This document shows, piece after piece, positions 1-64,000 of a stretch of 64,000 bases of DNA. Location of the stretch: positions 4,146,501 through 4,210,500 of the forward strand of contig NZ_CP133480.1 of NCBI RefSeq assembly GCF_031195445.1. Reading direction: 5' to 3'. Made by a program: the position numbers and the translations under genes. This DNA is from Acuticoccus sp. MNP-M23. Lineage in GTDB: Bacteria; Pseudomonadota; Alphaproteobacteria; Rhizobiales; Amorphaceae. Positions within the stretch are counted from its first letter, which is position 1. The number at the start of each line of letters is the position of its first letter. Under the pieces are notes generated by a model that worked only from the letters and a program-made list of their open reading frames with translations, searched no databases and was not told where the DNA came from.

Positions 1-95
1 AATCCGCATTGCACCCCTGATGCTCGACACCAATCGCTTGCATTCTTGGTGCAATCGGCGGCACGCAACAGAGTGACTGAGTTTGGAGAAAAGCA
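1..95. other. Left-edge spacer
   Basis: No gene is recognisable here. GTTTGGAGAA near 81-90 is the ribosome site of the glycosyltransferase gene. The upstream 60 bases may hold its promoter, or the operon may begin outside the window. Confidence 0.5.
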
Positions 96-2672
96 ATGCA
101 GCGGAGATACCTTCCGTCATTCGGCAGCCAGCGGGGCGGACAGTCGGCTGAGCCTGCCGAACCTGCGGAGCCTGCCGCGCCTTCGGTGGAGGCGCCTGTG
201 TCGGAAGCCGCACCGGCATTTGCTGCAGTGTGCTACGTCGACCGTTTCAGCAGAGGCGACATCGCCGGCTGGGCAACCGCAATCGACGATCCGGAGCATC
301 CGCTGACCATCCACTTCCATGTGGAAGGGGTCCTTGTGGGCATTGCACGGGCGGACATGGTCCGCGCTGACGTGGCGAGTGCCGGCAAGGGGCCCAAGCA
401 CTGCGGCTTCCAATGGCGCATCCCCGGTCCTGTTGCCGAGTCTGTTCTTCGCTCCGGTTCTGCAATTGATGTTTCTGGCATCAATGCAAGCGGCGCCAGC
501 GTTCATTTCACCCAACTCCACCTGCACGATGATCCCTCCATTTCCGATGCAGCCCGCGCCTTGCTGCGCCCGCTCATCGAGCAGGCCATCGTCAATTCAT
601 CGGTGTCGGCGCTGGATGCCGGCGGGCCAGACGTGGTGCACCACGACCCGGCCAGGTACCCGCTGCATGAACGCATGTTTTCGTCCGAGGGTTCGTCGAG
701 CGGCTCGGTGAGCCATTCGCTCTCCCCCTACACCGAGTTCACACACCGCCGGCTGAACCGCGCGCCGCACAACCCGCTCGACGGGTCCGAGGCGGCAAAG
801 AACAATTATCTGCGCTGGTATCTCGACGAGTACGGCAACGCTCGCAAGCCGCGCCGGGCCCCGCTCGGTGCTGATGAGATTTCCTACCTCAACGCCTCGG
901 TGCCGCTGGTGGGCGTGCCCTTCAAGGCGTCCCGCATTTCGCTGTCCTATGCGATGACCGATCCGCAGGCAGCAAAACTCTTCCCGATCCACGACCTCGA
1001 CCGGTACGAGGCTTTCGTGGCGTGGTGGTCCTGCGTGAAGGCCCCGGCGCTCAATTTCGAGGACTGCCTGGTCCCCGACTATTATGTCGAGGTGCTGCGG
1101 CGAATGGCGCCGAACTGGATGGGCACCAGTTTCGCGCTCTCACAGATGATGATGCGCATCTACCACGAGGAAGGCGCCAACGGAGCGCTCGACATCAACC
1201 AGGAAGCGGACCGTGTCCTGTTTCACGTCTGGTACCTGCTGCATGCGATCGGGGAGCCCGGGCTGGTGCGCTTCGTGCCCACCCGCAATCTCAGCGCGCT
1301 GCTGGAGGGGGCGCCCGGCCACACCCTGTTCGACCGTATCATTCAGTCGATCTACGGCAACGCGGCGGAACTTGCCTCAATCTTCAATGCCGAGACCTAC
1401 GCAGACCTTCTGTGGCGCAAGGGTTTCGATATCACCCGCCGCCGGTTCATCTTTCGCGACGTGCGCGGCAACCGCTTCGAGGCGGCGCGCTTTCCGCCGG
1501 CAACAATGCCCTGGGACGAGCGGATCCGGCTGCAGGTCATCGGGCCGCTGCACAAGTCGTCCGGGCTTGGTCAGGCGACGCGCCTTTCGGCCGAAACGAT
1601 CCAGCGTACCGGCATCGAGGCCGCTTTCGTCGACTTTGGTCTCGACAATCCGGCCCCGGTGGGGATGACCACCAACCGTGTCACCGGCAGTGAGGCGCAG
1701 CCGGCGCAGGTCAACCTCATCCACCTGAACGGCGAAACGGTGCCGATTGCGCTGGCCTACATGCCGGACGTGTTCACCGGCGCGTACAACATCGGCTATT
1801 TCTTCTGGGAGCTGTCGACGCCGGCTGCCTCGCAGCACCTGGCACTCGACCTTCTGGACGAGATCTGGGTCGCCACCGATTACGGGGTCGAGATCTACCG
1901 GACCGAGGGTGGCAAGCCCGTTCGCAATGTTGGCATGGCGTTCGACCCGGTCCCGGAACCCAGCCGCGAGGAAGCCCGCGCGTACGCCGAGCATCGCCTG
2001 CCGATCGGGCCGGATACGTTCGTCTATCTGGCGGCGTTCGATTCGTTCTCGTTCCTGGAGCGCAAGAATCCCCACGGTGTGGTGGAAGCGTTCCGCGAGG
2101 CGTTCGACCCCGGCGATGACGTGCTCCTCGTGCTCAAGACCCACAACAGAGACTTCGTGCTCGATGCCCACCAGACCATGCGGTGGGACAGGATCGTGGA
2201 GATCGCATCCACCGATCCGCGCATCGTGATCCTCAACGAAACGCTGAAGTTCGAGGATCTCATCAAGCTGAAGAAGGGTTGCGACTGCTACGTGTCGCTG
2301 CACCGTTCGGAAGGGTGGGGCTTCGGGATGATCGAGGCCATGTCCATCGGTGTGCCGGTGGTCACCACCGGCTATTCCGGCAACCTCGACTTCACGCGGC
2401 CGGACAATGCCTGGCTGGTGGATTACGACCTGATCGAGCCGCAGAACAACGAGTATTTGTTCGTGGAACGAGGCCAGGTCTGGGGCGCGCCCAAGCTGGA
2501 GAGCGCCGTGGAACAGTTGCGGGCCGTTCGCTCTGAGAAGGCCGCCCGTGAAGCGAAGGTGGAGGCCGCCCGCAGTTTCGTTCACGAGAATTTCTCGCTG
2601 GATGCGCAAGCCCGGAAATACCGCGCACGCCTCGACGAGATTTTCGCCATGCTCGACGCCAGAGGCAAATGA
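96..2672 (+). CDS. Large GT4-type glycosyltransferase with N-terminal accessory domain
   Basis: This 858-residue protein probably transfers a sugar from a nucleotide donor in surface glycan synthesis; the acceptor is unknown. Residues about 45-140 look like a small beta domain (GWA...D, then R-D...AG.G...GF) that I recall in front of bacterial glycosyltransferases and FkbM-like proteins. The middle third has no recognised fold. The last ~390 residues look like a GT-B/GT4 catalytic half, with the donor-site signature SLHRSEGWGFGMIEAMS near residue 734 followed by GVPVV. The ATG at 96 has a GGAGAA ribosome site 8 bases upstream. Its stop overlaps the next start (ATGA), so the two products are probably made together. 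Nothing upstream in the window shows the rest of the cluster. Confidence 0.85.
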   Translation: MQRRYLPSFGSQRGGQSAEPAEPAEPAAPSVEAPVSEAAPAFAAVCYVDRFSRGDIAGWATAIDDPEHPLTIHFHVEGVLVGIARADMVRADVASAGKGPKHCGFQWRIPGPVAESVLRSGSAIDVSGINASGASVHFTQLHLHDDPSISDAARALLRPLIEQAIVNSSVSALDAGGPDVVHHDPARYPLHERMFSSEGSSSGSVSHSLSPYTEFTHRRLNRAPHNPLDGSEAAKNNYLRWYLDEYGNARKPRRAPLGADEISYLNASVPLVGVPFKASRISLSYAMTDPQAAKLFPIHDLDRYEAFVAWWSCVKAPALNFEDCLVPDYYVEVLRRMAPNWMGTSFALSQMMMRIYHEEGANGALDINQEADRVLFHVWYLLHAIGEPGLVRFVPTRNLSALLEGAPGHTLFDRIIQSIYGNAAELASIFNAETYADLLWRKGFDITRRRFIFRDVRGNRFEAARFPPATMPWDERIRLQVIGPLHKSSGLGQATRLSAETIQRTGIEAAFVDFGLDNPAPVGMTTNRVTGSEAQPAQVNLIHLNGETVPIALAYMPDVFTGAYNIGYFFWELSTPAASQHLALDLLDEIWVATDYGVEIYRTEGGKPVRNVGMAFDPVPEPSREEARAYAEHRLPIGPDTFVYLAAFDSFSFLERKNPHGVVEAFREAFDPGDDVLLVLKTHNRDFVLDAHQTMRWDRIVEIASTDPRIVILNETLKFEDLIKLKKGCDCYVSLHRSEGWGFGMIEAMSIGVPVVTTGYSGNLDFTRPDNAWLVDYDLIEPQNNEYLFVERGQVWGAPKLESAVEQLRAVRSEKAAREAKVEAARSFVHENFSLDAQARKYRARLDEIFAMLDARGK

Positions 2673-4033
2673 CAGACCGGCGGAGCGCGCAGCGGGATCG
2701 TTCCGCCGTGCTTCGCGGGGCGGTAGTGGCCAGCGGCCAGGCCGCCCCCGCCGGGCCGTCACGCGCCTGCGCGGCCAGTTTCATCCGGCAGGTCGGTCTG
2801 GCTGCGCTTGTCGTCTGGCTCGGGACCGTGGCGCTGGCGCAGGCGCAATCCACGCCACCGGCCGTCCGGACAGAAGCCCCGGCCATTATTGTGCCGCGTC
2901 CGCCGGCAGAACTTCTGGTGCCCCCGGCCCGAGCGTCACGGACTGACGCGCCTCTGCCGGATGCTGCGCCCCTGCCGGATGCCGCTGCGGTGCCGAGCCG
3001 CGATGCTGGCGAAGGCGTTGCAGCAGGACCGGCCGGTCTGGATGGCACCTCGGTTCAGACCGGCAGCCCCGACAGCGAGGCGTTGATCGAGACCGAGATC
3101 ACTCCGGTGCTGAACCAGTTTGCAGCGTCCGCGCTGCGCCTGCAAAACGCGGTGATCCGCCATTGCGCGGTGCCGTCTGCCGCCAGCGAAGAGGGGCTGC
3201 GCGCCGATTTTGCGGCGGCCGTCGCAGACAGTGCAGGCATTTTGCCGCTCTCCTTCGGATCGGCAGAGGCGCAGAACGCGCCCTCGTTCTTTCTGACCAA
3301 CGTGGGCAGCAGCGTTTTCAGCACCAGCCAACTGAACGCGATGATGTCCGGCCGCCGGCCGGTCCCACGCAATCTCGCGGAGCTGCGCACGCTCGATCAG
3401 GCGCGGCCGCTGATGGGCCTGCCTGCTCTTGAGCGTCTTCTCATCGCAAAAAATCACACCCGTGCGGAAAGCCTCGCCAACCGCTGCCGGCTGGCGCTCA
3501 TCGTGGCGGCCAACATCGAGGGCAAGGCGCGGTCGCTGCGCGACACCTGGCGCACTGGCCAGGTGGAGCCGCATTGGCGCGGCGACGGCATAGAGCTGGC
3601 GGACCGGCTGCGGCTGCGCGATCTCATCCAGGGCGCCATCAACACGATCGACATCCTGAACCGCGATGCCCGGCAATATGCCGCTTCCCCCAGCGCCAAC
3701 CCCGCCCTGCCGTTCGCCTCGCCGGACATCGGGCGGATCTATCTTGTGGCAGTGGTCGACGGATTGACGCGCCAGATGCGATGCCTGCGCCGGTTTGAGG
3801 CGGACTACAGCCAGTCGGGCACGCTCCTGCGCGAGATCGAGCGCGCCTTTGCCGTAGGCCGCGCGCGTCTCCAGAATGACCAGACCGTGACCGATGGCGG
3901 CGTGATGGTCGCCTTCACGCAAGCCCATACCGACATCATCGAACGCCTGCCGATTGTGTTCGAATTCGACGCGACGGCGTTCGACCGCGTTGTCACGTCA
4001 TTTGAAGATCCCGCACGGCCGGAGCGGCCCTGA
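2669..4033 (+). CDS. Exported protein of unknown function, coupled to the glycosyltransferase
   Basis: I do not recognise this 454-residue protein. A charged, Ala/Arg-rich leader of about 40 residues precedes a hydrophobic stretch (about 41-58) ending in ALAQAQS, which resembles a signal-peptide cleavage site. A later start may therefore be the true one. A Pro/Ala-rich low-complexity linker (about 60-115) follows. The rest is mostly helical-looking, with several Cys residues (for example HCAVPS, NRCRLAL, MRCLRRF). The start lies inside the stop of the glycosyltransferase (ATGA), so it belongs to the same operon and may act with it in the periplasm. It converges on recG, 20 bases away. Confidence 0.7.
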   Translation: MTDRRSAQRDRSAVLRGAVVASGQAAPAGPSRACAASFIRQVGLAALVVWLGTVALAQAQSTPPAVRTEAPAIIVPRPPAELLVPPARASRTDAPLPDAAPLPDAAAVPSRDAGEGVAAGPAGLDGTSVQTGSPDSEALIETEITPVLNQFAASALRLQNAVIRHCAVPSAASEEGLRADFAAAVADSAGILPLSFGSAEAQNAPSFFLTNVGSSVFSTSQLNAMMSGRRPVPRNLAELRTLDQARPLMGLPALERLLIAKNHTRAESLANRCRLALIVAANIEGKARSLRDTWRTGQVEPHWRGDGIELADRLRLRDLIQGAINTIDILNRDARQYAASPSANPALPFASPDIGRIYLVAVVDGLTRQMRCLRRFEADYSQSGTLLREIERAFAVGRARLQNDQTVTDGGVMVAFTQAHTDIIERLPIVFEFDATAFDRVVTSFEDPARPERP

Positions 4034-4053
4034 CGCCTCGTGCCGCCAGCGCG

Positions 4054-6168
4054 CTATCCGGACCGCAGGCGATCGATCGCCCGGCGGCGCTCAAACAGGG
4101 TGAGGAGCGCGCGCAGGCCCGGCCCGCGCTTGCCGCGTAGGTCCCGGTCGGTGGCGACCACAAGGCGCGCGTCGTCGGTGGCGGCGGCAAGAAGGTCGCC
4201 ATGGACGGCAACATCGGCAAACCTGAACGCGGGCGCGCCGGACTGGCGCGTGCCAAGCAGCTCGCCTTCACCGCGCAGCTTCAGGTCGTCCTCGGCAATG
4301 CGGAAGCCGTCGTTGGTGGCGCGCATGGTGTCGAGACGCTGCTTGGCGATGACCCCCAGCGGCGACTTGTAGAGGAGGAGGCAGTGGGATGGCCGGTCCC
4401 CGCGCCCCACACGGCCGCGCAGCTGGTGAAGTTGCGACAGGCCGAACCGCTCCGCATGCTCGATGACCATGATCGTCGCGTCCGGCACGTCGACACCCAC
4501 CTCAACCACGGTGGTGGCGACCAGCACCTTGAACGTGCCGTCGCGAAAGGCGGTCATCACCCGCTCGCGCTCCGCCGTCGGCGTCTTGCCATGAACGAGG
4601 CCGACCACGTTGCCGAGCCGCTTTGACAGCGCGCGGTGGCGGCTGGTGGCGGCCTCCACGTCCATCGCCACGTTTTCCTCCACCAGCGGGCAGACCCAGT
4701 AGGCCTTCTCGCCGCGCGCCAACGCTGCGGCGAGGCGCTCGACCACGGCATCGGTGTGGCTCTGGGAGACGGCGCGGGTCTCGATGGGCTGGCGGCCGGC
4801 AGGCTTGTCGGTAAGGCGCGAGACGTCCATGTCGCCAAATTGCGCCAGCACCAGGGTGCGGGGGATCGGCGTTGCCGTCATCACCAGAAGGTCGGAGCTG
4901 GGGCCTTTTTCCGACAGCGCCATCCGCTGGTGGACGCCGAAGCGGTGCTGCTCGTCCACCACCACCAGCGCCAGATCCTTGAACGCGACGCTGGTCTGGA
5001 AGAGGGCGTGGGTGCCGACCGCAACGGTGGCCGAGCCATCGGCCAGCGCCGCCTGGGCCGCGTTGCGCTCCCCGTCCGGCACACGGCCCGTCACCAGCCG
5101 TACATTGATACCAAGGGGCGCCAGGTAGCGCGACAGCGTTTCGTGGTGCTGGCGGGCGACAAGGTCGGTGGGGGCCATGATGGCAGTCTGGCCGCCGCTT
5201 CCGGCCGCCATCACGGCCGCGAACAGGGCGACCATGGTCTTGCCGGCGCCCACATCGCCCTGGATAAGGCGGATCATCCGGTTGGGCGAGGCGAGATCGC
5301 CCGACACCTCGGCGATGGCAAGCCGCTGCGAGCCCGTCAGCGGGAAGGGCAGGGCGGCTTGCAGCTTCTCCAGCACATCCGGGTCCCACTTGCGCGCGAC
5401 GCCCTTTTTCGTCCGTTCGCGATCGCGCACGATTGCCAGTGCGAGCTGGCTTGCCAGAAGTTCGTCATAGGCAAGGCGGCGCCGGGGCGGCGACAGAGGC
5501 TCGATGTCGGCCGGCGTTTCGGGACGGTGGACGGACCGCAGCGCATCGGCGAACGACGGGAACTTCTCGCGGTTGGCAAACGGCACGTCGAGCCAGTCGT
5601 CGATATCGCTCAAGGTTTCCAGCGCTGCTGCGACGACGCCGGTGAGAACGCCGCCCGTCAGCCCCTGCGTGAGGGGGTAGACGGGTTCGAGGCCGAAGGT
5701 CTCGTCCAGCGGTGCGTCCGGGCCATCGACGCGCTGGGTGCGGTCGGGATGGGGCATCTGCGGGCGGCCCTCCCACCACTCCACGGTGCCCGATACGCGC
5801 ACCCAGTCGCCAATCGGGAAGGCGGCGGCCAGCCATTGCTCGCCACCGCGGAAATAAAGGATCGTCAGCGTCCCGGTCTCATCCTCGCCGAAGATGCGGG
5901 AGGGGGCGCCCGGCCGGCGCGAGCCCTCGTGCCGCACGATCTTCACCGTGAACGTCGCGACGTGCTTGTCCGGCGCATCGGCGACATGGGTCAGCTTTCG
6001 CCGGTCGATCAGACCGACGGGGAGGTGCGACAGAACGTCGAAAACGCGGGTTTCCGCCGCGCTTTCCCTGCCGGAAAGGTGGGCAAGGCGGTCCGCCCGC
6101 GCGGGACCGACGCCCGCAAGGCGATTGACCGAACGGGTTAACGGACCGATATCGAGAAGACCACTCAC
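4054..6168 (-). CDS. recG: ATP-dependent DNA helicase RecG
   Basis: RecG remodels stalled replication forks and Holliday junctions. With the chosen start the protein has 704 residues, normal for RecG. An N-terminal wedge/OB region (about 60-200) binds branched DNA. The helicase core carries Walker A GDVGAGKT near residue 302, a DEQH box (VVDEQHRFGVHQR) near 405, and motif VI QLRGRVGRG. The reading frame stays open to an ATG at 6237, but that leaves almost no room before divergent sdhE. I prefer GTG at 6168, giving MSGLLDIGPL..., because GGAG lies 7 bases upstream of it. The other possibility is the longer form starting at 6237. Confidence 0.95.
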   Translation of the reverse strand: MSGLLDIGPLTRSVNRLAGVGPARADRLAHLSGRESAAETRVFDVLSHLPVGLIDRRKLTHVADAPDKHVATFTVKIVRHEGSRRPGAPSRIFGEDETGTLTILYFRGGEQWLAAAFPIGDWVRVSGTVEWWEGRPQMPHPDRTQRVDGPDAPLDETFGLEPVYPLTQGLTGGVLTGVVAAALETLSDIDDWLDVPFANREKFPSFADALRSVHRPETPADIEPLSPPRRRLAYDELLASQLALAIVRDRERTKKGVARKWDPDVLEKLQAALPFPLTGSQRLAIAEVSGDLASPNRMIRLIQGDVGAGKTMVALFAAVMAAGSGGQTAIMAPTDLVARQHHETLSRYLAPLGINVRLVTGRVPDGERNAAQAALADGSATVAVGTHALFQTSVAFKDLALVVVDEQHRFGVHQRMALSEKGPSSDLLVMTATPIPRTLVLAQFGDMDVSRLTDKPAGRQPIETRAVSQSHTDAVVERLAAALARGEKAYWVCPLVEENVAMDVEAATSRHRALSKRLGNVVGLVHGKTPTAERERVMTAFRDGTFKVLVATTVVEVGVDVPDATIMVIEHAERFGLSQLHQLRGRVGRGDRPSHCLLLYKSPLGVIAKQRLDTMRATNDGFRIAEDDLKLRGEGELLGTRQSGAPAFRFADVAVHGDLLAAATDDARLVVATDRDLRGKRGPGLRALLTLFERRRAIDRLRSG

Positions 6169-6248
6169 ACCGACGCTCCGATCCGGGAGCGGCGGCACGC
6201 CTGCGTTCGGCGCCACGCCGCTCGCCGCATCATACACTCGGAGTTCCG

Positions 6249-6536
6249 ATGTCCGGCACCACGCGCTCCTCCGCCAATCTCGCCCCGCGCCGCAAGCGGC
6301 TCATCTTCCAGGCCTGGCACCGCGGCACGCGCGAGATGGACTTGCTGATGGGCATGTTCACCGACGAGCACATCGATACCTTCACCGATGCGGAACTTAC
6401 CGAGTTCGAGACGCTTCTCAATGTACCGGACACTGTACTCTACCGTTGGATCACGGAGCAGGACGAGGTGCCGGACAATCATCGCTGCGCCATCCTCGAT
6501 AAGATAATTTCCTTCCACAAGAGCCGCGTCCCATGA
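6249..6536 (+). CDS. sdhE: Succinate dehydrogenase assembly factor SdhE
   Basis: SdhE (95 residues) promotes covalent attachment of FAD to the flavoprotein subunit of succinate dehydrogenase in the cytoplasm. The signature RGTRE (residues 25-29), followed by MDLLMG and a short acidic helical bundle, is typical, as is the length. The stop overlaps the mfd start (ATGA), so sdhE and mfd are translationally coupled. The gene diverges from recG, with about 80 bases between starts if recG begins at 6168. The recG-sdhE-mfd arrangement is, from memory, common in Rhizobiales. Confidence 0.93.
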   Translation: MSGTTRSSANLAPRRKRLIFQAWHRGTREMDLLMGMFTDEHIDTFTDAELTEFETLLNVPDTVLYRWITEQDEVPDNHRCAILDKIISFHKSRVP

Positions 6537-9500
6537 GTTCAAAGACAAAGGGCAAGGCACTTTCCCTTGCCGAGATTCGTGACGCGGCAAAACCGTCACT
6601 GAAGCCGCTCACCTCGGAGGACCTACCGCCCGCCGTCACCGTGGACAATGTCCCCGACGGGATGGAGGGCGATGTGCTGGCAACGCTTGCCCATTCGCGG
6701 ACGATGCCGGTGGTGTTTGTGGCGCGCGACGGCAACCGCCAGAAGGAGGCCGAACAGGCGCTCGCCTTTTACGCGCCGGACGTGCGCGTCATCCGCCTGC
6801 CGGCGTGGGACTGCATGCCCTACGACCGTGCATCCCCCTCCGCCGTGGTTCAGGCGCGCCGCACCGCAGCCTTCGCCACGCTCGCCACCGGGGTCAGCGG
6901 CCCTGCGGTGGTGATGACCACCGCCAACGCGATCATCCAGCGCGCCCCGCCGCCGGAAACCGTGCGGGACGGCGTGCGCATCCACGCCGCCGGCGCCGAC
7001 GTGCCGATGGACGATGTGGTCGCATGGCTGGAGCGCAACGCCTTCGTGCGCACCCCCACGGTGCGCGAGGCCGGCGAATTTGCGGTGCGCGGCGGCATTG
7101 TCGACCTTTATGCCCCCGGCACCACGGAGCCCGTCCGGCTCGACTTCTTCGGCGATACGCTTGAGACCATCCGCCCGTTCGACCCCGAGAGCCAGCGCAC
7201 CACCGGCCAGTGGAAGGAGATCGCGCTGATCCCCATGAGCGAGGTGGTGCTGACAGACGACAGCATCAGCCTGTTCCGCGAGGGGTACCTGCGCCACTTC
7301 GGTGCCGCGACCAAGGACGATGTCCTCTACCACTCAGTGTCCGAAGGCGTGCGCGCGGCGGGCATCGAACACTGGCTGCCGCTGTTCCACGAAAAGCTTG
7401 CCTCCGTGTTCGATTATGTGCCCGGTGCCCCGGTGGTGCTCGATCATCTTGCCGAAGATGCCATTGCCAAGCGCATCGGCGAGATCGAAGACCATTTTGC
7501 CGCGCGCGGAACAGCGCTGGACGCAGTGTCGATGGGCGCGCCCTACCACCCGCTGCCCACTAACGAACTCTATCTGACCGGGCAGACGCCGGCGCAGATC
7601 TTCGAGGCGCATACGCTGATCCGCCTGTCGCCGTTCGCGACGCCGGACGGCAACGTCCTGCCGATCCCCGCTGGCGGCAAGGTGGGCCGCAGTTTCGCTG
7701 CCGAGCGGGCCGCCGAAAACGTCAACATTTTCGGCGCGCTCATCGATCACGTGAAGAATCTGCAAAAGGACGGTTTGCGCGCCATTATCGCCGCATGGTC
7801 CGAAGGTTCGCGCGATCGCCTGTCCCAGGTTCTGGTGGACCAGGGGCTGACGCGGGTGGAGCGGATCGCGTCGTTCGACGCGGCGATGGCGCTGGACAAG
7901 GGCGTGACCGCGCTTGCCGTGATGGAGCTGGAAGAGGGATTTCAGACCCCGGACTATGCCATCATTGCCGAGCAGGACGTGCTGGGCGACCGGCTCGTCT
8001 CCGGCGCCCGGCGCCGCAAGAAGGACGCCAACGTCCTCACCGAGGCCTCGTCTCTGGCGGAAGGCGACCTTGTCGTCCATGCTGACCATGGCATCGGCCG
8101 CTTCATCGGCCTGAAAACGCTGGAGGCCGCCGGCGCCCCGCACGACTGCGTGGAGATCGCCTACCAGAAGGACGACAAGCTCTACCTCCCGGTGGAGAAC
8201 ATCGACCTGTTGTCGCGCTACGGCAGCGATTCGGGCGATGTGACGCTCGACCGCCTCGGCGGGGCCGGCTGGCAGGCGCGCAAGGCCAAGATGAAAGCCC
8301 GCGTGCGCGAGATCGCGGACGAGCTGATCAAGACCGCCGCTGCCCGGATGATGAAGACCGCTCCCGTGATCGAGCCGCCCACCGGCGTCTACGACGAGTT
8401 CGTCGCCAAATTCCCCTACGACGAGACGGAAGATCAGCTCGCCGCCATCGACAGCGTCGCCGAGGATCTGGCGAAGGGCATGCCGATGGATCGCCTCGTC
8501 TGCGGCGATGTCGGCTTCGGCAAGACGGAAGTGGCGATCCGCGCCGCGTTCCTCACCGTGATGACCGGCCGGCAGGTGGCGCTGATCGTCCCCACCACGC
8601 TCCTTGCGCGCCAGCACTACAAAACGTTTGTCGAGCGCTTCAAAGGCCTTCCGGTGCGCGTTGCGCAGGCCTCGCGGCTTGTCGGCACCAAGGAGATGAA
8701 AAATGTCCGCGAGGGGCTGAAGACAGGCGATGTGGATCTCATCATCGGCACCCACGCGCTGCTGTCCAAGTCCATCGAGTTCCGCGACCTGGCGCTGCTG
8801 ATCGTCGACGAGGAGCAGAAATTCGGCGTCAAGCACAAGGAGGCGCTGAAGGCGCTCAAGTCCGATGTGCACGTGCTGACGCTGTCGGCGACGCCGATCC
8901 CGCGCACCATGCAGCTTGCGCTGACGGGCGTGCGCGAACTTTCCATGATTGCCACGGCGCCGATGGACCGGCTTGCGGTGCGCACCTTCATCGCGCCGTT
9001 CGACCCGCTCACCATCCGCGAGGCGCTTCTGCGCGAAAAATACCGCGGCGGCCAGACCTACTATGTGTGCCCCCGCGTCTCCGATCTTGCGAGCCAGAAG
9101 GAGTTTCTGGAGAAACACGTTCCGGAGGTAAAGGTGGCGGTCGCCAACGGGCAGATGAGCCCCACCGCGCTCGACGACGTGATGAACGCCTTCTACGACG
9201 GCCAGTACGATGTGCTGCTCGCCACCACCATCGTGGAAGCCGGCCTCGACATCCCGACCGCCAACACGCTGATCGTCCACCGTGCGGACATGTTCGGCCT
9301 GTCGCAGCTCTACCAGATCCGCGGCCGCGTCGGCCGTGCCAAGACCCGCGCCTATGCGCTCCTCACGACGCCGGTCGACAAGACGCTGACCGCCACGGCC
9401 CAGCGCCGCCTCAAAGTGTTGCAGTCGCTCGACAATCTTGGCGCAGGCTTCCAGCTCGCCTCCCACGATCTCGACATACGCGGCGCCGGCAACCTTCTGG

Positions 9501-10081
9501 GCGAAGAACAGTCCGGCCACATCAAGGAGGTGGGGTTCGAGCTTTACCAGTCGATGCTGGAGGAGGCGGTTGCGAGCCTCAAGTCCGGCTCGGACGAGGA
9601 GGCGGCGGATTCGTGGTCGCCGCAGATTTCGGTCGGCATTCCGGTGCTGATCCCGGAGGACTACATCCCCGACCTGCAGCTTCGCATGTCGCTCTACCGC
9701 CGCCTTGCGGACCTCGCCGACGCGCGCGAGATCGACGCCTTCGGCGCCGAGATGGTCGACCGCTTCGGCCCGATCCCCGAGGAGGTCGAGTGGCTGCTCA
9801 AGATCGTCTACATCAAGTCCCTCTGCCGCCGCGCCAACGTGGAGAAGATCGACGCCGGCCCCAAGGGCTGCGTCGTCACCCTGCGCGGCAACGAGTTCGC
9901 CAACGCGGCCGGCCTGGTGCAGCTGATCGCGTCCGAGGGCTCGTCGGCCAAGGTTAGGCCGGACCACAAGCTGGTCTTCATCCGCGACTGGCCGGATGCG
10001 ACGGAGCGGACGAAGGGGGTCGCGGTGTTGCTGGCGAAGCTTGCGAAGCTGGCGGAGGTGGAGACGCGGGCTGCGGCGTGA
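6533..10081 (+). CDS. mfd: Transcription-repair coupling factor Mfd
   Basis: Mfd (1182 residues, full length) removes RNA polymerase stalled at DNA lesions and recruits the UvrABC excision system. Domains in order: a UvrB-homology N-terminal region (to about 350), a CarD-like RNA-polymerase-interaction domain around 500-570 (LVVHADHGIGRF), an SF2 translocase with Walker A GDVGFGKTE near 657 and DEEQ box near 759, a helicase-C domain with RGRVGRA, and the TRCF C-terminal domain (about 1010-1110). It starts inside the sdhE stop. The end of the gene marks a sharp drop in GC into the next region. Confidence 0.97.
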   Translation: MSSKTKGKALSLAEIRDAAKPSLKPLTSEDLPPAVTVDNVPDGMEGDVLATLAHSRTMPVVFVARDGNRQKEAEQALAFYAPDVRVIRLPAWDCMPYDRASPSAVVQARRTAAFATLATGVSGPAVVMTTANAIIQRAPPPETVRDGVRIHAAGADVPMDDVVAWLERNAFVRTPTVREAGEFAVRGGIVDLYAPGTTEPVRLDFFGDTLETIRPFDPESQRTTGQWKEIALIPMSEVVLTDDSISLFREGYLRHFGAATKDDVLYHSVSEGVRAAGIEHWLPLFHEKLASVFDYVPGAPVVLDHLAEDAIAKRIGEIEDHFAARGTALDAVSMGAPYHPLPTNELYLTGQTPAQIFEAHTLIRLSPFATPDGNVLPIPAGGKVGRSFAAERAAENVNIFGALIDHVKNLQKDGLRAIIAAWSEGSRDRLSQVLVDQGLTRVERIASFDAAMALDKGVTALAVMELEEGFQTPDYAIIAEQDVLGDRLVSGARRRKKDANVLTEASSLAEGDLVVHADHGIGRFIGLKTLEAAGAPHDCVEIAYQKDDKLYLPVENIDLLSRYGSDSGDVTLDRLGGAGWQARKAKMKARVREIADELIKTAAARMMKTAPVIEPPTGVYDEFVAKFPYDETEDQLAAIDSVAEDLAKGMPMDRLVCGDVGFGKTEVAIRAAFLTVMTGRQVALIVPTTLLARQHYKTFVERFKGLPVRVAQASRLVGTKEMKNVREGLKTGDVDLIIGTHALLSKSIEFRDLALLIVDEEQKFGVKHKEALKALKSDVHVLTLSATPIPRTMQLALTGVRELSMIATAPMDRLAVRTFIAPFDPLTIREALLREKYRGGQTYYVCPRVSDLASQKEFLEKHVPEVKVAVANGQMSPTALDDVMNAFYDGQYDVLLATTIVEAGLDIPTANTLIVHRADMFGLSQLYQIRGRVGRAKTRAYALLTTPVDKTLTATAQRRLKVLQSLDNLGAGFQLASHDLDIRGAGNLLGEEQSGHIKEVGFELYQSMLEEAVASLKSGSDEEAADSWSPQISVGIPVLIPEDYIPDLQLRMSLYRRLADLADAREIDAFGAEMVDRFGPIPEEVEWLLKIVYIKSLCRRANVEKIDAGPKGCVVTLRGNEFANAAGLVQLIASEGSSAKVRPDHKLVFIRDWPDATERTKGVAVLLAKLAKLAEVETRAAA

Positions 10082-10181
10082 TCGTCACCTTGTTGAAGCG
10101 ATCATCATCTTATTGAGTAGAAAATTAGGTTTCCCCTACCTCATGGTGTCATATATTTCTCCAAATCATTGAGGGGTTTGC

Positions 10182-11003
10182 GTGAGCGAAAATCTATATT
10201 TACGCCTCAAATACACGGGCGATGATGCCCGCAGGCATGTCCTGCCCGCATATTACGCCGGCGAGTCATTGGCGGGTTTCTCACGTATTGCGGAAATCGC
10301 GTTATATTATGCGGCGCACGGTGTCGTTCGGTATAGGCGTCCTAGAAGTGAATTTTTCTCAATCTATGTACACCCGCCAAGAGCAGGGTCATTCGAGAGT
10401 TTTCTAGAAATAGCTGGCAATTTAGGGGGCTTTACGCTCCTATCTGGTGTTCCAGCATCGCTTGTGGCAGCCGCTACCTACGATGTTTTAAAATACACAC
10501 TGCTTCGCGTTACTGGGCGAGATGCCAAACCGCCCTTGGACGTACTTGCACAACCTCTTTCTCCACATAGCGCCAATATTGAAGCGGTTATCGATGCTGT
10601 CGAACCGTCAGCTCGGCGCTTTCAAAATGTGATTGGGGATGGTGCAAATAAAATTTATGTAATAAATGCGCACGGCAGTACAATAAACTTTAACGATGAG
10701 ACTAAATCATATGTCAATCATTCGCAGAATAACAGAGAAGTTCGCGGTAAGGTATTTAGCGTTCACAGCTTCAATGTAAACTCTGGATATGGACGGGTTT
10801 ATGACCAAGAATTGCGACGAAGTATTCCATTTCAGATTCAGGAAACTGCGAACCCTAAAACGAAATCGATTATCGCAAGAAGCCTTAATCAGTATGCAAA
10901 CGAGCAGGAATCATGGATAAACCTCACCTTTACAAGTATCGATGGCCCTAGAGGGCGACCCAAAAAAATACTCATTAGTAATGCAAATATCGATAGTATC
11001 TAA
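10182..11003 (+). CDS. Uncharacterised AT-rich islet protein, possibly DUF7946/DUF7947-like
   Basis: This 273-residue protein of unknown function starts at GTG 10182 with GAGGGG about 5 bases upstream. The N-terminal part (about 1-75) has LRLKYTGDDARRH, a GESLAGFSRIAE helix and a IYVHPPRAGSFE turn. This layout resembles a family I recall as DUF7946, which is often followed by a small beta-barrel (DUF7947). Here the last ~85 residues (VHSFNVNSGYGRVYDQEL...) would be that barrel. This is recall, not a search. No membrane span or catalytic motif is evident, apart from a hydrophobic stretch near 88-108. Codons are rich in A/T third positions, unlike all neighbours, suggesting recent transfer between mfd and the DsbA-like gene. 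Confidence 0.75.
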   Translation: MSENLYLRLKYTGDDARRHVLPAYYAGESLAGFSRIAEIALYYAAHGVVRYRRPRSEFFSIYVHPPRAGSFESFLEIAGNLGGFTLLSGVPASLVAAATYDVLKYTLLRVTGRDAKPPLDVLAQPLSPHSANIEAVIDAVEPSARRFQNVIGDGANKIYVINAHGSTINFNDETKSYVNHSQNNREVRGKVFSVHSFNVNSGYGRVYDQELRRSIPFQIQETANPKTKSIIARSLNQYANEQESWINLTFTSIDGPRGRPKKILISNANIDSI

Positions 11004-11035
11004 ATGTGGTGAGGAGGCCGCAACAGCATTTAGAT
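10998..11035. repeat. Inverted repeat at the 3' end of the AT-rich gene
   Basis: ATCTAAATG at 10998-11006 is matched perfectly by CATTTAGAT at 11027-11035, with a 20-base loop. The left arm contains the TAA stop of the islet gene. No T-run follows, so this is not a standard intrinsic terminator. It could be a weak transcription end or part of an insertion junction. Confidence 0.5.
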
Positions 11036-11050
11036 CTACCGCAGTTCGAC

Positions 11051-11719
11051 TTAAAGTGGGTTTCGCTCCTGCGCCACCTGCCGAATAGCCCCCTCCAGCA
11101 CATCCGCTGGCTGCGCGCCCGATACCGCATACTTCCCGTCCAGAATGAAGCACGGCACGCCCTGTACGCCGATCGCCTGGGCGTGGACGATTTCCGCTTC
11201 CGTCTCCGCCAGATCGGCGTCGGTGGCCAGCAGGCGGGCGACCACCTCGCCGTCCATGCCGGCGGCCTTGGCCGCGTCCACCAGCACCGCGTAGTCGGTC
11301 AGGTTCGCCCCCTCAACAAAGTAAAGCGCGAACAGGCGCTCCACCACGGCGTCCTGAAGGCCCTCAATGCCGGCCCAGCGGATCAGGCGGTGGGCGTCCA
11401 GCGTGTTGGGGGAGACCTCGATCCTGTCGAACGCGAAGGGGATGGCTTCGTCTGCCCCCGCGGCGCTGATGCGGCCGTAGATCTCGGCGATCCGCTCCGC
11501 GCTGCCGAACTTGTCTTCCAGGTACTGGCGGCGGTCCTTGCCGCCGGGCGGGATGGTCGGGTCGAGCTGGTAGGGGTGCCACTCCACCTTCACCGGCACG
11601 TCGTGGGCGGCCTCAAGGGCCTTTTCCAGGCGGCGCTTGCCGATGAAGCACCACGGGCACATCACGTCGGAGATGACGTCGATCTTCAGCGGCTCGAGGG
11701 CCGAGGCGTCAATATTCAT
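11051..11719 (-). CDS. DsbA-family oxidoreductase, FrnE-like
   Basis: This 222-residue thioredoxin-fold protein has active site C21-P-W-C24 (DVMCPWCFIGKR), an inserted helical domain and a VPCFIL cis-proline region near the C terminus. It matches cytoplasmic FrnE-like thiol oxidoreductases (2-hydroxychromene-2-carboxylate isomerase/DsbA superfamily). No signal peptide is seen, so it probably acts in the cytoplasm on disulfides or glutathione conjugates. The frame is open further upstream, but ATG 11719 (MNIDASALEPLK) fits the family and overlaps the upstream gene stop (ATGA), indicating translational coupling to the peptide-binding protein. Confidence 0.88.
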   Translation of the reverse strand: MNIDASALEPLKIDVISDVMCPWCFIGKRRLEKALEAAHDVPVKVEWHPYQLDPTIPPGGKDRRQYLEDKFGSAERIAEIYGRISAAGADEAIPFAFDRIEVSPNTLDAHRLIRWAGIEGLQDAVVERLFALYFVEGANLTDYAVLVDAAKAAGMDGEVVARLLATDADLAETEAEIVHAQAIGVQGVPCFILDGKYAVSGAQPADVLEGAIRQVAQERNPL

Positions 11720-13551
11720 GGCTTCACCCACCAGGTTTCCCATTCCACGCCCGCAAGCGATTGTTTGTCCGGATGCCCGAGGCGCGTGGAATAGGCAATC
11801 CACTGCATCGGCTTGTTGAAGAGCGGCACCACATATTCGCCCGCCAGAAGCACGCGGTCGAGCGCCCGTACGGCGGTGATGAAATCTTCCCGTTCGGTGG
11901 CCGCCAGCATGGCAGAGACCATGGCATCCACCGCCGGCTCGCGCACGCCGGCATAATTGAGCGTGCCCTCGATGTCGGCCGCTTCGCTGGACCAGCGGCC
12001 CATCTGTTCGTTGCCGGGCGAAAGGGAGGCAGACCAGTAGGTGCGGATCATGTCGAAGTCGAAGTCGCGCAGCCGTTCATAATATTGGCCGGGGTCGACG
12101 TAGCGCACCTCCGCCTCGATGCCGATGGGCTTCAGCATCCGTTGGTAGGCCAGCGCCAGCCGCTCGTCGTCCCGGAGCGCCACGAGCAGCTCGAAGCGGA
12201 ACGGGTTGCCGCCAGCGTCCACCAGCTTGCCCCCGTCCACACGCCAGCCCGCTTCGTTCAGAAGCGCCAATGCGGCGCGGATGTTTGTGCGGTCGCGGCC
12301 GGACCCGTCGGATTGAGGCGGCGCCCAGGTGCCGTTCATAATGTCCTCCGGGACGACCTCGGCAAACGGGGCGAGGAGGGCCCTTTCGGCATCGCTGGCG
12401 GGAAGACCGGTGGATTGCAGCTCGGAGCTTTCAAAAAAGCTCTCCGTCCGGTCGCGCAGACCGAAGAACATCTGCCGGTTCACCCACTCGAAATCGAACA
12501 GGAGGTTCATCGCCTTGCGCACGCGCAGGTCGTCGAACGGCGCGCGGCGGGTGTTCATGGCAAAGGCCCACATGCCGCGCGGCTGCCCGGTGGGGATCTC
12601 CCAGCGCTCGATCCGGCCATCGCGCATGGCGGGAAAATCGTAGCCCTGCGCCCAGCGCCCGGCGTCCGCCTCCATGAAGGCGTCGATCTCGCCGCTCTTG
12701 AACGCCTCGAACATGGTCGTTTCATCGCGATAATAGAGGAAGCGCACGAATTCGGCGTTGTAGCGGCCCTGGTTGAGCGGGTTGTCGTTGCCCCAATAAT
12801 CGGGGTTGCGGCGGAAGGTGAGCGCGCGGCCGGGGTCGACCTTGTCGATGACATAGGGGCCGGTGCCGGGCGGCGGGGTGAGGGTGGTCTTCTCGAAGGT
12901 TTCGGGATCGGTGGCGTGGGCCGGCAGGATCGGCATCACGCCCAGGATCAGCGGAAACTCGCGGTCGTTGGCATTGGGAAAGCGGAAGATGACGGTTTGA
13001 TCGTCCGGCGTCTCCACGCTTTCGATCCGCTTGTAATAACTGCGCTGGAACGGCCATCCCTTTTCGCGCAGGAGCTCCATGGTAAAAACCACGTCCTCGG
13101 CCGTCACCGGCTCACCGTCCGAAAACGCTGCCTTGGGGTTGATCTTGAAGGTGATGGCATCGCGCTCCGGCGGCACGATCACCTCTTCGGCCAGGAAGCC
13201 GTAGAGGCTGAACGCCTCGTCGCGGCTGCGCTCCAGGAGGCTCTCGTAGACGAGATTGCCGAAATAGAGGAGGTCGCGCAGCCCCTCGGCGGTGGTGCCG
13301 CGGGGGATCATCGGATTGAGATTGTCGAAGCTGCCCAGAACGCCGAAGGTGATGGTGCCGCCCTGCGGCGCATCAGGATTTGCGTAGGGAAGGGGCTCAC
13401 CCGGCGCCAGTGCCGGCGCCCCGTGCATCGCGACGCCATGGGTCGGCGGTTCGGCGCGCACAGGCGCGCCAAGGCCGATTGAGACGAGAAACATTGCCGC
13501 AATGAGCCACGTGCGGGCGATGTTGTCCCATATTTTACGGTTCATCATCAT
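11716..13551 (-). CDS. ABC transporter periplasmic peptide-binding protein, family 5 (YejA-like)
   Basis: This 611-residue exported binding protein has a signal peptide at residues 1-33 (hydrophobic core LIAAMFLVSIGLGA, cleavage after VRA). The mature start HGVAMHG...YANPDAPQGGT is typical of the YejA/microcin-C and oligopeptide-binding subgroup. SBP_bac_5 sequence features (AFSDGEPVTAEDVVFTMELL, then FTFRRNPDYWG-like) follow. It would deliver peptides to an inner-membrane ABC permease, but no permease or ATPase gene is adjacent, so its partners must be elsewhere. Three consecutive ATG codons (13551, 13548, 13545) are possible starts. It diverges from the IalB-family gene. Confidence 0.9.
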   Translation of the reverse strand: MMMNRKIWDNIARTWLIAAMFLVSIGLGAPVRAEPPTHGVAMHGAPALAPGEPLPYANPDAPQGGTITFGVLGSFDNLNPMIPRGTTAEGLRDLLYFGNLVYESLLERSRDEAFSLYGFLAEEVIVPPERDAITFKINPKAAFSDGEPVTAEDVVFTMELLREKGWPFQRSYYKRIESVETPDDQTVIFRFPNANDREFPLILGVMPILPAHATDPETFEKTTLTPPPGTGPYVIDKVDPGRALTFRRNPDYWGNDNPLNQGRYNAEFVRFLYYRDETTMFEAFKSGEIDAFMEADAGRWAQGYDFPAMRDGRIERWEIPTGQPRGMWAFAMNTRRAPFDDLRVRKAMNLLFDFEWVNRQMFFGLRDRTESFFESSELQSTGLPASDAERALLAPFAEVVPEDIMNGTWAPPQSDGSGRDRTNIRAALALLNEAGWRVDGGKLVDAGGNPFRFELLVALRDDERLALAYQRMLKPIGIEAEVRYVDPGQYYERLRDFDFDMIRTYWSASLSPGNEQMGRWSSEAADIEGTLNYAGVREPAVDAMVSAMLAATEREDFITAVRALDRVLLAGEYVVPLFNKPMQWIAYSTRLGHPDKQSLAGVEWETWWVKP

Positions 13552-13651
13552 TCATATCCTAGCCATTTTCGCTCATGCGGTCTATTCCGCACCATGGATG
13601 GAGCGCGCGCACGTTCCAAAGCAAGAGACTCTTTATTGGGGGACAGTAGAC
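13552..13651. promoter_or_regulatory. Divergent promoter region, peptide-binding protein / IalB-family gene
   Basis: This 100-base spacer separates the starts of two divergent exported-protein genes and must hold both promoters. It is locally AT-richer. A strong purine stretch GGGGGACAG at about 13638-13646 serves the rightward gene. I cannot assign -35/-10 boxes with confidence. Confidence 0.45.
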
Positions 13652-14278
13652 ATGCGTTTTAGTTCGATCGGCAGCGCCCTGGCGCTCTTCGTCGCGGTCG
13701 CAGGCGCGAGCGCGGTGCCTGCCACGGCACAGCAGGCCCAGCCCGAAGAAAACAACTGGCTGAAGATCTGTAACACCGACCCGCAGGCCAACAAGCCCGT
13801 CTGCCTCATCACGCAGGAGCTGCGCACCGATGCCGGGCAGTTCCTGACGTCCATCGCGATTCGCGAAACACCCGGCGAAGCACGCAAGACACTGATTTCA
13901 TCCGTGCCGGTGGGGATGCTCATCGTGCCCGGCGTCCAGATGCAGATCGATGGCGGGGCACCTGCGGAAGCGAAATACTCCATCTGCTTTCCCAACGCCT
14001 GTTATGCAGAGCTGCCCATCGATGCCGGCTTCATCAGCCGGTTGAAGGCTGGCGGCAAGCTGCAGATCACCACAATCAACCAGCAGGCCAAGCAGGTTCG
14101 CTTCGACATGTCGCTGATCGGCTTCACCGCCGCTTATGACGGTGAGGGGATCGACCCGCAGGCCCTGCAGCAGAAGCAGCAGGATCTGCAGAGCGAGCTG
14201 AACAAGAAGGCGCAGGAAGCACGGGACCGTCTGGTTGCCGAACAGCGCCGCGCTCTGGACGAAGCGTCCAGCAACTAG
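13652..14278 (+). CDS. Invasion-associated locus B (IalB) family exported protein
   Basis: This 208-residue periplasmic protein has a signal peptide (about 1-26, cleavage near ATAQQ). The IalB-like core begins W-L-K-I-C and has four Cys in two pairs (ICNTD...PVC and ICFPNAC), plus alternating beta segments (LIVPGVQMQIDGG). The C-terminal ~50 residues (QQKQQDLQSELNKKAQEARDRL) form a charged coiled coil, which not all family members have. IalB was named in Bartonella, but the family is general in Rhizobiales, so no invasion role is implied. The open frame extends to 13502, but ATG 13652 has the Shine-Dalgarno and the signal peptide. Confidence 0.85.
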   Translation: MRFSSIGSALALFVAVAGASAVPATAQQAQPEENNWLKICNTDPQANKPVCLITQELRTDAGQFLTSIAIRETPGEARKTLISSVPVGMLIVPGVQMQIDGGAPAEAKYSICFPNACYAELPIDAGFISRLKAGGKLQITTINQQAKQVRFDMSLIGFTAAYDGEGIDPQALQQKQQDLQSELNKKAQEARDRLVAEQRRALDEASSN

Positions 14279-14346
14279 GGGCGGTTGGCGGGGCGCGGGC
14301 CGGTTGCCCGCACCCCGCGTTACTCTGCGCGGCTTGCCGTGCGCAC

Positions 14347-14378
14347 AAAAAAACCGCAGCGCCACGGCACTGCGGTTT
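14347..14378 (-). terminator. Intrinsic terminator, bidirectional-looking, downstream of hspQ
   Basis: AAACCGCAG (14351-14359) pairs perfectly with CTGCGGTTT (14370-14378) across a 10-base loop. Read on the minus strand the stem is followed by seven T (complement of the A-run at 14347-14353), a strong Rho-independent terminator for leftward hspQ. On the plus strand TTT closes the stem, so it may also weakly terminate transcription from the IalB-family gene, which ends at 14278. Confidence 0.85.
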
Positions 14379-14404
14379 GTCGATTGCCCGTCGATCGCGC
14401 TGGT

Positions 14405-14734
14405 TTAGTGGAAATTCTCCGCGCGCGGAGCGTACGATCCGTCCCGAAGCTCGAACATGTCGCTCACCTGCGGGTGACGCACCGGCTCTCCCGTATCGTC
14501 AGGCAGCAGATTCTGTTCGGAGACGTAGGCGATATACTCGGTTTCGTCATTTTCAGCGAAGAGATGATAGAAGGGCTGATCGCGACGCGGGCGGATGTCT
14601 TCCGGAATTGCCTCCCACCACTCCTCGGTATTGGAGAACGTGGGATCAACATCGAAGATGACCCCGCGAAAGCTGAAGACGCGGTGACGGACAACCTGTC
14701 CGAGTTGAAATTTTGCAGTTTTGATTCTACGCAT
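14405..14734 (-). CDS. hspQ: Heat shock protein HspQ (YccV family)
   Basis: HspQ (109 residues) binds hemimethylated DNA and in E. coli acts as an adaptor that enhances Lon proteolysis. The sequence runs KFQLGQVVRHRVFSFRGVIFDVDP, then the YHLFAENDE and YVSEQNLLPDD segments characteristic of the family. ATG 14734 (MRRIKTAKF) is the expected family start. Its own Shine-Dalgarno is weak, and a 49-codon ORF with a much better one ends 8 bases upstream, so coupling is possible. A strong intrinsic terminator lies 26 bases beyond the stop. Confidence 0.93.
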   Translation of the reverse strand: MRRIKTAKFQLGQVVRHRVFSFRGVIFDVDPTFSNTEEWWEAIPEDIRPRRDQPFYHLFAENDETEYIAYVSEQNLLPDDTGEPVRHPQVSDMFELRDGSYAPRAENFH

Positions 14735-14742
14735 CGGACGGC

Positions 14743-14892
14743 CTAACTCATGGTCGACAAACGACCGGGGCGAACGCAAACGCGGTGAGCGCACCGTGCG
14801 CGAACCACAGCTCCCAGCAACAAAGTCTCCAGCGATACAGCGTCTAGCTGTCGCCACCTCGTCCCCGGCTCACACAAACGTCGCGTGATCAT
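14743..14892 (-). CDS. Possible 49-residue leader peptide upstream of hspQ
   Basis: ATG 14892 follows AAGGAGG about 11-12 bases upstream and opens a 49-codon frame beginning MITRRLCEPGTRW. The frame is rich in Arg and Cys and ends TAG only 8 bases before the hspQ ATG. I recognise no protein family, and composition alone does not prove coding. The argument for it is the good ribosome site combined with the poor one at hspQ. It may be a regulatory upstream ORF or an accident. Confidence 0.3.
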   Translation of the reverse strand: MITRRLCEPGTRWRQLDAVSLETLLLGAVVRARCAHRVCVRPGRLSTMS

Positions 14893-15282
14893 GTTCGGTT
14901 CGTCCTCCTTGCAAGCCCCACGCAAGGCAACCCGTGCCAAACAAACGCGTAGCGATCTAGTTGATCAAACGCAACCCCGACAAGACCGAAGATGGCTCAA
15001 TCGTGTTTGAACTTTACACTCCAGACCAACGAAAAACGATAATATGACAAACCTGACCACGAAACTGTAGGTCATGATTTCATCTTCTTCGAAAGCCACG
15101 GAACACACACGGAACTGAAGTCAGATTTAGAATAACAGAAACCTGAACACCAGATCCGGGCAAGCATTGCCCTTGTGGCGCGTTGGTCTGCCATTCCGCA
15201 TCAACCGGATGATACCGTTTGCATACTATCGCAGTCCACCGGATTCAGGAAGCCTTTCGAAACAATTCGTAACAGCAGAGCT
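14893..15282. other. Gene-free region upstream of hspQ, AT-richer than its surroundings
   Basis: About 390 bases lie between the M20-like gene stop and the hspQ leader. No convincing ORF, tRNA or strong hairpin is visible. The stretch is A/T-rich (for example around 15030-15060 and 15120-15150) and should carry the leftward hspQ promoter. CTTGTC...CTAGAT with an 18-base gap occurs on the minus strand near 14955-14985, but I do not consider it proven. Confidence 0.5.
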
Positions 15283-16470
15283 TTATTCCGGCCCGCGCAA
15301 AAGCTCATCTACGGCAGTCGCAAGGGCTAGGGTCGCCCGCTTCATGTCATGAAGAGACACCGATTCGTCGCCCGTGAAATCGACGCCTTCGCCGACGATG
15401 GGCGGGCCGACGCCGTAAAGCGCCAGTGCAATGCCGGCCAGCGCATAGTGCCGTGCGCCCGATACAACCGGCGCCGACACCACCGGGATCTCGTGATCGA
15501 ACGCCGCTTGCGCATGGCGCGACAAGGTCGATGCCAGCCGTTCCGATGGTTCAGATGTGTTGACGGGTTCGGCCAGCAGCAGGCGCCTGCATTCGACCTC
15601 GACGCCGGGGGCGGTGACGGACGCGGTGATCAGCGCGGCAAGATCTGCCTCCACCGTCTCTCCGTCCTCGTCCTGCGCAAGGCGCCGGTCGATGGTGAAG
15701 CTCACCATGTCGGCCACGATGTTGACGCCGCGGCCACCGCCGATGGTGCTCAGCGTGAGGGGTTCGGCCAGCGTGTCGGCATGGGCATGCAGCGCGGCCA
15801 TGAGCGGCACCGCCGCGCGGATGGCATCGCGGCCATCCTGCGGGCGGGAGGCGTGGGCCTGCTGGCCACGCAGCAGCACCTCCAGATGCAGAACGCCCTG
15901 CTGTCCGGTCACCACCTGGTAGGCCGTGCCGGCGGCAATCACCGCATCGGGCTCGGTGAGAGACTGGCCGAGCAGAAACTGCGGGCCCAGGAAGCCGCCG
16001 CCTTCCTCGTCAGACGTGACGTGCAGCTCCAGCGTGCCAGCGGATGCGCCCGCTGCCGCCAGCGCCTCCAGCACGGCAATGTAGGCCGCCACATCGGCCT
16101 TGGAATCGCGCGCGCCGCGGCCGTGCAGATAGCCTTCGCGGATTTCCGCGCCGAACGGCTCGCGGTGCCAGCCTTCGCCGGCGGGCAGCGTGTCCAGCGG
16201 CGCATGGAGCGCAATCGTCGGCCCCGGCCCGAACGTGCGCCGCACGATGAGGTTCGTGACGTCGGTTCGCCGGTAGTGGCGCGCAAACGGCGCGGGCACC
16301 GGGTGCCGCTCCACCATGTGGCCCCGCTCCTCCAGCCACAACGCCAGCCACTCGGTGGCCGCGGCGGTATCTCCGGGCGGGTTTTCAGTCGGCTGGGTGA
16401 CGAGGGCGGACAGGAGCGCAACAGCGTCCTCCTGTCCGGCAAACACCGCGGCCGCGAGCGCATCGCTCAT
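15283..16470 (-). CDS. M20-family peptidase/deacylase homologue with altered metal site
   Basis: This 395-residue cytoplasmic protein has the ArgE/DapE/CPG2 fold: APLDTLPAGEGW, GRGARDSKADVAA, TSDEEGGG, a dimerisation domain with AHASRP, and a C-terminal GDESVS segment. The family hydrolyses N-acyl amino acids or peptides using two metal ions. Here the usual first His of HxD is Pro (in LHAPLDT), the metal Glu of an EPT-like turn is not evident, and the late His before DE is Phe (DFTGDE). The enzyme may be inactive or use a different site. ATG 16470 is 34 bases after the stop of the quinone oxidoreductase gene, so they are probably co-transcribed. Confidence 0.82.
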   Translation of the reverse strand: MSDALAAAVFAGQEDAVALLSALVTQPTENPPGDTAAATEWLALWLEERGHMVERHPVPAPFARHYRRTDVTNLIVRRTFGPGPTIALHAPLDTLPAGEGWHREPFGAEIREGYLHGRGARDSKADVAAYIAVLEALAAAGASAGTLELHVTSDEEGGGFLGPQFLLGQSLTEPDAVIAAGTAYQVVTGQQGVLHLEVLLRGQQAHASRPQDGRDAIRAAVPLMAALHAHADTLAEPLTLSTIGGGRGVNIVADMVSFTIDRRLAQDEDGETVEADLAALITASVTAPGVEVECRRLLLAEPVNTSEPSERLASTLSRHAQAAFDHEIPVVSAPVVSGARHYALAGIALALYGVGPPIVGEGVDFTGDESVSLHDMKRATLALATAVDELLRGPE

Positions 16471-16504
16471 TGTCGGGGCAAACTCCGTATGTCGATTGGG
16501 GGGG

Positions 16505-17482
16505 TCACGGCACCAGCACCGTGGAGCCGGTCGTCTTGCGGCCTTCCAGCGCGCGGTGCGCATCGGCGGCCTTTTCCAGCGGGAAGGTCTGGCCGATCTC
16601 GATCTTCACCGAACCGTCTGCCACCATTTTGAAAAGGTCCGCCGCATTTGCCTCAAGCCGCGGCCGGGTACCAATATACACGAACAGCGAAGGCCGCGTG
16701 GCGAACAGGGACCCGCGGGACGCCAGATCGCCAAGGCTGAAATTCTCGATCACGCCGGACGACTGGCCAAAGGTTGCCCACATGCCCATCGGGCGCAGGC
16801 AGTCCAGCGAGCTGGGGTAGGTGTCCTTGCCGATGGAATCGTAGACGACGTCCACGCCCTTGCCATCGGTCAGCGTTTTCACCGCCTCGACGAAATTGTC
16901 GTCGCTGTAATTGATCACATGCGCGTAGCCGTTGGCCTTGGCCAGCTCCGCTTTTTCCGCACTGCTGACGGTGCCGATGGCCGTGGCGCCCAGCGCCTTT
17001 GCCCACTGGCCCATGATGAGCCCCACGCCGCCGGCCGCCGCGTGGTACAGGATGGTTGAGCCTTTCTCGACCTTGTAGACCTCTTTGAGGAGGTAGCGCG
17101 CTGTCATGCCCTTCAGCATCATCGCGGCGGCCATCTCGTCGCTCACCCCTTCCGGAATCGCCACCACCTTGTCCGCTTCGATGGCGCGGCGCTGGCTGTA
17201 GGCGCCGATGGAACCGGCGTAGGCAACGCGGTCGCCGGGGGCAAACAGCGTCACACCGTCGCCGATGCTTTCCACCACGCCCGCCGCTTCGTTGCCGATG
17301 GTCAGCGGCATCCCGCCCGGCGCTGGGTAAAGGCCCTTGCGAAAATACGTGTCGAGGTAGTTGAGACCAATTGCGGTATGCCGCACGACAATTTCGCCGG
17401 GGCCCGCAACCGGGTCCGGAACTTCGCGGTAGGACAACACGTCCGGGCCGCCGGTCTCGTCCTGCACGATGGCGTGCGTCAT
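16505..17482 (-). CDS. NADPH:quinone oxidoreductase, zinc-free MDR family
   Basis: This 325-residue medium-chain dehydrogenase/reductase resembles E. coli QorA: an N-terminal GroES-like part (GEIVVRHTAIGLNYLDTYFRKGLYP), the Rossmann motif AAAGGVGLIMGQWAKALGA, then GKGVDVVYDSIGKDT. Structural-zinc cysteines are absent, as expected for the quinone-reductase branch. The likely reaction is NADPH-dependent reduction of quinones or enones. It starts at ATG 17482, divergent from the UbiH-like gene, with about 70 bases between starts. Confidence 0.93.
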   Translation of the reverse strand: MTHAIVQDETGGPDVLSYREVPDPVAGPGEIVVRHTAIGLNYLDTYFRKGLYPAPGGMPLTIGNEAAGVVESIGDGVTLFAPGDRVAYAGSIGAYSQRRAIEADKVVAIPEGVSDEMAAAMMLKGMTARYLLKEVYKVEKGSTILYHAAAGGVGLIMGQWAKALGATAIGTVSSAEKAELAKANGYAHVINYSDDNFVEAVKTLTDGKGVDVVYDSIGKDTYPSSLDCLRPMGMWATFGQSSGVIENFSLGDLASRGSLFATRPSLFVYIGTRPRLEANAADLFKMVADGSVKIEIGQTFPLEKAADAHRALEGRKTTGSTVLVP

Positions 17483-17552
17483 AGTCGTCCTCCGCGTTGC
17501 GGTGGCGGCACGTTAGGTTTGTGCCGGCGTGCAATCAAGTTGGGAGCGTATC

Positions 17553-18728
17553 ATGGCGGTTGAAGAGGGTAAGGGCATCGGCCCGGCTGGCGGCGAGCAT
17601 GTGGACGTCGCGGTGGTCGGCGGCGGGCCGACGGGGCTCTTCGCTGCGCTCTGTGCCGCCGATGCCGGCTGGCGCACGGCACTCGTGGCCCCGGAGCTCA
17701 CCCACGACCCGCGCACCACGGCGCTCTTGATGCCGGCGGTGGCGCATCTGACGCGCCTCGGGGTCTGGCAGGACATCGAGGAGGAGGCGGCGCCGCTCGT
17801 CACCATGCGGATCGTCGACGCCACGGACCGGCTCCCGCGCGCGCCGGAAATCGCGTTCGACGCGCACGAGGCGGGCCTTGACCAGTTCGGCTTCAACGTT
17901 CCCAACACCGTGCTGAACGCGGCGCTTGCCGCACGGGCGGATGCGGCCGGTCTCGTTCGCGTCAACGGCACTGCGCGCGGCGTCGCGCCCGGGCGGCCAG
18001 CCCGGATCAGCACCGACGGCGCCGAGCTGGCTGCCGATTTTGTGGTGGCGGCCGATGGCGCCGATTCGGTGGTGCGGGGCGACGCGGGGTTCGGCCTGCG
18101 CCGCTGGGCCTACGACCAGGCCGCGTTCGTCACCACCCTCAGCCACGAGCGCCCGCACGGCGACACGTCCACGGAGTTTCACACCAGCGGCGGTCCGTTC
18201 ACGCTGGTGCCGCTGCCAGGCGACCGCTCCTCGCTGGTGTGGGTCGGCCGGCCGGACGAGGCGGCACGCTGGGCGGCCATGGACCCCGGTCCGCTCGCCC
18301 GCGAGATCGAACACCGCGCCCACAAGATCCTCGGCAAGATGCGCGTCGACGGTCCTCGCGGCACGTTCCCGCTGGAGGGGCTGGTGGCACGCCAGTTCGG
18401 CCGCGACAACGTCGTACTGGTGGGGGAGGCGGGGCATCGTTTTCCGCCCATCGGGGCGCAGGGGCTGAACCTTGGCATGCGCGACGTCGAAACCTTGCAC
18501 ACGCTTCTGTCCGGCGCCCGCGACAGCGGCTCCCTCAACGGTGTGGCCGAGGCCTACGACACCCGGCGCCGGCTGGACGTGAACGTGCGCAGCGTTGGCG
18601 TCGACCTTCTCAACCGGTCGCTCCTGTCGGAATTCATGCCCGTTGCGGGTTTGCGGGCGCTGGCCGTTGCCGCAGTGCGCAATGTCCGCCCCCTGCGCCG
18701 CGCCATGATGCGCGCCGGCCTCGGCTGA
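17553..18728 (+). CDS. UbiH-family FAD-dependent monooxygenase
   Basis: This 391-residue flavoprotein hydroxylase has a GGGPTGLFAALCAADAG dinucleotide-binding motif at the N terminus and the second FAD motif GEAGHRFPPIGAQGLNLGMRD (a GD...P variant with E for D). It resembles ubiquinone-ring hydroxylases (UbiH/UbiF/VisC), so a role in ubiquinone synthesis is likely but not certain; the exact ring position cannot be read. ATG 17553 is chosen because GGGAG lies 8 bases upstream; an in-frame ATG at 17529 would add 8 residues. The gene converges on the AEC permease gene, 6 bases away. Confidence 0.88.
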   Translation: MAVEEGKGIGPAGGEHVDVAVVGGGPTGLFAALCAADAGWRTALVAPELTHDPRTTALLMPAVAHLTRLGVWQDIEEEAAPLVTMRIVDATDRLPRAPEIAFDAHEAGLDQFGFNVPNTVLNAALAARADAAGLVRVNGTARGVAPGRPARISTDGAELAADFVVAADGADSVVRGDAGFGLRRWAYDQAAFVTTLSHERPHGDTSTEFHTSGGPFTLVPLPGDRSSLVWVGRPDEAARWAAMDPGPLAREIEHRAHKILGKMRVDGPRGTFPLEGLVARQFGRDNVVLVGEAGHRFPPIGAQGLNLGMRDVETLHTLLSGARDSGSLNGVAEAYDTRRRLDVNVRSVGVDLLNRSLLSEFMPVAGLRALAVAAVRNVRPLRRAMMRAGLG

Positions 18729-18734
18729 TCGGCG

Positions 18735-19682
18735 TCAGAGCAGGCCCTGACGGATAGCGTAGAGCACAGCCGTCACCGTGATGGCCGATGCGGCGGTGCC
18801 CACCAGAACCGCATTGGAGGCACCCTCCACATAGGTCCGGTACTGGGTGGCGAGCACGAACACGTTGGTGGCCGGCGGCAGCGCTGCCATCAGGACCGCT
18901 GTCGTCAGCCAGATCGGGTCGGCATCCACCATCGAGACGAACAGGAACGCCATGACCGGGTGCGCGACGAGCTTGAACGTCAGGAAGATGGAAAGTTCGC
19001 TCATGGCGCCGCGGGTGGGCAGCGGCTGGAGCGCCACCGTCACGCCCATGGCAAAGAGCGCGCACGGCGCTGCGGCATCACGCAGCATGGTGAGCATCCG
19101 GTTCAGCATCTCGGGCGGCTGCCAGGAGAACGCCGCAGCGGTTGCCCCGAAGATGACGGCCAGAATGAAGGGGTGGGTGAAGATCCGCTTCAGGATCATC
19201 CGGGCGGTCTGCGCCGGTGTCCCGACGGCAGCCCCGCCCACCGCCATCAGGATCGGCGTCAGCGTGAAGAACATCGTGTTCTCGAATGCGAAGATCAGCG
19301 CGACCGGCACCGTCGCCGATGCACCCACGGCGCTCAGCGCCAGCCCCGGCCCCAGATACCCGTTGTTGGAGTAGGCGCCGATCAGCGACTGGATGGTCGC
19401 CCGCTCCACGTTGCCCCGGCTCATCCACAGGGCAAGCGCAAAGCCCGCCACCAGCACCGTGGACGTCGCGCCAAGCACCGCCAGAATGAAGCTGACATTG
19501 GACAGCTCCTCGAACGGCGTTGCCGCCAGAAGCTGGAAGAACAGCGCCGGCAACGCGACGTACAGGATGAAGATGTTCAGCCACTCGAGCCCGGCAGCGG
19601 GCCGTCTGGCGATCCGGCCAACCACGAAACCGAGGAAGATCAGCCCGAAGAACGGCACTGTCAGGGTAAGAACATCACGCAT
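18735..19682 (-). CDS. AEC-family permease (auxin efflux carrier / malonate transporter type)
   Basis: This 315-residue inner-membrane protein has about ten hydrophobic spans in two five-helix repeats. It begins MRDVLTLTVPFFGLIFLGFVVG and carries the conserved YVALPALFFQLLA and AYSNNGYLGPGLAL segments of the AEC family. Members export or import small organic acids; the substrate is not readable. The frame is open to 20000, but the upstream part is low-complexity and overlaps the divergent acyltransferase, so ATG 19682 is the start. It shares a ~170-base divergent region with the acyltransferase gene. Confidence 0.9.
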   Translation of the reverse strand: MRDVLTLTVPFFGLIFLGFVVGRIARRPAAGLEWLNIFILYVALPALFFQLLAATPFEELSNVSFILAVLGATSTVLVAGFALALWMSRGNVERATIQSLIGAYSNNGYLGPGLALSAVGASATVPVALIFAFENTMFFTLTPILMAVGGAAVGTPAQTARMILKRIFTHPFILAVIFGATAAAFSWQPPEMLNRMLTMLRDAAAPCALFAMGVTVALQPLPTRGAMSELSIFLTFKLVAHPVMAFLFVSMVDADPIWLTTAVLMAALPPATNVFVLATQYRTYVEGASNAVLVGTAASAITVTAVLYAIRQGLL

Positions 19683-19855
19683 CGGAAAGGGGGCTCCGGC
19701 CGGAAATTTTGCCTCACACAGGATGCAGTCCCCCGCAAGCCTCAATTGCGGATGCTTGGCGGGGCGGGACGAAGCGTCTATCTGGCGTGCTGTGCCGGCC
19801 ACCCCGGCCCCGATGACACACGCGGCCCCGTCCGCACCGGCAGGATATTCGACGC

Positions 19856-20800
19856 GTGGACGCCACCAACCCCGCCAATGCCCCGCGGCCGCCCCGGCGC
19901 AAGACGCGCGCCGGAAAGGCCACGTTCCAGCACCGGCTGGAATATGCAGGCGTGCGCGCTGCCGGGCTGATCCTGCGGATGGCGCCGGTGGGCTGGACAT
20001 CGGCCGTCATGGGCGGGGTACTGGGCGCCATCATGCCGCGCACGTCCAGGCACCAGCGGGCACTGGAGCATCTTGCCCTTGCCCTGCCGGAGCTGCCGGC
20101 CGCCGAACGGGAGGCGATTGCCCGGCGCATGTGGCGCAATCTCGGCCGCGTCTCCGGCGAATCGTTCCAGATCGACCGGCTGGTCAACCAGACCGCGCGG
20201 GTGGAAATGCCCGCCGACATCGACCGCTTCGTGGCGCTCTGGAAGGACGGGGCGGTCAACGCCAGCGCCCACCTTGGCAACTGGGAGATCACCGGCGTCC
20301 TTGCAAAGGCCAATCGGCTGCCCTTTGCCGCCGTCTACCAGAAGCTCCACAACCCTTTTGTGGAAACCTACCTCAAGGCGATGCGGGAACCCGCCTATCC
20401 GGCCGGCCTCTACCCTAAGGGTCCGCAGCTGGCCTACACCATGCTGCGCCTCTTGCGCGACGGCGTGTCGGTGGGGATGGCGGCAGACTTTCGTGAGCTG
20501 CGCGGCATTCCAGTGCGTTTTTTCGGTCAGGAAGCCTATGCCACGCCATTTCCGGCCATTCTGGCGCGGATGACCGGCAAGCCGCTGATTGCAGGCGCCG
20601 TCACACGGACCGAAGGGGTCAATTTCCGCGTCTCGCTGCGCGAGATTCCGGTGCCGCACACGGACGACCGCGATGCTGACATTGCGGCTGCCACGCAGGC
20701 CCTGCACGACGCCTTCGAGGAGTGGATCCGCGCCGCACCCGACCAGTGGATGTGGTCCCACCGCAAATGGGCCAGCCAGAACCGGAGACGGGCGGACTAA
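19856..20800 (+). CDS. Lipid A biosynthesis lauroyl-type acyltransferase (LpxL/HtrB family)
   Basis: This 314-residue membrane-associated acyltransferase would add a secondary acyl chain to lipid A. The catalytic H(X)4E is HLGNWE, with His at residue 139. A YQKLHNP segment, GMAADFRE and the late WMWSHRKW are typical of the family. In this family the usual D..... near the third motif is present as AADF. The start is GTG 19856, with no earlier alternative that keeps spacing to the divergent gene. Its TAA stop overlaps the TAG stop of the convergent MFS gene within the four bases CTAA. Confidence 0.88.
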   Translation: MDATNPANAPRPPRRKTRAGKATFQHRLEYAGVRAAGLILRMAPVGWTSAVMGGVLGAIMPRTSRHQRALEHLALALPELPAAEREAIARRMWRNLGRVSGESFQIDRLVNQTARVEMPADIDRFVALWKDGAVNASAHLGNWEITGVLAKANRLPFAAVYQKLHNPFVETYLKAMREPAYPAGLYPKGPQLAYTMLRLLRDGVSVGMAADFRELRGIPVRFFGQEAYATPFPAILARMTGKPLIAGAVTRTEGVNFRVSLREIPVPHTDDRDADIAAATQALHDAFEEWIRAAPDQWMWSHRKWASQNRRRAD

Positions 20801-22011
20801 TCCACCGCCGGGGGGACGGCCGGGCGCAGGAACAGCGGCAGATAGGACAGGCCCTGCAGGACCAGAAGCACGCAAAGCGCCACCTGGAAGCCGAGGGGGC
20901 TTGCCCCTTCGCCGCCTGCAGCCGGGAAGAACCCGAGAATGACGCCGAAGCCCCACTGCACCAGAAACGCAAAGAAGAAGACCAGGAAGTTCAGCGTGGT
21001 GTTGACCCGGCCCGCGTGTTCCTCGCGGAAATGCTTGGTGGTGATGGCGTAGGCGAGGATGCCGCTGGAGCCGAAGATTGCGAAAGGCACCCACAGCGGC
21101 GTTGCCAGTGACGGCGGCAGAACCACGATCAGCACCGTGACCGCGGCGTAGAACAGCGAGCCGATCACGCACACATGGAGCGATTTGCCCGCCCGTTCGG
21201 CGCGGCTGGCGATGACGCCGAACGCGAAGAAACCGAACATCAGCCCCAACGCGCTCATCGAAAGCCAGAACGCGGCAGCGTCGGCGGAAAGGCCCGCCAC
21301 ATCGCGCAGCCATGGCCCCGTCCACAGCCCCAGAATGCTCAGAAAGCCGGCGTGGACCGTGGCGGCCATGGGTGCAATCCACCACAGCGCGCGCGATTTC
21401 AGAACGGCGCCCAGTTCGCGGGTGAGGGTGGCAAAGCCGGGGCTTTCCTTCGCCTCGCGCTTGCTGGGCACCACAAACAAGATGGATACAGCGCACGCGA
21501 GCGTCAGAACCGCGCCGAGCCCGAACACACCGCGCCAGCCCATGACCCCCAGGAGCGCCTCTGCCGGCCCGCCCCCAAGCACCGACCCTGCGCCGCCGAA
21601 CATCATCAAAAGCCCGATGGCAAGCGGCAGACGCTCCGCGCTGAACCATTTGCGATAGGCCGTGAACGGCGCCATCAGGCAGACGGAGGCGCCAGCCCCC
21701 ATCAACACGCGGCCGATGGTGAGCTCGGCGAATGACGAGGCAAGCGCAAAGCCGCCGCAGCCGATTGCGGCGATCACCAGAAGCGCCGCCTCCACCCGGC
21801 GCGGCCCGTAACGGTCCATCAAGAGGCCGAACGGCAGCTGACAGAGCGCGAAAGCAGCGAGATAGACGCTGGTCAGAAAGCCGAGATCGGCCGCAGACAG
21901 GCCGAGATCGGCGCTGATCGGCTCGCCCGCAACGGCGTTGATGACCCGCAGCGTGTAGGCCAGCAGATAGGTGAGGGCGAAGGGGAGAAAGACGCGCAGC
22001 GCAATGAGCAT
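20797..22011 (-). CDS. MFS transporter
   Basis: This 404-residue inner-membrane transporter has about 12 hydrophobic helices. The loop-2 signature appears as FGLLMDRYGPRRVEAALL, and YRKWFSAERLPLAIGLLMMFGG in the next half-turn resembles the nitrate/oxalate-formate or sugar-phosphate-like MFS groups. The substrate is unknown. ATG 22011 follows AGGGCAGG; the longer frame to 22128 has a basic, non-hydrophobic extension and is unlikely. It lies just downstream of the SelD-type oxidoreductase on the same strand (82 bases). Confidence 0.88.
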   Translation of the reverse strand: MLIALRVFLPFALTYLLAYTLRVINAVAGEPISADLGLSAADLGFLTSVYLAAFALCQLPFGLLMDRYGPRRVEAALLVIAAIGCGGFALASSFAELTIGRVLMGAGASVCLMAPFTAYRKWFSAERLPLAIGLLMMFGGAGSVLGGGPAEALLGVMGWRGVFGLGAVLTLACAVSILFVVPSKREAKESPGFATLTRELGAVLKSRALWWIAPMAATVHAGFLSILGLWTGPWLRDVAGLSADAAAFWLSMSALGLMFGFFAFGVIASRAERAGKSLHVCVIGSLFYAAVTVLIVVLPPSLATPLWVPFAIFGSSGILAYAITTKHFREEHAGRVNTTLNFLVFFFAFLVQWGFGVILGFFPAAGGEGASPLGFQVALCVLLVLQGLSYLPLFLRPAVPPAVD

Positions 22012-22093
22012 CCTGCCCTGATACGCGCCGCGCCTCCTGCCGCATAGGGCGCCCTTCCGGCAAACCGCGCCATGGGTCTGAAAAATGAACGCT

Positions 22094-23167
22094 CTAGCGG
22101 CGGGGCGGCCCCGCGAAGCGGTCGACAAAGCTCCTGTCGAAATGGTCCTTCAGGCGCCAGACCCAGCGCCCCTCCGCCACAAGGCCGTTGCGCACGCCAA
22201 TGGCGCGCCGCCCGCCGGTGGACAGCAAGACGAGGCCGCGCCGCTGAAGGACCAGCGGCGGCGGCGTCCGCCCGTCGGCAAGGGCCGCCACAGCATCCGC
22301 CAGCGGCTTGCCGGACCGCACCGAGAACACGCCAGCCTTCGGCCGGGGATCGGCTTCAGCGGTGGCGACATCGCCCACCGCCAGCACGTTGGGGTGCGAG
22401 AGGCTGCGCATGTGCCCGTCCACAGCCACGAAACCGTCGGCTGCGCGGGCGAACGGCATGGATGCCAGAACCGGCGGCGGCGCGGCGCCGGTGAATGCGA
22501 GGGTGCACCCGCTGAAGATCCGCCGCCCGTCCGCCAGCTCCACAGTTTCAGCGTCCACGCCCGCCACCTCGGCGCCGGTCAGAACGCTGATGTCGGCTGC
22601 GGCAAGCCGGTCTGCGACGCGCTTTGCAAAGCGCCGGGCGAAGGCGGACAGGATCTCGTTGCCGCGCTCGATGACAGTGACGCCAGTCGCCGGGTGCCGG
22701 GCCCGCAAGGCAAACGCCGTTTCCAGCCCGGCCGGCCCTGCGCCCACAATGGCGAAGGCGCTGGCGTTGGCGCGGGTCTGCAACCCCGCAATCAGCGAAT
22801 CGAACGGTTTGGCCGGCACCACGTGGGAATTTGCCAGCGCCGCATCGCGCCAGGCGACCGCACCAAGGTTGAGAACCAGATGATCGAACGGAAGTTTGCC
22901 CGCCGTGGTGGAGAGGCATCCGTCGTCCGCCCCTTCGATCCGGGCATCGACAAGGCGAATGCCCCGGGCATCGCAGAAAGAGGCAAGCGGGATCGACATG
23001 GCGCCGCCAGCGTAGATGCCCTCGATCCAGCCCGGCACCATGCCGCTATAGTGGGTCGACGGACCATCCGAGACGAGGATGATTTTTGCGCCGTGCTTCA
23101 TCCGGGCGAGACGGTCGAGCGCAATGAGGGTCGCATGGCCTGCCCCGGCGAAGATGACACGTTTCAT
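22094..23167 (-). CDS. FAD-dependent pyridine-nucleotide oxidoreductase, SelD N-domain type
   Basis: This 357-residue flavoprotein has an N-terminal GAGHATLIALDRLA FAD motif, then HYSGMVPGWIEGIYAGG, a second Rossmann motif VGAGPAGLETAFALR near residue 140, and the C-terminal FAD motif VLAVGDVA. The GMVPGW...GGA segment is what I recall in NDH-2-like domains fused in front of selenide water dikinase (SelD) and in stand-alone relatives. Here it stands alone, with no kinase domain. The substrate is unknown; electron transfer to quinone or selenium/sulfur chemistry are options. It diverges from ntrY. Confidence 0.85.
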   Translation of the reverse strand: MKRVIFAGAGHATLIALDRLARMKHGAKIILVSDGPSTHYSGMVPGWIEGIYAGGAMSIPLASFCDARGIRLVDARIEGADDGCLSTTAGKLPFDHLVLNLGAVAWRDAALANSHVVPAKPFDSLIAGLQTRANASAFAIVGAGPAGLETAFALRARHPATGVTVIERGNEILSAFARRFAKRVADRLAAADISVLTGAEVAGVDAETVELADGRRIFSGCTLAFTGAAPPPVLASMPFARAADGFVAVDGHMRSLSHPNVLAVGDVATAEADPRPKAGVFSVRSGKPLADAVAALADGRTPPPLVLQRRGLVLLSTGGRRAIGVRNGLVAEGRWVWRLKDHFDRSFVDRFAGPPRR

Positions 23168-23273
23168 CTTGCGTCACACGAGGCTGCGCGGTGGCAGGAG
23201 AGGGTGCAACTTGACCGGGGGCAGCTGGGGTCACATACGCTCAACGTTCCGAATACTCCTTTGAGGCAGAGCC

Positions 23274-25484
23274 ATGAGTGATGCGGCCGTGCCATATCAG
23301 CCACCGTTCGATTCCCCGGTGCGCAGCCTGGGCGTCGTGATCATCGCGCTTGCACTCATCGCGGTCACGGCCACGTTTCTCATCCTCACCGGCCTGACGC
23401 CAATCGAACCGACACACGAAGTCGTGACAATTGCGCTCACGATCAACGCCATTCTTGTCGCAACGCTCCTGGTGGGTGTCGGCTACGAGGCGTGGAAGCT
23501 GTGGCGCGCGCGGTCTGCCCGGCGCGCCGGCGCCCGGCTTCACCTGCGCATCGTTGCGCTGTTTTCGGTGATGGCGGTGCTGCCGGCCGCGCTGGTGGCG
23601 GTGGTGGCCACGCTCACCCTCGCGCGCGGTCTCGACCGCTGGTTCGAGGAGCGCACGCAGGCGATTGTCGCCAACTCGGTTGCCGTGGCGGACGCCTATG
23701 TGGGCGAGCACGCCAACACGCTGCGGACCGATCTTGTCGCCATGGCGCGCGACATCGACGGCATCGAAGCCGTCTACGAGTTCGAGCCATCCCGCTTCGA
23801 CCAGCTGCTCCAGACCCAGACGGCATGGCGCCAGCTCCCCTCGGCCTTCCTCCTCAACGGAGCCGGCGAGGTGATCACGCGCGCTGTGGTGGCGCCCGAA
23901 ATCGAGCTTCGGATGCCGCCGGCAGATGCCATGTCCGAGGCGCTGAAGGGCGAACCGGTGCTGATTGCGCCGGGGGAGGCGGACCAGGTGGGCGGCATCA
24001 TGAAGCTGCCCAATTATACCGACACCTACCTCTACATCGCCCGGCTGATGGACCCGAAGGTGAACGGCTTCCTGCGCCTCACCAAGGCCAACGCGCAGGA
24101 ATATATCGAGCTTGAATCGTCACGGCTCGGCGTTTCGGTGGCGTTCGGGCTTGTTTACGCAGGGGTGACGCTGGTGCTCCTCGTGTGCGCCATCTACCTC
24201 GGCTTCGGCTTTGCCAACCGGCTCGTGGCCCCGATCCGCGAACTGATCGACGCATCAGACGCGGTGGCCAAGGGGGATCTTTCGGTCGAGGTGCCGGTGC
24301 GCATGTTCGACGGCGACATCGCGCACCTTGGCGAAACCTTCAATGCGATGACAAGCCGCCTCAAGTCCCAGCGGGACGACCTCATCGAGGCCAACACGCA
24401 GATGGACCGGCGGCGGCGGTTCACCGAGGCAGTGTTGGGCGGGGTGACCGCGGGCGTGGTGGGCATCGATTCCGAAGGTCGGGTCTCGCTCGCCAACACC
24501 TCCGCACTCAACATGCTCGACGTCTCCACCGCCGATATTGTCGGCAAGGACGTGACGGCGGCGGTGACCGAGCTCGACCCCGTGGTCAACGGGGAGGGCG
24601 GCCTTGCCGCGCTTCGCTTCAAGCCCGAGCAGATCACCCTGACGCGCCGCGGACGGGACCGAACCATCACCGTGCGCGCCACCACCGACCGGGCGGACGC
24701 GGCCCGCCCCGGCTTCGTCCTGACGCTGGATGACATCACCGACCTTGTGACCGCGCAGCGTTCCTCGGCGTGGGCGGATGTCGCCCGCCGGATCGCCCAC
24801 GAGATCAAGAACCCGCTGACGCCGATCCAGCTTTCGGCCGAGCGGATCAAGCGGCGCTACGGCAAGCAGATCAAGGAAGACGACCACGCGGTGTTCGACC
24901 AGTGCGTCGACACCATCGTGCGCCAGGTGGGTGACATCGAGCGAATGGTCAACGAATTCTCCAACTTCGCCCGGATGCCGGCGCCCGCCATGGAGCGGAT
25001 GGACATTCGCGAAGCAGTGCGCGAGGCGGTGTTCCTCCAGGGCATCGGTCACGAAAGCGTGATCAAGGACACCGACATGCCGGACGAGCCGGTCGTCGCC
25101 CATTTCGACCACAGGCTGGTGGCACAGGCGCTGTCGAACCTCGTCAAGAACGCCGCCGAGGCCATCGAGCAGACCACGGAGGAGGATCGCGGCGGGCCGG
25201 GACGCATTTTCGTGCGTGTCTCGCGGTCTGATGATAACGAGATCTGGGTGGACATTGTCGACAATGGCATCGGATTTCCCGCAGAAGGTCGAGAACGGCT
25301 CCTGGAGCCCTATATGACGACAAGGGCCAAGGGCACTGGGCTCGGCCTTGCCATCGTGAAGAAGATTGCCGAGGAGCAGGGCGGCCGGATCGAGCTTCTG
25401 GACGCGTCTTTGGTGAGTGAAAACACCCGTGGCGCGTGCATTCGCTTCGTTCTGCCGGGCTTGCCGGACGAGGCGACCGCTTGA
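23274..25484 (+). CDS. ntrY: Nitrogen/redox-responsive sensor histidine kinase NtrY
   Basis: NtrY (736 residues) is a membrane sensor kinase that phosphorylates NtrX in response to nitrogen, oxygen or envelope signals in alphaproteobacteria. Three hydrophobic spans lie near 15-110, followed by a periplasmic sensor region and a fourth span near 285-310. HAMP (about 312-365), PAS (about 375-490), a HisKA box with phospho-acceptor His509 (ARRIAHEIKNPLTPIQLSAER), and an ATPase domain with DNGIGFP and GTGLGLAIVKK follow. ntrX follows after about 70 bases. Upstream, ntrB-ntrC are not present; an unrelated divergent gene sits there instead. Confidence 0.96.
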   Translation: MSDAAVPYQPPFDSPVRSLGVVIIALALIAVTATFLILTGLTPIEPTHEVVTIALTINAILVATLLVGVGYEAWKLWRARSARRAGARLHLRIVALFSVMAVLPAALVAVVATLTLARGLDRWFEERTQAIVANSVAVADAYVGEHANTLRTDLVAMARDIDGIEAVYEFEPSRFDQLLQTQTAWRQLPSAFLLNGAGEVITRAVVAPEIELRMPPADAMSEALKGEPVLIAPGEADQVGGIMKLPNYTDTYLYIARLMDPKVNGFLRLTKANAQEYIELESSRLGVSVAFGLVYAGVTLVLLVCAIYLGFGFANRLVAPIRELIDASDAVAKGDLSVEVPVRMFDGDIAHLGETFNAMTSRLKSQRDDLIEANTQMDRRRRFTEAVLGGVTAGVVGIDSEGRVSLANTSALNMLDVSTADIVGKDVTAAVTELDPVVNGEGGLAALRFKPEQITLTRRGRDRTITVRATTDRADAARPGFVLTLDDITDLVTAQRSSAWADVARRIAHEIKNPLTPIQLSAERIKRRYGKQIKEDDHAVFDQCVDTIVRQVGDIERMVNEFSNFARMPAPAMERMDIREAVREAVFLQGIGHESVIKDTDMPDEPVVAHFDHRLVAQALSNLVKNAAEAIEQTTEEDRGGPGRIFVRVSRSDDNEIWVDIVDNGIGFPAEGRERLLEPYMTTRAKGTGLGLAIVKKIAEEQGGRIELLDASLVSENTRGACIRFVLPGLPDEATA

Positions 25485-25557
25485 CGATTTCTAAACGGCG
25501 CGCGACGTAGAGCGACATACCGGGTCAACATTGCGCCTGGTTTTGGATGGAGTAGGG

Positions 25558-26928
25558 ATGGCGTCGGACATATTGGTCGTCGACGATGAGATCGACATCC
25601 GCAATCTCATTGGCGGAATTCTGGAAGACGAGGGCTACGACGTCCGCACCGCCGCTGACAGCGATGAAGCGCTGGCGGCCATCGGTGCGCGGCGCCCGCA
25701 GCTGATCTTCCTCGACATCTGGCTGCAAGGCTCGAAGATGGACGGGCTGGGTTTGCTCGACGCCATCCACGAGCAGCACGAATCGCTGCCCATCGTGATG
25801 ATTTCCGGCCATGGCAACATCGAAACCGCGGTCAGCGCCATCAAGCGCGGCGCCTACGAGTACATCGAGAAGCCGCTGAAGGCCGACCGTCTGGTCCTCA
25901 CCGCCGAGCGCGCGCTGGAAACCTCCAAGCTCCGCCGCGAAGTGGAGCGCCTCGGCACCAAGACCGGCGAGTTCCAGGAGATCATCGGCAATTCCGGCGT
26001 GATGAACCAGCTTCGCTCGACCATCGAGAAGGCGGCGCCCACCAATTCGCGCATCATGATCATGGGTCCGTCCGGCTCCGGCAAGGAGCTGGTCGCCCGC
26101 ACGATCCACAACAAGAGCCTGCGCCGCGGCGGCCCGTTCGTGGTGCTGTCATCGGCCACCATCACGCCGGACCGGTTCGAGGAAGAGCTGTTCGGCGCAG
26201 AGGCCCGGCCGGGGCACGAAGCCTCTGTCGGCGCGCTGGAAGAAGCCCACGGCGGCACGCTCTATCTGGACGAGATCGGCGACATGCCGATGGAAACGCA
26301 GGGCCGCATCCTGCGCGTTCTGGTCAACCAGGAATTCACCCGCGTCGGTGGCACGCGCAAGGTGAAGGTGGACGTTCGCATCATCTCGTCCTCCGCCCGC
26401 GACCTGCAGGAAGAAATTGCCGAAGGCACCGTGCGGCAGGACCTCTTTCACCGGCTCTCCGTGGTGCCCATCCGCGTTCCGGCGCTCGCCTCCCGCCGCG
26501 AAGACGTGCCGATGCTGATCGATTATTTCGTCAAGCAGACGGCCGAGAACCAGGGCCTTCCGCGCCGCATCGTCGGCGAAGACGCCATGGCCGTCCTTCA
26601 GGCGCACGACTGGCCGGGCAACGTGCGCCAGCTTCAGAACAACGTCGAGCGCCTCCTCATCCTCACCCGCGACGGCGACCCCAACGAGCCGATCTCCGCC
26701 GACTATCTCCCCAACGAGATCGGCGCCATCGTGCCGCCCTTGTCCTCGCAGACCGGCGGCGAGCACATCATGGCCCTGCCGCTGCGCGACGCCCGCGAAA
26801 TCTTCGAGCGCGATTATCTCAAGGCCCAGATCAACCGCTTCTCGGGCAACGTGTCCCGTACGGCGGAGTTCGTGGGAATGGAGCGCTCGGCGCTGCACCG
26901 GAAACTGAAGACGCTTGGGATCGCTTGA
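25558..26928 (+). CDS. ntrX: Sigma-54-type response regulator NtrX
   Basis: NtrX (456 residues) is the partner of NtrY. The receiver domain (1-120) has phospho-acceptor Asp53 (IFLDIW). The AAA+ domain has Walker A GPSGSGKE near residue 171 and Walker B GGTLYLDEIGDM. The Fis-type HTH at the C terminus is VSRTAEFVGMERSALHRKL. The region where sigma-54 activators carry GAFTGA reads ELFGAEARPGHEASVGALEEA, so the loop that contacts sigma-54 is missing, as I recall for other alphaproteobacterial NtrX. The start is ATG 25558, with GGAGTAGGG just upstream; an in-frame TTG at 25531 is less likely. Confidence 0.96.
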   Translation: MASDILVVDDEIDIRNLIGGILEDEGYDVRTAADSDEALAAIGARRPQLIFLDIWLQGSKMDGLGLLDAIHEQHESLPIVMISGHGNIETAVSAIKRGAYEYIEKPLKADRLVLTAERALETSKLRREVERLGTKTGEFQEIIGNSGVMNQLRSTIEKAAPTNSRIMIMGPSGSGKELVARTIHNKSLRRGGPFVVLSSATITPDRFEEELFGAEARPGHEASVGALEEAHGGTLYLDEIGDMPMETQGRILRVLVNQEFTRVGGTRKVKVDVRIISSSARDLQEEIAEGTVRQDLFHRLSVVPIRVPALASRREDVPMLIDYFVKQTAENQGLPRRIVGEDAMAVLQAHDWPGNVRQLQNNVERLLILTRDGDPNEPISADYLPNEIGAIVPPLSSQTGGEHIMALPLRDAREIFERDYLKAQINRFSGNVSRTAEFVGMERSALHRKLKTLGIA

Positions 26929-27032
26929 GTGCGTGCTTCAACGCCTGCCACCCGAGCTGGCGCGCGTGAAGATCTGGCGGCAGATCGCTCCGGCATGAGC
27001 AAGGGTGTGACGATCTTGGTTGAGAACAACCC

Positions 27033-28409
27033 ATGCGCATAGTCATCTGCGGGGCGGGGCAGGTGGGTTTCGGCATTGCCGAACGCCTGTCCACCGAGGG
27101 CCATGACGTCTCCGTCATCGACGTGGCACCCGACCTCATCGCCAACGTGCGCGATCAGCTGGACGTGCGCGGCGTCATCGGTCACGGCTCCCATCCGGAC
27201 ATTCTGGCTGCCGCCGGCGCTGCCGATGCCGACCTTCTGATCGCCGTCACCCAGTCGGACGAGGTCAACATGGTGGCCGCGCAGGTGGCGCACTCGCTGT
27301 TCCAGGTGCCGACCAAGATCGCCCGCGTCCGCGCACAGAGCTATCTGACGCCGATCTACCGGCACTTCTTTGCCCGCAACGAAATGCCGATCGACGTGGT
27401 GATCTCGCCCGAGATCGAGGTGGGCGAGATGGTGATGCGCCGCCTCGCGCTCCCCGGCGCGGTGGAAACCGTGCGCTTTGCGGATGACAACGTGGTGGTC
27501 GTCGGCATCATGTGCGGGGACGATTGCCCGGTGGTCGATACGCCGCTGCGCCAGCTTACGGAGCTGTTTCCCAACCTCGGGGCCGTAGTCGTCGGGGCCT
27601 TTCGCAACGGCAAGCTGTTCGTGCCGCAGTCCGAAGACATGCTGCGCACCGGCGATCTCGTCTACGTGGTCGCCCCGCGCGAGCAGGTGCGCCGCACGCT
27701 GGTCATCTTCGGCCACGAGGAGCCCAAGGCGCAGCGCGTGGTCATCGCCGGCGGCGGCAACATCGGCTTCTACGTGGCGCAGGAGCTGGAAAAGCGCGAA
27801 CCCGGCACCAAGCTGAAGATCATCGAGGCATCGCGCCCCCGTGCCGTGCAGATTGCCGATGCGCTTCACCGCGCCGTGGTCCTCAATGGCTCCGCGCTCG
27901 ACCAGGACATCTTGCGCGAGGCGGACATCGAGGACGCCGACACCATGGTCGCCCTCACCAATGACGATCAGGCCAACATCATCACCTGCGTGATGGCAAA
28001 AACGCTCGGCTGTACGCGTAACCTGTCGCTCATCAACAACGTGTCCTACCCGGCGCTTGCCAACGCGCTGGGCATCGACGCCTACGTGAACCCCCGTGCG
28101 GTGACCATCAGCCGCGTCCTGCGCCATGTGCGGCGCGGGCGCATCGAAAGCGTTCACTCGCTGCAAAACGGGCAGGCGGAGGTGATCGAGGCAGAGGCGC
28201 TGGAAACCTCCACCCTGGTCGGCCGCCGCCTCAGGGACCTCGACCTTCCGGCGGGCGTGCGCGTCGGCGCGGTCTACCGCAAGAACAAGCCCATCGAAAT
28301 CAACGGCCAGACCCAGATCCTGCCCAAGGATCGTGTCATCATGTTTGCGCTGGCCGAAAAGGTGCATCAGGTGGAACAGATGTTCCGCGTGAGCCTCGAA
28401 TTCTTCTGA
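27033..28409 (+). CDS. trkA: Trk potassium uptake regulatory subunit TrkA
   Basis: TrkA (458 residues) is the peripheral NAD(H)-binding regulator of Trk/Ktr potassium channels. It contains two RCK modules: the first starts MRIVICGAGQVGFGIAERL, the second VVIAGGGNIGFYVAQELE near residue 234. Each is followed by a RCK-C lobe. The channel subunit (TrkH) is not in the window. A small hairpin GGTT...AACC lies at 27018-27031, right before the ATG, and could affect initiation. trkA next to ntrYX is the usual alphaproteobacterial order. Confidence 0.96.
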   Translation: MRIVICGAGQVGFGIAERLSTEGHDVSVIDVAPDLIANVRDQLDVRGVIGHGSHPDILAAAGAADADLLIAVTQSDEVNMVAAQVAHSLFQVPTKIARVRAQSYLTPIYRHFFARNEMPIDVVISPEIEVGEMVMRRLALPGAVETVRFADDNVVVVGIMCGDDCPVVDTPLRQLTELFPNLGAVVVGAFRNGKLFVPQSEDMLRTGDLVYVVAPREQVRRTLVIFGHEEPKAQRVVIAGGGNIGFYVAQELEKREPGTKLKIIEASRPRAVQIADALHRAVVLNGSALDQDILREADIEDADTMVALTNDDQANIITCVMAKTLGCTRNLSLINNVSYPALANALGIDAYVNPRAVTISRVLRHVRRGRIESVHSLQNGQAEVIEAEALETSTLVGRRLRDLDLPAGVRVGAVYRKNKPIEINGQTQILPKDRVIMFALAEKVHQVEQMFRVSLEFF

Positions 28410-28422
28410 TAGGACCCCCTCG

Positions 28423-29295
28423 ATGAGCCGCATCGCCTACGTCAACGGCCGTTATCTCCCCCACGCCGAGGCCAACGTCCACATCGAGGACCGCGGCTTC
28501 CAGTTCGCCGACAGCGTCTATGAGGTCTGCGAGGTGTGGCGCGGCAGCATCGTCGACATGACGCGCCACCTCGACCGCCTCAAGCGCTCGCTGGGCGAAC
28601 TGTCGATTGCGTGGCCGGTCTCGCGCCGTGCGCTGGAGGCGATCCTGCGCGAGGTCGTCAGCCGCAACCGCGTCACCAACGGGCTCGTCTACCTGCAGAT
28701 CACGCGCGGCGTTGCCCGGCGGGATTTCAATTTTCCCAAACCCGGCACCATGCCGACGCTGGTCGTCACCAGCCGCTCGATCAACCCGGCCGTGCCGAAG
28801 AAATCCACCGAAGACGGCGTTCGTGTCATCACCACGCCCGACATTCGCTGGGGCCGCGTGGACATCAAGACCACGGGGATGACCGCACAGGTGCTCGCCA
28901 AGGAAACGGCGGTGCGCGCCGGCGCCAAGGAAGCCTGGATGGTGGACCGGGACGACCGGATCACCGAAGGCTCATCGTCCACGGCGTGGATCATCGACGG
29001 GGAGGGGACGCTCATCACCCGCCCTACCGACATGAACATCCTGCCGGGCATCACGCGCATGGCCATCATGGATTACGCCAAGGCCAACGGCATGAAGGTG
29101 GAGGAACGGCCTTTCACGCTTGAAGAAGCCCGCGGTGCGCGCGAAGCCTTCATCACGTCGGCCAGTGCGACGTTGACTCCGGTGGTCCAGATCGACGATT
29201 TCGTCATCGGCAACGGCAAGCCGGGATCCATCGCCAGCGGGATGCGTGCTGCATTCCACGACGGTGTGGAGAAGCTGCCGGTCAGGCATTACTGA
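28423..29295 (+). CDS. dat: D-amino-acid aminotransferase, class IV PLP fold
   Basis: This 290-residue pyridoxal-phosphate enzyme interconverts D-amino acids and 2-oxo acids, for example D-alanine and pyruvate to D-glutamate supply. Class IV signatures are the N-terminal VHIEDRGFQFADSVYEV, the PLP lysine in VDIKTTGMTAQVLAKE and the phosphate-binding TEGSSSTAWI. Branched-chain aminotransferase and 4-amino-4-deoxychorismate lyase share the fold, but the overall pattern and the position between trkA and hfq fit D-amino-acid aminotransferase. It begins 13 bases after trkA and is surely in the same operon. Confidence 0.9.
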   Translation: MSRIAYVNGRYLPHAEANVHIEDRGFQFADSVYEVCEVWRGSIVDMTRHLDRLKRSLGELSIAWPVSRRALEAILREVVSRNRVTNGLVYLQITRGVARRDFNFPKPGTMPTLVVTSRSINPAVPKKSTEDGVRVITTPDIRWGRVDIKTTGMTAQVLAKETAVRAGAKEAWMVDRDDRITEGSSSTAWIIDGEGTLITRPTDMNILPGITRMAIMDYAKANGMKVEERPFTLEEARGAREAFITSASATLTPVVQIDDFVIGNGKPGSIASGMRAAFHDGVEKLPVRHY

Positions 29296-29443
29296 CCTGC
29301 AGAACGAACGAACCCGCCGGAGGCCGGTTGCATTGGCAAGCCTCCACCCTAAATCATATGCGATCGTTGATAGCCTTGCCGCCAAAGCCCGTGTGTGTGG
29401 GCGGTACGCTTTCTCGTAACAGCGCGCCTCTGAAAGAATAAAA
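29296..29443 (+). promoter_or_regulatory. hfq upstream region
   Basis: This 148-base spacer after dat probably carries the hfq promoter. A hairpin with arms GGAGGC (29319-29324) and GCCTCC (29340-29345) sits at its start without a T-run. The part nearest hfq is AT-rich (GAAAGAATAAAA before the ATG) and gives a modest ribosome site. No -35/-10 pair is assigned. Confidence 0.4.
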
Positions 29444-29692
29444 ATGGCAGAAAAACAGCAAAACCTGCAAGATACGTTCCTCAACCACGTCCGCAAGACC
29501 AAAACACCGCTGACGATCTTCCTCGTCAACGGCGTGAAACTTCAGGGTGTCCTGACGTGGTTTGACAATTTCTGCGTCCTGCTCCGCCGCGACGGGCATT
29601 CGCAACTCGTTTACAAGCACGCGATCTCGACGATCATGCCCAACCAGCCCGTCCAGCTCTTCGAGCCGGCGGAAGAGGAGCCGGCCCGCTGA
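29444..29692 (+). CDS. hfq: RNA chaperone Hfq
   Basis: Hfq (82 residues) is a ring-shaped Sm-like hexamer that pairs small RNAs with mRNAs. The Sm1 motif runs [20 protein letters not shown]...[14 protein letters not shown] and Sm2 is [12 protein letters not shown], both intact. The short acidic tail (EPAEEEPAR) is typical of alphaproteobacteria, which lack the long E. coli tail. hflX follows 34 bases downstream, the classical hfq-hflX pairing. Confidence 0.98.
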
Positions 29693-29726
29693 TTTTCAAA
29701 CGACAGAAGACCGGTCAGGCACCCCG

Positions 29727-31094
29727 ATGGGCGTGACCGACGACACTGAGGACCGGGCGGCGCTTGTCACCCGGCCCACCTCCGAGCCGGCAACGCGGGC
29801 GCTTGTCCTGCTTCCCATCCTGAAAACGGCGGCGGAAGATCCGCGTGCCCCCGAAAGCCGCCTCGAAGAAGCGATCGGCCTTGCCGCCGCCATCGCGCTC
29901 GACGTGGTGGAGGCGCGGGTGGTGCCCGTACGCCAGCCGCGCCCGGCAACGCTGTTCGGCACCGGCCTGGTGGACGACATTGCAGCGCTCGCCGCAGGGT
30001 CCGAAGCGGAACTCATCATCATCGACCATCCGCTGACCCCGGTGCAGCAGCGCAACCTCGAAAAAGCCTTCAAGGCCAAGGTGCTCGACCGCACGGCGCT
30101 GATTCTGGAGATTTTCGGCGAGCGGGCGCAGACGGCCGAAGGCGTGCTCCAGGTGGAGCATGCGCACCTCAGCTATCAACGCTCGCGGCTGGTCCGCTCA
30201 TGGACCCACCTTGAGCGCCAGCGCGGCGGTTTCGGCTTTCTCGGCGGCCCTGGCGAAACCCAGATCGAAGCGGACCGTCGGCAGATTGCCGAGCGGATTG
30301 CCCGCGTGGAGCTGGCGCTGGAAGACGTGAAGCGCACCCGTTCGCTGGCGCGCGAACAGCGCAAGCGCAACAACCAGCCCGTGGTGGCGCTGGTGGGCTA
30401 CACCAACGCCGGCAAGTCCACGCTGTTCAATGCGCTGGCGGGCGAACACGTGGAATCGCGCGACCTCCTGTTCGCCACGCTCGATCCCACCTTGCGCAAG
30501 CTGGATCTGCCCCATGGCCGCACCGCGGTCCTGTCGGACACGGTGGGCTTCATCTCGCATTTGCCCACGGCGCTGGTTGCCGCGTTCCGCGCCACGCTGG
30601 AGGAGGTGACGCTGGCCGACCTCGTGGTCCACGTGCGCGACATCTCGCACGAGGAAACCGAGGCACAGGCCGCCGACGTGATGGAGACCCTGCGGGCGCT
30701 CGGCGTCGAGCCGGGCCACCGCGCGATGCTGGAGGTCTGGAACAAGGCTGACCTCCTGCCGGAGGCCGAGCGCGAGATCCGCACCGAGGCGGCTAGGGCG
30801 CAGGGTGCGGTCCTGATTTCGGCCACCGAAGGCGATGGCGTCGCGACAGTCCTCACGGCCATCGAGGATGCGCTGGCGGCTCACGCCATCACCCGCGAGG
30901 CGACCATCAAGGCGGCCGATGGGGCGCTACTGGCCTGGCTCTACCGCAACGTGGAAGTCCTGGAGCGGCGCGACGAGGGCGACGCGGTCCACCTGACGCT
31001 GCGGATTTCCGAAGCCCGCCTCAGCGACACCATGGCCAAGCTTGGCGAACCCCAGGTCCAGCCTGAGCCGGTAAGCGTACCCTACACGCCATGA
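29727..31094 (+). CDS. hflX: GTPase HflX
   Basis: HflX (455 residues) is a ribosome-associated GTPase that splits or rescues stalled ribosomes under stress. The N-terminal HflX domain (about 40-190) includes the glycine-rich GGFGFLGGPGETQIEADRR stretch. The G domain has G1 GYTNAGKSTLFN, G3 DTVGFISHLP and G4 NKADLL. The frame is open upstream into hfq, but ATG 29727 (MGVTDDTED) is the first sensible start. Its TGA overlaps the ATG of the acetyltransferase gene, so the two are coupled. Confidence 0.95.
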   Translation: MGVTDDTEDRAALVTRPTSEPATRALVLLPILKTAAEDPRAPESRLEEAIGLAAAIALDVVEARVVPVRQPRPATLFGTGLVDDIAALAAGSEAELIIIDHPLTPVQQRNLEKAFKAKVLDRTALILEIFGERAQTAEGVLQVEHAHLSYQRSRLVRSWTHLERQRGGFGFLGGPGETQIEADRRQIAERIARVELALEDVKRTRSLAREQRKRNNQPVVALVGYTNAGKSTLFNALAGEHVESRDLLFATLDPTLRKLDLPHGRTAVLSDTVGFISHLPTALVAAFRATLEEVTLADLVVHVRDISHEETEAQAADVMETLRALGVEPGHRAMLEVWNKADLLPEAEREIRTEAARAQGAVLISATEGDGVATVLTAIEDALAAHAITREATIKAADGALLAWLYRNVEVLERRDEGDAVHLTLRISEARLSDTMAKLGEPQVQPEPVSVPYTP

Positions 31095-31591
31095 CCCCCG
31101 GCGCGCTGTCGATCCGCAGCGCGGCCGTGGACGACGCACCGACGATACAGGCGATCTATGCGCCCATCGTCGTGGACACGGTGATCTCGTTCGAGACTGA
31201 GCCGCCGTCGGCCGAACTGATGGCGGAGCGCATCGCGGCGACGCTCGCCGCCTATCCGTACCTCGTCGCCGAGCGGGACGGCGCCGTGGTCGGCTACGCC
31301 TACGCGAGCCAGCACCGCGCTCGCAGCGCCTACAACATTTCGGCGGACGTGACGGCTTATGTCGCCGCGTGTGCGCGCGGGCAGCGCGTCGGCCACGCGC
31401 TCTACGCCGCGCTGCTGCCGGAGATGGCCGGCCGTGGCCTCCACGCCGCCACCGCGGGCATCACGCTGCCGAACGCAGCCAGCGTCGCGCTGCACGAGAG
31501 CTTCGGCTTTCACAAAGTGGCGGTGTTTCCGGAGATCGGCCGCAAGTTCGGCGCCTACCACGACGTCGGCTGGTGGCAGAAGCTCCTCTGA
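31091..31591 (+). CDS. GNAT acetyltransferase, phosphinothricin-acetyltransferase-like
   Basis: This 166-residue N-acetyltransferase opens with SIRSAAVDDAPTIQAIYAPIV and SFETEPPS, the PAT/Bar and MddA/YncA subgroup pattern. The acetyl-CoA loop is in the ARGQRVGHALY segment, and the ESFGFHKVAVF end is standard. Relatives acetylate phosphinothricin, methionine sulfone or related amino acids; the real substrate here is unknown. It starts in the hflX stop (ATGA) and converges on mazG, 7 bases away. Confidence 0.92.
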   Translation: MTPGALSIRSAAVDDAPTIQAIYAPIVVDTVISFETEPPSAELMAERIAATLAAYPYLVAERDGAVVGYAYASQHRARSAYNISADVTAYVAACARGQRVGHALYAALLPEMAGRGLHAATAGITLPNAASVALHESFGFHKVAVFPEIGRKFGAYHDVGWWQKLL

Positions 31592-31598
31592 GCCCATC

Positions 31599-32384
31599 TC
31601 ACTTCGGGCGCGTGGCGGCCTTGGCGGCATTCCAGCGCTTGTCCCATTCGGCGGCGTCGAACGTGTCCACCGCCACCCCGTCGGCTTTCGCGGCAGCCTC
31701 GATGGCCCGCACCCGTGCTGCAAACTTGGCGTTGGCGCCGCGCAGCGCCTCGTCGGCGTCGATCCCGGTGTGGCGGGCGAGGTTGACCAGAGAGAAAAGC
31801 AGGTCGCCGAACTCGTCCGTCATCGCCGCGGGGTCGCCGGACGCCGTGGCGGCCTGAAACTCGGCGACTTCCTCGGCCACCTTGTCGGCAACACCGCCGA
31901 TGTCGGGCCAGTCGAGCCCGGCCTTCGCCACCTTCTTCTGCATCTTCTGGGCGCGCACGAGGGCGGGGAAGTTTGCCGGGACCTGATCCACCAGCCCCTG
32001 CGGCTTGCCGGCTTTCTCCTCGGCCTTGATCTCGTCCCACACCTTCTCGATCTCTTCGGGCGTACGGGCGGGTCCATCGCTGAACACGTGCGGGTGGCGC
32101 CGGACCAGCTTTTCGCAGATGACGGTCGCCACATCGTCGAAATCGAAGCGGCCTTCCTCGGCGGCGATCTGCGCCTGGAACACCACCTGAAGGAGGACGT
32201 CGCCCAGCTCCTCGCACACGTCCTCGTAGTTGCCGCGCTCGATCGCGTCGGCCACCTCGTAGGCTTCCTCGATGGTGTAGGGGGCAATTGTCGCGAAGGT
32301 CTGCTCGATGTCCCACGCGCAGCCGGTGTCCTTGTCACGCAGCTGCGCCATGATCTGCCGCAGTCGGTCGATGGGCTGTGTCAT
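31599..32384 (-). CDS. mazG: Nucleoside triphosphate pyrophosphohydrolase MazG
   Basis: MazG (261 residues) hydrolyses NTPs to NMP and pyrophosphate, cleaning the nucleotide pool. Two MazG helical domains are visible: the first with EELGDVLLQVVFQAQIA near residue 60, the second with DEFGDLLFSLVNLARH near 190, both with the metal-binding ExxD pattern. ATG 32384 (MTQPIDRLRQIM) has GGAG 6-8 bases upstream; the longer open frame to 32633 runs into the MBL gene and is not used. It lies 50 bases after the MBL hydrolase on the same strand. Confidence 0.95.
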   Translation of the reverse strand: MTQPIDRLRQIMAQLRDKDTGCAWDIEQTFATIAPYTIEEAYEVADAIERGNYEDVCEELGDVLLQVVFQAQIAAEEGRFDFDDVATVICEKLVRRHPHVFSDGPARTPEEIEKVWDEIKAEEKAGKPQGLVDQVPANFPALVRAQKMQKKVAKAGLDWPDIGGVADKVAEEVAEFQAATASGDPAAMTDEFGDLLFSLVNLARHTGIDADEALRGANAKFAARVRAIEAAAKADGVAVDTFDAAEWDKRWNAAKAATRPK

Positions 32385-32434
32385 GGCGTTCTCCTCAAGC
32401 CGCGCGTCTGATAACGCCAGTCGCATAAGATGGA

Positions 32435-33223
32435 TTATGGAACCAGAACCATCATGTCGTACGCCGGCTCCACATGGGCCGGCGTCTCGTTCTTCAGGGT
32501 CTCGTAGTCGAGATCCTGATGAAGGTTGGTGAGGACGGCGCGTCCGGGCGCCATGCGCGCCACCCAGGCCAGAGCCTGTTCCACGTTGAGGTGGCTGGAG
32601 TGCGCCTTGTAGCGCAGCGCATCGAGGATCCACACGTCGAGACCCTCAAGGTGCGGCAGCGAGGCCGCCGGCAGATCGTGCAGGTCCGACGAATAGGCCA
32701 GATCGCCGATCCGGAAGCCCAGCGACATGATGCGTCCATGAAGCTGGTTGAACGGCGTCAGAGTGACGGGGCCGCCATCGCCGTCGATGGAAAATGGCTC
32801 TCCGGCCACAATGGTCTGCGCGTTCAGGATTGGCGGATAGCCGCTGGCCCCTTCAAAGCAGTAGCCGAACGCGGCGGTGGCGCGGGCCAGCGTCTCGTCG
32901 TCCATGTAGACGTCGACGCGGCGCTTCTCGGCCATCGCAAAGCCGCGCAGATCGTCGATGCCGTGGAGATGGTCGGCGTGCGGATGGGTGTAGACCGCCG
33001 CATCAAGCCGCGGCACGCCAGCCGACAGGAGCTGCTCGCGCATGTCGGGGCCGGTGTCGATCAAAACGCGGGTGGTGCCGCCGCTGCCGGTGCGCTCGAT
33101 CAGCAGCGCACAGCGGCGCCTGCGGTTTTTCGGGTTGTCCGGGTCGCAGGCGCCCCAGTCGCCGCCGACGCGCGGCACGCCGCCGGACGAACCGCAGCCC
33201 AGGATCGTGAAGCGGGTCGTCAT
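32435..33223 (-). CDS. MBL-fold metallo-hydrolase, PhnP/RNase Z-like
   Basis: This 262-residue metallo-beta-lactamase-fold protein has the di-metal motif THPHADHLHGIDDLRGF (HxHxDH), upstream LIDTGPD, and later SSDLHDLP and HSSHLNVEQA carrying further ligands. Family members act as phosphodiesterases (PhnP) or unknown hydrolases. It is a standard companion of tatD/metG in Rhizobiales. Its ATG overlaps the stop of the TatD-family gene (ATGA). Confidence 0.92.
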   Translation of the reverse strand: MTTRFTILGCGSSGGVPRVGGDWGACDPDNPKNRRRRCALLIERTGSGGTTRVLIDTGPDMREQLLSAGVPRLDAAVYTHPHADHLHGIDDLRGFAMAEKRRVDVYMDDETLARATAAFGYCFEGASGYPPILNAQTIVAGEPFSIDGDGGPVTLTPFNQLHGRIMSLGFRIGDLAYSSDLHDLPAASLPHLEGLDVWILDALRYKAHSSHLNVEQALAWVARMAPGRAVLTNLHQDLDYETLKNETPAHVEPAYDMMVLVP

Positions 33224-34014
33224 TGGGCGACAGCCGGCGCCTTCACCTTGGTGAAGAGCCGGTAGAAATTCTGGGTGGTCGCGGCCGCCAACTGTTCGAG
33301 TGGCACATCGATGGCCTCTGCCAGAATGGCGGCGGTGTCGGCCACGAAGGACGGCTCGTTGGTTTTGCCGCGGTGCGGCTGCGGCGCCAGATAAGGCGCA
33401 TCGGTTTCCACCAGCATCCGGTCCAGCGGCACGGTGCGCGCCACCTCGCGAATGCTCTCCGCGCTCCTGAAGGTCACGATGCCGGAGAACGAGACATAAA
33501 GGCCCAGCGCCAGGCCGCGCCTGGCAAGCTCTGCGCCGGACGAGAAGCAGTGGAGAATCGCAGGGAAGGCCCCCTTCCCCATCTCGTCTTCCAGAATGTC
33601 GGCGACGTCCTCGTCCGCCTGTCTGGCGTGGATCACCAGTGGCAGACCGGTCTCGCGCGCCGCGGCAATGTGGTTGCGGAAGCCTTCGGCCTGCGCGTCG
33701 CGGGGCGACTTGTCGTAGTGGTAGTCGAGCCCGGCTTCGCCGATGGCGACGACCTTCGGCTGCTCTGCGAGTTTCACGAGGTCGGCGACCGAGATGTCCA
33801 GCTCTTCGTGCGCATTGTGCGGATGGGTGCCGATGGATGCATAGACATCATCGTGGGCGGCGATGATGGGCGCCAGCTTGTGAAACTGGCGCACGCGGGT
33901 GGAGATGGTCACGAACCGTTCCACGCCGCGGGCACGGGCGCGGTCCAGCACGGCATCGCGCTCGGCGTCGAAGTCCGGAAAGTCGAGGTGGCAGTGGCTG
34001 TCGACGAGCCTCAT
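33220..34014 (-). CDS. TatD-family metal-dependent hydrolase
   Basis: This 264-residue TIM-barrel hydrolase has [12 protein letters not shown] at the N terminus (the HxH metal pair), [37 protein letters not shown] and [16 protein letters not shown], all TatD signatures. TatD proteins are DNases/exonucleases that act on damaged or apoptotic DNA, or D-aminoacyl-tRNA-related substrates in some reports. It is coupled at both ends by ATGA overlaps, to metG upstream and to the MBL gene downstream. Confidence 0.94.
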
Positions 34015-35543
34015 GGCGCCACCGGCACTTCAAGCTTCGGCACGATGGGCGTCGGTGCAGGCAGCGGCGTACCCGCCTCGGGCGCTCGATCCAGCGCCGC
34101 CAGCGTGCGCGCATCCTCCGGCACGGCCAGAAGGCCCAGCAGCGCCGAAGCCGTCCCCGGCACGAACGGCTGGATCAATATGCCGAACCAGCGCAGCGCC
34201 TCCGCCGTCACCGCCAGCACCACTTCCATGCGCGGCGGGTCCGTCTTGCGCAGCGCCCAGGGCGCCTCGCCGGCAAAATAGCGGTTGGCGTCCGACACGA
34301 CCGCATAAATGTCGCCCAGCGCCGTGTGCAGCGCCTGCACGGCCACCGCCTTGCGGCACGCCTCCGGCAGTGCGCGGACGCTGGCAAGCAGCGCCTCGTC
34401 GGCGGCGGTGAGCGGCGCCATGGCGGGCAGCTTGCCGTCGCAGTGCTTGGCAATCATCGACAGCGAGCGCTGCGCGAGGTTGCCGATGTCGTTGGCCAGG
34501 TCGGCATTCACGCGGGAGACGAAGCCTTCCAGCGAATAATTGCCATCCTGCCCGAACGGCACTTCGCGCAGAAGATAATGCCGCAGCGGGTCAACGCCGA
34601 ACGCCTCCACCAGATCGAACGGATCGAGCACGTTGCCCACCGACTTCGACATTTTCTCGCCGGCATTGAACAGGAAGCCGTGCGCAAACACACGGCGCGG
34701 GACCCGGATGCCGGCGCTCATGAGGAAGGCGGGCCAGTACACCGTGTGGAAGCGCACGATGTCCTTGCCGATCACATGGAGATCTGCGGGCCAGTATTTC
34801 GCCACACGCTCGGTGTCGTCCGGGTAGCCGACGGACGTGAGGTAGTTGGTCAGCGCGTCGACCCAGACATACATTACGTTGTCGGGGTCGCCCGGCACCG
34901 GAATGCCCCATTTCAGCGTGGTGCGCGAAATGGAGAGATCCTTGAGGCCGCCCTTCACGAACGACATGATCTCGTTGCGGCGGGACGCCGGGCCGATGAA
35001 ATCCGGCTCGCTCTCGTAAAGCGCGATCAGGCGCTCCTGGAAGGCGGAGAGGCGGAAGAAATAACTGGGCTCCTCCATCCACGCGACCGGCGCGCCGGTG
35101 GGTGCCTTCTTCTCGCCGTCCACCTCGGTCAATTCGCTTTCGGCAAAGAACGCCTCGTCGCGCACCGAGTACCAGCCACCATACTGGCCGAGATAGATAT
35201 CGCCGGCATCGGCCATCGCCTGCCAGATCGCCTGGCTGGCCTTGATGTGGCGCGGCTCGCGGGTGGAGACGAAATCGTCCTGGCTGGCGTTCAACACCTC
35301 GGCCATCCTGCGGAACAGGGCCGAATTGCGGTCGGCGAGTTCGCCGGGCGTGATGCCCTGCTTCTCCGCCGTTTCCACCATTTTCTGGCCGTGCTCGTCG
35401 GTGCCGGTGCAAAAGTGAACGTCGTAGCCATCGAGCCGCTTGAAGCGGGCAATGGCATCGGCCGCAATCAGCTCGTAGGCATGCCCGATGTGGGGCGCGC
35501 CGTTGGGGTACGAGATGGCGGTTGAAAGGGTGAAGCGCTTCAT
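34011..35543 (-). CDS. metG: Methionyl-tRNA synthetase
   Basis: MetG (510 residues) charges tRNA-Met. The class I motifs are HIGH (residues 18-21, [10 protein letters not shown]) and KMSKS ([13 protein letters not shown]). The [16 protein letters not shown] segment and the anticodon-binding helical domain follow in order. There is no C-terminal tRNA-binding (Arc1p-like) domain, the short form usual in alphaproteobacteria. GAGG lies just upstream of ATG 35543. The gene lies 31 bases downstream of holB, and its stop overlaps the TatD-family start. Confidence 0.97.
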
Positions 35544-35574
35544 GCCGCCTCAGTTGCCCTCGGCCCCTCGCTTG

Positions 35575-36615
35575 TCAAGACCGCTTGGCCAGAGCGTCCG
35601 CCTCAGCCATGCGTGCCGTCAGCGCCAGGATGAATTCCTTGCGGTCGAGGTTGAAGATCTCGACGCGCCGGCGTTCGGCCAGCGCCTCCAGATAGGCGCG
35701 CGCATAGGCGTCCAGCGCACCGAGCGGCGCTTTGCCCGCGCCGCGCCTTGCGCGCGCTGCAAACGCATCCAGCGTCAGGTCCGCCACGACGGCGAAGTGC
35801 TCGCCGCGCTTTGTCGCAGCAAGGTCGGCAATCTGCGCCCGGCGGCGCGTGTCGTTGAGGTCGCCCGACAAAAGCCGCTCGGCGCTCTTCACCGCGTCGG
35901 CGCCGGCAGCCGCCAGCGACAGCGCCCGGCGGACCGAACCGTCCGCAGCGGCAGCCAGTTGCGAGTCGGCATCCAGATGCGACAGCGCAGCCGCCATGTC
36001 CGCACGTCCGAGCGGTGTCATCCGCACCACTTGGCAGCGGGAGCGGATGGTCGGCATCACCCGGCCGGCCACATGGGCAATCAGCAGAAACAACGTGCGC
36101 TTGGGTGGCTCTTCGAGGCTTTTGAGGAGCGCGTTGGCGGCGTTGGGGTTCATGTCGTCCAGCGCATCCACAATCACGATACGCCAGCCGCCACCGGCTG
36201 CCGTTGCGCCCAGAAAAGGCACAAGGCGCCGCACGGTGTCGACGCTGAGCTCGCTCTTGAAGCGCTTGGTCTTGTCATCCCAGGCGCGGGTGAGGTGCAG
36301 GAGGCTGGGGTGGGTGCCGGCGACGATCTGGTGCACGTCGCGCGAGGCGGGATCGCTGTCCAGCCCCTCGGAAAGCGGCGCCCCGGAGATGAGCGCCTTG
36401 GCAAGGCGGAACGCGAGCGTTGCCTTGCCGATCCCCCGCGCGCCGGACAGGATGAGCCCCTGCGGCGGTTTTGCGCCAAAGGCCTCCGCCAGCTGCGCGC
36501 GTGCTCCTGCGTGGCCGAACAGCGCCGTCGATTCGCGCGGTGCCGGGGCGTTGTCCAGAAGGTCGGGTTCGATCGGCGCGCCTTCGATGATGGCAGCCTT
36601 GGGAGCCCGCGCCAT
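35575..36615 (-). CDS. holB: DNA polymerase III delta-prime subunit
   Basis: HolB (346 residues) is the stator subunit of the clamp loader that places the beta clamp on DNA. The N-terminal AAA+ domain has GARGIGKATLA as P-loop (Ala instead of Thr/Ser after Lys, as often in delta-prime) and IVDALDDMNPNAANALLKSLEEPP. The expected ATPase-core helix and C-terminal collar domain follow. The Cys4 zinc motif is not obvious. It sits 10 bases after tmk, a near-universal gene pair. Confidence 0.93.
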   Translation of the reverse strand: MARAPKAAIIEGAPIEPDLLDNAPAPRESTALFGHAGARAQLAEAFGAKPPQGLILSGARGIGKATLAFRLAKALISGAPLSEGLDSDPASRDVHQIVAGTHPSLLHLTRAWDDKTKRFKSELSVDTVRRLVPFLGATAAGGGWRIVIVDALDDMNPNAANALLKSLEEPPKRTLFLLIAHVAGRVMPTIRSRCQVVRMTPLGRADMAAALSHLDADSQLAAAADGSVRRALSLAAAGADAVKSAERLLSGDLNDTRRRAQIADLAATKRGEHFAVVADLTLDAFAARARRGAGKAPLGALDAYARAYLEALAERRRVEIFNLDRKEFILALTARMAEADALAKRS

Positions 36616-36625
36616 CAGGCGGCGC

Positions 36626-37267
36626 TCATGCGACGGTCAGCGTCGGCAGGAGGCGCTCGTGCACCACGCGCCACATGGCCTCGGCCACCTCGTCCTGCGA
36701 GATTGTGGCGTCCACCACCACGCAGCGCGCTGGCTCACGGGCCGCAATCTGCAGGAAGGCGTTGCGGCGCCTGCCCTGCACTTCCATCGTGTCCTTCTCG
36801 AACCCGTCCAGCGTGTCGCGCTGTTCGGCGCGTTCGCGCCCCACTTCGGGCGGGAGGTCGAGAATGAACGTGAGGTCAGGCGCAAGGTCGCCGGCGGCGA
36901 CGGCCCGCAGGAGCGCCATCATCTCGGTCGATGCGCCGGCGGAGCCCTGGTAGGCCTCGGTGGAATCGGCAAACCGGTCGCACACCACCCACCGCCCTTC
37001 AGCCAGCGCAGGCTCGATCACGGTGTCCACATGGTCGGCACGGGCAGCGGCAAACATCACGGTCTGCTCGGCCGGGCTCAGCGCCTGCCCCGCGTCGCTG
37101 AGGAGCGCTGAACGCAGGCGCTCGGCCCATGGCGAGCCACCCGGCTCGCGTGTCATCAGGACGTCCTTGCCGCGCGCGCGCAGCTTTTGCGCCAGCGCAC
37201 GGGCCTGGGTGGACTTGCCAGCACCCTCCCCGCCTTCCAGCGAGATGAACTTGCCCCGGATCGGCAT
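36626..37267 (-). CDS. tmk: Thymidylate kinase
   Basis: Tmk (213 residues) phosphorylates dTMP to dTDP. It has P-loop EGGEGAGKSTQARAL near the N terminus, the DRF signature (CDRFADSTEAYQG) and the LID region FILDLPPEVGRERAEQRD. The length is normal. It is the first gene of the tmk-holB-metG run; rlpA ends 45 bases upstream on the same strand. I expected a D-alanyl-D-alanine carboxypeptidase gene between rlpA and tmk, but none is here. Confidence 0.96.
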   Translation of the reverse strand: MPIRGKFISLEGGEGAGKSTQARALAQKLRARGKDVLMTREPGGSPWAERLRSALLSDAGQALSPAEQTVMFAAARADHVDTVIEPALAEGRWVVCDRFADSTEAYQGSAGASTEMMALLRAVAAGDLAPDLTFILDLPPEVGRERAEQRDTLDGFEKDTMEVQGRRRNAFLQIAAREPARCVVVDATISQDEVAEAMWRVVHERLLPTLTVA

Positions 37268-37312
37268 CAGTTCGGCCGCAGATCAGTCGGCGTCTTCACG
37301 CTTGGCCGTCAA

Positions 37313-38404
37313 TCACTGTGCGGCGCCGCCTGCCACCGCGGTGCTGATGCCGGTGTCGTCACCGGTGGCGAACATGTCGAAGGCGCCCAGCACCCGGTCG
37401 GCGCTGGCTTCGGACGCCGATTCGGGCAACGGCTGCGCTTTCACCACCTTCGGCGGGGGCGGCACGTCCGCTTCGGCTTCGTTCATGGCAATCACCGCGT
37501 CCAGCGCACCGCTCGAACCTTGCGTTTCGGCGTATGCGGCAGCGGAGGGCTGCTCCGCTTCGGCTGCGGCGGCCGCTGCAGCGGCCTGGCGCGGCAGGTA
37601 GCGGGTTTGCACGCCGGGGAGCGGTGTGCCCTGCTTCACGGGCTCGGTGGCAGCGAGCTTCACCTCGATCAGCTTTGCGCTCTCCTCGTCGTCATCGGCC
37701 TTGCGCTTGCCGAACAGGGAGAACCCGCCTGATCCTTTCTTCTTGCCCGAAGACAGGCTGGCGACCTGTTTTCCGCCGCTTGCGCCGCCCTTGTTGCCGT
37801 TCGCCTTGTAGCGGGCGGCTGCAATCAGCGTCTCGTTGTCGGTCCCGTTTGCCTCGGCAGGCCCCAGATATTCCACCCGGACCTTGGCGTGACCGGCATT
37901 GATGAAACCCAGTTTCTTGGCGGCAGCCTTCGACACGTCGAGGATCCGGCCGGGCTTGAACGGCCCGCGGTCGTTGACGCGCACCACGGCGGAACGGCCG
38001 CCATTGACCACGGTCACGCGCACATAGGACGGCAGAGGCAGCGTCGGATGGGCAGCGGTCAGCGCATGCTGGTCGAAGCGTTCGCCATTTGCGGTGCTGC
38101 GACCATGGAATTTCGGACCGTACCAGGAAGCCATCCCGGTCTTGTCGTAGGACTTGTCTTCCTTCGGATGGTACCAGCGACCGCCGACCTTGTACGGCTT
38201 GCCGATCATGGTCCGCGCTGCGGTATCTTTCTGGGCATCGTCGTCGCTGCTGGCAACGCTCAACGCCGGCTCAAGTGCCCCCACGGTGCCGTTGCAGCCG
38301 GCAAGCACGGCGCACAGCAGCACGAACAGCGGGGCAGCAATTCGGTAAGGTCCGGTCAAAGCGGCAACCCCTCGGCAAATTTCACGACGTCGCACTCGCC
38401 GCAT
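37313..38404 (-). CDS. rlpA: Septal-ring lipoprotein RlpA (lytic transglycosylase)
   Basis: RlpA (363 residues) cleaves denuded peptidoglycan strands at the septum. A lipoprotein signal ends in LAGC (Cys near residue 38). The double-psi beta-barrel carries GMASWYGPKFHGRSTANGE, the core YVRVTVVNGGRSAVVRVNDRGPF and the catalytic Asp in NDRGPF. The C-terminal ~150 residues are low-complexity, with Lys-rich, Ala-rich (QAAAAAAAA) and Pro-rich stretches, and I see no SPOR domain. The gene begins 115 bases from the oppositely ordered DadA-like gene end. Confidence 0.93.
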   Translation of the reverse strand: MRRVRRREICRGVAALTGPYRIAAPLFVLLCAVLAGCNGTVGALEPALSVASSDDDAQKDTAARTMIGKPYKVGGRWYHPKEDKSYDKTGMASWYGPKFHGRSTANGERFDQHALTAAHPTLPLPSYVRVTVVNGGRSAVVRVNDRGPFKPGRILDVSKAAAKKLGFINAGHAKVRVEYLGPAEANGTDNETLIAAARYKANGNKGGASGGKQVASLSSGKKKGSGGFSLFGKRKADDDEESAKLIEVKLAATEPVKQGTPLPGVQTRYLPRQAAAAAAAAEAEQPSAAAYAETQGSSGALDAVIAMNEAEADVPPPPKVVKAQPLPESASEASADRVLGAFDMFATGDDTGISTAVAGGAAQ

Positions 38405-38519
38405 AGGCGCACACTACGTCCACTGCACACCCCCGACCACAAAGTTTGCCCAACTGCATCAACACAAACTTAACAGACAGACAATTTTGCAACAGTTCCT
38501 GTGCTGAATTTTTGCCATT

Positions 38520-39830
38520 TCAGGACAGCCGGACGCGATCCAGCGCCACGTAATACGGGAAAATCAGCTTTGCGCCCAACGCCTTGATGGTATGAAGCGG
38601 AATCTCGGCCGCCCCCTCGTGCACCTCGAACGGCAAATCGGCGAGTTCACCTTCGCCGCCAACCACACGGCCGAGCGCCGCGCCTGCAATCTGCGCCATG
38701 CAGACGCCTCTGGTCGCGTAGCCCGCAACTGAAAACACATTGGGTGCCAGCCGTTGCACCCGCGGCAGGCCATTGTCCGTGACCGCGCACCACCCCGTCC
38801 ACCATGCCTCCAGCGGCGGCGTGCCGAGGCCGGGAAAGATCTGACCCATCCGGCGCTGCGCATGGCGGGTGAAACTTGCACGGCCTGCAAGGGGCGCAAA
38901 CACCAGACCGCCGGAGATCAAGCGTCCGTCCCTGTCGTACCGGGCAAAGCCGCCGGAGCGGCGAATGTCGGTGAAACAGGCGCGCGTGGGCAGTATTTTG
39001 GCGCGGATTGCTTCGTCCAGCGGGGCGGTCATCGTGTGAAACAGCTGCACCGGAATGAGCGCGCGCGCCTCGCCGCCAATCAGCTGCTCGGTGTAGCCGT
39101 TGGTGGCAAGCACAACGGCGCGGGCCCGCACGGTGTGTGCACCGACCGACAGGACGCTCCCCTGCCCGTCTCTGGCAATGGCATCCACCGGGCTTGCCTC
39201 GAACAGAAGCGCCCCCTCGTTGGCCGCGGCGCGGCCAAGGCCGCGGGCGAGTGCCGCCGGGTTCACCGTTGCGCCGTTGGGGCGCGTCCAGCCGCCGCGG
39301 TAGGTGGCTGTCCCGGTCATTTTCCCAACCGCGGTCTCGTCCAGCCACGTCACGTCGGCGCCGAAGGCACGCCAGTCCTCGAACACACGCCGCACCTTGG
39401 CCAGCGAACGCGCCGAATGCGCAGGCTGGAGCCAGCCGTTCTGCTCCACATCGGCTTCGATCTGATAGCGCTGGATGGTTGCCAGAACCCGATCCGGGCC
39501 TGATGTGACCTCTGCTGCAAGCGCCTCGCCCTTGCGGGCGCCAATGGCGGCCACAACGTCCGAGACACTGGTGCTGCCTGGAAAGTGTGGCACCACAAAG
39601 CCGCCATTGCGGCCGGACGCGCCACAGCCGATCCGCCCTGCTTCCAGCAAGGCGACAGAGGCCCCGCATCGGGCCGCCTCCCGCGCTGCCGAGAGGCCGG
39701 TATAACCGCCGCCCACCACGGCAACGTCCACGTCAAGGTCGGTATCCAGCGCTGCGTGGGGCACGTGGGGTTCGCGCGCATGAGCGGCCCAGTGAACGCC
39801 GTCAAGCGCTGCATCTGGCCGCCGGGGCAC
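38520..39830 (-). CDS. FAD-dependent amino-acid oxidoreductase (DadA/ThiO-like)
   Basis: This 436-residue flavoenzyme opens with VAVVGGGYTGLSAAREAARCGASVALLEAG (FAD-binding motif) preceded by a short leader. Further family cues are SGRNGGFVVP, GGWTRPNGATVNPAALARGL and SVAGYATRGVCMAQIAG near the end. It resembles D-amino-acid dehydrogenases, gamma-glutamylputrescine oxidases and similar enzymes that oxidise an amine to an imine. It starts 5 bases after ridA and is surely co-translated with it. Confidence 0.9.
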   Translation of the reverse strand: MPRRPDAALDGVHWAAHAREPHVPHAALDTDLDVDVAVVGGGYTGLSAAREAARCGASVALLEAGRIGCGASGRNGGFVVPHFPGSTSVSDVVAAIGARKGEALAAEVTSGPDRVLATIQRYQIEADVEQNGWLQPAHSARSLAKVRRVFEDWRAFGADVTWLDETAVGKMTGTATYRGGWTRPNGATVNPAALARGLGRAAANEGALLFEASPVDAIARDGQGSVLSVGAHTVRARAVVLATNGYTEQLIGGEARALIPVQLFHTMTAPLDEAIRAKILPTRACFTDIRRSGGFARYDRDGRLISGGLVFAPLAGRASFTRHAQRRMGQIFPGLGTPPLEAWWTGWCAVTDNGLPRVQRLAPNVFSVAGYATRGVCMAQIAGAALGRVVGGEGELADLPFEVHEGAAEIPLHTIKALGAKLIFPYYVALDRVRLS

Positions 39831-39835
39831 TGCCG

Positions 39836-40231
39836 TCAGCCCCCGCAGCCGATGAGCGCAGTCACCTGCAACTCCAGCTTGATGTCCGCAAAGGGAAACG
39901 CGACCACCAAAGCGGTGTTGGTGGGCCGGATCTCACCAAACACACGCTTCAGCTCCGGGGTGATCGCCTCCATCACGTCCGCTCCCGTCACATAGGTGAC
40001 GAGGGTGACCACGTCGCCCATGGAGGCGCCAGCCATCTCCAGCGACCGTTCGATGGTTGCAACGGCGTTGTTGAACTGCGCCACCGGATCGGCCGGAATG
40101 GTGCGCGTCTCATAATCGAGCCCAACGGTGCCGGAGACGAACAACTGCTCTCCAACGCGCACCGCGCGCGAATAGCCGACGGCCTCTTCAAAGTGCGACC
40201 CCGTCGAGAAATTCTGCCGTTTGTCCATCAT
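39836..40231 (-). CDS. RidA-family (2-iminobutanoate/2-iminopropanoate) deaminase
   Basis: This 131-residue RidA/YjgF/UK114-fold protein hydrolyses reactive enamine/imine intermediates such as 2-aminoacrylate. Conserved cues are YSRAVRVGEQLFVSGTVGLD, ADPVAQFNNAVATIERSLEMAGAS, and an Arg-Pro-Thr-Asn-Thr segment (GEIRPTNTALVVAFPF) where the catalytic Arg lies. The C-terminal ELQVTALIG completes the trimer core. It lies between a threonine-dehydratase-like gene and the FAD oxidase gene, which both make imines, supporting this role. Confidence 0.92.
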   Translation of the reverse strand: MMDKRQNFSTGSHFEEAVGYSRAVRVGEQLFVSGTVGLDYETRTIPADPVAQFNNAVATIERSLEMAGASMGDVVTLVTYVTGADVMEAITPELKRVFGEIRPTNTALVVAFPFADIKLELQVTALIGCGG

Positions 40232-40292
40232 GGTCCCTCAGCATGGTGCTGCAGCCTGCCGCAGCAGGCCGCTCTCGCGCAACAGGCGTGGC

Positions 40293-41261
40293 TCAGGCAA
40301 CGCCCGGCGTTTCACCGGCCAGGATAGACGCCAGAAGCGCACTGTCGATATTCTGGCCGCACAGGATCACGCCGACATTCTTGCCGGCCATCCGCTCGCG
40401 TTCCTGCATCAAGCCTGCCATCGGCGCTGCGCCGGCCCCTTCGGCCACATTGTGAGTGGCGCGAAAGATGAGGCGGATCGCATCGGCGATCTCCCGCTCG
40501 CTGAGGGCAATCACACGGGCAGCCTGCTTGCCGTAGATCTCGAAGGCGGCGGGCACCGGGGCGCGCACGGCCACCCCGTCGGCAAAGGTTGCGGCGGTTT
40601 CGCTTTCCATCGGCCGGCCGGCATCGAACGAGCGCTTGGCATAGTCGGCGCCCGCCGCCACCACGCCGACCACTTCGGTCTTGTAGCCGAGGGCGTTGCG
40701 GGCATGGATCACGCCGCAGATGCCGGAGCCGCAGCCGATGGGCACATAAACCGCATCAAGCTCCCCCACGGCGCGGAACAGCTCAAGCCCGTAGGTGGCG
40801 ACACCGGCGACCAGCGAATCGTGAAACGGCGGAACGAAATAAAGGTTCTCCGCCTCCGCCAGGCGAAACGCCTCCTGCTTGGCGGCCTCGAAGTCCGCGC
40901 CGAACTCAACCAAATCGGCGCCAAAGCTCTTCATGGCAGCATTCTTCTCGGCCGAATTGCCGTGGGGCACGACAATCACGGCACGCAGTCCGGCGCTGGT
41001 CGCCGCCAGTGCCTGCCCCTGCCCGTGGTTGCCGCGGGTGGCGGTGACAATGCCTTTCACGTCCGGATGGGTGCGGCGCAGCCAGTCCATGAAGGTGATG
41101 GCGCCGCGCAGCTTGAAGGCCCCGGTCGGCGTGTGATTCTCGTGCTTCATGTGAACACGCGCGCCAGCGGCTGCGGAAATCTGCGGCCACTCGTACTGTG
41201 GGGTCGGCGGCATCTGGCGGTAGACGAGCTCTGCAGCGCGCTCGATCGTCTCAAGATCCAT
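40293..41261 (-). CDS. PLP-dependent threonine/serine dehydratase-like enzyme
   Basis: This 322-residue fold-type II PLP enzyme has its Schiff-base Lys in HTPTGAFKLRGAI, followed by TATRGNHGQGQALAA and a phosphate loop GCGSGICG (a Cys/Ser variant of the usual GGGGL). It resembles catabolic threonine dehydratase or threo-3-hydroxyaspartate-type enzymes, producing an imine that RidA hydrolyses. No C-terminal ACT domain is present, so it is not the feedback-regulated biosynthetic IlvA. ridA begins 61 bases downstream. Confidence 0.9.
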   Translation of the reverse strand: MDLETIERAAELVYRQMPPTPQYEWPQISAAAGARVHMKHENHTPTGAFKLRGAITFMDWLRRTHPDVKGIVTATRGNHGQGQALAATSAGLRAVIVVPHGNSAEKNAAMKSFGADLVEFGADFEAAKQEAFRLAEAENLYFVPPFHDSLVAGVATYGLELFRAVGELDAVYVPIGCGSGICGVIHARNALGYKTEVVGVVAAGADYAKRSFDAGRPMESETAATFADGVAVRAPVPAAFEIYGKQAARVIALSEREIADAIRLIFRATHNVAEGAGAAPMAGLMQERERMAGKNVGVILCGQNIDSALLASILAGETPGVA

Positions 41262-41320
41262 GAAGTCTCACTTGTCTGTGGCAGCGCAGCGCAGGCGCTT
41301 TGCGCATGGCAGCGGGTTGC

Positions 41321-42064
41321 CTAAAGGGCATGCTTGGCAAGGCGTTCGTAATAGGGTCTCGCACGCTCGGCGAGGCGTTTGGCGTGGTCGGTCATCAGGG
41401 GTTCGGCCGTGCGGGCGGGCGCGAAACCGGTGGAGTTCTCCACGGCACCGTACCAGTGCGCGGCCCACACGCCATCTTCCGGCCGCCGTCCTGCGGGCCA
41501 GGACAGCATGGCAGGGTCAAACGGGATTTCGAGCGCGTTGCAGAGCGCTGTAAGCGCATCTTCCGGCGCAGCGGTGATACGCGCTGAATCCACCACCGGC
41601 GGCGCGTGGCCCAGCCGGTCCGCCGCCCGGTCGAACAGCTCCGCCTGCCGCTCCACCCCGAGGTCCGAGAGGGTCGGCTTCTCGCGCTTCACCTCATAGC
41701 TGGCGGCGACGAGCGCGGGGTCGCGGATGAGAAAGGCACTGCGCACAGCATCCACCCACGCCAGATCGAGCCCGTCCACCATGTGGTGGGTCATGTGCTT
41801 TTGGTAAAATAACGGCTCACCGCCGGGCGCCGGGCCTGCGCAGGCTCTGGCCACCGCGGCCGGATCGGTTTCGTGTGCCGCAAGGACTTCATCGCGCATC
41901 GGATGGTCGAGGCCTGTTGCCTTGAGGTAGGGCGCATAAAACGGCTCGTCCCACACCGCGCAGTCTGCCCTTGCGCCGAAGGAGCGCATCATAGCGGTCG
42001 AGAGATTGCGCGGGCCCGACCACATGGCGATCCGCACCGTGCGGTTGTCGTTGGAGGCGTTCAT
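41321..42064 (-). CDS. Sulfotransferase-like P-loop protein
   Basis: This protein of about 247 residues opens MNASNDNRTVRIAMWSGPRNLSTAMMRSF; the SGPRNxST loop is like that of a bacterial family annotated as sulfotransferase. The middle has KHMTHHMVD and AFLIRDPALVAASYE, consistent with a PAPS-binding core. The true substrate is unknown, and some relatives carry unrelated annotation (such as aminotransferase). ATG 42064 is likely; an in-frame TTG at 42070 sits in the MscS stop, so the genes are coupled. The product ends 59 bases before the dehydratase gene. Confidence 0.8.
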   Translation of the reverse strand: MNASNDNRTVRIAMWSGPRNLSTAMMRSFGARADCAVWDEPFYAPYLKATGLDHPMRDEVLAAHETDPAAVARACAGPAPGGEPLFYQKHMTHHMVDGLDLAWVDAVRSAFLIRDPALVAASYEVKREKPTLSDLGVERQAELFDRAADRLGHAPPVVDSARITAAPEDALTALCNALEIPFDPAMLSWPAGRRPEDGVWAAHWYGAVENSTGFAPARTAEPLMTDHAKRLAERARPYYERLAKHAL

Positions 42065-42066
42065 GG

Positions 42067-44226
42067 TCAAAGGGCGCTCGCGGCGTCGGCCGCGCTCCCT
42101 TGCGAACGGGCCGTGTCGTCTTCGAGCATTCGCGCAGCACCCCGTGCTGCCGCCTGCCGCCGGCCGTCGTCGCCCTCCTCACCCGCGACGCGCACGGTCA
42201 CCTCGCGGTGGGCAAAGTGGATGTCGTTGGCGGCAAACGTGTCACGCAGGCCCTGGAACACATGCCGGCGCACCAGAAACTGGTCCCCCGGCTTGGTCTT
42301 GAACTTCACCCGCATGATCATTGCCGAATCCTCCATCTGGACCACACCCTGGCTCTTGGGCGGCTCCATGAACAGCGGCCCCAGCTCGGGATCCGCCGCC
42401 AATTCCTGACCTAGCTTCTTTACAATCTTGCGAACCTTTTCGACATCCGTGTCGTAGGTGAGGCGCACCGGCAGCTTCATGATCACCCAGTCCCGCGAAA
42501 AATTGCTGAGCTGCTTGATTTCGCCGAACGGGATTGTGTGGAGCGGCCCGTTCTGGTGGCGCAGCTGGAAAGAGCGGACGGAGATTTTCTCCACCTGCCC
42601 CGCCACGCTGCCGACTTGCACGTATTCCCCCCTGCGGAACGCATCGTCGAGCAGGAAGAATGCGCCTGAGAACACGTCGCGGATCAGGGATTGCGCGCCA
42701 AAGCCGATGGCAAGGCCGACCACGCCAGCCCCGGCAAAGAGCGGCGCCACGTTAACGCCCAGCGAGGCCAGCACGATCACGGTGACAACCGAGACGATGG
42801 CGAAGAAGAACACGCTGCGCAGGATCGGCAGCAACGTGGAAAGGCGCGAAGCGCCGGGGCCGAAGCCGTCGCCTTCGCTGGCCTCCCCGTCGTCGGTCCC
42901 AGCTTCCGCCTCCAGCCGCAGCGCGACGAAGAGCCGGACTGCCTGCCAGGCCGCCCAGGCCAGCAAAACGAGGAGTGCCAGGCCGAACAGCGTGCGCGCA
43001 CTTTCCGCGTAAACGCCCGAGAACACGCGCCAGATACCGGCCAGTGCCGCGAACCCGGCCAGCGTGCCGACGCCGACGGCGACCCTTTCGTAAAGGACGC
43101 CCCATGCGGGGCTGGACACGCCGTTGGCAAGCCACCTGTCGTGGATGACGATGAGGACGCCGGCCACCGCCATGCCCACCACAAGCGCCAGAAAAGGCGC
43201 AAGCACTGGGCCGATCGCAAGGTGCGTGTCCTCCACCACACCGGCCACCATGATGGCCCAGGCGATGAGAAGATAGCCGACGAAGAGCACCGGCCACGCC
43301 AGCGCCAGAAGCCGCCGGATCGGCCGCGGCCGTGGCGAGTTGCCGGCAAGCGCTGCCGTCAGTTCCGTCCGGTGGATCATCAGAAGCCCGATGAACAGGA
43401 TCACGCTGACCGTGGGCGACAAGATGAGGAGAAGCTGGTGGCTGCGCTGCAGCACCGGAAAGTTGGCGAGCCAGTAGCAAAGGCAGGCAATGGCGTTGGT
43501 GAGAAAGATCGTGACGAGAAACTGGAGATAGAGCATCCGCGCAAGACGGTCACTGAATGGCAAGGCCCGCAGCGCGCCGGCCTGCGGCGCCAGAATCGCA
43601 ATGAGCACCGCCCGCATGAATAAAAATATGGTGAGCATCCCCACCGCCATCATCGCGCTCACCCGTTCGGGCGACAGTGCGGGGCGCAGCGCAATCACCG
43701 TCGCAACGCCTGCGAGGCCGAAGGCCGCGGCACCAGCAGTGTGGGCGGCCAGCATGCCAAGGCCGCGCAGGATCATGCCGGAGCGGGTTTCCTGCGGCGG
43801 CAGCGCCATCGCCCGCCCCATGGGCCGCAGCATCCGCCGCACGAGAAGCAGCGCAACACTCCCGATCGCACAAGCGACCACCGAGATGAAAAGCGCAGGC
43901 CACAGCCACGCCAGCGATCCGCCGCCGGCAGCGCGCAGTGCGCTCAAGGTGTGGGCCGGCAGGCCCGGCGCCTCCGCGAGGATGCCGTCAAGCTTTCCGC
44001 GAATCGAAGCGATCCGCTCCGTGAGCGGTGGCCGCACCGGCAGCATCTGCGCTGCCGGCTCGCTCTCCACCGGCATGACGATGACGGCGTTGCCCCCCGC
44101 CTCCAAGAGCTCGACAGCAGAGGAGACGTCCGCATTGGCGGTGCTCGGCAACCGGGTTTGCGCTTCAGAGGCCGAAATTGCGAGCCCGAGAACTGCCGCA
44201 ATCCATAGGGCACATACCCATCTCAT
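42067..44226 (-). CDS. MscS-family mechanosensitive channel, multi-span form
   Basis: This 719-residue inner-membrane protein has a signal-like start ([18 protein letters not shown]) and a periplasmic segment of about 110 residues. About nine to ten hydrophobic spans follow, then the MscS domain (about 480-690) with [21 protein letters not shown] lining the pore and the cytoplasmic [22 protein letters not shown] beta region. It would open under hypo-osmotic shock. ATG 44226 fits the signal; the frame runs open into purL on the opposite strand. The starts of this gene and purL are only 45 bases apart. Confidence 0.9.
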
Positions 44227-44271
44227 ATAGCCTCGTCCCTTGACCTTGAATCGAACCCGCAATACGCGCCG
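44227..44271. promoter_or_regulatory. Very short divergent spacer, MscS channel gene / purL
   Basis: Only 45 bases separate the two divergent starts as annotated, which is tight for two promoters. If purL really starts at GTG 44308, preceded by GAGGAG at 44290-44295, the spacer becomes 81 bases. No clear -35/-10 boxes were assigned. Confidence 0.4.
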
Positions 44272-46494
<2,223 letters not shown>

Positions 46495-46508
46495 CGGGAG
46501 ACCAGACC

Positions 46509-46745
46509 ATGGCCATGGACGCCCACCAGATCGAGGCGCTGATCAAGGACGCGTTGCCCGACGCGCAGATCGAGATCCGCGACCTTGCCGGCGACGGCGA
46601 CCACTACGCGGCGACGGTGGTCTCATCGGCCTTCGTCGGCAAGACCAGAGTTGCCCAGCACAAGCTGGTCTATGATGCACTGGCCGGCCGCATGGGTGGC
46701 GAATTGCATGCGCTGGCCCTTCAAACCAACGTCCCCGACGCATAG
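46509..46745 (+). CDS. BolA-family protein
   Basis: This 78-residue BolA protein starts MAMDAHQIEALIKDALPDAQIEIRDLAGDGDHY and has the AQHKLVYDALAGRMGGELHAL invariant His/helix region. BolA proteins pair with monothiol glutaredoxins to carry and hand over iron-sulfur clusters. ATG 46509 has GGGAG shortly upstream (just past the purL stop). The monothiol glutaredoxin gene lies 30 bases downstream, matching the functional pair. Confidence 0.93.
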   Translation: MAMDAHQIEALIKDALPDAQIEIRDLAGDGDHYAATVVSSAFVGKTRVAQHKLVYDALAGRMGGELHALALQTNVPDA

Positions 46746-46775
46746 ATTGCCGGCAACAAGACGAAGGAATTGCTC

Positions 46776-47114
46776 ATGAGCGCCCACGAGACGATCGACA
46801 ACGCCGTCAAGTCAAACGACGTCCTCCTCTTCATGAAGGGCACGCCGAACTTCCCGCAGTGCGGCTTCTCCGGCCAGGTGGTCCAGATTCTCGACTATCT
46901 GGGCGTGCAGTACGGCTCGGTGAACGTGCTGGAGGACGATGAGGTCCGCAGCGGCATCAAGGAATTCTCCAACTGGCCGACAATCCCCCAGCTTTACGTG
47001 AAGGGCGAATTCGTCGGCGGTTGTGACATCGTGCGCGAAATGTTCCAGGCCGGCGAATTGCAGGACCATTTTACCGGCGCCGGCGTTTCAATGCGCGACA
47101 CCGCGGCCACCTGA
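46776..47114 (+). CDS. grxD: Monothiol glutaredoxin GrxD
   Basis: This 112-residue monothiol glutaredoxin has CGFS as its active site ([16 protein letters not shown]) followed by [23 protein letters not shown], the glutathione-binding half. It binds [2Fe-2S] clusters together with BolA and supplies them to apoproteins. ATG 46776 has AAGGA 8 bases upstream; the in-frame TTG at 46770 is unlikely. It ends 4 bases before the convergent response-regulator stop. Confidence 0.96.
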
Positions 47115-47118
47115 GCAT

Positions 47119-47559
47119 TCACGCGGGCGGGCCACCCGGCCCGCCTGCCCCGCCCTGGAGGCGCAGCGCCGCCGCGAGATCGTCCGGCGCAATCGGCTTG
47201 ATCAGAACCCTGTAGGGGTGGTCCGCCTCGATGCGGTCCAGCGTCGCCCCTTCGGTGGATGCGGTGATGTAGACGATCCGGCTTTCCACCCCCGCCGCGT
47301 GGACCGCGTTGGCGATATCAATGCCATCGCGTTTGCCGCGGATGCGCACGTCCATCAGCACATAGTCCGGCCTGTCCCGGGTGATCGCCGCGGTGGCGTC
47401 ATCGGCGCTGCGATGCACCGAGAGGACGCGCACGCCGAACTCTGCGCACATCGCGGCGAGATCGTCCGAGATCAGCGCATCGTCCTCCACGATGATTGCG
47501 GTCTGGAAGAACCTGGCCATCTCTGCTGCGGGCTCGTCGTCCAAGGCCCGCTCAACCAT
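47119..47559 (-). CDS. Single-domain response regulator
   Basis: This protein of about 146 residues is a stand-alone receiver domain: acidic pair AIIVEDDALISD, phospho-acceptor in DYVLMDVRIRG, Thr/Ser switch YITAST and the late Lys in VLIKPI. No output domain exists, so it acts by protein contact or phosphate relay. ATG 47559 (with AGGGCGAG upstream) overlaps the kinase stop by 8 bases; ATG 47577 or 47520 are alternatives. It must be the partner of the upstream kinase. Confidence 0.85.
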   Translation of the reverse strand: MVERALDDEPAAEMARFFQTAIIVEDDALISDDLAAMCAEFGVRVLSVHRSADDATAAITRDRPDYVLMDVRIRGKRDGIDIANAVHAAGVESRIVYITASTEGATLDRIEADHPYRVLIKPIAPDDLAAALRLQGGAGGPGGPPA

Positions 47560-49090
47560 CGCTCGCCCTGACGTCATAGTCGGCCGGAAGGTCGATGGTG
47601 ACGGTCATGCCGTTGTCGCGCGTGAACGTCATCTCACCGTCCAGATTCTCCACGAACCCGGTGACGATCTTCATCCCCGAGCCGGCGATGGCGGTGCCGC
47701 CGCCGGGCCGCGCCGCCACGGCGCCATCGTCGGACACCACGATCCTCACGCCGTCGCCAAGGACGCTGTAGCTGATCGTGATCGTGCCCGCCGCGTCGTT
47801 CGGAAACGCGTGCTCGATGGCGTTGATGATCAGCTCGTTGAGGATCAGCCCCACCGAGATCGCGCCCTCCAGCCTGATCTGGTGCGGATCCACCGATGAC
47901 GACAGCTTGATCTTGCGGCGCACGAGGTCGTTGCCGAGGGAAAGGTTGCCCAGGAGTCGCGGCAGGAACTCGTCCATCCGCACCTGCGACAGCTTGTCGG
48001 AGGAGACCAGAAGCTGGTGGACGAGGCCCATCGCGGCCACCCGCTCCTCCACCAGCTTCATGCTACGGGTTAACGCCGGGTCGTTCATCTGCCGGGCTTC
48101 CATCCGCAGGATCGCGTTCACCTGCTGAAGGTTGTTCTTCACCCGGTGGTACACCTCGCGCAGCAAGAGCTCCTTCTCCGCATTGGCGAACTCAAGTTTG
48201 TCCATCGTCTCGTAGAGGTTGTTCATCACGCCGAACAGCTCCTGCTGGGCGCGGTTCTCCCGGGCGGCGTTGCGCAGGACCGTGGCGCCGATGAGCGCAA
48301 TCATGGTGATGGCGATGACGCTGAGGCGGAAGTTGCTGTCGGACACGCCGGTGCGCGTCACCGTCAGGCCGACGAGGCAGATGATCAGCGGGCCGAGGAT
48401 GACGATGGGGAGCACGCGGCGCGCCCCTGCCGACCCAATGCCGCCCTGCAGCAGGACCCTCGCCCAGCTCGCATCGGGCTTCGACAGGAGGATCGCCACG
48501 AACAGCGCCGTGAAGCCGAGCGCGGTGTGCAGCGCCATCGCGGTGAACAGGAACATCGCGTAGAGCGACTGGGTGTTGAACATGTAGCCGACCACCGCGA
48601 CGGCCGCCATCGCAAGCCCGGCGGTGGCCGCCACCTCGAACGCCGTGCGCTTGAACAGCGCCGGCCGCGCCAGCGCTGCGATGCAGTAGGACGCCAGAAC
48701 GAGGCCCACGGTGGTGCCGAATGCCATCTTGTCGCCCGGCGACAGGCCCGGCAGCAGCGCAGCATCCAGCCCCACCTCGAAGCCGGCAAAGTTGTAGAGC
48801 GCCTCCACCACGCCGATCAGCGTTGCCACCGCGGCGGCCACCAGCATCAGCGGCGCACGGCCGGACAGCAGCGCGCCGGCAAGCAGTGCGAGACAGAAGG
48901 CGGTGGACGGCACCATCGCTACATAGCCGGGTGCAATGCGCACCAGAAGGTCCGAGCCCGCCAGCCACCCCAGAAGCGTGAACACCGAGAAGGCCGCAGT
49001 GAAGATGCAGCCTGCTCTCATCAGCCAGACACGGGGAAGATCGAATCTATCGAGGCTCGAAGCCTCGTCGTATGTCACTACATTACGCAC
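47552..49090 (-). CDS. Membrane histidine kinase, HisKA_2 type
   Basis: This 512-residue kinase has about eight hydrophobic spans in its first ~270 residues (from MRAGCIFTAAFSVFTLLGWLAG onward) and no recognised extracytoplasmic sensor. A coiled-coil linker and a HisKA_2 box, YHRVKNNLQQVNAILRMEARQ, with acceptor His near residue 325, come next. The ATPase domain includes the N-box NELIINAIEHAF and GIRIVVSDDG-like G1. The GTG start at 49090 has GAGGGAG 9 bases upstream. Such kinases often signal to general stress or light responses, but no phyR/ecfG is nearby. It is coupled to the receiver gene. Confidence 0.9.
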   Translation of the reverse strand: MRNVVTYDEASSLDRFDLPRVWLMRAGCIFTAAFSVFTLLGWLAGSDLLVRIAPGYVAMVPSTAFCLALLAGALLSGRAPLMLVAAAVATLIGVVEALYNFAGFEVGLDAALLPGLSPGDKMAFGTTVGLVLASYCIAALARPALFKRTAFEVAATAGLAMAAVAVVGYMFNTQSLYAMFLFTAMALHTALGFTALFVAILLSKPDASWARVLLQGGIGSAGARRVLPIVILGPLIICLVGLTVTRTGVSDSNFRLSVIAITMIALIGATVLRNAARENRAQQELFGVMNNLYETMDKLEFANAEKELLLREVYHRVKNNLQQVNAILRMEARQMNDPALTRSMKLVEERVAAMGLVHQLLVSSDKLSQVRMDEFLPRLLGNLSLGNDLVRRKIKLSSSVDPHQIRLEGAISVGLILNELIINAIEHAFPNDAAGTITISYSVLGDGVRIVVSDDGAVAARPGGGTAIAGSGMKIVTGFVENLDGEMTFTRDNGMTVTIDLPADYDVRASDG

Positions 49091-49274
49091 AAAATGGCTC
49101 CCTCAAGTTAAGGAGGTAGCCATCGGTGACAAAAAATTACAAGGTGTAATTGCATTCGCCGGCGACAAATCGTGCGTGATCTAATCGATCAAGCGCTATA
49201 ATTCCGGAAGCGCGACGGCAGGTCGCACCGCCTGCGCGCCGCGGACCGAAAGCGCGGCCCGCGGCGGCTGAAAC
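49091..49274. other. Intergenic spacer between ABC-2 permease end and kinase start
   Basis: This 184-base stretch holds the leftward kinase promoter. On the plus strand AAGGAGGT (49110-49117) is followed 8 bases later by GTG 49126, opening a 7-codon frame (to TAA 49147-49149). This looks like a perfect ribosome site for a tiny peptide but may be chance. No terminator is evident. Confidence 0.35.
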
Positions 49275-50036
49275 CTAGTCGCGCAGCCGGTATCCGGTGC
49301 GGAACATCCACCAGATGATCGACAGGCAGATGGCCGTGAACAGCGCGATCATGGCCGCGGAGAGCGCAAGGTTGACGTCCGCCTCGCCAAAGAAGGACCA
49401 GCGAAACGTTGAGATGAGGTACACCACCGGGTTGAAAAGCGTCACCTTCTGCCAGAGCGGCGGCAGCATCGAAATCGAGTAGAAACTCCCCCCCAGAAAC
49501 ACCAGCGGCGTAATGATCAGGAGCGGCACAAGCTGAAGTTGCTCGAAGTTTTTTGCCCAGATGCCGATGATGAACCCGAACAGCGCAAACACGATGCAGG
49601 TGACCACCAGGATCACGACCATGAGCACCGGATGGGCGATATGAAGGTCGACGAAGAAAGTCGATGTGCCGAGAATGACGAGGCCGATCACGAGTGATTT
49701 GGTCGCCGCCGCGCCGACGAAGCCGATCACGATTTCCAGAAAGGAAACCGGCGCCGAGAGCAGCTCATAGACCGAGCCGACAAATTTCGGGAAAAATATC
49801 CCGAATGCCGCGTTGGTGACGGCCTGCGTCAGGATTGTCAGCATGATGAGACCGGGCACGATGAATGCGGCATAATCGACGCCCTCCACCATCTGGATGC
49901 GCGAGCCGATGGCTGTGCCGAATACGACAAAATAAAGCGAAGTGGTGATCACGGGCGAAATCAGCGACTGGCCGACAGTGCGGATCGCTCGCATCATCTC
50001 GTGCTGGTAGATGGCCCAGACGGCGCGCGCGTTCAT
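49275..50036 (-). CDS. ABC-2 type transporter permease
   Basis: This 253-residue inner-membrane permease of an export ABC system starts [47 protein letters not shown]. Six hydrophobic spans and the conserved LLSAPVSFLEIVIGFVGAA and NPVVYLISTFRW segments are visible. It resembles the Nod-J/drug or polysaccharide-export group. ATG 50036 overlaps the ATPase stop (ATGA). The substrate is unknown. Confidence 0.92.
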   Translation of the reverse strand: MNARAVWAIYQHEMMRAIRTVGQSLISPVITTSLYFVVFGTAIGSRIQMVEGVDYAAFIVPGLIMLTILTQAVTNAAFGIFFPKFVGSVYELLSAPVSFLEIVIGFVGAAATKSLVIGLVILGTSTFFVDLHIAHPVLMVVILVVTCIVFALFGFIIGIWAKNFEQLQLVPLLIITPLVFLGGSFYSISMLPPLWQKVTLFNPVVYLISTFRWSFFGEADVNLALSAAMIALFTAICLSIIWWMFRTGYRLRD

Positions 50037-50980
50037 TGTGCGTCTCCCTTCGCGTGATCGTCTCCGTTGTGAACCAGCTCCACGAAAATCTCCTCCAGCG
50101 AACGCTGGTGCGTGTCGATGTCGGCAACGCCGAGGCCTGCAGCCTGCATGTCCGACAGGAGCGTGCCGATGGCCGTATCCGACGCCGCGTAGGTGTACTC
50201 CAGCGCCTGCCCGTCCTGGGCGAGGGTGAGGCCGTACTGGTCTAGGCTTGCCGGCACCTCTGCGATGCTCTCGGTCAGGTGAAGACGCATCTGGCGGCGC
50301 CCCAGCCGCTGCATCAGCGCAGCCTTCTCTTCCACCAGCAGGATGCGGCCGCCGGAAATGACGCCGACCCTGTCGGCAATGGCTTCGGCTTCCTCGATGT
50401 AGTGCGTGGTGAGGATGGTGGTGACACCCTCCTCCTTCAGCCGGCCGACGATGGCCCACATGTCCTTGCGCAGCTCCACGTCCACGCCCGCGGTGGGCTC
50501 GTCGAGAAACAGGATCTTCGGTTCGTGCGACAGTGCCTTGGCAATGAGGCAGCGGCGCTTCATGCCGCCCGACAGTTCCTTGGTGCTGGCGTCGCGCTTG
50601 TCCCAGAGGGAAAGCATGCGCAACAGCCTTTCGATGTGCGCCGGGTCTTTTTTGAGGCCGAACAGGCCGCGTGAGAACCGGACCGTGTCCATCACCTTCT
50701 CGAACGGCTCCAGCACGATTTCCTGCGGGACGAGCCCGATCATCCGGCGGGCCTCGCGATAGTCGTTCACGATGTCGTGCCCGGCGACGCTCACCGTTCC
50801 GCCGGTGGGACGGACGAGGCCGCAGATGATGGAGATCAGCGTTGTCTTGCCAGCGCCGTTGGGGCCCAGAAGGGCCAGAATTTCGCCTTTTTCAATGTCG
50901 AGCGTCACGTCGTCGAGTGCCGTATGGCCTGAAGCGTAGGTCTTGCTGAGACCTGCCACCCTCAAAATCGTCTCTCGCAT
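50033..50980 (-). CDS. ABC transporter ATP-binding protein
   Basis: This 315-residue ATPase has Walker [20 protein letters not shown]-loop [13 protein letters not shown], signature LSGGMKRR, Walker [13 protein letters not shown] and H-loop [10 protein letters not shown] ~70-residue C-terminal extension (after [13 protein letters not shown]) resembles the regulatory tail of daunorubicin/Nod-type ABC ATPases. ATG 50980 ([15 protein letters not shown]) is the family start; a longer frame to 51187 crosses the msrA promoter. It forms an exporter with the coupled permease. Confidence 0.93.
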
Positions 50981-51128
50981 ATTGCTCCGTCCGGGTCGGT
51001 TTGGCCGCGGCTTTACCACATATCCCGCGCGGATGGACGACCCGCGCCGGGATCCTGAAATGTTCGTGATCGGCTTTTGCAGGCCGCTGGCCGTTCCTAC
51101 ATGGAGCTCAAATGGCTGGAGTATTCCC

Positions 51129-51734
51129 ATGATCGATCGCGTCCGCATTGCCGCGACCGCAACTGCCCTCGTGCTGGGGTTCAGCACAGGCTACGCCAGC
51201 GCGGCAGAGCCCAAGACCGCGGTTTTTGCCGGCGGCTGCTTCTGGTGCGTCGAGGCTGACTTCGACAAGGTGGACGGCGTCCTGTCCACCGTCTCCGGGT
51301 TCGCCGGCGGCGCGCTGGAGAACCCGTCCTACAAGGACGTGACCTACGGCGACACCGGCCACTACGAGGTCGTCGAGATCTCCTACGATCCCGACAAGGT
51401 GACCTACCGCACCCTGGTGGATTATCTCCTGCGCCACATCGACCCGACGGACGATGGCGGCCAGTTCTGCGACCGTGGCGACAGCTACAGGACCGCAATT
51501 TTTGCCGGGGACGCGGACGAGCGCGCCGCGGCGGAAGCCGCAGTTGCCGACGCCAACGCGGCACTGGACGGCGCGGTCGTGACGCCCGTTCTGGACGCTG
51601 CGCCGTTTTATCCGGCGGAAGACTACCATCAGGATTATTACAGCAAGAACCCGCTGCGGTATCGCTACTACCGCTACTCCTGCGGCCGGGATGCGCGGAT
51701 CGACGAAGTCTGGCGCGACGCCAAAGGTTCCTGA
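51129..51734 (+). CDS. msrA: Peptide methionine sulfoxide reductase MsrA, exported
   Basis: This 201-residue enzyme reduces methionine-(S)-sulfoxide in proteins. The catalytic [11 protein letters not shown] (first Cys near residue 36) and YHQDYY near the end are canonical. A signal peptide ([28 protein letters not shown], cleaved near residue 25) indicates a periplasmic form, unlike the cytoplasmic MsrA of E. coli. A resolving Cys is likely in the QFCDRGDSY or YSCGRD segment. It diverges from the ABC ATPase gene with a ~150-base spacer. Confidence 0.93.
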
Positions 51735-51778
51735 CCCGTTGGCGTTCGGCAGGCACGGCGCTCGCTGAACGCCGGCGC
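51735..51778. other. Inverted repeat just after msrA
   Basis: GGCGTTC (51741-51747) and GAACGCC (51767-51773) form 7-base arms around a 19-base loop. There is no T-run. Together with the hairpin repeat that follows it makes a structured msrA 3' end. Confidence 0.45.
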
Positions 51779-51835
51779 ACCGGGTGCCGGGGGCACTACC
51801 GGGTGCCGGCGGCACTACCCGGTGCCGGCGGCACG
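51779..51835. repeat. Three tandem 19-bp units, each a small hairpin
   Basis: Three consecutive 19-base units begin at 51779, 51798 and 51817. Units 2 and 3 differ by two bases and unit 1 by one. Each contains GTGCC-N3-GGCAC, a 5-base-arm hairpin. The array lies between msrA and the oxidoreductase gene and outside any gene. It may be a transcript-stabilising or terminating structure or replication-slippage product. Confidence 0.75.
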
Positions 51836-51931
51836 CAAGCAGTGCAGGAATTTTCCGGTGCGGCGCTTTTGCGCCAACGTTCGTCGTCCGTCTGGCATAG
51901 TGGCAACGCACGCCAGAGGAGACCTGCCGCG

Positions 51932-52939
51932 ATGACCGACCATTTTGCCGCTTCGGGGCAGTCCCCCGCCAAGGTGGCCATCGTCGGCGCGGCACATGTG
52001 CACACCGGCAATTTTGTCCGCACGCTGGCAGCCTTGCAGACCGAGGGCGCTGCCGAGGTGGTCGCCGTTTACGACCATGATGCCGCGCGCGCGCAAAAAG
52101 CCGCCGACGCGCTTGGCACGACGGCCACCACGGACCTTGAGGTTGTCCTTCGCAGCGCGGCGCGGGCGGCCATTGTCGGCGCCGAAACCAACCGGCACAT
52201 GAGCCTGGTGCCGGCGCTGGTGGAGGCCGGCATTGGCGTGTTCGTCGAAAAGCCGCTTGCGGCCGCGACTGCCGACGCAAAGGCGCTGGCGGCCACCATC
52301 GACGCGGCCGGCGTGCCTTTCCACACCGGACATTTCTATCGGCAGGTCCCGGCAATCCGCGCCATCAAGGCAGCGCTCGATTCCGGCGCGCTGGGCGACC
52401 TGCGCGCCCTCACCTTCCATGTGTCCCACGACGGGCTCGCGCGAGACATCTTCCACGGTTTCGAATGGTTGAAAACGCCGGAAAAAGCTGGCGTTCTGGC
52501 GTTCGGCGATCTCGGCCTCCACGCCATCGACCTCGCCAACTGGCTTGCCGGCCCGCTGACTGTCGTCTCGGCCGAAATCGACGGGCCGGACCATTTCGGC
52601 ACCGGCCACCTGACCGGCGCGTCCGGAGCGCAGATCAAGATTGTGGCAGGCTGGGTTCCGGCTGATCCGCCTTACATCCTCCACGCACAAGGCACCAAGG
52701 GCGCCGCAACCGTTCTGGACGACCAGGCCTTTTTCGAACGGGACGGCATCCGCACTGCAATCGAGCACACCCGCAAGCCCACGGCGGGGGATGGCCCGGC
52801 CACGCTTGTTGCAGCGTTGCGCGGCCAGCCGGCGGAGCTTGTGACCACCGCCGAAGCGGTCTCGAGCATCACCGTCATGAACGCGCTTTATGCCGCGGCC
52901 GGCCGGCCCATTTCGCCGTTCGGCGCAACGCCGCAATGA
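51932..52939 (+). CDS. Gfo/Idh/MocA-family oxidoreductase
   Basis: This 335-residue NAD(P)-dependent dehydrogenase has a Rossmann start KVAIVGAAHVHTGNFVRTL (a GxxxxH variant), EKPLAAATADAKAL (the conserved Lys-Pro), HTGHFYRQ and GDLGLHAIDLANWL. Members oxidise or isomerise sugars and inositols; the substrate here is not clear and no sugar operon is adjacent. ATG 51932 follows GAGGAG 11 bases away; the open frame to 51803 has no family resemblance. Confidence 0.9.
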   Translation: MTDHFAASGQSPAKVAIVGAAHVHTGNFVRTLAALQTEGAAEVVAVYDHDAARAQKAADALGTTATTDLEVVLRSAARAAIVGAETNRHMSLVPALVEAGIGVFVEKPLAAATADAKALAATIDAAGVPFHTGHFYRQVPAIRAIKAALDSGALGDLRALTFHVSHDGLARDIFHGFEWLKTPEKAGVLAFGDLGLHAIDLANWLAGPLTVVSAEIDGPDHFGTGHLTGASGAQIKIVAGWVPADPPYILHAQGTKGAATVLDDQAFFERDGIRTAIEHTRKPTAGDGPATLVAALRGQPAELVTTAEAVSSITVMNALYAAAGRPISPFGATPQ

Positions 52940-52976
52940 GTGACGCACGCCAGGAAGATCTGCTAGAGCGCAAGGC

Positions 52977-54143
52977 GTGACCCAGACACCAGAGCCGACC
53001 GGCGGGCGCCTCGCCGAAAACATTGCAATGTTCGCCCGCGTCCTGCGCGATTCCGGCCTCCCGGTCGGTCCCGCCCATGCGGTGGACGCCGTGCGCGCCG
53101 TGGAGGCTGCCGGCGTCGGCTCGCGCGACGACGTCTATGCGGCGCTTCGCTGCGTCTTCGTCCACAAGCGCGATCAGCTCGCCGTCTTCGATGCCGCGTT
53201 CGACGCCTATTTCCGCGGCCGCAACCTCCTCGACAAGATGATGGAGCTGCTCTCGCCCGTCGCCGACGAGCGTGCGCCGGACCAGAAGCCCCGTGCAGCC
53301 GCCGCCCGCGTGTCCCAGGCGCTGCAGACGCCCAAGCGCGCCGATGACCGGCAAGAACCCACCGAAGTCACCATGGATGCGCGGCTCACCTCGTCCGCCC
53401 GCGAAGTACTGCGCACGAAGGACTTTGCGCAGATGACGGCGCTGGAACTGGCGGAGGCCCGCCGCGCGCTGCTGGCCCTCACCTTCGCGCAGGACCGCAC
53501 GCCCCAGCGCCGGCGTGTTTCGGCCCCCCGCGGAAAATTCGACGCGCGCCGCTCGATGCGCAGCGCCATGCGCACCGGTGGCGAGCTGATTTCGCCAAAG
53601 CGCACCGCCCGCGCCATCAAGCCGCCGCCCATTGTCGCGCTGTGCGACATTTCAGGCTCGATGACCGACTATTCGCGCATCATGCTGCACTTCCTTCATG
53701 CGCTCGGCGAGCGGCGGCGCGTGACCACCTTCCTGTTCGGCACCCGGCTCACCAACGTCACCCGCGCGCTCGACCGGCGCGACCCCGACGAGGCGCTGGA
53801 GCGCGTCTCCGCTCAGGTGGCCGACTGGTCCGGCGGAACCCGGATCGGTCCATCTCTGGCTGCTTTCAACAAGGACTGGTCGCGCCGTGTCCTGTCGGGC
53901 AACCCGATCGTGCTTCTGGTGACGGACGGGCTGGAGCGTGAGGCCGACCCCTCCATCCTCGCGCGCGAGGCGGACCGGCTGAACCGTTCCTGTCGCAGCC
54001 TCCTGTTTCTCAACCCGCTCCTGCGGTTCGACGGGTTCGAAGCGCGTGCCAGCGGCATTCGCGCGCTTCTGCCGCATGTGACGGCAATGAAGCCGATCCA
54101 CTCGGTGGAAAGCGTTGCCGACCTGGTTGCTGCGCTCCGCTAG
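52977..54143 (+). CDS. CoxE-like von Willebrand factor A domain protein
   Basis: This 388-residue cytoplasmic protein resembles CoxE of the CoxD/CoxE pair that assembles the Mo-Cu site of carbon monoxide dehydrogenase; relatives partner MoxR-type AAA ATPases for other metalloenzymes. The N-terminal helical part includes GLPVGPAHAVDAV. The VWA domain begins VALCDISGSMTDYSRIMLHFLHAL (MIDAS DxSxS), then TFLFGTRLTNVTRAL, GGTRIGPSLAAFN and LLVTDGLEREAD. No MoxR/CoxD gene lies next to it, so the chaperone partner is unseen. Start is GTG 52977. Confidence 0.88.
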   Translation: MTQTPEPTGGRLAENIAMFARVLRDSGLPVGPAHAVDAVRAVEAAGVGSRDDVYAALRCVFVHKRDQLAVFDAAFDAYFRGRNLLDKMMELLSPVADERAPDQKPRAAAARVSQALQTPKRADDRQEPTEVTMDARLTSSAREVLRTKDFAQMTALELAEARRALLALTFAQDRTPQRRRVSAPRGKFDARRSMRSAMRTGGELISPKRTARAIKPPPIVALCDISGSMTDYSRIMLHFLHALGERRRVTTFLFGTRLTNVTRALDRRDPDEALERVSAQVADWSGGTRIGPSLAAFNKDWSRRVLSGNPIVLLVTDGLEREADPSILAREADRLNRSCRSLLFLNPLLRFDGFEARASGIRALLPHVTAMKPIHSVESVADLVAALR

Positions 54144-54273
54144 AGGCCTGGGGCCGCCACGGGACCGGCCTCCCGCCCCGCTGGCAGGACTTGCCTGACG
54201 GCAGGGAAACCTTTCTTAGCCGCACAATCCATGCCACAACGCCGCACGTTATCCAAAAACGAAGGCATTGTTC

Positions 54274-56352
54274 ATGCGGCCCACTGTTTTTGCTTCAGCT
54301 TTAATGATCGCCAGCGGCGGTGTTTTGCCGGCTCTTGCGCAGGATGCGGCACCGTCCGCCCTGATGGATCCGGCCAGCGCGGTCGAGGCCTTCCTCACGG
54401 ACACAGCACTCCTGGGCGCCGAAAGCGCGACCGTCGAGAGCGTGACCACGGATGGCGATACAATCATTGCCAACGGCGTCAGCATGCGCTGGCATGCAGA
54501 GTTCCAGACGCCAGGCAGCGATGCAGAGGCAGACGCCACCGCAAACCTCGACACCGTGCGCATCACCGGTCTCGAGCAGACCGACGACGGGTACAGGGCG
54601 TCGGCAATCGTTCTGCCGAACGCAGAGATCACCATCATTGGCAAAGACAATGGTGAAGAGAAATTCAACTACAGCACCAAGCTGGTCAACTACGCGCTGG
54701 ATGACGTGACGTGGACCCAGTTCCCGCAGATCAGCAACGACCCGACCAAACCCGTCTCGCGCTTCGCACCGCTTCTCGACTGGTCGGTCGACATGTCCTT
54801 TGCGCAGAACAAGGTCGAGCGGGTCGATTCGGTCGTCTCCACCGACGGGGATACCCAGAACAGCAGCTACGGCCCCTTGACCATGGGGCAATATGCCAAC
54901 GGCAAGATTGCCGACGTCGTGTACCCCGCCTTTAGCATCGATCAGCAGACCGAAGTTCCGGTGACCGTCGACGAGCGAACCGGGCCGGCACCAGCGCCTG
55001 ATGCGGACGCCACGTTTGAGACCAAGAACGTCAACCTCCATGCCGAATATGGCGAAGTCACCGCAACGGGGATCGACGTTCGCCCCTACATCCAGCTTCT
55101 GACCGGCAACGGCGACCTGTCCGGTCCCAGCCCCATGATCGAGACCTTCCGCATGGACGGTCTGTCGCTGACGTTCGACGATGACGAGATCGGCCGTTTC
55201 AGCATCGGCCCCATCGTGGGCAACGGCTTTACCGTCGATCCGTCGACAGGTCCGCTTCTTGAGCTCATCGATACACTGGTTTTGTCCATCAATTCCGGTG
55301 AGGAGATGAACCCGATGACGCCGCTGATGCTGGCGTTCGACATCTACGGTGCGCTGGGTGTCGGCAGCTATACTGTCAGCGACATTGCGGTCGAGAGCCA
55401 GGACATCACCGGTGGCATCGCCGAGATCGCCGTCGAGGATCTGAACGCCGAGGGTCTGGGCCGCTTTGCCATCTCCGGCGGCAACATGACCGGCGAGGGG
55501 CGCTCCGGTGCGCTCGGAACGTTCGAGGTCTCGAACATCGTGTTCCCCGAGCGCGATGACTTCGTGGCCATGATGGTATCCCAGATGATGGGGATGCCCG
55601 ACATCCCGGCCACCCTCCAGGCGCTGCCGGCCCTTGGCGGCATGAAGGTTGCGGGGCTTCGTGTGGAGCTTCCGGGCGGCACCGGCGAAGAGTTCAATCT
55701 CGGCCAGTTCAATCTGGCGCTGTCCAGCTACATCGAGGGCATTCCGACGCAAATTGCCATCGCGCTCGACGGTCTTTCGATGCCCGCAAGCCAGATCGAC
55801 TTCATGCCCGCGCAGATGGTGCTGCGCTCCATCGGTGCGGACCCGGTGAAGGCCGACGGCACCGTGAGTCTACAGTGGAACGAGGACAGCCAGACCGTCT
55901 CCATGGATGACAAGATCGCCATTGAGGGTGTCGGCCGGTTCGACGCGGTTGCTTCCGTCAGCGGCATTCCCCGCGCGATCTTCGAGAACATCACGATGGC
56001 GCAGCAGGCCATCGCGACGGCGGCTGTGGGTGACATCAGGGTCCGCTACGACGACGAGGGGCTCGTTCCGGCGCTCGTCGGCATGTTCGCCCAGATGTCC
56101 GGCGCCTCCAGCGAAGACTTTGCGTCCGGCATTGCCGCACAGGTGGAGATGCAGGCCGGCATGATGGCTGGCGAAGAACTGGCGGCTTCCATCGGCAGTG
56201 CGCTCCGTGCCTTCCTGGCCAACCCCGAAAGCCTGACGATCACGGCCGATCCCGGCGCGCCGGTGCCGGTTGCCCAGCTTGTCGGTGCAGCCATGACGGC
56301 CCCGGCGCAGATCGCCACCATCCTCAAGCTGTCCATCACCGCCAACGACTGA
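54274..56352 (+). CDS. Large exported protein of unknown function
   Basis: I do not recognise this 692-residue protein. ATG 54274 follows GAAGG and starts MRPTVFASALMIASGGVLPALAQDA, a signal peptide cleaved near residue 23. The mature protein is acidic, with many Asp/Glu and short beta-like repeats (D-G-D/T-G-x motifs such as TDGDT, GLGRFAISGG, GVGRFDAVAS). It has no membrane span and no Cys of note. It could be a periplasmic or outer-membrane-associated assembly-type protein, but nothing proves that. It follows the VWA gene by 130 bases on the same strand and is followed by an alpha/beta hydrolase. Confidence 0.8.
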   Translation: MRPTVFASALMIASGGVLPALAQDAAPSALMDPASAVEAFLTDTALLGAESATVESVTTDGDTIIANGVSMRWHAEFQTPGSDAEADATANLDTVRITGLEQTDDGYRASAIVLPNAEITIIGKDNGEEKFNYSTKLVNYALDDVTWTQFPQISNDPTKPVSRFAPLLDWSVDMSFAQNKVERVDSVVSTDGDTQNSSYGPLTMGQYANGKIADVVYPAFSIDQQTEVPVTVDERTGPAPAPDADATFETKNVNLHAEYGEVTATGIDVRPYIQLLTGNGDLSGPSPMIETFRMDGLSLTFDDDEIGRFSIGPIVGNGFTVDPSTGPLLELIDTLVLSINSGEEMNPMTPLMLAFDIYGALGVGSYTVSDIAVESQDITGGIAEIAVEDLNAEGLGRFAISGGNMTGEGRSGALGTFEVSNIVFPERDDFVAMMVSQMMGMPDIPATLQALPALGGMKVAGLRVELPGGTGEEFNLGQFNLALSSYIEGIPTQIAIALDGLSMPASQIDFMPAQMVLRSIGADPVKADGTVSLQWNEDSQTVSMDDKIAIEGVGRFDAVASVSGIPRAIFENITMAQQAIATAAVGDIRVRYDDEGLVPALVGMFAQMSGASSEDFASGIAAQVEMQAGMMAGEELAASIGSALRAFLANPESLTITADPGAPVPVAQLVGAAMTAPAQIATILKLSITAND

Positions 56353-56471
56353 CGCGGCCCCGTCCCACGCTGCCGGGCGGCAGACTTTGCTGCCCGGTTC
56401 CGGCCCTTGCTGATACAAGGACCGGAACCCTCGTTGCGACGGCGTGTTTGATCACGACGTCCGGAGTTGCC

Positions 56472-57530
56472 ATGACCACCCCAAACACCCCCATCCCCCC
56501 GCAAAATTCCCTCGAACCCGTACCGGCCGAGCGGCGAAACCGCCGCCGCAAATGGATCGGGCCTGCGCTTCTCGTGGCCGGCGCCGCGACGGTTGCCGCA
56601 GCACTTCACCAGAACAAGCGCACCCGCCGTGCCGAACGCGCCTTTCCCGCCCGCGGCCAGTTCGTCGATGTGGCAGGCACTTCCAGCCATTTCACCGACA
56701 GCGGCGGCAACGGTCCGGCCATCGTCCTCGTGCACGGCATCGGCTCCTCGCTGGATGACTGGCACAATTGCGGGCTCGTCGCGCTCCTTTCGCGCACCCA
56801 CCGCGTCATCGCGCTCGATCGCCCCGGTTATGGCCACACCCCGCGCCCTTCGGAAATCCAGTGGACGCCGGAGCGGCAGGCGCTAACCATCGGCGCGCTG
56901 ATGGAACGCCTCGGCGTTGACGATGCCATTCTCGTCGGCCACTCGTTTGGTGTCCTGCCGTCCCTCGCCCTTGCGATTCAAAGCCCCGGCAAGGTGCGCG
57001 GTCTGGTGCTTCTGGGCGGCGTCTATTATGCCGGCGCTCCGCTGATCGACGCGGTGGACATGGTGCCCCGCATCCCCGTCCTCTCGGCGTTTGCGCGGCG
57101 CACCATCACGCCGTCCATTGCCCGCGTCGCCAGCCACCAGCTTGTGAAGGCCATGTTCGACCCGCAGCCGGTACCGCCGCTCTATGGCGAGCGCGAAGCC
57201 ATCGCGCTGGCCTGCCGGCCCGCCCAGCTTGCCGCCTCCGCTGCCGATGCCGAAGCGATCACCCCGGCCGTCGGGCGCCTCGGCGCGTTCTACAGCCAGC
57301 TTTCGCTGCCGATCACCCTTCTTGCCGGCGCGGGGGATGCGGTGTTTGCGCCGGCCGAACAATCGGTCCGGTTTGCAGGCGAGGTGCCGCATGCGCGCGC
57401 CATCGTGCTGCCCGACACGGGCCACATGCCGCACCATGCCGCGCCCGCACGCATTGTGGCGGCCATTGCCGAAATCGGCAGCCCGCCCTTGCTCGAGGCC
57501 ACCGCTCAAGCCACTGCGGCAGCCGTCTGA
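56472..57530 (+). CDS. Alpha/beta-hydrolase, membrane-anchored
   Basis: This 352-residue hydrolase has a Pro-rich start, a hydrophobic stretch (WIGPALLVAGAATVAAAL) that would anchor it in the membrane, then the fold: oxyanion region HGIGSSLDDW, nucleophile Ser in VGHSFGVLPSL (GxSxG), and late His in GHMPHH. Substrate unknown; esterase or epoxide-hydrolase-like. ATG 56472 has GGAG upstream; the TTG at 56448 is less likely. A DUF1294 gene starts 3 bases after its stop. Confidence 0.88.
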   Translation: MTTPNTPIPPQNSLEPVPAERRNRRRKWIGPALLVAGAATVAAALHQNKRTRRAERAFPARGQFVDVAGTSSHFTDSGGNGPAIVLVHGIGSSLDDWHNCGLVALLSRTHRVIALDRPGYGHTPRPSEIQWTPERQALTIGALMERLGVDDAILVGHSFGVLPSLALAIQSPGKVRGLVLLGGVYYAGAPLIDAVDMVPRIPVLSAFARRTITPSIARVASHQLVKAMFDPQPVPPLYGEREAIALACRPAQLAASAADAEAITPAVGRLGAFYSQLSLPITLLAGAGDAVFAPAEQSVRFAGEVPHARAIVLPDTGHMPHHAAPARIVAAIAEIGSPPLLEATAQATAAAV

Positions 57531-57532
57531 GC

Positions 57533-57820
57533 ATGGCATTCTGGCTGGCGCTCTGCGGCTTTCTTCTCGCCGTCAATCTGGCGGGCGGTCTCGTTTTTGT
57601 GGCGGACAAGCGCGCCGCCGTCGCCGACCGCCGCCGGGTGCCGGAGCGGATGCTCCTGACCCTTGCCGCTCTCGGTGCATCGCCGGCGATGATCTTTCTG
57701 ACAAGCCGCATCCGCCACAAGACCCGCAAGGAGCCGTTTCGGACCCTGCTGCGCGCCATTCTGGGGGTCCAGATCGTCGCCATCGCGGTTTATGGCGCGA
57801 ACGCCATCGGCCTGATCTGA
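57533..57820 (+). CDS. DUF1294 small membrane protein
   Basis: This 95-residue protein has three hydrophobic segments (WLALCGFLLAVNLAGGLVF, LLTLAALGASPAMIFLT, LRAILGVQIVAIAVYGAN) and the typical FVADKRAAVADRRRVPERMLL and RHKTRKEPF motifs of DUF1294. Its function is unknown; relatives can be fused to cold-shock domains. It begins 3 bases after the hydrolase stop, so the two are co-transcribed. Confidence 0.9.
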   Translation: MAFWLALCGFLLAVNLAGGLVFVADKRAAVADRRRVPERMLLTLAALGASPAMIFLTSRIRHKTRKEPFRTLLRAILGVQIVAIAVYGANAIGLI

Positions 57821-57972
57821 GCGGACCGGCCGCACGGAGCCGCCGTCGCACGCCAACCCATTGCACTCGGGCGCAACTTTGGTGAGTGTGGGCGCTGTCA
57901 GGGTCCGCCCGGCATCCTTGCGGCAGGACCCGTTTTGGCTTGCCTTCCTCTCGACCACACAGGAGACGCGTG

Positions 57973-58866
57973 ATGGAGGCACTCTTCATCGGCCACGCCT
58001 ATATCGACATCACCTTCATCGCCGACCAGTTGCCGACGGGAGACGAGAAGACCATCGCGGACGATTACGCCGTCGCCTTTGGCGGCAATGCGACCACGTC
58101 GGCCTTCTGCGCGGCGAAGCTGGGGCTGAAGCCGGACCTTCTGTGCCAGCAGGCCGATGACTGGCTTGCCCGCATGTTTCTCGAAATGGCGTCCCGTGCC
58201 GGCGTTTCGGTGCACGGGCGCAAGGTGAAGCATTCCAGCCTCTCCTTCATCATGCCGAAGGACGGCAAGCGCGCCATCGTGCGCTGCCGGGACGACGAGT
58301 TCATCCACCCTGCCCCCACGCTCAACCTCACCGGCTGCCGCGGCCTGCATGTGGACGGCCACATGGCGGACGCCGCCATTCACTATGCCAAGGCGTGCCG
58401 GGAGATGGGCGTCCTCACCTCGCTCGACGGCGGATCGGCCCGCCCCACCACCGACGCGCTCCTGGAGTTCATCGACGTTGCGGCGGTGTCGGAGCGGATG
58501 TGCGAGCAGATGCAGCTCAATCCGCTGGCCATGCTCGACTATCTGCGCAGCAAGGGCGTGAAGGTGGGGGCCGTGACGCTCGGCGAGCGCGGCCTCGTCT
58601 GGTATGAGGACGGCGGCGAGGCCCACACCATGCCCGCCCTCGCCGTGCCTGCTGGCGACGTGATCGACACCTCGGGCGCCGGCGATGTGTTCCACGGCGC
58701 CTACTTCGCCTCGGCGCTCACCAACCCCGAGCGCTCCTGGGCGGACCATTTCGAGTTCGGCCGCGCGGCGTCCGCCTTTGCGGTGCAACGCCTCGGCAAC
58801 GAAGCATCGCTCCCCTCCATGGACGACATCGCCACCATCCGCTCGGCCCTCAGGGAAGCGGCCTGA
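57973..58866 (+). CDS. PfkB-family carbohydrate/nucleoside kinase
   Basis: This 297-residue ribokinase-fold kinase has a GGNATTSAFCAAKLG substrate region and the catalytic DTSGAGDVFHGAY (Asp of GAGD) near residue 235. It phosphorylates a sugar or nucleoside; the convergent BMP/nucleoside ABC importer on the other strand (14 bases away) suggests a nucleoside or ribose-type substrate, but this is inference. ATG 57973 has AGGAG 8-12 bases upstream; the open frame to 57886 has no support. Confidence 0.9.
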   Translation: MEALFIGHAYIDITFIADQLPTGDEKTIADDYAVAFGGNATTSAFCAAKLGLKPDLLCQQADDWLARMFLEMASRAGVSVHGRKVKHSSLSFIMPKDGKRAIVRCRDDEFIHPAPTLNLTGCRGLHVDGHMADAAIHYAKACREMGVLTSLDGGSARPTTDALLEFIDVAAVSERMCEQMQLNPLAMLDYLRSKGVKVGAVTLGERGLVWYEDGGEAHTMPALAVPAGDVIDTSGAGDVFHGAYFASALTNPERSWADHFEFGRAASAFAVQRLGNEASLPSMDDIATIRSALREAA

Positions 58867-58879
58867 CCGAAAGCGTCGC

Positions 58880-59854
58880 TCAGCGTTCCTTCACGTAGGG
58901 AATGCTGAGCGCACGGGGCGGAATTGCCTTGCCGAAGAAGCCGGCAAGCAGCACCACCGTCAGAACGTACGGCGCAATCAGGATCACATCGACCGGGATT
59001 TCGCCGACCAGCGGCATGTCGACGTTGGACAGGCGCGAGGCCGAGCTTTCGAGCGCGCCGAACAGAAGGCAGGCAAACAGGGTCGGCACCGGCTGCCACT
59101 TGCCGAAGATCAGCGCCGCCAGCGCGATGTACCCCTTGCCGGCGCTCATTTCCCGCACGAAGCCGCCGCCGTGGGCAATGGACAGGTACGCCCCCGCAAT
59201 ACCGCACAGGACGCCGGCAATGATGACCGCGCGGTATCGGAGCCACGCCACCGAGTAGCCGGCGCTGTCCACCGCTTCGGGTGCCTCGCCGGCAGCGCGC
59301 AGGCGCAGGCCGAACGCGGTGGAGAACAAGACGAACCCCGTCAGCGGCACGGCAAGCAGCGCCGCATAGACCAGAATATTATGGCCCGACAGCATGGTGC
59401 CCAGAAAATCACCAAGAAACGGCACGTTCTGGAGTGTCTCGGTGAAGGGCAGGTCCAGCGGCGGGAAGCGTTCGTCGCGCTGCAGGGGGGGCGACTGGCC
59501 CCCTTGCGAGAACAGCGCAATCCCCATCACGATGGTGAGGCCGGACGCCAGAATGTTGATCGCAATGCCCGACACGATCTGGTCGCCGCGGTGGGTGACG
59601 CAGGCAAAGGCATGGATCAGCGAGAGGATCACCCCGGCACCGATTGCCGCCGCAAGCCCGGCCCAGGGCGAGCCGGTGAGTGTGGCTGCCGCGGCTGCGG
59701 CAAACGCCCCCATCAGAAGCTTGCCTTCAAGGCCGATGTCGACCACGCCCGCACGCTCCGAAAACAGCCCCGCCATCGCGCACAGGATCAGCGGCGTGGA
59801 CAGGCGCAGCGTGCTGGCCATGATCTGCATCGCATCGAGCCAGAAATCCGCCAT
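58880..59854 (-). CDS. BMP-type ABC transporter permease 2
   Basis: This 324-residue permease of the BMP (basic membrane protein, nucleoside) ABC family starts MADFWLDAMQIMASTLRLSTPLILCAMAGLF and continues SERAGVVDIGLEGKLLMGAFAA, a signature of the family's second permease. About eight hydrophobic spans are visible. Its start overlaps the stop of permease 1 by one base (TGATG). The gene is the last of the importer operon and converges on the kinase gene. Confidence 0.93.
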   Translation of the reverse strand: MADFWLDAMQIMASTLRLSTPLILCAMAGLFSERAGVVDIGLEGKLLMGAFAAAAAATLTGSPWAGLAAAIGAGVILSLIHAFACVTHRGDQIVSGIAINILASGLTIVMGIALFSQGGQSPPLQRDERFPPLDLPFTETLQNVPFLGDFLGTMLSGHNILVYAALLAVPLTGFVLFSTAFGLRLRAAGEAPEAVDSAGYSVAWLRYRAVIIAGVLCGIAGAYLSIAHGGGFVREMSAGKGYIALAALIFGKWQPVPTLFACLLFGALESSASRLSNVDMPLVGEIPVDVILIAPYVLTVVLLAGFFGKAIPPRALSIPYVKER

Positions 59855-60966
59855 CACGCCGCCTCGCCCTGAAGGCTCGCCCGCCGGCCGAACACGCGCG
59901 ACAGCGGCGCCTCCAGCATGTAGGCGAGCGCGCCGGAGAACAGGATGATCAGCCCCTGAATGACCAGCACCATGTCCCGGTCGATGGAGCGGAATTCGAA
60001 CGACAATTCGGCGCCTCCCTGGTAGAGCGCGCCGAACAGCAGGCTGGCGAGGATGATGCCCACCGGGTGCGAGCGCCCCATCAGAGCCACCGCAATGCCG
60101 GTAAAGCCGAAACCGGACGTGAAGTTGATCTGCAGCTTCTCCTGCGCGCCCAGCACATCGTTGATCGACATCAGCCCCGCCAATGCCCCGGAGATGCACA
60201 TCGTGATGATGATGATCGACGTGACGCCGACGCCTGAATAACGCGCGGCCGGCTCGCTCTCCCCGAAGGTGCGAAGCCGGTAGCCGAACGGCGTGCGCCA
60301 GATGAGGACCCACACCCCGACGCACGCAATCAGCGCAAGAATGATGGAGATGTTGAGGGGCGAGGACGCCATGTCGAAGCCGAGAGCGCGGGCGATCTCG
60401 TGGATCTTCGGCAAGGTCGCGCTGTCGGCGAAGTCGCGCGTCTGCGGTGTCGACTGGCCTTCTCGCAGGAGCGGTCCGGTCAGAAGCGTGACGATGACAC
60501 CGGCCGCAATGAAGTTGAACATGATTGTGGTGATGACAACGTGCGAGCCCCGCGTTGCCTGCAGAAAGCCCGGCAGGAACGCCCACGCCGCGCCGAACGC
60601 CGCGGCTGCCACAATGGCGATGGGGATAATGGCGATGCCCGGCAGGTAGGCGTCGAGGCCGAGGCAGACGAGCGCCGCCCCGAGGCCGCCGATCATCGCC
60701 TGCCCCTCTCCGCCTATGTTGAACAGCTTGGCGTGAAAGGCGACGGCCACCGCAAGCCCGCTGAAGATGAAGTTGGTGGCGTAGTAGAGCGTGTAGCCGA
60801 GGCTTCCCGGATAGACGAAGGCGCCGTCGATCATCACCAGAAGGGCCTTGATCGGGTTTTCGCCAATCAGCATCACCATCAGCCCGGCGACCGCAAACGC
60901 CATCATCAGGTTGAGGACCGGGATGAGGCCGAGATCGACCCAGCGCGGCAGGTTTCCCTTGCTCAC
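59854..60966 (-). CDS. BMP-type ABC transporter permease 1
   Basis: This 370-residue inner-membrane permease has NIGGEGQAMIGGLGAALV and TRGSHVVITTIMFNFIAAGVIV, hallmarks of the first permease of BMP/YufP-type nucleoside importers, with about nine hydrophobic spans. The start ATG 60966 is coupled to the ATPase stop (ATGA overlap). It forms the translocation pore with permease 2. Confidence 0.93.
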   Translation of the reverse strand: MSKGNLPRWVDLGLIPVLNLMMAFAVAGLMVMLIGENPIKALLVMIDGAFVYPGSLGYTLYYATNFIFSGLAVAVAFHAKLFNIGGEGQAMIGGLGAALVCLGLDAYLPGIAIIPIAIVAAAAFGAAWAFLPGFLQATRGSHVVITTIMFNFIAAGVIVTLLTGPLLREGQSTPQTRDFADSATLPKIHEIARALGFDMASSPLNISIILALIACVGVWVLIWRTPFGYRLRTFGESEPAARYSGVGVTSIIIITMCISGALAGLMSINDVLGAQEKLQINFTSGFGFTGIAVALMGRSHPVGIILASLLFGALYQGGAELSFEFRSIDRDMVLVIQGLIILFSGALAYMLEAPLSRVFGRRASLQGEAA

Positions 60967-62519
60967 GAGGCCATCCGCGTGCCGTGGGCCGTCTGCACGC
61001 CGGCCATCATCAGGCCAACGGTCTGGCGGTCAGCGGCGGCGCCCGCCACCTCGCCCACAATGCGGCCGGCATTCATGGCAATCACCCGGTCCGACAGTGC
61101 CAGAATCTCGTCCAGCTCCACCGAGATGAGGAGGATGGCGCAACCGGCATCGCGCAGCGCCAGAAGCTGGCGGTGGATGAATTCGATCGCGCCAATGTCG
61201 ACCCCGCGCGTCGGCTGCCCGACGAGGAGCACACGCGGCGCCGCGCCATGCTCGCGTGCAAGCACCAGCTTTTGCTGGTTGCCGCCGGAAAAGCCCGCTG
61301 CGGCAAGGCGCGGGTCGGGCGGCCGAACGTCGAACTCTTTCATCAGCGCGGCGCAACGGTGCAGCATCCTGCCCCGGTCGAGCAGCCAGCGGCGCCGCAC
61401 ACCGCGCGCCTCCCCGAGATATCCAAGCACCGCGTTCTCACTCATCTCGAACGGCAGCACCAGGCCCTCGCGCCGCCGGTCCTCGGGAACGTGGGCAACG
61501 CCAAGCTTGCGCATTTCCCGCGGGTCCGTGCGCGCGGCAGCGCTGACCACGCGCCCGCCGGTTTCCACCGTGCCGCTGGTGGGTGGCAGCAGCCCGGTCA
61601 GCACCGAAAGGAGCTCGGACTGGCCGTTGCCTGCAACGCCTGCGACACCCACGATCTCGCCTGCCCGCAGCTCCAGCGAAAGATCGTCAAGCCGCAGCGT
61701 GCCGGCCGCGTCGCGCAGCGAAATGTTGCGCGCGGCCATCACCATCTCGCCGCCCTTGTGGCGCGTTTCGTTGCGCACCGGCACCACGGTGCGCCCGACC
61801 ATCAGTTCGGCCAGTTCCTCGCGCGTGGTTTCGGCGGTCTTGCGGTGGGCCACCATCTTGCCGCGTCTCATGACGGAGACGTTGTCGGTGATCGCCATGA
61901 TTTCGCGCAGCTTGTGGGTGATGAGAAGGATCGTCACGCCCTGGCTCTTGAGAACGCCGAGGCTCTGAAACATCTGGTCGGTCTCGTCCGGCGTCAGCAC
62001 CCCTGTGGGTTCGTCCAGAATGAGAATGCGCCCGCCGCCGATCAGCGCCTTGATGATCTCGACCCGCTGCTGAAACCCGACCGGCAGCGTTTCCACCACC
62101 GCATCCGGATCGACGTTGAGGCCGTAGGCGTCCTGCAACTTTTTGAGCCTGGCGCGCACATCGCCGGTGCTGGCTGCCAGAAACGGACGCTTGGCGAGCC
62201 CGAGCATCAGATTTTCAAGGACGGTGAAGTTGGGCACCAGCATGAAATGCTGGTGAACCATGCCGATGCCGTTCGCGATGGCATCGGCGCTGGAATGCAT
62301 TTTCACCGGCTTGCCGAACAGGGCAATCTCGCCATGGTCGGCCTTGTAGTGGCCGGACAAAATGGAGACGAGCGTCGACTTGCCCGCCCCGTTCTCACCG
62401 ATGATGCCATGGATGGTGCCGGCCTCCACGGTGAGGTCGACACTGTCGTTGGCGCGCACAGCGCCGAATTCCTTCACAATCCCGCGAAGGCTGACGGCCG
62501 GGGGTGATGGCTTCAGCAT
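60963..62519 (-). CDS. BMP-type ABC transporter ATP-binding protein, two-domain
   Basis: This 518-residue ATPase contains two nucleotide-binding domains in tandem. The first has Walker A GENGAGKSTLVSILSG, then VGFQQRVEIIKALIGGGRILILDEPTGVL. The second has the degenerate Walker A GVAGNGQSELLSVL and FSGGNQQKLVLAREH, as usual for nucleoside and sugar (Rbs/Xyl/BMP) importers where only the first site hydrolyses ATP efficiently. The gene follows the binding-protein gene by 45 bases and overlaps permease 1. Confidence 0.94.
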   Translation of the reverse strand: MLKPSPPAVSLRGIVKEFGAVRANDSVDLTVEAGTIHGIIGENGAGKSTLVSILSGHYKADHGEIALFGKPVKMHSSADAIANGIGMVHQHFMLVPNFTVLENLMLGLAKRPFLAASTGDVRARLKKLQDAYGLNVDPDAVVETLPVGFQQRVEIIKALIGGGRILILDEPTGVLTPDETDQMFQSLGVLKSQGVTILLITHKLREIMAITDNVSVMRRGKMVAHRKTAETTREELAELMVGRTVVPVRNETRHKGGEMVMAARNISLRDAAGTLRLDDLSLELRAGEIVGVAGVAGNGQSELLSVLTGLLPPTSGTVETGGRVVSAAARTDPREMRKLGVAHVPEDRRREGLVLPFEMSENAVLGYLGEARGVRRRWLLDRGRMLHRCAALMKEFDVRPPDPRLAAAGFSGGNQQKLVLAREHGAAPRVLLVGQPTRGVDIGAIEFIHRQLLALRDAGCAILLISVELDEILALSDRVIAMNAGRIVGEVAGAAADRQTVGLMMAGVQTAHGTRMAS

Positions 62520-62564
62520 TGCCCCGACCGCCTGATGCTGTGCCCGTCCACGCTCACGCGCCGA

Positions 62565-63563
62565 TCAGATCGGGCAGGCCTTGTCGTCGTCGTAATTGTG
62601 CACGTCGATCTCGCCGGCGACGATTGCGGCCTTGGCCGCGTCCACCTCTTCGCGCATCTCGGCGGTCAGGAGGTTTTCGTTGTCGGCATCGGCCACGTAG
62701 TCGACACCCTCTTCCTTGATGCCGAGGATCTGCACGCCGGCGGTGAACTCGTCATTCATCGCGTCCATGAAGGTGTCGTAGGCGGCATTGTCCACGCGCT
62801 TCAGCATTGAGGTGAGCACCGAGCCCGGCGCCACCGAATACTGGTCGCTGTCCACGCCAATTGCGAGCTTGCCCTGGTCGGCCGCTGCGCGGATCACGCC
62901 AAGGCCGGTGCCGCCGGCCGCGTGGTAGACAACATCGGCGCCGCGGTCGATCTGGCTGCGAGTAAGCTCAGCGCCCTTGGTGGGATCGTTCCAGGCAGAC
63001 GGGGTGGTGCCGGTCATGTTGGCAAGCACGGTCGCGTCGGCATTGGTGGCCATCACGCCCTGCTTGTAGCCGCACAGGAATTTCTGGATCAGCGGAATGT
63101 CCATGCCGCCCACAAAGCCGACGGTGCCGGTTTCGCTGGCGAGGGCGGCGGCAACGCCCACAAGGTAGCTGCCCTCATGCTCCTTGAACGCGTACTGGCG
63201 CAGGTTCGGCCGGTCGAGCCACGACACGTCGATGATGGCAAACTCGGTGTCGGGATATTCCTGCGCCACCTTGTCGATGGCGTCCGCCTGGCTGAAGCCG
63301 ACGCCCAGCACCACGGAGGCACCGCGCTGCGCCATGCGGGTGATGGCCTGCTCGCGCTGCGCCTCGTTGGTGACCTCGAACTCCATCACCTCGACGCCGG
63401 TTTCGTCCATGAACCGCTTCACGCCATTCCACACGCCTTCATTGAAGGACTTGTCAAATTTGCCGCCGAGGTCGAACACGACGGCGGGCTTGAAGTCATC
63501 CTGCGCGATGGCACCCGTCGCCATAGCCGCCATGCCGACGCCGACCATCAAAGACTTCAACAT
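62565..63563 (-). CDS. BMP-family substrate-binding protein (purine-nucleoside type)
   Basis: This 332-residue exported binding protein has a signal peptide (MLKSLMVGVGMAAMATGAIAQDD, cleaved near 22) and the BMP core AVVFDLGGKFDKSFNEGVWNGVKRF. Other cues are VVLGVGFSQADAI, FKEHEGSYLVGVAAAL, GMDIPLIQKFLCGY and GADVVYHAAGGTGLG. Related proteins bind guanosine, inosine and other nucleosides, so the importer probably takes up purine nucleosides. ATG 63563 has GGGAG 6 bases upstream; 63569 or the open frame to 63647 are less likely. It heads the operon with the ATPase and two permeases. Confidence 0.93.
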   Translation of the reverse strand: MLKSLMVGVGMAAMATGAIAQDDFKPAVVFDLGGKFDKSFNEGVWNGVKRFMDETGVEVMEFEVTNEAQREQAITRMAQRGASVVLGVGFSQADAIDKVAQEYPDTEFAIIDVSWLDRPNLRQYAFKEHEGSYLVGVAAALASETGTVGFVGGMDIPLIQKFLCGYKQGVMATNADATVLANMTGTTPSAWNDPTKGAELTRSQIDRGADVVYHAAGGTGLGVIRAAADQGKLAIGVDSDQYSVAPGSVLTSMLKRVDNAAYDTFMDAMNDEFTAGVQILGIKEEGVDYVADADNENLLTAEMREEVDAAKAAIVAGEIDVHNYDDDKACPI

Positions 63564-63688
63564 ACCCATCTCCCGGTTGAGGATTTCTCGTTCAGACAGT
63601 GACTTTAGATCGTGCGCGAACGGTTTGACCAGCGGGCGGCGCATCACTCCACCCCGAAGCTTCAGAAGGCAAGGAAAAGGCCAACCCT

Positions 63689-64000
63689 TCAGCTTGCGAG
63701 GCCGATTTCGCGCAACCGCTCGGCAAGATAGGCGCCAGCGGTCTTTTCAGGCGAGAGCGCCACGTCCGGCCGCGGGTGGACGAACATGGGCATGGAAAAG
63801 CGCGCACCGCCCCCGCTCTCGGGATTGACGACGCGGTGGGTGGTGGACGGGAACGCCCCGCCGGTCGCAAGCTGCAGCATGTCACCGGTGTTGACCGCAA
63901 TCATGCCGGGGTCGCACGGCACATCGTGCCAGTTGCCGCCGGTATCCTGCGCCTGAAGGCCGGGCGCCGAACCAGCCACAAGCAGGGTGATGAGGTTGAT
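63689..64000 (-). CDS. Isopenicillin-N-synthase-like 2OG-Fe(II) dioxygenase, partial
   Basis: Only the C-terminal ~103 codons are in the window; the N-terminal part lies beyond position 64000. Readable cues are INLITLLVAGSAPGLQA (right after the HxD iron motif, which is off the edge), GDMLQLATGGAFPSTTHRVVNP with the second iron His, and ARFSMPMFVHPRPDV with the RxS co-substrate-binding pair. This class oxidises small molecules. It lies 125 bases upstream of the binding-protein gene on the same strand, an order I recall near nucleoside importers. Confidence 0.85.
   Translation of the reverse strand: MNLITLLVAGSAPGLQAQDTGGNWHDVPCDPGMIAVNTGDMLQLATGGAFPSTTHRVVNPESGGGARFSMPMFVHPRPDVALSPEKTAGAYLAERLREIGLAS

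Follow-up and report, generated by a model that had tools for sequence, protein, structure and literature searches.

A rare DUF7946–DUF7947 accessory gene of foreign composition between mfd and a dsbA-like gene in Acuticoccus sp. MNP-M23

The window analysed here, a stretch of 64,000 nucleotides from the genome of Acuticoccus sp. MNP-M23, contains between mfd and a dsbA-like gene a single reading frame that is most safely described as a rare accessory gene that this genome acquired, its family being one that travels on elements of several types. Going beyond that description, we tentatively favour, with rather less than even confidence, the reading that the gene is a horizontally acquired single-gene accessory unit that probably acts in phage or mobile-element conflict. 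The proposed role in conflict is drawn from the company kept by its relatives and from the diversity of their carriers, both taken as raw locus counts.

Results

Composition of the block and its reading frame

A sequence-only reading of this stretch had picked out a compositional outlier of about 0.95 kb between mfd and the dsbA-like gene, and measurement bore this out. The AT-rich, foreign-looking block (10082–11040, no strand assigned) was delimited by sliding G+C; it begins at the stop codon of mfd and ends shortly ahead of the dsbA-like gene, its right edge being approximate. The fall in G+C is sharp, with 60-base values going from 0.65 (10040) to 0.40 (10080) and then to 0.62 (11040). Within the block lies one complete open reading frame on the plus strand (10182–11003; 273 amino acids, GTG start, TAA stop), recognized from the ORF list, Pfam, and codon use, and preceded by a likely ribosome-binding site, GAGGGG, read from the sequence 5 bases upstream of the start (10171–10176, plus strand); the frame, its start codon, and its ribosome site were all as first described. 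The sequence-only reading had also proposed comparing the G+C of 10182–11003 with that of the window. The value for the frame was 0.450 against 0.656 for the whole window, 0.662 for mfd, and 0.663 for the dsbA-like gene (i.e. about 45% versus 66%), and third-position G+C was 0.39 against 0.87 (mfd) and 0.84 (dsbA-like gene). Same-length windows outside the region had a mean G+C of 0.659 (S.D. 0.028, minimum 0.528), and the gene is the site of the lowest-G+C same-length window of all. Codon-use divergence of the gene from a reference of six neighbouring genes was 0.88. Among 25 same-length pieces taken from the same six genes as the reference, the mean was 0.125 and the maximum 0.214, the gene diverging four times as much as the most extreme piece. 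No second copy of the insert was found in the organism's own genome beyond one 20-base match at 95%.

Elsewhere in the window, a second and milder dip in G+C (0.54–0.56) was observed at 14401–15600, and no ORF of at least 80 amino acids is listed at approximately 14860–15280. A strong excess of A over T on the plus strand (AT skew of about 0.25–0.4) was seen at 20800–22400, 42800–44000, 48400–50000, and 58800–60400.

Family membership and distribution

The DUF7946/DUF7947 arrangement that the sequence-only reading had named was confirmed by Pfam. DUF7946 (PF25678; 87.4 bits, E 1.6e-24) covers residues 7–178 (10200–10715, plus strand) and is followed by DUF7947 (PF25679; 39.4 bits, E 6.4e-10) at residues 190–268 (10749–10985, plus strand); both scores are over the curated cut-off of 27 bits and the domains stand in the order of the DUF7946–DUF7947 family, to which the protein belongs. 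In PHROGs, two families without an assigned function matched, phrog_5147 spanning the N-terminal part of the protein and phrog_13337 the whole of it. PF25678, PF25679, and phrog_13337 are descriptive families without a function, and nothing in the window protein contradicts membership. All NCBIfam matches were below their cut-offs, and a sequence search for a solved relative returned nothing credible (best E 0.18). No model of PADLOC (2023 database) matched the window protein up to E 10, and the gene was on that account rejected as a known anti-phage defence gene. No paper containing the word DUF7946 was found in the literature searched.

The family is rare and patchy in its distribution. DUF7946 (PF25678) exceeded its cut-off in 6 of 385 genomes of the class (own genome counted) and in 3 of 369 genomes of the class of G729 (the already-known G729 counted), and DUF7947 did so in 5 of 398 genomes of the phylum (own genome counted). 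Below-cut-off PF25678 matches in G180, G284, G370, and G393 (class) and in G1108 (class of G729) were excluded before counting. Plasmid records matched numbered two with the window protein, three with the Vibrio protein, and two with the G256 protein. A DNA pattern matched 45 viral contigs, five of which hold the family, and the remaining 40 were dropped; single-protein scans gave no close relatives in genome contigs or in viral contigs, and two further alignments searched in viral contigs gave none either.

Altogether, 26 members were collected: the window gene; G021, G401, G146, G354, G256, G701, G777, G729, G710, G906, and G1007; the members of Paracoccus, Vibrio, Escherichia coli, and Pantoea (one of two records); and L057, L058, L059, L049, L050, L051, L082, L087, L098, and L104. 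An apparent near-copy of L082 (L114) was not counted, and two others were excluded: G254, which passes the cut-off but is a fragment close to the end of its contig, and L066, which matches only in part. The E. coli member is below the Pfam cut-offs and was found via the Vibrio protein (E 1e-14). Neighbourhoods were compared for 24 members (all except L051 and L082), those of Paracoccus, Vibrio, and Pantoea as annotation tables only and those of L049 and L050 through family searches with selected neighbours; where no family search is mentioned, genes were named by eye.

Predicted structure

An AlphaFold2 model of the window protein, for which 7 sequences were used, was of low quality overall (pLDDT 48), its C-terminal domain excepted, and a model of the relative L082, built from 11 sequences including that of the window, reached a pLDDT of 81.6 and a pTM of 0.72. 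The L082 model comprises an N-terminal alpha/beta domain (main elements b-a-b-b-a-a-b-b-a), corresponding to DUF7946, and a C-terminal five-stranded barrel (b-b-b-a-b-b), corresponding to DUF7947, and the N-terminal domain and C-terminal small barrel that the sequence-only reading had expected are both seen in it. The order b-b-b-a-b-b fits the strand order of OB folds. When the models were compared with known structures using Foldseek, cold-shock domains ranked first for the window protein, and IF5A, SilF/CusF, and CspA/YB-1 barrels were the best matches for L082. These matches were weak (best E 0.0038, none below 0.001), with probabilities up to 0.96–1.00, and were assigned to the C-terminal barrel from target sizes and topology, not from printed aligned ranges. 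As modelled, DUF7947 would resemble the OB-fold/cold-shock barrels (CspA, YB-1) and the OB domain of IF5A in its strand order of b-b-b-(helix)-b-b. The SilF/CusF barrels match the DUF7947 model about as well as the OB/cold-shock barrels do; because they bind metal, binding of nucleic acid does not follow from an OB-like fold. MoaC and SAM-lyase-type matches were set aside as too weak (E 0.055 and above). We judge the protein to be soluble, since the most hydrophobic stretch appears in the model as an ordinary helix region; an integral membrane protein, which hydropathy still permits for some members, was not adopted.

Mobile carriers of the relatives

The sequence-only reading had suggested that an isolated foreign gene in such a position can be mobile-element cargo, which proved apt for the relatives (on IS1595-type elements, in an integron cassette, in phage gene clusters, and beside a plasmid relaxase gene) but found no mobility signature to go with it at the window copy. 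Two phage contigs carry a DUF7946 gene, between phage head genes and a head–tail adaptor in L049 and between the genes of a tail assembly protein and a tail protein in L050; the two proteins are 79% identical and occupy different slots. Placement in head or tail clusters is consistent with a phage-derived "moron", an accessory gene among phage structural genes that was left behind and would serve superinfection exclusion or lysogen fitness, as are the coverage of the whole window protein by phrog_13337 and a weak NCBIfam match to "putative phage structural protein" (E 0.0028; 17.1 bits against a cut-off of 60). We nonetheless regard this origin as unlikely, given that no phage gene was recognized by eye among the window ORFs around the gene, that three protein queries gave no match in 50,697 GenBank phage records, and that other members are located in transposons, in an integron, or alone.

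At three loci (G146, G354, and G256), the DUF7946 gene is the passenger of an IS1595-type transposon, being convergent to the transposase gene and enclosed with it within one pair of terminal repeats (24–29 nucleotides, 84–88%), in the manner of IS1595-family transposons with passengers. The transposase was assigned from a zinc ribbon and DDE_Tnp_IS1595 (Pfam) at G146 and G256 and by resemblance at G354, and the relation of the three passengers to other members was judged from alignments only. The gene of G146 is shortened to 226 amino acids. Flanking direct repeats were seen by eye, as AAATTTGT at G256, longer at G146, and displaced at G354. On a plasmid of Vibrio sp. HDW18, the gene lies, like an integron cassette, between attC-like repeats in a cassette array, these repeats having been judged against the attC consensus. 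On Paracoccus plasmid p2, it follows the relaxase gene traA by 128 bases. The consistent orientation towards the transposase at three loci and the position behind a relaxase gene would suit a neutral or selfish passenger that helps its mobile element (in regulation, transposition, or maintenance) and does nothing for the host. Such a passenger seems to us improbable, however, since intact copies occur where no element was seen (the window, G021, G401, and G777), and the service of unrelated carriers by one family is better fitted by a portable, self-sufficient function.

Edges of the window block

That no integrase, transposase, or tRNA adjoins the window gene had been stated from the letters alone and was upheld: no integrase or transposase was seen beside it among the window ORFs, and no tRNA occurs in the whole window. 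Terminal inverted repeats were not found at the block edges, nor was a target-site duplication, in that 10020–10182 and 10981–11110 have no shared or complementary word of at least 7 bases. The 9-base inverted repeat that had been pointed out at the 3′ end is present (10998–11035, no strand assigned; arms 10998–11006 and 11027–11035) and overlaps the stop codon, but it is not clearly above chance, at least one equally good repeat having arisen in 12 of the 200 randomised versions obtained by shuffling the bases of the insert; its RNA fold was no better than that of shuffles (44 of 200 as good; z −0.81). Two imperfect 20-base tandem copies are found at the left edge (10080–10119, plus strand), with 14 of 20 positions equal as counted by eye.

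The window copy differs from the IS1595-borne relatives in that no transposase, terminal repeats, or target duplication was found with it, and an IS1595 remnant was rejected for this site on the latter two grounds. It differs from the Vibrio relative in that its 3′ inverted repeat shows by eye no attC core boxes, and an integron cassette was likewise rejected. A single IS1595-type transposase gene was observed elsewhere in the organism's own genome (G000:C1:4579714–4580154; L072), unlinked to the window gene.

Restriction genes and other surroundings

In Paradonghicola, an apparently split gene precedes the DUF7946 gene, which begins 25 bases beyond the second piece. The first piece is a type IIG restriction-methylase (Pfam, PADLOC); the second has no Pfam match and is taken from its position to be the other half. 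In Rhodobacter maris, a protein 93% identical to that of Paradonghicola is encoded after only the last codons of the second piece, and DNA similarity between the two loci stops at the DUF7946 stop codon. In G729, the gene lies beside hsdS, hsdM, and hsdR, of which hsdM alone was checked by family search. Restriction neighbours were counted at two loci, with one remnant (R. maris), among the 24 neighbourhoods, and their presence at two to three loci could be a coincidence in variable regions.

Other copies stand alone between ordinary genes (the window, G021, G401, and G777). A patatin-like gene lies about 58 bases upstream of the DUF7946 gene of G710 on the same strand, and the Pantoea gene has no close neighbour in an annotation table that is incomplete. 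The G906 member was observed by eye within an Rhs/YD-repeat locus, between its pieces (L077:7878–11070). In Prolixibacter, a DUF6414 gene, the DUF7946 gene, and the gene of a protein with a hydrophobic stretch follow one another (L057:8843–11567), and this three-gene run has 32–34% G+C in a stretch of 45% G+C. Upstream of the R. maris member lies a separate run of three genes (L059:2972–7037); its first protein has two histidine-kinase-like ATPase domains, and the first 112 residues of that protein match a PADLOC type II restriction model (E 9.3e-13). The run looks like an uncharacterised defence-type operon. On a viral contig (L104:7874–9820), a gene recognized by eye as encoding an SMC-like ATPase is situated about 215 bases upstream of a pair formed by the DUF7946 gene and a small-protein gene.

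Small proteins encoded beside the DUF7946 gene

A small protein with a hydrophobic stretch adjoins the DUF7946 gene in 8 of the 24 neighbourhoods, namely at L057, L060 (G701), L062 (G729), L078 (G1007, upstream), L079 (E. coli), L087, L098 (divergent), and L104, a count that may be too low because some neighbourhoods were seen as annotations only. The partners at L062, L087, and L104 are homologous (42–49% identity), their genes lying directly downstream of the DUF7946 gene or overlapping it. Reading of the sequences led us to judge these neighbours to be putative membrane proteins. Maxima of hydropathy over 19 residues were 1.62–1.76 for three neighbour proteins and 0.54–1.82 for DUF7946 proteins (1.46 for the window protein), and the neighbour proteins are not set apart by this measure. 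Because hydropathy does not single them out, the probability that we give to our favoured reading, and that given to a reading with small membrane effectors, was slightly lowered. None of five neighbour proteins scored over a Pfam cut-off, and none of four matched in PADLOC. A search of the organism's own genome for a homologue of the L104 partner, run without a positive control, was negative, and the window copy is solo, with no small partner of this type.

The recurrence of such neighbours at eight loci, three of them with homologous and closely adjoining partners, would be explained if the gene were one half of a toxin–antitoxin or two-gene abortive-infection pair that had lost its effector at the window. 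We hold this to be quite doubtful, as no neighbour of this type was seen in the other 16 of 24 neighbourhoods (five of the 16 by annotations or family matches only) and as the neighbour proteins, of which 0 of 5 exceeded a Pfam cut-off, look like several unrelated types.

Relatives and gene order around mfd

Neither the 7 genomes of the same genus, several of which are fragmented drafts, nor 59 of 60 relatives gave a match to the window gene; the sole positive, G021, is from the same order and shows 33% identity. The gene after mfd is different in each of four same-genus genomes read (G006, G002, G003, and G005), and the gene after the dsbA-like gene varies, with what by eye is apparently the same outer-membrane-type gene in 3 of 6. 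About 32 kb of a single contig separates mfd from the best dsbA-like match in G003 and likewise in G005, and in G004 the distance is hundreds of kilobases. The mfd–dsbA adjacency is not shared by the relatives checked, which places the block where gene order has changed and means that an empty site cannot be shown. Composition and the result for the 7 same-genus genomes both support the earlier view of an isolated foreign gene. That it should instead be a native gene of the lineage, with its odd composition due to expression and with no insertion, is very improbable on the same two counts, its codon divergence included, even though the unconserved order of flanking genes leaves the junction not directly comparable.

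Discussion

Under the reading that we favour, of a single-gene accessory unit engaged in conflict, the DUF7947 barrel would bind nucleic acid in single-stranded form, or some other small ligand that an invading phage or mobile DNA provides, and this binding would be turned into a response by the DUF7946 domain at the N-terminus. In about one-third of neighbourhoods, the response might run through the adjoining small protein with a hydrophobic stretch, whereas stand-alone members such as the window copy might act alone or on a host target. The defence role that the sequence-only reading had put forward finds encouragement in the company of the family (restriction genes and small proteins with a hydrophobic stretch), but the PADLOC models did not add to it.

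Cold-shock-like OB folds are described for the CoCoNuT type IV restriction systems, which are predicted to be RNA-directed defence systems (PMC11090510). By comparison with CoCoNuTs, no McrB GTPase, nuclease, or coiled coil was found at the window locus, and the resemblance is that of one small domain; we would regard the cold-shock-like OB folds of CoCoNuTs and DUF7947 as a parallel, not as kinship.

Taken further, the DUF7946–DUF7947 proteins might represent an unrecognised portable conflict family, in which an alpha/beta signalling domain carries a cold-shock-like domain that senses RNA or single-stranded DNA of foreign origin; its members would act alone or together with exchangeable small membrane effectors, travelling as one-gene cargo on transposons, integrons, plasmids, and phages. 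In this full form, the proposal is speculative and somewhat unlikely to hold.

DUF7946 is already named in Pfam, without a function. Carried by mobile DNA of several unrelated types, and accompanied at some loci by restriction genes or genes of small proteins with a hydrophobic stretch, the family is a good candidate for defence or counter-defence, and the modelled fold points to RNA or single-stranded DNA binding as the first assay.
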